A DNA stretch of 20,224 bases from a virus: positions 1-20,224 of IMG/VR virus record IMGVR_UViG_3300008448_000872. One strand, 5' to 3'. The notes beneath the pieces were generated by a model. It had not been told where the DNA came from. It ran no database searches and saw only the letters and a program-made list of their open reading frames with translations. A program made the translations under genes and the position numbers. Below, in pieces: positions 1-20,224 of the stretch; the first letter of the stretch is position 1; each line of letters starts with the position of its first letter.

Positions 1-552
1 ATCTATTTTATAGCCTGGATTTTTATCAATAGGCGTATCTACCCAAGCATCATCGTGCCAAATAATGCGATTATTTGGGTAAGCATAAAAATTACCATTG
101 TCCATTTTAAAAATGTGGGCGCATTTATGCTCTGGTGTTTCGGAAAAATTAGTGTCTAAAATGCTTTTATTTTCCCATCCCCAATCCAGAGTAAACATAT
201 ACTCTCCAGCCTCTTTGGTATTGGCGGGAGTAATCAGCAGGGCTTTTAAGCCTCTCATGCGAGTACGCACTTGCACATCAATATATGGGCTGAAACAGTC
301 CCAATACATGGCATGCTCCAAAGGAACTGGTGGGCAGGGCTTCCAACAAAATGCAGTAATGGGTCGCCTTGTCCAGTTGACGCCATTAGTCAAAAAAGCT
401 TCAAATAATGGAACCCTTTTCTCAATAGAAGCAACAGAATGAACATCACATGGCGAATATTCACCATGCCCACTTTCATGATTAAATAAATACTCATTGC
501 GAATTAAACAAGTAATCGTGGGGATATTATGATTCAAATAAGGCACATACAA
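1..552 (-). CDS. hypothetical phage protein, 3' part outside the window
   Basis: A clean minus-strand frame of 184 codons runs from about 552 to the left edge without a stop, so the C-terminus is missing. No ATG exists in frame at the front. The candidate starts are TTG at 552 and GTG at 546. A -10-like TAAAAT covers 557-552, so if that promoter is real the GTG at 546 would be a leaderless start. The product is rich in Trp, Cys and aromatic residues (for example NGVNWTRRP, WKPCPP, MYWDCFSPY, FTLDWGWE) and looks globular and soluble, with no signal peptide or membrane segment. I do not recognise the family. The plus-strand frame opposite it is shorter and much less protein-like. It is divergent from the gene starting at 600. 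Confidence 0.7.
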   Translation of the reverse strand, partial: MYVPYLNHNIPTITCLIRNEYLFNHESGHGEYSPCDVHSVASIEKRVPLFEAFLTNGVNWTRRPITAFCWKPCPPVPLEHAMYWDCFSPYIDVQVRTRMRGLKALLITPANTKEAGEYMFTLDWGWENKSILDTNFSETPEHKCAHIFKMDNGNFYAYPNNRIIWHDDAWVDTPIDKNPGYKID

Positions 553-579
553 TTTTACACTTTTATTAGAAAAATTAAA
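552..579 (-). promoter_or_regulatory. candidate promoter for the minus-strand gene at the left edge
   Basis: On the minus strand, TTTAAT (579-574), a 16-base spacer and TAAAAT (557-552) form a weak sigma70-like promoter. The last bases before and in the -10 box read AAAAGTGTAAAAT. The same 13 bases occur at the promoter near 17977-17989. The expected start of transcription falls at about 545, on or next to the GTG codon at 546. Confidence 0.35.
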
Positions 580-599
580 GTGGATATTTAGTATAGTGC

Positions 600-1061
600 A
601 TGATTAAGCTTTATAAACCAAACTCCAAAAATACTGGATGCGCTTTCAGTTTTAGTCTTGGCACATCTGGTAAAGACAAGGAACCTTCTATTTATGTAAA
701 TGGTATTCAACAACATTCTTGGAATGAAAAAACCCGCAACGGATCTTTCGCGGAGAATGCCAAGAACCCAGAAAAAACAATTATTATTAAGTTAAATGAG
801 TTTGAGTTGGGTGGGTTTATTCACGCTATCGAGCAGTATACTGAGTTTAAAGCGTTCCATACTTACGAAGATAATAAGACAAGTATTAGTTTTAAGCCCT
901 ACACCAAACAAGACGGCACAAAAGCTTTTTCACTTTCGATCACCAAAAACTCTGCACTAAAGTTCGGTATTGGATTTGAAATTGCAGAAGCTTATACTCT
1001 GAGAGAATTTTTTAAGCAAGCACTGCATACCCTTTTTGAATACAGACAAACTCCTCGCTAA
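600..1061 (+). CDS. possible single-stranded DNA binding protein (Whirly/PC4-like)
   Basis: A 153-residue soluble protein. The pattern is an N-terminal beta-rich part, a hydrophobic beta strand plus helix (residues 59-80, KTIIIKLNEFELGGFIHAIEQ), alternating strands around 85-115, then a conserved-looking FGIGFEIAEAYTLREFF helix near the C-terminus. This order resembles phage single-stranded nucleic acid binding proteins of the Whirly/PC4-like type, recalled from memory rather than proven. Such proteins coat single-stranded DNA during replication and recombination. The presence of a possible annealing protein downstream (4090-4890) fits that role. No Shine-Dalgarno precedes the ATG, and TATAGT lies only two bases upstream of it. 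The stop at 1059-1061 is one base before the next ATG. The family call is moderate to weak. Confidence 0.6.
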   Translation: MIKLYKPNSKNTGCAFSFSLGTSGKDKEPSIYVNGIQQHSWNEKTRNGSFAENAKNPEKTIIIKLNEFELGGFIHAIEQYTEFKAFHTYEDNKTSISFKPYTKQDGTKAFSLSITKNSALKFGIGFEIAEAYTLREFFKQALHTLFEYRQTPR

Positions 1062-1062
1062 T

Positions 1063-2949
1063 ATGAGCAAAAAAACTGTAATGATTCATAGCAATTTTTG
1101 CAAAGCCTTTACAGGTTTCGGCAAAAATAAAAAAAATATTCTTCGCTATCTTTACAATACTGGCAAATATAATATTGTAGAATTTGCCAATGGTCAGTAT
1201 TGGGAGGATGAAGCAACGCGACGAACACCTTGGAAATGCTATGGATCATTACCACCCAATAATGTTATTCAGTCTATCAAAGATCAAAATGAACATCGCG
1301 CAATGGCTTATGGCAATCGAATGATTGACAAGGCAATTCAAGAAGTAAAACCTGATGTTTATATTGGTATTGAAGATATTTGGGCTTTTGATGGCTACGC
1401 TCAAAAGCCGTGGTGGAATAAAGTTAATTGTATGATTTGGACTACCCTCGATAGCTTGCCAATTTTGCAATCTGCTATTGATGCTGCTCCAAAGATTAAA
1501 CACTATTATGTTTGGGCATCTTTTGCCGAAAAGGCCATGAAAAAACTTGGTTACGATCATGTTAAAACTCTTCGTGGTAGTCTTGATGTAAATAATTTTT
1601 ATCGCATGGGCGATATTCAAAAAGAAAATCTTCGCAAAAAACATGGACTATCAGATGAATTTATTATTGGTTTTGTATTCCGCAATCAATTAAGAAAAAG
1701 CGTACCAAACCTTTTAGATGGATTTAAAATTGCTAAGCAATCTATTCCAAATGCTAAATTACTATTACACACACACTGGTCAGAAGGATGGAATATCCCC
1801 TCTCTTTTGGAAGAAAAAGGCATTGATGGACAAGACATTTTAACAACTTATTTCTGTAAACAATGTCAGGAATACGCAATATCACCATTTCGAGGCCAAG
1901 ATAATAATTGTAATTGTTGCGGATCGCAAAAATCAGTCAGCACAACAAATATCAATCATGGCGTCAATGAAAAGCAACTTAATGAAATCTATAATCTCAT
2001 GGATGTTTACTGCCACCCTTTTACTAGTGGTGGCCAAGAAATTCCCATCCAAGAAGCAAAACTTACAGAATTAATTACTTTAGTCACTGATTATTCTTGT
2101 GGCGAAGATTATTGTCACGAAGATAGTGGGGGTATTCCTTTGTCGTGGGCAGAGTATCGTGAACCAGGAACTCAGTTTATTAAAGCATCTACAGATCCAG
2201 AGAGTATTGCCGAGGAATTAGTAAGAGTCCATTCGATGGAAAGTATTGAAAGAGCTTCATGGGGAATTCGTGCTAGACAGTTTGTGATTGACAATTGTTC
2301 AGTCGAAGCAATCGGTAAACAGTTAGAAGAAATTATTGACTCGATGCCATCTGTCGTTTATGATTTTTCTTTTGATCCAGTTCCCAAGAATCCAAATTAT
2401 GCCCCCAATATGAATTTAACTGATCTAGAATTCATTATTGACTTGCATAAAAACTTTATTAATGAAATTGTTGACAAAAACAGTTATTCTGTAAAGCATT
2501 GGATGAATGAAATGCAACGCGGTTTAACGAAGCAGCAACTAGCAGAACATTTTAAAAATGTAGCTTTGCAAACTCAGGTCCATAAACCAATAGAATTTGG
2601 AGATGTCTTAGACAAAGATGACGAAGGTAAACGAATTGCAGTTGTTATATCAGAATCAAATACTGATGTTCTTTTAATCAATGGATTAATTAAAAATCTA
2701 AATAAACAATATCCATCATATAATATTTATATCATTACTCAACCTCATAATTTCGAGTATATAGAAGATAATATTTTTGTTCATAAATGTATTCCATATT
2801 CTGAATCAATTGATAGTGCTTTTATTTTAGAGGGGGCGAGTAATCACGAAGGATATTTTGATATGGCATTTTTCCCCACCGCCACTACCCAAAAATTTAT
2901 CTGCTATACACATAACGGAAAAAACAAAAACCAATTTCAATTACAATGA
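1063..2949 (+). CDS. multidomain GT-B glycosyltransferase: GT4-like, zinc ribbon, DUF4214-like, N-half of a GT9-like domain
   Basis: A 628-residue cytoplasmic protein. I chose the ATG at 1063, one base after the preceding stop, over an in-frame ATG at 1036 that would overlap the upstream gene. Residues 1-430 resemble a GT4 (glycosyltransferase group 1) enzyme: a donor-domain entry FRNQLRKSVPNLLDGF (206-221) and GGQEIPIQEAKLTE (323-336), which corresponds to the E-x7-E nucleotide-sugar site. A CxxC...CxxC zinc-ribbon-like insert lies at C265, C268, C283 and C286. Residues about 450-502 (VKHWMNEMQRGLTKQQL) look like a DUF4214-type helical linker. Residues 523-628 begin RIAVVISES and match the N-terminal Rossmann half of GT9 (heptosyltransferase-like) proteins, but the matching C-half is in the next gene. 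The likely role is transfer of sugars to host surface glycan, a virion protein or DNA. The acceptor is unknown. Confidence 0.8.
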   Translation: MSKKTVMIHSNFCKAFTGFGKNKKNILRYLYNTGKYNIVEFANGQYWEDEATRRTPWKCYGSLPPNNVIQSIKDQNEHRAMAYGNRMIDKAIQEVKPDVYIGIEDIWAFDGYAQKPWWNKVNCMIWTTLDSLPILQSAIDAAPKIKHYYVWASFAEKAMKKLGYDHVKTLRGSLDVNNFYRMGDIQKENLRKKHGLSDEFIIGFVFRNQLRKSVPNLLDGFKIAKQSIPNAKLLLHTHWSEGWNIPSLLEEKGIDGQDILTTYFCKQCQEYAISPFRGQDNNCNCCGSQKSVSTTNINHGVNEKQLNEIYNLMDVYCHPFTSGGQEIPIQEAKLTELITLVTDYSCGEDYCHEDSGGIPLSWAEYREPGTQFIKASTDPESIAEELVRVHSMESIERASWGIRARQFVIDNCSVEAIGKQLEEIIDSMPSVVYDFSFDPVPKNPNYAPNMNLTDLEFIIDLHKNFINEIVDKNSYSVKHWMNEMQRGLTKQQLAEHFKNVALQTQVHKPIEFGDVLDKDDEGKRIAVVISESNTDVLLINGLIKNLNKQYPSYNIYIITQPHNFEYIEDNIFVHKCIPYSESIDSAFILEGASNHEGYFDMAFFPTATTQKFICYTHNGKNKNQFQLQ

Positions 2950-4106
2950 GCCATTTAATCGAAGAATACGCAAAAAACTTGGGAGTAAAAATTTCAAAAC
3001 CTATTGTATCAAAACATTTTTGGCCAGTAGTTGATGAAAAGTATATCACTATTTGTGCAAGCGCAAACATACCTTCAAAAACATATAAGTATTATGAATT
3101 AGTTTTATCTTTTATAAAACCCGCTCTCAAGCAACAAGGAATTAAAATTTTTCAAATTGGATCTGGTAAAAACTGCACTCTGCCAAATGTAGATAAAACT
3201 TTTTTTGATGTTCCTTTTAAAAATTTAGCATATATTCTTTCTCGATCTAAATTACATATTGGATCTGATGAAGTTTACTCTCACTATGCAGGATCAGTTG
3301 ATATTCCATTGGTAAGTCTTATTGCTCATGCTTATCCAGATATTTGCAAACCGTTTTGGAGCAAAAATCAAGTCATTTTAAAGGGACCGTGGAAAGTAAA
3401 GCCCTGTTTTAATGTGGAAGATGCCGATGATTACATTAACAAGATTAAACCAGAAGAAATAGCTGAAGCTATTCTTAAACAATTAAACATGCATGGATCA
3501 TTGGGATGCAAAACTAAATTCATTGGTCAATATTTTGATAAAAAGATTTTAGAAGTAGTTCCTAATTTCTTTCAACCAATTACTGGATTAGATAAAGAGC
3601 ATATATTTATGCGAACAGATTTGGGGTATGATGCAAATAGTTTTGTTCATTGGTGCAGATATTTAAATTCATTTACTTTGTTTTTAAATAAGCCAATAGA
3701 GCAGGGGGTATTATCTCAAATCAAATCAAAAGTAAAAAACATTTCATTTGTTGTTGAAAATGATACGACTTTTTCAGAGCAGTATTTAGAATCTATTCGT
3801 AAATTAAATATTCCGATCAATCTTTTAATTTTAGACGAAGAAAAAATTGGTTATTTTCGCAATAAATTCTTTGATTTTTCAGTTGATGTTTATAGCAGAT
3901 CATCGAAAAAAGAACTAGGTGAAGATTTTAAATTCGATGAAACCTATTTCGTATCTTCTAAAACTATTTTTGCGGACAACACCACTTATCCTAGTAAATT
4001 TCATTTCGATCAAAAAAATAGTGTTGACAATACAATGAAGCTGTTGGATAATGAGGCACTCTTAGAAGAGTTAACTCACTTTTACATCTATGAAAGAACC
4101 AAATAA
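2946..4106 (+). CDS. glycosyltransferase with the C-half of a GT9-like domain plus an unknown C-terminal domain
   Basis: A 386-residue protein that starts inside the stop of the previous gene (ATGA overlap), so translation is probably coupled. Residues 31-160 look like the nucleotide-sugar-binding half of GT9 (ADP-heptose:LPS heptosyltransferase-like) enzymes: a strand ITICASA, then IKIFQIGSG, then LAYILSRSKLHIGSDEVYSH (95-114), equivalent to the GT9 segment ending in GNDSGPMH, then a proline loop IPLVSLIAHAYP. The corresponding N-terminal half is at the end of the upstream protein, so the two chains may assemble into one GT-B fold. Residues about 190-386 (GQYFDKKILEVVPNFFQPI onward) form a further domain that I do not recognise. 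It has alternating beta strands and helices and may be another Rossmann-like unit. The acceptor sugar or protein is unknown. Confidence 0.75.
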   Translation: MSHLIEEYAKNLGVKISKPIVSKHFWPVVDEKYITICASANIPSKTYKYYELVLSFIKPALKQQGIKIFQIGSGKNCTLPNVDKTFFDVPFKNLAYILSRSKLHIGSDEVYSHYAGSVDIPLVSLIAHAYPDICKPFWSKNQVILKGPWKVKPCFNVEDADDYINKIKPEEIAEAILKQLNMHGSLGCKTKFIGQYFDKKILEVVPNFFQPITGLDKEHIFMRTDLGYDANSFVHWCRYLNSFTLFLNKPIEQGVLSQIKSKVKNISFVVENDTTFSEQYLESIRKLNIPINLLILDEEKIGYFRNKFFDFSVDVYSRSSKKELGEDFKFDETYFVSSKTIFADNTTYPSKFHFDQKNSVDNTMKLLDNEALLEELTHFYIYERTK

Positions 4107-4890
4107 TCAGCCTCCATTTGCTCAATACATTCGAAATGAATATGGACTAATTCCATCAGTTAATTATGCCTTTAACGAAGACGGCTCAATTAATTGGCGA
4201 GCAATGATCAAACCAGAATTTCTTTATCCAAATAAGGATTGGTTTGAACTGCGAAAATTGTCAACCCCTTCTTCAGCAGAAGGTTTAGAAGATAAACAGC
4301 TATTGATTATGCTTGGTGGAATCAAGGAGCTTGCCAAGCTTCGTGGTTTTAGCAGCGTTAATTATACCGTAACTCATGTCAATGAAAAACATGTTGTGGC
4401 AAAATGTGAAATCTTGTGGATTTCAAATTATGAAACTAGTAATAGAGAAGTTTATTTCGAAGATGTTGCCAACGCTACCGCAGAAAATACAGACGATTTT
4501 TGCCTCAAGTTTTTGGAGACAATTGCCTGTAATAGAGCATTTGTTCGTTGCGTCCGCAACTTCCTTAATATTCATATCGTTGGTGCTGATGAAATCGACA
4601 AGTCAAAGAACCGAGTCACAGACATCAGCGATTTGATTGTATCAAGTGCTATCCCCATTACTCCACAGGGAACTTTGGAAAAAGCAGTAAATGAAAAGCT
4701 AAAGATCCTTTCTTTCGATGATTTCAAAGGATTCCTTCGCCAAGTTTGGAAAGAAGCAAATGGTTCAGGTTCTCCTGATTTGGTCGAGATTTTTGGTTCC
4801 GCCAAACACTGGACTAGCTACAAGGACATTCCAGCCAAATCATCGCGTGTGCTATTGAAGATCGTCAATGAGCATAAAAAGAATAACTAA
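4090..4890 (+). CDS. possible single-strand annealing protein (Rad52/Erf-like fold)
   Basis: A 266-residue soluble protein overlapping the previous gene by 17 bases. The central part has the helix-strand-strand-strand-helix order of phage annealing proteins. There is a helix LLIMLGGIKELAKLRGF (71-87), strands VNYTVTHV and HVVAKCEILWI (90-111), a strand VYFEDVANAT (121-130) and an alanine/arginine helix LETIACNRAFVRCVRNFLNI (142-161). That helix resembles the closing helix that ends in an RALR-like motif in Rad52/Erf proteins. The C-terminal 100 residues are charged and probably flexible. If correct, it would pair complementary single strands during recombination-dependent replication, together with the possible ssDNA-binding protein at 600-1061. 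The assignment rests on pattern only. An unrelated phage DNA-metabolism protein remains possible. Confidence 0.65.
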   Translation: MKEPNNQPPFAQYIRNEYGLIPSVNYAFNEDGSINWRAMIKPEFLYPNKDWFELRKLSTPSSAEGLEDKQLLIMLGGIKELAKLRGFSSVNYTVTHVNEKHVVAKCEILWISNYETSNREVYFEDVANATAENTDDFCLKFLETIACNRAFVRCVRNFLNIHIVGADEIDKSKNRVTDISDLIVSSAIPITPQGTLEKAVNEKLKILSFDDFKGFLRQVWKEANGSGSPDLVEIFGSAKHWTSYKDIPAKSSRVLLKIVNEHKKNN

Positions 4891-5326
4891 TCCAGAAGAG
4901 TTTGGTACAGTAATCGATGACCTTTATTCCTTGTTTATCGATGAGGATAAACACAGTGGTCATCGATTACTTCGCCATGATCCAAAAATGATCAAAAACT
5001 GTTTTGGTCATACTTCTATTTTGAATTGGGACTTTTATTGTTGGGCAAATAAAACTGGTGATTCTTATGATGCAATTATTTGCTTCATAAATGATAAGAA
5101 TCCGAAATTTGGCGAAAAGATTTTTTCTGAATTTTTATGGTTGTCAAAAAATCCTAAAATTGGATATAAGTTATTTTCTACAGCTATGAAATTTGCCCGA
5201 GAAAATGAATTTAAAATAGTGGCTATGTCAACAGTAGTGCAACACCCCAAGCACGAAAAGATTAAATCTTTTTATAATAAAATGGGGTTTTTAAAAGATT
5301 CCGAAACATATATAGCAAAATTATGA
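4868..5326 (+). CDS. GNAT-like N-acetyltransferase
   Basis: A 152-residue protein overlapping the upstream gene by 23 bases. The second half has the GNAT order: strand DAIICFIND (68-76), strand KIFSEFLWLSKN (84-95), a glycine loop followed by the acetyl-CoA helix KIGYKLFSTAMKFARE (97-112), strand KIVAMSTVV (116-124), and the terminal SFYNKMGFLKDSETYIAKL (134-152), which is the typical FYxKxGF ending of the family. The pyrophosphate-binding loop (R/Q-x-x-G-x-G/A) is degenerate here (KNPKIGY). Phage GNATs often modify host or phage proteins or small molecules. The substrate cannot be inferred. The stop overlaps the next ATG (ATGA). Confidence 0.65.
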   Translation: MSIKRITNPEEFGTVIDDLYSLFIDEDKHSGHRLLRHDPKMIKNCFGHTSILNWDFYCWANKTGDSYDAIICFINDKNPKFGEKIFSEFLWLSKNPKIGYKLFSTAMKFARENEFKIVAMSTVVQHPKHEKIKSFYNKMGFLKDSETYIAKL

Positions 5327-5490
5327 GAAACAAAGTAGCAAGAGAACTGAGGTCAATTATTCCTGTTGATACTGCAATCGGTAGGCGTAATTATAGAAGA
5401 GCGAAGAAACAATACAATCAATTATCTGCCGAAGCCAGACCATTGTTTATTAATGGATTACGCGCCTTCGTTGAAGGAACATCAAATTGA
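5323..5490 (+). CDS. small basic protein, 55 residues
   Basis: The ATG at 5323 overlaps the preceding TGA (ATGA), and the frame stays open for 55 codons to TGA at 5488-5490. The product is strongly basic with a helix IGRRNYRRAKKQYNQL (19-34), a motif often seen in short phage proteins of unknown role, and ends LFINGLRAFVEGTSN. Coupling to the upstream gene and the even codon pattern support it being real. It is the last gene of the rightward block and meets the leftward tail operon tail to tail, overlapping its last nine bases. A nucleic acid or ribosome binding role is conceivable from the charge, but nothing identifies it. Confidence 0.65.
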   Translation: MRNKVARELRSIIPVDTAIGRRNYRRAKKQYNQLSAEARPLFINGLRAFVEGTSN

Positions 5491-5496
5491 TGTTTT
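5478..5496 (+). terminator. weak intrinsic terminator-like hairpin at the convergence point
   Basis: AACATC (5478-5483) and GATGTT (5489-5494) form a six-pair stem around the loop AAATT, followed by TTTT ending at 5496. The stem is AT-rich and the U-run short, so it would be a weak terminator for the rightward operon. It overlaps the 3' ends of both converging genes. Confidence 0.3.
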
Positions 5497-6645
5497 GTAA
5501 CACTTAAAGGTCGCTGGTGTAGATGCTACCCCACTGACCTTTAAGTATACATAATTCGCATCTGATTCTACAAGATAAGTAGCAAGATCGTTGCTGCTAA
5601 TAGCATATTCAGTTAGATAAACTCCAGAGTATGTTGGATTAGAGCTTTCACTGATTACAACCTTCAAATCAGATGATGCTACTGCATTTTGACTATCTAT
5701 AACTTCTACGATGTATGATACTGTAGAATATGCTGTTTTTTCTATGATATCCATCGTATATCCACTAGAATCAGGTATGCTGCCAGTAGTAAAGTCTAGG
5801 TTCATGGTCGAATCTCCATGAATTAATTCAAATTGATTTGCGCTAATAATAGTTTCCCCAGTATTAGGAGCTTCTCTTGCAAATTTATATGTAGTGGGTG
5901 TATAGTATCCAGAACCAGATCCTAATTGAGAATATGGAATCAAAGCAAAATAATAATTAGTGTCATATGCTAAATTATTTGGCTGAACTATTAATGTATT
6001 AGCGTCTGCTTGAGAAGTGATTGGTTTGCTATATACATAGTATGGATTAGCACTAATTAAATTTCTATTTATTCCACTATCTTCTTGCAAACCAACTCCA
6101 GTTAGTGGCGTAGTTGAAGCATAAACATCAATGCGATCAAAATTAATATAGTTAAAATCATTGAAATAGTTTAAATTGAACTGTATTTGATCAAATAACT
6201 GTGGTATTGTGGCGTAGGGATTTTCCGTACCATCTATTACAGATACGCTTGCAGAATTAATTTCTGGCACATTACCATACATATAGAATTCTGAAGTAAA
6301 TACATTCGTATTCACAGTGTTTGATACTTTCATCCGTATACCAAAATCTTTCGTATATCTTCCAAAAAGTGCTACATTATCATCTTCATTAAATGAAAAA
6401 TATACACTTTTGCCTGATCTGTAATTTGCATAAACCACAGATCCTCCAGTAGATAAAATATCAAAAGAAATACCGCTAATAAGTTGATTACGATTTAAAT
6501 CGACATCATTATCTACTACATTACCATTTGGATCAACTATTTGAAAAAGCAATGCAACATCCCTGTTTACATGAACGCCACTTCCTGTTGCAGTGGCAGT
6601 AAGATCGCCAGTATTTAAAGTGTATGATGGATCGAATTCGTACAT
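5482..6645 (-). CDS. beta-rich tail accessory or fibre protein
   Basis: A 387-residue protein, the last gene of the leftward tail operon. Its ATG shares one base with the stop of the gpJ-like gene (TAATG), which suggests coupled translation. It is rich in Ser, Thr, Asn, Tyr and Val with alternating short strands and few charged stretches, typical of virion surface proteins. Parts such as FDRIDVYASTTP (residues ~168-179) and YDTNYYFALIPYSQLGSG (~220-237) resemble fibronectin type III or Ig-like strands. No signal peptide, membrane segment, chaperone-type C-terminus or catalytic motif is visible. Position directly after gpJ suggests a tail-tip or side-fibre component, perhaps contacting the receptor. 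A precise family is not recognised. Confidence 0.75.
   Translation of the reverse strand: MYEFDPSYTLNTGDLTATATGSGVHVNRDVALLFQIVDPNGNVVDNDVDLNRNQLISGISFDILSTGGSVVYANYRSGKSVYFSFNEDDNVALFGRYTKDFGIRMKVSNTVNTNVFTSEFYMYGNVPEINSASVSVIDGTENPYATIPQLFDQIQFNLNYFNDFNYINFDRIDVYASTTPLTGVGLQEDSGINRNLISANPYYVYSKPITSQADANTLIVQPNNLAYDTNYYFALIPYSQLGSGSGYYTPTTYKFAREAPNTGETIISANQFELIHGDSTMNLDFTTGSIPDSSGYTMDIIEKTAYSTVSYIVEVIDSQNAVASSDLKVVISESSNPTYSGVYLTEYAISSNDLATYLVESDANYVYLKVSGVASTPATFKCYKTSI
5502..5546. repeat. 11-bp perfect inverted repeat inside the 3' end of the tail gene
   Basis: ACTTAAAGGTC (5502-5512) is exactly complementary to GACCTTTAAGT (5536-5546) across a 23-base gap. GTAG/CTAC (5519-5522 and 5526-5529) can pair inside the gap. 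It lies within the coding end of the leftward gene, so it is constrained by protein sequence. It could fold in RNA from either strand. No U-run follows it on either strand. Confidence 0.6.
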
Positions 6646-9600
6646 TATCTTAAAATTGTAAAGTTAAGAACTGCTGCTCTATTATAAGTAGTTATTGTTT
6701 GGTATACTACAAAAGTATTAGCTTTTGCATATTCAGAATCCCAAGCTGTAGATTTATTACCAAGAGCTTTAATGCTTAAATCCCAGCGTCCGATATCATT
6801 TAGTCCAGTCCATTGATATGATGTGGTAGCAGACGAGTGTATTGTTCCGCTGGTAAATTGAGTAATACTATTAGTTAATAAGCTTTCATATCCAGTTGCA
6901 TTAGTAACCGCACTCCAAACACCACTTAAATTAAAATATGTTGATGTTGTCGTACCAGTTTGGAATGTTGTGATAACTGGAGCGGATAATTGTGATACAT
7001 TTAATGAATTTACTGTCATTGGACCAGCATAATATGTATCTGGTAAATAATCTTCTGATGAGAAATCTTCTATAACAGCAAACTTTCCAGTATCATATCT
7101 TGATGCTACTACACGATATTCATTTTGATTTTCTTCTCTTATTGATACAACTTTATAAATTTGATCAGCAGCATTTTTTCTTTGTATACGATATGGACTT
7201 CCTTGGGCGACAAAAGGTAACAAATTAATATTAATATCCCCACTATCTAAATATAGAGTATATGCGTAATTATCGCCACCACCAGAGTAACCTGTAACAT
7301 TAAATGTTGTGATTTGGGGTATATTAGTTAAGTTAATTTCAGAATCTAATATGCCATTTGTTTCTGGTGTCGTTGGATAAAATAGATTAGATATATTTGT
7401 TGATACACCAGCTTGTCGTCTTGTCGATGTGGATGGATCGTAAGCATATCCAGTTGCTTTATATCCCAATGCGCCAATCACTTCCGATATCGAAACTATA
7501 CCAGTATTAGTAATCAGTTGATTATATGTATTGCTATCAGTAAAAGCTCGACCAGTTGAAAATACCCACCCTGTTAATCCCGTATTATAATATGCATATA
7601 AATCATAACCCAAGGAATGTTTGCCCGTATAGTTGGCGAATTGAGTTGGATAATTAAAATTTGCCAATCCAGCATAATTAGCGGGATATCCAGTAACGTA
7701 TCCTGAGAAATAATAATTGCCACTTAAAAGAGTAGATGGAGAAGTCCAAGGCAATGTACCAGTTAGAGCAAACTGTTGCATTCTAGAACGATTAGCTTGT
7801 GCAAGTGCATCTGATTCACTGTATGTCGCATATCCTGTCGGTGTATAAACAGTAAGTCTACCCGTAAAGTCAGTAGCATCATACTCGTTTTCAATGAGCA
7901 TGGTTTTGGCGGAATTATTAATGCTTAAAATACGTCCATAATTTGTTGAACGAGTTTTTAATTCATCTTCTATAAGAATTAAATCTCCAGGTCTACATAA
8001 AAGGGTTTCCAACCCAGCCGCAAATTCGACGCCCTGATTTTCTTTTAATGTTTGATAGATTAAATGTTGCCCAACTCTTCTAGCCATTGCTCTAGATGTA
8101 ACCCCTAATGTATTAATGGTTGTTTTAAAAATTCCTCGTTTTCTTACATCTATTTCATCTTCTATAAACTCAACTTTAGTTTTATAATTATCGAAACGGT
8201 CTAAATATGATACTTCTACTGTATTATACTGCTGATCTCTTCTATAATTGTTGTAAGTAAATTCTCCATTTTTAACATTTGTATTGGAGAACATTGCTAT
8301 TGGAGTTCTTGGTCTATCATCTAAAAAGTGAATTTCTGAGTTTGCAAAGAAAACAATTCCTCTAAACAAGTTAGAAATAACATTAATTGCATCAAATAAT
8401 TTAATATTTTCTCTAAAGACAACATTGCAAGAATATCTAGGTTCTAAACCGCCTACGCCATCTGATACGCCAATAAAATAACCATTCTCATCTACTGCAT
8501 CACAAAAACGACCAATTTTGTAAAGTTCCCAAATATTAACTTGAGATTCGTCAATATATGAACCCAAACCATACCGTGAATTAGTTAATAAATCATACAA
8601 TATCCACGCAGGATTATCAGTCCATCTTTCAACAAAACCACCGTCCCAATCTCCAATATACACCTGATTGTTATTAGTATAAGTTGATGCAGTAGTGATA
8701 TATCTTTTATCAATTTGTGTATTACCATCAATAGGAAAATAATTATTGGGTACTTTTATTTTTTTTAACCTACAATCATAACTTCTTTCTGGAATACTAG
8801 AGAAATTTCTTGCATCTATTTTCACGCCAGCAACACTAGAAAATGGATAAGATAAATTATTATCTATGATTTCTGTAACTTTTGCCAATGAAACATCACG
8901 CTTAATTAATACAGAGTTAGTTTCTGTAGATACTTTAGTTACTTTTATATATCGTTTTGTATTAGTAGGATCTTCCCCATCGACAAAATCTGGCAAAATA
9001 AAAGACGCAAATGCATCATTATTAGAAATTATGTATGGATATAATTCGCTTGATGGTTGTGTTAAATTTGGCGATCCAAAGTCAATTAACATCTGACCTT
9101 GAACTTGACAAATTATAGTAAATTCTTTTGAGCCAGCCACAGTATATTGTCCATTTTTAACTTTACCCCATTCTGTTCCAACAACCAGAATCGCTGGATA
9201 TTGCGATCCAACATCTAGACTACCTGCGGCAACAGCGAGAGTATCTCTTAAAGCTGTTATCGCCAATGTAAAATATACTTGTTTAACATTTGGGTTTTCA
9301 ATTGTATGAACGACTGGAATTGCTAATTCATTAAATTCATACTGATCATTCCATGATGCATATCCTATATTACTTGCATTATATCTTTGACTGTCTTGAC
9401 TTCCTTCTTTATTTATAGCTGTTTCATCTAAAGTCGGTATTCCACCAGATCTTCTGATACTTTGTTGATAAATATCTATAGGTGTTGCTTCTGTTATGTT
9501 AGCTAAACCACTTTCATTTATTCTAGTTACTTCTCCATTTTTTCTAAATGGACCATATAACTCGACATTATAATCATAGTCAACATGTATATTATTAAAA

Positions 9601-11069
9601 TTATTAAGAGGTAGCTGCTGCTCTTCTCCTTTTCTAAATTCGCAAAGAATATTGGAAAAATTAAATTTTCTAGCCGAGGTGTTATCCACGGTAGTATTAT
9701 CTTCTTGAATATTTAATATTAAGTTCTTTTTAGTAAATTCACTAAATAATCTGGAAAAAGACCAATACATCCACTTATAAGTGATATCGATATTTTTTGT
9801 TTGCTCTTGATATTCTAGTGGAATCTTAATTACGATTAATCCATAAAACTCTCCAGTTAAAGTGTTGTCAGAATTAATTTTTGGTATCAATAAATTTATA
9901 ATATTTTCCTGTGGAAATGCTGATAAATTTTGTACATTTATTTTAAATGTTTCAGTAGAAGTAGTTAAGGCTTTTCTTGTATTTGGGCCAGAATCAAATT
10001 TAATAGTAGTTGTCGCAGCAGATGTGTTATATTCGCCAACTTTTAATATTAATAATGCTTCATTTGTTGGCCCAAGAAAAGAACCAACTGCTGCTACGGT
10101 TCTACTACCACCGCGAAGAAATCTTTCTATATAACTACCAGCCGCATAATCATGAAATTTTCCAATTTTTATTTGTTCGACAGAATTTGCTAAATTAAGT
10201 AATTTATTTAAATACTCTTTATATACTTTATTATTAGAAGAATTAATTTGATTTTGAATATGAGTCTTATATTCTGGAAAAATTCCATTTACAGAATTTA
10301 ATGTAGATTGTGAAGATCCATTATTAATATAATGTATTTCCCATGTAGTATTGGCAGTAATTTGATTTTTTGCTTGATTATTAGTACTTACTGCATTACT
10401 ATTTTTACTATAATTAGTAATATACCACGCATTACTTGCATAACTAGCTAGAGTGCCTTGATTACTAGCATTGATACCAATAAAATCACTAGTGTCTTCA
10501 GCTATTAATGAATTATTTGTTAAAGACCTAAATCCGCTATCACCCGCTATTGATACTGCTGGTTTATTAAGATTATTTTGGTAAAATAATTGATTTATTA
10601 CATAATTTGACCCTTTTGATTGGGCCATTGCAGTATAAAATGGTGCATATATTTGTATAGCTGTTGGGTAAAATGGGGTTTTTATTTTTTGTAATAATGA
10701 AGATTCATCAAAACTAGTTAAAGCAACATTTCTCACCAAATTACTAAAATAAGTAATACCATTCGTAGTTTGTGAATTACTATACAAATAAAGATCTGGA
10801 TTATTAACAGTAAAATCTTTAGTAACTTCTATTGGAGTATTGTCTAAATAAATACCCTGTAATATATTAGAACCTTCCAGCAATTTACCATTTTGATTGA
10901 CTAAGCCTTCAATGGGTCCGTCACCAATTAAATCTGTTACCTCTGCCACACTATAAGAATTGGCAATTTCAAACTTACCCAATTGCGGGGGTTTTAAAAC
11001 AGCGGGTTCTACTTTGGGTTTTTTGCCACCAGCACCCTTAAATAAATTTTTTCTTATAAAATGTTTCAT
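6645..11069 (-). CDS. J: central tail fibre / tail tip attachment protein, lambda gpJ-like
   Basis: A 1474-residue protein, longer than lambda gpJ (1132). The N-terminus has the hallmark SVAEVTDLIGDGPIEGLV (residues ~40-57), and near residue 815-835 it carries the conserved DNPAWILYDLL followed by NSRYGLG found in gpJ-type proteins. After that come the tail-tip core segments FCDAVDENG, EIHFLDDRP and RPGDLILIED. An extra Ser/Asn-rich region of several hundred residues lies between the N-terminal motif and the core (~110-470). The C-terminus ends in an FN3-like domain (about 1375-1465). It forms the tip hub that contacts the host receptor and opens for DNA. The ATG at 11069 overlaps the stop of gpI (ATGA). 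No Shine-Dalgarno is seen, so coupling to gpI is likely. Confidence 0.93.
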   Translation of the reverse strand: MKHFIRKNLFKGAGGKKPKVEPAVLKPPQLGKFEIANSYSVAEVTDLIGDGPIEGLVNQNGKLLEGSNILQGIYLDNTPIEVTKDFTVNNPDLYLYSNSQTTNGITYFSNLVRNVALTSFDESSLLQKIKTPFYPTAIQIYAPFYTAMAQSKGSNYVINQLFYQNNLNKPAVSIAGDSGFRSLTNNSLIAEDTSDFIGINASNQGTLASYASNAWYITNYSKNSNAVSTNNQAKNQITANTTWEIHYINNGSSQSTLNSVNGIFPEYKTHIQNQINSSNNKVYKEYLNKLLNLANSVEQIKIGKFHDYAAGSYIERFLRGGSRTVAAVGSFLGPTNEALLILKVGEYNTSAATTTIKFDSGPNTRKALTTSTETFKINVQNLSAFPQENIINLLIPKINSDNTLTGEFYGLIVIKIPLEYQEQTKNIDITYKWMYWSFSRLFSEFTKKNLILNIQEDNTTVDNTSARKFNFSNILCEFRKGEEQQLPLNNFNNIHVDYDYNVELYGPFRKNGEVTRINESGLANITEATPIDIYQQSIRRSGGIPTLDETAINKEGSQDSQRYNASNIGYASWNDQYEFNELAIPVVHTIENPNVKQVYFTLAITALRDTLAVAAGSLDVGSQYPAILVVGTEWGKVKNGQYTVAGSKEFTIICQVQGQMLIDFGSPNLTQPSSELYPYIISNNDAFASFILPDFVDGEDPTNTKRYIKVTKVSTETNSVLIKRDVSLAKVTEIIDNNLSYPFSSVAGVKIDARNFSSIPERSYDCRLKKIKVPNNYFPIDGNTQIDKRYITTASTYTNNNQVYIGDWDGGFVERWTDNPAWILYDLLTNSRYGLGSYIDESQVNIWELYKIGRFCDAVDENGYFIGVSDGVGGLEPRYSCNVVFRENIKLFDAINVISNLFRGIVFFANSEIHFLDDRPRTPIAMFSNTNVKNGEFTYNNYRRDQQYNTVEVSYLDRFDNYKTKVEFIEDEIDVRKRGIFKTTINTLGVTSRAMARRVGQHLIYQTLKENQGVEFAAGLETLLCRPGDLILIEDELKTRSTNYGRILSINNSAKTMLIENEYDATDFTGRLTVYTPTGYATYSESDALAQANRSRMQQFALTGTLPWTSPSTLLSGNYYFSGYVTGYPANYAGLANFNYPTQFANYTGKHSLGYDLYAYYNTGLTGWVFSTGRAFTDSNTYNQLITNTGIVSISEVIGALGYKATGYAYDPSTSTRRQAGVSTNISNLFYPTTPETNGILDSEINLTNIPQITTFNVTGYSGGGDNYAYTLYLDSGDININLLPFVAQGSPYRIQRKNAADQIYKVVSIREENQNEYRVVASRYDTGKFAVIEDFSSEDYLPDTYYAGPMTVNSLNVSQLSAPVITTFQTGTTTSTYFNLSGVWSAVTNATGYESLLTNSITQFTSGTIHSSATTSYQWTGLNDIGRWDLSIKALGNKSTAWDSEYAKANTFVVYQTITTYNRAAVLNFTILR

Positions 11070-11719
11070 TTCGTTATAGATGATATAATGGCTTGGCTTG
11101 TTGGGTTAGTTGTATTAGTAGAATTAATAGGTGCGCTAGTCTGCATCGCTTCTGGAGTATAAACTTTTTGAGGATATGATTTAATTGTACTTTGAATAAT
11201 AGCAGATCCAACTCTTAAACGTCCATATCCTACTGGTACTGGAATACCCTGCTGTGCTATATTAGCTTTACTAGAAAAAACAAAAGAATCTTGCAAACCG
11301 CTTACAGTTGCTTCTGGTCTTTGTTCTGGTTTAGGTTTTGGAGCCAACATCATTTGTAAGCCAATGCCTAATAACATACTTCCTAATGTTGCCACTAATG
11401 CTATTTCCGCAACAGTACCAGCAATGAGAGCTACCAATCCAATTATAGCAATTGCGGGACCAGCACCAACAATTGCTGGAACGATATCAATTCTATTACA
11501 TTGTTTAGATATCGATAATTCGGTCATTTCTTTAATATTTTGACCATCTACAATAATACTATAATGAATTCCCTCTTTCGCTAAATCAAACACTCGTTTA
11601 ATAAAATTTGGTTTATTGCAATCAATGGCATTAAAAATTTCTTTTGGTTTTCTAATATTTAGAACCATTTCTTTGCCAAATTCTTTCGCCAAAATACCAT
11701 GTAAGTGTATAGATGTCAT
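11066..11719 (-). CDS. I: tail assembly protein, lambda gpI-like
   Basis: A 217-residue protein. Residues 1-75 (IHLHGILAKEFGKEMVLNI and following strands ending IIVDGQNI) fit the ubiquitin-like beta-grasp N-terminus described for lambda tail assembly protein I. Residues 80-126 form a long glycine/alanine-rich hydrophobic stretch typical of this family. The C-terminal PVPVGYGRLRVGSAIIQS (160-177) is the conserved gpI ending before a Ser/Thr/Asn-rich tail. gpI is needed to assemble the tail tip but is not found in the lambda virion. The ATG at 11719 overlaps the stop of the JAB gene (ATGA), and the gene ends inside the gpJ start. Gene order L-K-I-J is as in lambda. Confidence 0.88.
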   Translation of the reverse strand: MTSIHLHGILAKEFGKEMVLNIRKPKEIFNAIDCNKPNFIKRVFDLAKEGIHYSIIVDGQNIKEMTELSISKQCNRIDIVPAIVGAGPAIAIIGLVALIAGTVAEIALVATLGSMLLGIGLQMMLAPKPKPEQRPEATVSGLQDSFVFSSKANIAQQGIPVPVGYGRLRVGSAIIQSTIKSYPQKVYTPEAMQTSAPINSTNTTNPTSQAIISSITK

Positions 11720-12126
11720 GACAACTTGTTCTTAAACCTTTCCACTATATTTACATCATATTCTTTATTTTGTGGCTCATAAAAGGAAAACTTTTTTGAA
11801 TTGATGGAAAATGTAATAAATGGCATGCATATAGCCTCTGACATTTTTATATCAAATTCTGATGGACTTTCATCTCCCACTACATGACTATGAAATATGC
11901 CGATTATTTGATTTTCATTTTTAAAATTTAAATATTTTACTGGGCTAAGTGAAAAAAAGTTTTTCGGATCAGAGGCAATATTTTTTTCTACTTGAGCAAC
12001 ATACTTTTGTTCATTATAGTTGAAACCAACAAAACCACATACTTCTAAGTATGGAGACTGAAATGCGGTATTAGCTATGAAATCTTTTATAGCATTAATT
12101 GTTTTGCTTGTAATTTTATCCTCCAT
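11716..12126 (-). CDS. JAB/JAMM metallopeptidase of the tail tip, gpK-like N-terminal half only
   Basis: A 136-residue protein with the complete JAMM zinc site: E28 (LEVCGF), H79-x-H81 in IFHSH, then S89 and D92 in the pattern HxH-x7-S-x2-D. Lambda gpK carries this JAB domain followed by an NlpC/P60 peptidase. Here the chain stops after the JAB fold, so no cell-wall peptidase is attached. I chose the ATG at 12126, which overlaps the gpL-like gene by 11 bases and has GGAAC a short way upstream. An in-frame ATG at 12225 would add 33 residues, entirely inside gpL, that do not look like the family. In the tail module, JAB proteins are thought to process or bind tail assembly partners such as the beta-grasp gpI next door. 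Confidence 0.88.
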   Translation of the reverse strand: MEDKITSKTINAIKDFIANTAFQSPYLEVCGFVGFNYNEQKYVAQVEKNIASDPKNFFSLSPVKYLNFKNENQIIGIFHSHVVGDESPSEFDIKMSEAICMPFITFSINSKKFSFYEPQNKEYDVNIVERFKNKLS

Positions 12127-14434
12127 ATTTATCAGTTCCAGGAAATCCGCCGAAGGGCAAATAAGTTTTTGGTGTTTGTTTTGCTCTATAAATTTGTGGG
12201 ACAGTTTTAGTATAACCAGTTTCATAGCTAGTTAAATATAATCCTGATATATTTAATGGTAGAGTCCCAGTATTACTATCAACATAATAATTTCCAGCGG
12301 AACCCACCACATCCATTTGCCACCAAGCATATAAGTTTTGTTTTATGCTTGTGCCAAATGCATCACTTGGTATTTCTGAATAAATTCTTGGAAATGCTGT
12401 AGCAGAATCATAAATAACAGAATTGCTTGATATATTTCTAGTGAACCATTTATAAGTCTTGTCTTCATCAGTATTGATTGCCTTGGTCCATATTGCAGTT
12501 GTGCCAAATGCCATTGGACTGATATATTCAATACCTCTTGTGCTTTCCCATTGATTTACGCCAAACCACAAAGCATTAGACATCTTTCCAGTATAACGAT
12601 TATCTCTGAAAGCAAATACTTGTCCTGATAAATTAGAACTTTCATTTCTACCTAACAAAACATCAGTAATAATAGCATTACCTTCAATGTCATAAACGTA
12701 CAAATAATTATTTGCATATCCAGTTGGACTAGTGGTATCTTGACTATTTGTTAATCCAATACAAAAAATATTTTTATTAAAAATATCGTCATAATTACCC
12801 GTCGAACTTTTATTGATTATTGTTTGAGTTGGTGCTGCTCCAGAAACACTGACAATAGAATAATCGCAAACAACTTTTTTATTGTTACAGTCTAGATATA
12901 AATTAATACCACTATATTGATATCCACTTTGGTTGCAGTGGAATAAATTATATTTACCAGTGGTAGGTACTCCTTGAGAGAATTGTCCCCAAATAGCAAT
13001 AGAAAAATCTCTTTCTTTAAAGACTCGATCTGAAATAAAGTTGGTGTTGTATAAACCAAGTCCAGAAGTTAAAATTTCCACTTCCGCAAGTGAGGTAGCA
13101 GTTGTTCCACCAGATCCACTGATTAAAATAGAATTAGCAGCAGTTGGCGTAAAAGTCACAGTTTTAATTGTTCCAGCGGCGGGTATGCTTGTTATGTCTA
13201 CAGTAGTATTTAATACTGATGATCCCGTATATAAAAGCACTTTTGCGTTATTGGTATTATATGCGCTAGGATCATCAAAAATATTTATTTGTTTAATACC
13301 GCTTTTGGTTGTAGGAAATGACAATAATACTCTTCCTGTTGTAGTATCACTGCGCCAAACTTTCGATGCATTGCCAGTAATGCCATCATTAATATAATTA
13401 TAGTAATTATTATCTACATAACCACTACCATTCAATGCTGCATAGTATGCAATATTATTAGTAGGATCAGCGATTCTATTAGTCAAATCTATTTGGCTAT
13501 ATGATAAACTATAATAACCAGTTTGAAAGTTTTGATATTCTGAGTTTTGAAATCTTTTGCGGCATGAATGTAGTTTTTTACTGCATCCATCTTTTAACCA
13601 ATAAGAGCTATTACCATCTGGAGCATTACTACCAGATGATGTATGAGCTATTTGAGATACATACCATATTTTAGCATATTCAGATAGGCCATTACCAAAT
13701 TGATTTAAAATTATTTTTTTATTTTCTATATAAGCGGGTTGTCCAGAAACATAAGAAATGCCAGTTTTCCATTCAAAAGAATTTATCGCATCAAGATTTC
13801 CCCAATTTTCATAAAAATTACTTGCCATTATAATCCGATCTTCCTCTTCAGTTTCAACAGGTGGACCATTATAACGACATCCTAATCCTCTATATTGCCA
13901 AAAACAATAACGAGACATAATTAAACGATTGTTTAATTCAAAATTCTCCAAGTCAAGAGGTGAGGTCAATTCAAACTCAACAAAATTTTTATTTTCAGCG
14001 GTTTTTTGACTGATTACATAAGTATCATTGCTAACTTCTGCGGTTGCATCTGCTTGTCCCCAAGGATTGCCACCATCAAAATTTACATCATCCAAATATT
14101 TTATAAAAGTTCTCTTACGGACAATTTTAGAAAATTGCAAATCGTTGTATCGTAATAACAAATCAGTAACAAAATAATCTTTGTTTGATACGCGAATCTT
14201 GGGGCGAGCCATTTGACCGTTAGCATTGACTTCAAACCCCTCAGTTTCTACAGGAATTGGCAGGTACTGAATACCTTGCCAAGTTACCTCTCGGTTATAA
14301 ATTGCGCCTCCATGAAAAGCAATACACGCTTCTGGTTGATCAACAGTATTGAAATATAATAGAAATAACTCTACAATAGCTGTAGGTTGTAATTCAACTA
14401 AACTGCGAGCAATCTTATCTGCGCCTTGTCCCAT
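12116..14434 (-). CDS. L: minor tail protein, lambda gpL-like, with large discoidin/LamG-like insertion
   Basis: A 772-residue protein, against about 232 in lambda gpL. Residues 1-175 are the gpL beta domain (IVELFLLYF, GIQYLPIPVETEGFEV, RPKIRVSN). Four cysteines, C177 and C186 (RYCFWQYRGLGC) and C284 and C291 (DGCSKKLHSCRKRF), match the cysteine set that binds an iron-sulfur cluster in lambda gpL. Between the pairs is a small W/Y-rich module (EWKTGISYVSGQPAY to HTSSGSNAPD) resembling a carbohydrate-binding motif. The usual LPFGGFPG ending is present at 759-766. About 450 residues are inserted between CRKRF and that ending: a galactose-binding/discoidin-like part (~350-455) and a LamG/concanavalin-like part (~465-650, FSIAIWGQFSQG, LYVYDIEGNAI). 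AAAGG lies just upstream of the ATG. First gene of the tail operon seen here. Confidence 0.88.
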   Translation of the reverse strand: MGQGADKIARSLVELQPTAIVELFLLYFNTVDQPEACIAFHGGAIYNREVTWQGIQYLPIPVETEGFEVNANGQMARPKIRVSNKDYFVTDLLLRYNDLQFSKIVRKRTFIKYLDDVNFDGGNPWGQADATAEVSNDTYVISQKTAENKNFVEFELTSPLDLENFELNNRLIMSRYCFWQYRGLGCRYNGPPVETEEEDRIIMASNFYENWGNLDAINSFEWKTGISYVSGQPAYIENKKIILNQFGNGLSEYAKIWYVSQIAHTSSGSNAPDGNSSYWLKDGCSKKLHSCRKRFQNSEYQNFQTGYYSLSYSQIDLTNRIADPTNNIAYYAALNGSGYVDNNYYNYINDGITGNASKVWRSDTTTGRVLLSFPTTKSGIKQINIFDDPSAYNTNNAKVLLYTGSSVLNTTVDITSIPAAGTIKTVTFTPTAANSILISGSGGTTATSLAEVEILTSGLGLYNTNFISDRVFKERDFSIAIWGQFSQGVPTTGKYNLFHCNQSGYQYSGINLYLDCNNKKVVCDYSIVSVSGAAPTQTIINKSSTGNYDDIFNKNIFCIGLTNSQDTTSPTGYANNYLYVYDIEGNAIITDVLLGRNESSNLSGQVFAFRDNRYTGKMSNALWFGVNQWESTRGIEYISPMAFGTTAIWTKAINTDEDKTYKWFTRNISSNSVIYDSATAFPRIYSEIPSDAFGTSIKQNLYAWWQMDVVGSAGNYYVDSNTGTLPLNISGLYLTSYETGYTKTVPQIYRAKQTPKTYLPFGGFPGTDKYGG

Positions 14435-14475
14435 ACACCTTTATTTACACAATCTAATTATAATAAAACAAAAAT
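14435..14475. promoter_or_regulatory. divergent intergenic region with overlapping -10-like hexamers
   Basis: This 41-base gap separates the leftward gpL gene from a rightward gene. TATAAT reads on the plus strand at 14459-14464, and an overlapping TATAAT reads on the minus strand at 14462-14457. No convincing -35 hexamer stands at the right distance on either side, so promoter activity is uncertain. On the minus strand AAAGG sits about four bases before the gpL ATG and can serve as a ribosome binding site. Confidence 0.3.
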
Positions 14476-14946
14476 ATGGAATTTAAACAAATAAACACCT
14501 TTACCCCAGAATTAAAGCAAAGTTTGTTTCAGTTTATGATCACATCCAAACCATTTGATTTCTGTGAACACAAATCTTATCAAATAAGAAAATTTAATAT
14601 AAATAAATATATCTCTTTTTTGGAAAAATCTGGAGTAAATTATGCAATTTATGAAGGCAATCAGGTGATGTCTTTATATTCTTTGGAGAATCAGAATGAA
14701 GAAATAGAATTATTGTTTTTGGTATTTTTTCACTCCGACAATAAAAGGGCGGCAAAAAACTTGCAATTTGCCATAGAGCAAATAAAAGCTCTCTATCCAG
14801 ACATACGCTCGATATATTCACTGCTCTCAAGACTGCATAAAAGAAAAAAAATGATTTCTTGGATTTTAAAATATTCGCCAGACGCCAAAATAATGCTTGA
14901 CAAAATTCCCAATTGCGTTTATTTTTATGGTAATCATGGCATATAG
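14476..14946 (+). CDS. hypothetical protein, possibly GNAT-fold
   Basis: A 156-residue protein, first gene of the second rightward block. The part from NYAIYEGNQVMSLYSLE (55-71) through IELLFLVFFH and the helix RAAKNLQFAIEQIKALYP (92-109) to SIYSLLSRLHKRKKMISWIL has the strand-strand-helix-strand-helix order of GNAT acetyltransferases. It lacks a clear acetyl-CoA pyrophosphate loop, so this is only a guess. There is no signal peptide or membrane segment. The start is an A-rich leader without Shine-Dalgarno, 11 bases after a TATAAT. Its last 11 bases overlap the nuclease-like gene downstream. Confidence 0.6.
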   Translation: MEFKQINTFTPELKQSLFQFMITSKPFDFCEHKSYQIRKFNINKYISFLEKSGVNYAIYEGNQVMSLYSLENQNEEIELLFLVFFHSDNKRAAKNLQFAIEQIKALYPDIRSIYSLLSRLHKRKKMISWILKYSPDAKIMLDKIPNCVYFYGNHGI

Positions 14947-15451
14947 AAGTAGATACGATACAAATGGAGATGCGTCTTCTCTAGGAGAAAACGCTGAAAA
15001 ACTATTTTTAATTGCCGCACAAAAACACGGCATTGCCGTCACAGAAGCACCACTGCAAGATCAATTTAAACATATTGATTTTTATATTGAAATTGGCGGC
15101 GACAATAAAATTTCAGTCGAGGTAAAATCTCGAAAAAAAATTAAACGCTCAGACACGAACATTAATGATGAATATGTTTGGGTCGAATTTAAAAATGTGC
15201 AGGGTAATCGCGGATGGTTGTATGGCAAAGCAGACTGTGTTGCATTTGAACGAGAAGATGATTTTTTAATTGTCAATCGTAAACTGCTCGCTCGACTTTG
15301 CGAGAAACTTTGTGACTTGACAAAAATCAATACCGATGTTAAGCTTCCTCTGTACACGGGATACCAAAGAAGAAATAGAAACGATTTGGTTTCTCTAATC
15401 AAAATGTCTGATATTCTTAATAACATTAAATATAAAATATTGAAAAAATGA
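14936..15451 (+). CDS. PD-(D/E)XK nuclease-like protein
   Basis: A 171-residue protein. An N-terminal helix carries GENAEKLF (17-24). The catalytic-type core follows: D48 in HIDFYIEI, then E62-V-K64 in ISVEVKSRKK, the arrangement D-x(n)-E-x-K of the PD-(D/E)XK superfamily (Holliday-junction resolvases, restriction-type and RecB-type nucleases). Further conserved-looking parts are WVEFKNVQGNRGWLYGKAD (82-100) and VAFEREDDFLIVNR. It probably cuts or processes DNA in recombination, packaging or host-DNA breakdown. The branch within the superfamily is not clear. The ATG at 14936 overlaps the upstream gene by 11 bases and gives the most family-like N-terminus. In-frame ATGs at 14897 and 14927 would add 13 or 3 residues read out of the upstream coding sequence. 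Its stop overlaps the next ATG. Confidence 0.75.
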   Translation: MAYRSRYDTNGDASSLGENAEKLFLIAAQKHGIAVTEAPLQDQFKHIDFYIEIGGDNKISVEVKSRKKIKRSDTNINDEYVWVEFKNVQGNRGWLYGKADCVAFEREDDFLIVNRKLLARLCEKLCDLTKINTDVKLPLYTGYQRRNRNDLVSLIKMSDILNNIKYKILKK

Positions 15452-15684
15452 AAGTAAAAGTAATTGGCGCAAATGAATTGTTTCCTTGGCAACCTAACCA
15501 AGAAATTAATGCAGAAATTTCTCATCTAGAGGGCGATATGCATCAGGTTATGGTCGATGGAGTTAAGTATATTCTAGAGATTTCTAATTTTTTTGTCGTT
15601 AATAATTCGAAAATTATCTTCTCTGGATTCTTGACAGACAACACTAATGTTGGTAAGATCGGCTTCGAACTCACCCATGAATAA
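15448..15684 (+). CDS. small hypothetical protein, 78 residues
   Basis: Starts within the stop codon of the nuclease-like gene (ATGA), so it is probably translated by coupling. The predicted product is short, mostly beta strand (MKVKVIGANELFPW, MHQVMVDGVKYILEI, NFFVVNNSKIIFSGF) with no signal peptide, membrane segment or known motif. It could be a small partner of the nuclease, since phage nucleases often sit next to accessory proteins. That is inference from position only. Confidence 0.6.
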   Translation: MKVKVIGANELFPWQPNQEINAEISHLEGDMHQVMVDGVKYILEISNFFVVNNSKIIFSGFLTDNTNVGKIGFELTHE

Positions 15685-15745
15685 AGCAGCAGTAGTAACC
15701 TACTTATTTTTCTACATTCTCATTGAGATAGCAAAAAACAACTAA
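15677..15745 (+). CDS. possible 22-residue membrane peptide
   Basis: An ATG at 15677 overlaps the end of the previous gene by eight bases and opens a frame to TAA at 15743-15745. The peptide has one hydrophobic stretch (AAVVTYLFFYILIEIA) flanked by Lys, as in small membrane peptides. There is no Shine-Dalgarno, and the length is too short for coding statistics, so it may be chance. It fills an otherwise empty 75-base gap in a tightly packed operon. Confidence 0.3.
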   Translation: MNKAAVVTYLFFYILIEIAKNN

Positions 15746-15759
15746 ATAAATAATAAAAA

Positions 15760-15951
15760 ATGAAAGAAACAAAATACCGAGTGTACGACCAAAAGGGCAA
15801 CTTCCAACAGTCCTATAGCGATCAACTTCCTGCTGGCTTTAGCTATGCAAGGGACTGCGCTAAAAGGGTTGGGGGATACATCCTCAAGGTGGACTTGGAT
15901 GCAGGTAAGGAAGTCAACTCAGAAAAAGTTCTTGATCTTAACAAGCAATGA
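15760..15951 (+). CDS. small hypothetical protein, 63 residues
   Basis: A 63-residue soluble protein beginning KYRVYDQKGNFQQSYSDQL. Two short strands are followed by a helix (SYARDCAKRVGG) and another strand (YILKVDLDAG). The leader is a run of A and T without Shine-Dalgarno. The stop overlaps the following ATG, so it is coupled to the next gene. No family recognised. Confidence 0.6.
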   Translation: MKETKYRVYDQKGNFQQSYSDQLPAGFSYARDCAKRVGGYILKVDLDAGKEVNSEKVLDLNKQ

Positions 15952-16229
15952 TTGTCAAAGTAGACCAAAACGATATTTTTGATTATGTGGTTGGTAACAC
16001 AACCATTGATCCAATCGAACGACAAATTGATTTCGAAAATCGATATGAAGTTTTTGATGATTGTATTTATGACCACATGTGTCGTAAGATTATTACTCAA
16101 CAAGAATCGTTTTGTAAATTTTCCAAAGCTGTAAGTAATTTGCGAAAATCTGCTGGTTTCATGAAACCAGACATTATTGTTGAAGAGTGTCAAAAACTAG
16201 AAGCAATGGAAATTGATGTCACTCTATAA
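15948..16229 (+). CDS. small hypothetical protein, 93 residues
   Basis: Starts with an ATGA overlap and ends with a one-base overlap to the GT14-like gene (TAATG). The acidic N-terminal half (VDQNDIFDYVVGNTTIDP) is followed by a helix with CRKIITQQESFCKFSKAVSNL. No membrane segment or recognised domain is visible. Tight spacing on both sides supports a real gene. Its role is unknown. Confidence 0.6.
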   Translation: MIVKVDQNDIFDYVVGNTTIDPIERQIDFENRYEVFDDCIYDHMCRKIITQQESFCKFSKAVSNLRKSAGFMKPDIIVEECQKLEAMEIDVTL

Positions 16230-17044
16230 TGGGCAAAAAGGTAGCATTTTTATCTCTTAATTACCAATCATTTGAAAATGAAGAACTGATGGGGCGGTTC
16301 TTCTGTGAAGAACACAAGGATAAATACAACTTGTATATTCATAACAAAGAACCAATCGTTGGTAGTATATTTGAAAAATATTGCATACCCGAAAGCTACA
16401 AAGTAGAAACAGAATGGGGCAAGTACTCTTTGGTACTTGCTACCATTCGTTTAATGAAGTATGCTCTTCAAGATTCAGATAATGAGCGGTTTGTTTTGAT
16501 CAGCAACTCACACGCACCGCTTTATTCTATTGATGTTGTATGCGAAAAGATTTGGCGGGATTACCCCATTTTATCTTTTGATCAATCAATAGTACGATCA
16601 AGAGATCCAGAGAAAATCACTAAGTATCGCTATGATACTATTTTAAATCCTGTCAAAAAACACCTTGCGCCTTTTCAATTACATTCCGCCATGTTCGTTG
16701 CTCAGTGGTTTATTTGCAATCGTAAAGATGCTGATTTTTTTGTAAATAATGAAGCAAGGTTAAGACCTTGGTTCAATTTAGAGAAGAGGAATAATGCAGA
16801 CGAATTGTACTTTTCGTTATTGGCCAATCATTATGGATTGCCGAATCAAATCAAAACAAACTGTTATGTCGGCTGGCATTTAAAAACAAAAAAACAGTGG
16901 GTAAAAGAAGGTAAGCGTCTTACGCCTAGAACAATAGACAAACTCTCAAACAAAATAGTTGACATTCTGCGTAAAAGAGGTATGCTGTTTGCGCGTAAGA
17001 TTTGCGCCGAAACACAATTAGATATTGATTATTTACTACAATGA
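16229..17044 (+). CDS. GT14-like glycosyltransferase (core-2/I-branching family fold)
   Basis: A 271-residue protein with the order of GT14 enzymes. There is an N-terminal strand KVAFLSLNY, then KVETEWGKYSLVLATIRLMKYAL (59-80) matching the family W-G-x-x-S-L-V-x-A helix, then RFVLISNSHAPLYSI (87-101), equivalent to the family LSGxDYPL loop. Later NADELYFSLLANHYG (~192-206) resembles the E-x-F/Y-F segment with the catalytic acidic residue. GT14 members transfer GlcNAc, xylose or other sugars. In phages they probably decorate host or phage surface structures. No membrane anchor is present, so it would act in the cytoplasm. With the two GT-B proteins at 1063-4106 it makes three glycosyltransferase genes in the window. 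Confidence 0.75.
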   Translation: MGKKVAFLSLNYQSFENEELMGRFFCEEHKDKYNLYIHNKEPIVGSIFEKYCIPESYKVETEWGKYSLVLATIRLMKYALQDSDNERFVLISNSHAPLYSIDVVCEKIWRDYPILSFDQSIVRSRDPEKITKYRYDTILNPVKKHLAPFQLHSAMFVAQWFICNRKDADFFVNNEARLRPWFNLEKRNNADELYFSLLANHYGLPNQIKTNCYVGWHLKTKKQWVKEGKRLTPRTIDKLSNKIVDILRKRGMLFARKICAETQLDIDYLLQ

Positions 17045-17607
17045 ATGTTGTAACTTCACAGTGCAAGACCACACTTCTTTTAAATAATGCTTGGCAACCA
17101 ATCAATGCGATTACTGCCAGAGCAGCATTCACTCACTTGCTGAAGGGTCATATTACAGCTTTAGATAAAAACAATAATGTGTTTCACTCTTTAGAAAGTT
17201 GGAACCGCAGTGCAGAATTATATGAAGATCAACCTGTATTGAGGAGCGCAAAAGGAGTTTGGCCAATTCCTACGGTTATCATCGTCACTAGTAAATTCTT
17301 TCGCCGCCCGAAGAAAAAGAAACTCACTACATTTGAGATGGCGAAGGTTTACAATTACACCTGCCAGTATTGTTTAAATAGATTTGCTTTGCCTGATTTA
17401 ACTATCGACCATATTTATCCCAAAAGTAAAGGTGGAGATGATGAGCATAGCAATCGTACACTAGCATGTAAACCATGCAACACTCGAAAAGGTAGCAAGT
17501 TTCCATTTTTTAATATTAAAAATGAAACAGTTTCTGCGCCAGAAATTCCTGCGCTAATGATTAATGCTCCTAAAATTAGAAAAGAGTGGAAGAATTTTAT
17601 ATATTAA
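17041..17607 (+). CDS. HNH endonuclease
   Basis: A 188-residue protein. The N-terminal LLLNNAWQPINAITARAAF (12-30) plus LLKGHITALD matches the leader domain common in one McrA-like HNH group (LNasyePLn...). The HNH core is complete: zinc cysteines C108 and C111 (CQYC) and C143 and C146 (CKPC), D123-H124 in TIDHIYPKSKGG, N138 and N147, and K150. It would nick or cut double-stranded DNA, in phages often as a packaging-associated or homing nuclease. Its ATG overlaps the stop of the GT14-like gene by four bases, so it is in the same operon. Nothing suggests it is degraded. Confidence 0.88.
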   Translation: MNVVTSQCKTTLLLNNAWQPINAITARAAFTHLLKGHITALDKNNNVFHSLESWNRSAELYEDQPVLRSAKGVWPIPTVIIVTSKFFRRPKKKKLTTFEMAKVYNYTCQYCLNRFALPDLTIDHIYPKSKGGDDEHSNRTLACKPCNTRKGSKFPFFNIKNETVSAPEIPALMINAPKIRKEWKNFIY

Positions 17608-17610
17608 GAT

Positions 17611-17880
17611 ATGGCAATTCTACTATCAGTGCTTAAATCATTAGAGCTATTTCTATCTTTAAAAAACAAACTATTCTATTATGAAATACGAACGAAATCA
17701 ATCGAAAGACAAAAAGACATCCTTGCAGAAATTAAAAAACTGCGGGATGCTGGCGACAGTGCTTCTGCCGATGCTGCTGACCTCTTGCGTTCCGAACTCA
17801 AACGAGAAAGAGAGGAACTTACGCATTTATCAACCTTCTACGCTCCGCTTGCAAAAAAACCAACAGATTCAAACCCTTGA
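17611..17880 (+). CDS. possible inner-membrane spanin (Rz-like) / coiled-coil protein
   Basis: An 89-residue protein three bases after the HNH stop. Residues 2-19 (AILLSVLKSLELFLSL) are hydrophobic but interrupted by K9 and E12, so a membrane anchor is marginal. Residues 27-75 are a charged helix with coiled-coil character (IERQKDILAEIKKLRD, LLRSELKREREEL). The following gene starts inside it in the +1 frame and encodes a lipoprotein, exactly the layout of Rz/Rz1 spanin pairs that fuse inner and outer membranes in Gram-negative lysis. The weak anchor is the main doubt. It could instead be an unrelated small coiled-coil protein. Confidence 0.6.
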   Translation: MAILLSVLKSLELFLSLKNKLFYYEIRTKSIERQKDILAEIKKLRDAGDSASADAADLLRSELKREREELTHLSTFYAPLAKKPTDSNP

Positions 17881-17965
17881 TGGTTTGTATACTCCTCAAG
17901 TCGATGAAGTGTGGCATTCAGACCTACGCTACAGAAAACTTGAGAACGAATTAAATTATAATTGA
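17681..17965 (+). CDS. possible outer-membrane spanin lipoprotein (Rz1-like), nested start
   Basis: A 94-residue protein whose first 200 bases overlap the upstream coiled-coil gene in the +1 frame. A positively charged front (KDKKTSLQKLK) leads to a hydrophobic core LATVLLPMLLTSC with a lipobox L33-T34-S35-C36, so the mature chain would begin at Cys36 and be lipid-anchored in the outer membrane. The mature part is short and ends LDGLYTPQVDEVWHSDLRYR. An in-frame ATG at 17747 would give a shorter signal peptide and is an alternative start. The lipobox in the alternate frame of a coiled-coil gene is the strongest sign of a spanin pair. No holin or endolysin is seen beside it. Confidence 0.65.
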   Translation: MKYERNQSKDKKTSLQKLKNCGMLATVLLPMLLTSCVPNSNEKERNLRIYQPSTLRLQKNQQIQTLDGLYTPQVDEVWHSDLRYRKLENELNYN

Positions 17966-17989
17966 AAATAATAGAAAAAAGTGTAAAAT
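17962..17989 (+). promoter_or_regulatory. sigma70-like promoter upstream of the tRNA leader
   Basis: TTGAAA (17962-17967), a 16-base spacer and TAAAAT (17984-17989). The -35 box overlaps the stop codon of the spanin-like lipoprotein. The expected start of transcription is about 17996, on the second of two ATG codons (17993 and 17996). The bases AAAAGTGTAAAAT before and within the -10 box recur on the minus strand at the left edge of the window. Confidence 0.55.
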
Positions 17990-17992
17990 AAA

Positions 17993-18058
17993 ATGATGAA
18001 GTCAATAGCTACAGCAAATTATTATCTCGTTCCATCGACAAGATGGAATGCTGTCTAA
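17993..18058 (+). CDS. tiny ORF, possible leader peptide (20-21 residues)
   Basis: Two consecutive ATG codons open a frame that closes at TAA 18056-18058. Read from the second ATG it encodes 20 residues, MKSIATANYY then LVPSTRWNAV. Its codons include ATG, AAG, TCA, TAT-TAT, CCA, and AGA next to TGG. These are codons for Met, Lys, Ser, Tyr, Pro, Arg and Trp, the seven amino acids served by the tRNA genes that follow. No Shine-Dalgarno is present, and the predicted transcript would start at the ATG itself. It ends two bases before a strand that competes with the downstream terminator. Translation is unproven. Confidence 0.35.
   Translation: MMKSIATANYYLVPSTRWNAV
18011..18054 (+). promoter_or_regulatory. 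nested hairpin in the leader RNA
   Basis: ACAGCA (18011-18016) pairs with TGCTGT (18049-18054), and inside it TTCCATC (18030-18036) pairs with GATGGAA (18042-18048) around the loop GACAA. The two stems stack without a gap on the 3' side, with 13 unpaired bases on the 5' side. The CAGCA strand can alternatively pair with TGCTG at 18059-18063. It overlaps the codons for Tyr, Pro, Arg and Trp of the tiny ORF. Confidence 0.5.
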
Positions 18059-18059
18059 T

Positions 18060-18093
18060 GCTGGGCGAAAAGTTCTGAGATTTTTTACCCAGC
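18060..18093 (+). promoter_or_regulatory. antiterminator-like alternative stem
   Basis: GCTGGG (18060-18065) is complementary to CCCAGC (18088-18093), which is also the left arm of the terminator stem immediately downstream. The two stems cannot form together, so this is a candidate switch between read-through and termination. Confidence 0.45.
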
Positions 18094-18113
18094 CAAAAAG
18101 GCTGGGTTTTTTT
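18087..18113 (+). terminator. strong rho-independent terminator
   Basis: ACCCAGCC (18087-18094), loop AAAAA, GGCTGGGT (18100-18107) and a run of T to 18113. Eight pairs, GC-rich, directly followed by the T-run. It can end the rightward operon that finishes at 17965 and the short transcript from the 17962 promoter. Confidence 0.88.
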
Positions 18114-18141
18114 GTATATATTAATAGGCTCATGACGAGGG

Positions 18142-18201
18142 AGTGCCTGAAACGCCCAAGCTGCACTGCCCGATGTGCGAACATAAAGAATATGTTGGGC
18201 G
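18142..18201 (+). ncRNA. candidate pseudoknotted RNA between terminator and tRNA promoter
   Basis: AGTGC (18142-18146) pairs with GCACT (18163-18167). The loop between them contains CGCCCAA (18153-18159), which is complementary to TTGGGCG (18195-18201), giving an H-type pseudoknot. AACATA (18180-18185) and TATGTT (18191-18196) form a hairpin in the connecting stretch, and GCAC/GTGC (18163-18166 and 18175-18178) is an alternative to the first stem. No ORF or known RNA family was recognised here. It lies just before the -35 box of the tRNA promoter. Confidence 0.35.
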
Positions 18202-18210
18202 AAAAAATCG

Positions 18211-18238
18211 TTGACAAAAACAGAACTAGTGCTATGAT
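18211..18238 (+). promoter_or_regulatory. strong sigma70 promoter of the tRNA array
   Basis: Consensus TTGACA (18211-18216), a 16-base spacer and TATGAT (18233-18238). Transcription is expected to begin near 18245, exactly where a long hairpin starts, about 85 bases before the first tRNA. Confidence 0.8.
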
Positions 18239-18244
18239 AGCTTC

Positions 18245-18301
18245 ATCATCGACGTTAGCACACTGACGACGATGATATCAAGATCCCAAGATGGATTTTG
18301 A
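18245..18301 (+). promoter_or_regulatory. two 5' hairpins in the tRNA precursor leader
   Basis: Hairpin 1: ATCATCG-A-CGTTAG (18245-18258), loop CACA, CTGACG-A-CGATGAT (18263-18276), with 13 pairs around one A-A mismatch. Hairpin 2: TCAAGATCC (18278-18286), loop CAAGAT, GGATTTTGA (18293-18301), with nine pairs including one G-T. Hairpin 1 begins at the predicted first base of the transcript, a position where stems protect RNA from 5'-end-dependent decay. The bases 18274-18277 can alternatively extend hairpin 2 by pairing with 18303-18306. Confidence 0.65.
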
Positions 18302-18328
18302 ATATCATGTTCTTTCAAAAATAAAAAT

Positions 18329-18402
18329 CGCGGGATAGAGTATCGGTTACTCAGAAGTCTCATAAGCTTCGTAGGTGGGTTCGACTCCCACTCCCGCAAC
18401 CA
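18329..18402 (+). tRNA. tRNA-Met(CAU), initiator-like (tRNA-fMet)
   Basis: Seventy-four bases with encoded CCA. The anticodon loop CTCATAA gives CAU. Acceptor arm CGCGGGA pairs with TCCCGCA except for the first pair, C1-A72, the mismatch that marks bacterial initiator tRNAs. D-stem GAGTA/TACTC has the purine11-pyrimidine24 pair of initiators. T-arm is GTGGG-TTCGACT-CCCAC. Unlike the usual initiator, the anticodon stem (GAAGT/GCTTC) lacks the three consecutive G-C pairs. First tRNA of the array, six bases before tRNA-Tyr. Confidence 0.88.
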
Positions 18403-18408
18403 ATTTTA

Positions 18409-18499
18409 GCGTAGACGGCAACGATGGTGGTGTTGCGGCAGACTGTAAATCTGCTCCCGAAGGGTAACAATGGCAGTTCGAATCTGTCTCTACGCACCA
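18409..18499 (+). tRNA. tRNA-Tyr(GUA)
   Basis: Ninety-one bases with encoded CCA. Acceptor GCGTAGA/TCTACGC is perfect. D-stem GCAAC/GTTGC. Anticodon stem GCAGA/TCTGC around CTGTAAA gives GUA. The long variable arm (CCC-GAA-GGG) is as expected for a class II bacterial tRNA-Tyr. T-arm is GGCAG-TTCGAAT-CTGTC. One base separates it from tRNA-Pro. Confidence 0.95.
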
Positions 18500-18500
18500 A

Positions 18501-18572
18501 CGGGTAAAGGCCGACTGGCGAGGCGCTTGCTTTGGGAGCAAGTTTAGTTGAGTTCGATTCTCAATTACCCGA
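18501..18572 (+). tRNA. tRNA-Pro(UGG)
   Basis: Acceptor CGGGTAA/TTACCCG, anticodon stem CTTGC/GCAAG around TTTGGGA giving UGG, T-arm TTGAG-TTCGATT-CTCAA, discriminator A. The D-arm GCC/GGC has three pairs. It is the only tRNA of the array without an encoded CCA, so the host must add it. Confidence 0.92.
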
Positions 18573-18585
18573 TTGATTTTCTAAT

Positions 18586-18663
18586 GGGGCGGTATCGGAA
18601 CTGCCTTCTAAGCAGTAGTACCGTAATGGATCAATGCTGGTTCGAATCCAGTCCGTCTCACCA
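18586..18663 (+). tRNA. tRNA-Arg(UCU)-like, apparently lacking a D-arm
   Basis: Acceptor GGGGCGG (18586-18592) pairs with CCGTCTC (18653-18659) with two G-T pairs. Discriminator A and CCA follow. Anticodon stem ACTGC/GCAGT (18600-18604 and 18612-18616) holds the loop CTTCTAA, typical of Arg(UCU). T-arm GCTGG-TTCGAAT-CCAGT. Only seven bases (TATCGGA) lie between acceptor and anticodon stems, so there is no room for a D-arm, while the variable region is 19 bases. A competing stem GGCGGT/ACTGCC (18588-18593 and 18600-18605) is possible. It may be a degenerate or unusual tRNA. Confidence 0.65.
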
Positions 18664-19023
18664 ATCTTTTTCTAAAAAATGTCTCGTTCGATGGCACATA
18701 CAACATAGCAAAGCGCATTTTTGAACTTCTTGTATACATGATTTTAATGAAATTTTTCTCATTCTTTCCCAAACCATGTCTTTTTTAGATGGATCATTAT
18801 GATGAAAGTCAAAAAGATAATAGTTTTTATCATTTGCTTCTAAATTGCAATCTTCACATTTACTATTTTTCAGCCTTATCATATCTAATTTACGTTTTAT
18901 CCATCTGCCGCCACAATAAATATTAAAACACTTCTTACAATAAGAACTAGTTTTATTTTTTTTACCCTTACTATAAAAATCACTATCTTCTTTTTCTTCT
19001 TTACAAAAACTACAAATTTTCAT
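18658..19023 (-). CDS. HNH homing-endonuclease-like protein, antisense inside the tRNA array
   Basis: A 121-residue protein read against the tRNAs. Cysteine pairs C4/C7 (CSFC), C29/C32 (CKKC), C56/C59 (CEDC) and C107/C110 (CCMC), plus H74-H75-N76 in FDFHHNDPSKKD and H111/H115 (CHRTRH), give a zinc-bound HNH core with an extra N-terminal zinc finger. Small HNH proteins of this kind are common free-standing homing endonucleases in phage genomes. Its stop codon TGA (18660-18658) and preceding Trp codon are the complement of the last six bases of the Arg-like tRNA (TCACCA), so the gene abuts the tRNA 3' end exactly. It splits the array into four upstream and three downstream tRNAs. A TATAAT stands five bases before its ATG and there is no Shine-Dalgarno. 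Confidence 0.82.
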   Translation of the reverse strand: MKICSFCKEEKEDSDFYSKGKKNKTSSYCKKCFNIYCGGRWIKRKLDMIRLKNSKCEDCNLEANDKNYYLFDFHHNDPSKKDMVWERMRKISLKSCIQEVQKCALLCCMCHRTRHFLEKDW

Positions 19024-19028
19024 ATTAT

Positions 19029-19058
19029 ATTATAAGTGTTTAGTCGTAAACATTCTAA
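19029..19058 (-). promoter_or_regulatory. candidate promoter of the antisense HNH gene
   Basis: On the minus strand, TTAGAA (19058-19053), an 18-base spacer and TATAAT (19034-19029), with a second overlapping TATAAT just after it. The ATG at 19023 follows within five bases, so a transcript from here would have almost no leader. Confidence 0.4.
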
Positions 19059-19068
19059 TCATTTTTTT

Positions 19069-19144
19069 AATAGGCCATGTTCCAAGGTGGCGACCGAGAC
19101 TCCAAATCTTGGTGTGTAGAGTTCGATTCTCTAGCCTGTTGCCA
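19069..19144 (+). tRNA. tRNA-Trp(CCA)
   Basis: Acceptor AATAGGC/GCCTGTT, anticodon stem CGAGA/TCTTG with loop CTCCAAA giving CCA, T-arm TAGAG-TTCGATT-CTCTA, discriminator G, encoded CCA. The D-stem is weak (GTT/GAC with a G-T pair), but the D-loop contains GG. First tRNA after the antisense HNH gene. Confidence 0.88.
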
Positions 19145-19149
19145 ATTTA

Positions 19150-19239
19150 GGGTGTGTGGCAGAGCGGTTTATTGCACTTGTCTTGAAAACAAGAGAACAT
19201 GTGAGTGTTCCGTGGGTTCAAATCCTACCGCACCCGCCA
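19150..19239 (+). tRNA. tRNA-Ser(UGA)
   Basis: Ninety bases with encoded CCA. Acceptor GGGTGTG/CGCACCC, anticodon stem CTTGT/ACAAG with loop CTTGAAA giving UGA, long variable arm (GAACATGTGAGTGTTC) as in class II tRNA-Ser, T-arm GTGGG-TTCAAAT-CCTAC, discriminator G as in tRNA-Ser. Confidence 0.95.
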
Positions 19240-19245
19240 TTTAAT

Positions 19246-19320
19246 GGAGGTGAAGCTTTAATGGTGAAGCATGCGGCTTTTAACCGCAAGAATGGGGATC
19301 GTTACCCCACACCTCTACCA
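19246..19320 (+). tRNA. tRNA-Lys(UUU)
   Basis: Acceptor GGAGGTG/CACCTCT (first pair G-T), D-stem GCTT/AAGC, anticodon stem TGCGG/CCGCA around CTTTTAA giving UUU, T-stem TGGGG/CCCCA, encoded CCA. The T-loop ATCGTTA is non-standard: A54 and T58 replace the usual T54 and A58. Last tRNA of the array. Confidence 0.88.
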
Positions 19321-19332
19321 ATTTTTCCCTGC

Positions 19333-19358
19333 CACTGCATCATTTCAGAGATGCAGTG
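19333..19358 (+). other. hairpin after the last tRNA (processing site or weak terminator)
   Basis: CACTGCATC (19333-19341) and GATGCAGTG (19350-19358) form nine perfect pairs around the loop ATTTCAGA. The downstream TATTCTTT is not a clean T-run, so a terminator role is doubtful. It separates tRNA-Lys from the hairpin-rich region that follows. Confidence 0.6.
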
Positions 19359-19361
19359 TAT

Positions 19362-19548
19362 TCTTTGGATATAAAGCGGAATCGCCATCCGATGAGACCA
19401 AGGACAATCCGACACAAATTAAAGTAAGTCTGGGGTAGCGACCAGATTGGAATAATCACTGTGATTTATCGGTAGTGGGGAAACCTGCCTTGAGGTATAC
19501 AAGGATAGCTCCAGCCCTGAGTGAGACGTAAGCCGTAATGCTATGGGC
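19362..19548 (+). ncRNA. candidate structured noncoding RNA downstream of the tRNAs
   Basis: About 190 bases without a convincing ORF but dense in potential stems: TCTTTGG/CCAAGGA (19362-19368 and 19398-19404) enclosing CGGA/TCCG (19377-19380 and 19388-19391), AGTCTGG/CCAGATT (19427-19433 and 19442-19448), AATCA/TGATT (19454-19458 and 19462-19466), GGTAG/CTGCC (19471-19475 and 19485-19489), CCTTG/CAAGG (19488-19492 and 19500-19504) and ATAGC/GCTAT (19505-19509 and 19540-19544). It is more GC-rich than nearby coding DNA. It would be carried on the tRNA transcript. It matches no RNA family I can name. Phage T4 also has stable non-tRNA RNAs (C and D) in its tRNA cluster. Confidence 0.45.
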
Positions 19549-19559
19549 AAATTTTCTTC

Positions 19560-19587
19560 TTGACTATTTTAATATACTATTTATAAT
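19560..19587 (+). promoter_or_regulatory. strong sigma70-like promoter
   Basis: TTGACT (19560-19565), a 16-base spacer and TATAAT (19582-19587). The expected transcript start, about 19594, is only three bases before the ATG of the following gene. Confidence 0.75.
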
Positions 19588-19596
19588 CTATTTAAT

Positions 19597-20224
19597 ATGG
19601 GAATGTTTGATTATATGTTTGTTGAAGAAGACGTTGTTCTTCCTGAGTTGCCCGAAGTTGTTGTAAAGCATTGGGGCGGTAGCAAGAATAAAATTGCTTT
19701 CCAAACCAAAGACACTCCTAATCAGGGCTTGCGAAAATACGTAATTGGCAATGATGGAATTCTATACATGGAAGAGTTCGAATCTACCTTTGAAGAAAAT
19801 GACTCTATCTTAGGATTTTCAGAGAATCGTACAAACGAAAGACTGGAACCTACAAACTTTACTGGCAAAGTTAGATTCTACGAAGCTATTTATCATGAAG
19901 ATTATACCTTTGATGAATCCGACAGATTTGAGATTGGATGGATTGAGTATTTGGCAGAATTTGATAAGGGGATTTTGGCGAAGCGCATTGAACTTATCGA
20001 GTTTACTTCAGCTAAAAAACTTACTGATGAAGAATTACAAGAAAAGCTAGAAAATCGAGAAAAAATTCGACAAGAAAATAGACACTGGAATATTGAATCT
20101 AGAAAAAATCATCCTTCTCCCCATCAAAAACTAATTGACAATATTGCTAGAGAGATTAAACTCGCTACATGCATTCCTACTATGGAAGATTATGGTAGGG
20201 CATTAAACAATATTGAATTATATA
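19597..20224 (+). CDS. hypothetical phage protein, 3' end outside the window
   Basis: An open frame of 209 codons from ATG 19597 to the right edge. The start MGMFDYMFVEEDVVLPELP is of a type seen at the front of many phage proteins of unknown function. The middle contains short beta-strand segments (KVRFYEAIYHEDYTF, FEIGWIEYLAEF), then a charged helix (DEELQEKLENREKIRQENR). No membrane segment, signal peptide or catalytic motif is seen. It has its own promoter, and no Shine-Dalgarno precedes the ATG. In-frame ATGs at 19603 and 19615 are alternative starts. It opens the next rightward gene block. The C-terminus is unknown. Confidence 0.75.
   Translation, partial: MGMFDYMFVEEDVVLPELPEVVVKHWGGSKNKIAFQTKDTPNQGLRKYVIGNDGILYMEEFESTFEENDSILGFSENRTNERLEPTNFTGKVRFYEAIYHEDYTFDESDRFEIGWIEYLAEFDKGILAKRIELIEFTSAKKLTDEELQEKLENREKIRQENRHWNIESRKNHPSPHQKLIDNIAREIKLATCIPTMEDYGRALNNIELY

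Follow-up and report, generated by a model that had tools for sequence, protein, structure and literature searches.

A probable ribosome-mediated transcription attenuator ahead of a phage tRNA array

For decades there has been debate over the reason for tRNA arrays in phages, and in one proposal the arrays take the place of host tRNAs whose destruction serves as a defence (PMC10264068). The stretch of DNA analysed here (the window) comes from an uncultured tailed phage and is a fragment of 20224 bp (G000). It raises the question of what a short ORF followed by a strong terminator does directly before such an array. The minus strand of the window carries lambda-like tail genes, namely those of a minor tail protein L and a tail assembly protein. 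On the plus strand, an HNH gene is followed by nested spanin-like ORFs, the leader element and the tRNA array (Table 1). The nested ORFs (17611-17880 and 17681-17965, plus strand), the second with a lipobox, have the layout of an i-spanin/o-spanin pair; neither PHROGs nor Pfam gave a family for them, and they are called spanin-like by layout. Six of the seven tRNAs were located by ARAGORN and tRNA-Arg(TCT) (18586-18660) by Rfam. The array, possibly cut by the contig end, may continue beyond the fragment. A stretch related to the HNH gene inserted in it sits in the array of relative L007 (8298-8788). In the arrays of L107 (L120) and L111 (L122) a tRNA with the anticodon CUA (amber) was called by ARAGORN, possibly a suppressor tRNA.

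Table 1. Features of the leader element and its surroundings (window positions unless a relative is named)
Feature	Position	Strand	Remark
HNH gene	17041-17607	+	upstream of leader
-10 part of probable phage late promoter, GTGTAAAAT	17981-17989	+	ends 6 nt before start codon
Leader ORF, 20 codons, MKSIATANYYLVPSTRWNAV*	17996-18058	+	starts at predicted +1 (leaderless)
Segment 1, GCTaCAGCA in ORF (anti-antiterminator)	18008-18016	+	pairs with TGCTGGGC (18059-18066) in leader MFE
ORF-internal hairpin, TTCCATC/GATGGAA	18030-18048	+	
Segment 2, TGCTGGGC, antiterminator arm	18059-18066	+	directly after stop codon
Antiterminator hairpin, GCTGGG.GAAAAGTT / GATTTTTT.CCCAGC	18060-18093	+	mutually exclusive with terminator
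Intrinsic terminator, ACCCAGCC aaaaa GGCTGGGT TTTTTT	18087-18114	+	hairpin 18087-18107 plus T run
Conserved RNA motif, AGGCTCATGACGAGGGAGTGCCTGAAACGCCCAAG	18126-18160	+	downstream of terminator
Sigma70-type promoter of tRNA array, TTGACA-16-TATGAT	18211-18238	+	
tRNA array	18329-19320	+	Met, Tyr, Pro, Arg(TCT), (HNH gene, minus strand), Trp, Ser, Lys
HNH homing-type endonuclease gene	18658-19023	-	inserted within tRNA array, opposite strand
5' element, GTCCGARAGGGAGATTRGGGTGARATAAACCTACTAA	L002 6587-6690; L006 6816-6895; L049 6810-6890		also in L007

The element spans 17981-18114 and consists of a promoter-like -10, a leaderless ORF with its stop codon at 18056-18058, a post-stop strand and a strong terminator. 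The sequence-only reading had taken it for an attenuator-like leader in which the strand after the stop codon could choose between partners; its coordinates and pairings hold. GCTGGG (18060-18065) is complementary to CCCAGC (18088-18093) in the left arm of the terminator, as that reading had it, and the antiterminator is longer than was noted by eight more pairs. The complete hairpin of 6 + 8 pairs has a free energy of -15.7 kcal/mol, against -6.3 +/- 2.1 kcal/mol for shuffles (p = 0.001). CAGCA (18012-18016) is complementary to TGCTG (18059-18063), and in the leader MFE state segment 1 holds TGCTGGGC while the terminator forms. The fold of the window leader beat all 200 dinucleotide shuffles (z -4.16). 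Against synonymous-codon shuffles, the ORF hairpins of 7 lineages were stronger (Fisher 5e-8), with p = 0.056 for the window by itself. A cmscan of all Rfam families returned only tRNAs at the gathering score and no leader match; weak Rfam sRNA matches on the terminator were set aside as chance.

Relatives were collected via the HNH gene, the spanin gene and DNA patterns. In 16 phage lineages, forming 8 independent groups by peptide and arm sequence, the tRNA array is preceded by the same anatomy with covarying arms, and this comparison strongly supports the attenuator layout proposed for the window. The shared order is a late-type promoter, an ORF, its stop, a complementary strand near the stop, an intrinsic terminator and the tRNA genes. 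Leader ORFs have 17-22 codons and start at +1 or a few nt away (somewhat further in L049), and the terminator lies ∼27-48 nt past the stop codon. Several relatives sharing the neighbouring HNH gene have no leader (L002-L005, L013, L046 and others). The idea that the leader simply accompanies the HNH gene was rejected, L105-L110 having been found by motif and not by HNH.

Alignment across relatives, suggested earlier as a check, gave competing stems whose pairings are kept and whose sequences are rewritten. The arms read CAGGAGC../..GCTCCTG in L053 and GGGTTGTTTT/AAAACGGCCC in L107, with further unrelated versions in L110 (GGGAGTCT/AGACTCCC) and L054 (GGGTCAAA/TTTGGCCC). Each arm matches its own partner even where the two leaders differ, as in L053 (CAGGAGCTTTTGTTGTA/TACAATGAAGGCTCCTG) and L049 (GGGCTAAAAAA/TTTTTTGGCCC), and own arms pair better than swapped arms (p = 6.5e-4). 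The antiterminator exceeded shuffles with a Fisher value of 1e-7 over 7 lineages and with p <= 0.011 in each of six later leaders. A blind detector was run on 85 distinct terminators, including 11 from regions of the four cultured phages T4, S-PM2, Sf14 and CRW-SP2; 19 of its 20 matches were these leaders and one was a chance site. A plain late terminator that insulates the tRNA array, with the upstream arm copies as decayed duplicates, would suit an array that has its own promoter. The arms co-vary across groups, however, and their pairing runs past the terminator arm into pairing of the A-run with the U-run, and such a terminator is very improbable.

The third pairing partner was less uniform. 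Pairing of the ORF with the post-stop strand is comparable in L007, L008, L107, L109 and L110, and in L107 the helix runs to about 19 pairs. Sequestering of the antiterminator arm by the upstream strand is clear in the window, L107, L110 and L008. The three-way choice put forward for the window therefore agrees with its MFE and with relatives, most clearly L107 and L110, but the pairing is marginal overall (swap test p = 0.047).

Conservation of the frame was found in part: a short ORF stands at the same place in all 16 lineages, but the peptides are almost wholly different between groups. This bears on a second explanation, in which the element is a small late gene whose ORF encodes a functional micropeptide, the terminator ends its transcript and the complementary post-stop strand is incidental. 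Late-type promoter, ORF and terminator do make a complete transcription unit, and peptide sequence is common within subgroups (e.g. MRY... and MGKYS...RQA). Between groups, however, the pairings persist where the peptides do not, and terminators elsewhere are without such a strand; a micropeptide gene is considered distinctly unlikely.

The attenuator reading was then examined with an energy model. The bases under a ribosome were masked at each codon of each leader, and free energies were compared between a state with the terminator forced and a state in which its right arm was not yet available. For 16 of 16 lineages the model has the terminator favoured far more by a ribosome at the stop codon than by one stalled in mid-ORF, and for 16 of 16 it has the antiterminator favoured by a stall earlier in the ORF. 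The mean shift over the 16 lineages was 9.8 kcal/mol (range 5.1 to 15.6), given as equilibrium energies with no kinetics. For 67 control terminators of the same loci it was 0.7 +/- 2.5 kcal/mol (leaders against controls, each group represented by one member, p = 4e-9). In the ribosome-free state the model goes back to termination for the window and some half of the lineages, because the ORF strand holds the antiterminator arm; L006, L014, L049 and L054 have no clear preference for termination in this state.

An RNA switch for a protein or small molecule, either a riboswitch or antitermination that depends on a protein, would also account for the ORF hairpins and the strongly structured leaders and would leave the ORF a secondary or incidental part; a second conserved RNA motif does lie nearby. 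The leaders, however, have no Rfam family match and no conserved aptamer-like core among them. In all 16 lineages the ORF starts at or near +1 and stops just before the antiterminator arm, which indicates the ribosome as the reader, and a switch of this kind is very unlikely.

The second motif is a near-invariant element of 35 nt, AGGYTCANGACGAGGGANTRCCTGAAANGCCCAAG, with a covarying stem, and stands beside the tRNA array of at least 12 phage contigs. Its core pattern was found in 14 stretches in 2.9 million viral contigs, 14 of 14 beside tRNA arrays. The stem AGGY:RCCT of four pairs is formed with C-G in 6 cases and U-A in 4, and none is broken. The covariance model (CM) match in the window spans 18111-18180 with 69 bits; no Rfam match to the motif was found. 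The single motif match in the bacterial and archaeal genome collection had no tRNAs nearby (L114) and was taken as chance. A conserved post-terminator ORF (MTRECLKRP...; window, L011, L017) was also considered, and the RNA motif was preferred because unrelated phages share an almost unchanged DNA core and the stem shows covariation. The motif occurs with leaders and without them (L108, L113), and in L019 it follows the first tRNA; it is therefore a separate module.

Two further RNA elements were observed in these loci. A conserved multibranched RNA with the closing stem UUUUCCCUGC/GUGGGGAAAA lies inside or after the tRNA arrays of the window (19322-19480) and L002-L006; it has 12 predicted pairs with compensatory changes and gave no match in Rfam or cultured phages. 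The other is GTCCGARAGGGAGATTRGGGTGARATAAACCTACTAA, a 5' element of tRNA transcripts common to L002-L007 and L049, where it follows the array promoter immediately. Searches of cultured phages by megablast, blastn and tblastn found nothing closely related to the leader region, the second motif or the 3' RNA.

The time at which the attenuator would act was addressed through the promoters. The window had been read as having a promoter at 17962-17989 that starts RNA at an ATG. The -10-like TAAAAT (17984-17989) lies within GTGTAAAAT and places the predicted +1 at the ATG at 17996, but the -35 at 17962 is not kept by relatives. What relatives keep before their leaders is GTGTAWRAT, 6 nt and the start codon. 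In the clade of the window, GTGTAWDAW followed by 5-7 nt and a start codon precedes both leaders and late genes, the latter being those of minor tail protein L, a spanin-like lipoprotein and structural-like ORFs in relatives; the tail L gene of the window itself has a similar site. In a second clade (L053, L105-L110) T4-like (C/T)TAAATA late sites stand before the leaders. With an ATG as the start codon (17981-17996 in the window, and in relatives), the GTGTAWDAW arrangement has the look of a late promoter that would give leaderless late mRNAs in the clade. The leader promoters resemble late-gene promoters and are probably active as such.

The array's own promoter, noted earlier at 18211, was located as a sigma70-type sequence, and relatives have a comparable promoter at the array start. 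Both promoter types would be used. As the leader promoters are of late type and the array has a sigma70-type promoter, what the attenuator most likely controls is late read-through, added to an early transcription from the sigma70-type promoter. Because this promoter lies downstream of the terminator, read-through may carry little weight.

Taken together, the element is likely to be a ribosome-mediated transcription attenuator by which the entry of late transcription into the phage tRNA array is gated. In the proposed mechanism a leaderless RNA would be made from the late promoter, and a ribosome would load on the 5' AUG and trail the RNA polymerase. A ribosome that reached the stop codon would cover 18059-18066; no antiterminator could form, the terminator would fold and transcription would end. 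When a charged tRNA was short, the ribosome would stall on an earlier codon, leaving the post-stop strand free to pair with the left arm of the terminator. With the antiterminator formed, the polymerase would continue into the tRNA genes. If no ribosome loaded, the ORF strand may hold the post-stop strand in the window and about half of the lineages, and transcription would end.

The signal was sought in the leader amino acids. The peptide of the window had been noted to cover all seven amino acids served by the array. All are present, but the match to the tRNA set is just suggestive: the chance of K, S, Y, P, R and W all falling among 19 random residues is 1.5%, a post-hoc figure, and the diversity of the peptide is ordinary (13 of 20, p = 0.45). 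Against its own array the window leader gave p = 0.02 for coverage and p = 0.007 for coverage minus extras, in the case that prompted the idea. Arrays were taken from the contigs and own and swapped leader-array matches were compared by permutation. Own matches were better, with p = 0.006 when lineages were compared and 0.04 when the 8 independent groups were; the effect was driven by the window, L106, L107 and L109 and was absent in other lineages.

Leader amino-acid diversity was higher than in windows of phage proteins (Fisher 2e-6 over groups, 1e-4 with the worst member per group). L054 has 19 different amino acids in 20 residues, L049 18 in 21, L053 17 in 19, L014 17 in 21 and L105 17; besides the window, L019, L106 and L109 are not unusually diverse. 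In a comparison with the few chance short ORFs found in these loci, the difference was weak (p = 0.016; 0.09 by worst member). A W four codons before the stop as a trpL-like sensing codon was rejected, there being no W in L017, L019, L053, L107 and L110. Deliberate sampling of amino acids by the leaders is a good, if unproven, reading. Since any of about a dozen codons can stall the ribosome and the leaders hold many amino acids, what is sensed would most likely be a shortage of many aminoacyl-tRNAs, for example after depletion of host tRNAs; on this evidence the signal is most likely a general lack of charged tRNA. We give roughly even weight to the stronger proposal of a pan-aminoacyl-tRNA sensor. 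There the leader would be selected to hold the largest possible number of different amino acids, or the set of its own array (L106, L107, L109 and the window), so that a lack of nearly any charged tRNA, for instance through host anticodon nucleases, would switch on the phage tRNA genes late in infection.

Among known systems, T-box riboswitches also let the state of tRNA set the choice between terminator and antiterminator. They bind tRNA directly, whereas here a ribosome would read the shortage, and a T-box was ruled out by cmscan of Rfam, which gave no T-box match up to E = 5. The arrays of T4, S-PM2, Shigella phage Sf14 and Salmonella phage CRW-SP2 likewise group their tRNA genes, in some cases with homing endonuclease genes in between; no such leader was found in the examined stretches of these four phages. 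The open-access papers searched gave no earlier description of phage tRNA genes controlled by a leader attenuator.

The closest likeness is to the trp, his, ilv and thr attenuators of enterobacteria. These share with the element a short promoter-proximal ORF whose stop lies just before the antiterminator arm; as in amino-acid operon attenuators, the antiterminator and intrinsic terminator exclude each other, and in some lineages an upstream strand may hold the antiterminator arm. Classical attenuators carry runs of one regulatory codon, whereas these leaders have no such run and hold many different amino acids. The element differs also in preceding tRNA genes, in phages, and in its leaderless or near-leaderless start. 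The theory of trp and his attenuators stresses regulatory codons (PMC1183508). The features of the trp/his class found or computed here are a 5' short ORF, presumably translated, a terminator before the controlled genes and an exclusive antiterminator whose arm a ribosome at the stop codon would mask; by layout, as far as can be read from DNA, the element would work like the trp and his attenuators. If so, an attenuator opening the array only on a stall in translation would be a built-in sensor of host tRNA destruction and would put the replacement proposal within reach of a direct test. Attenuation of the trp type would then also extend to tRNA genes, its leader sampling many amino acids together.
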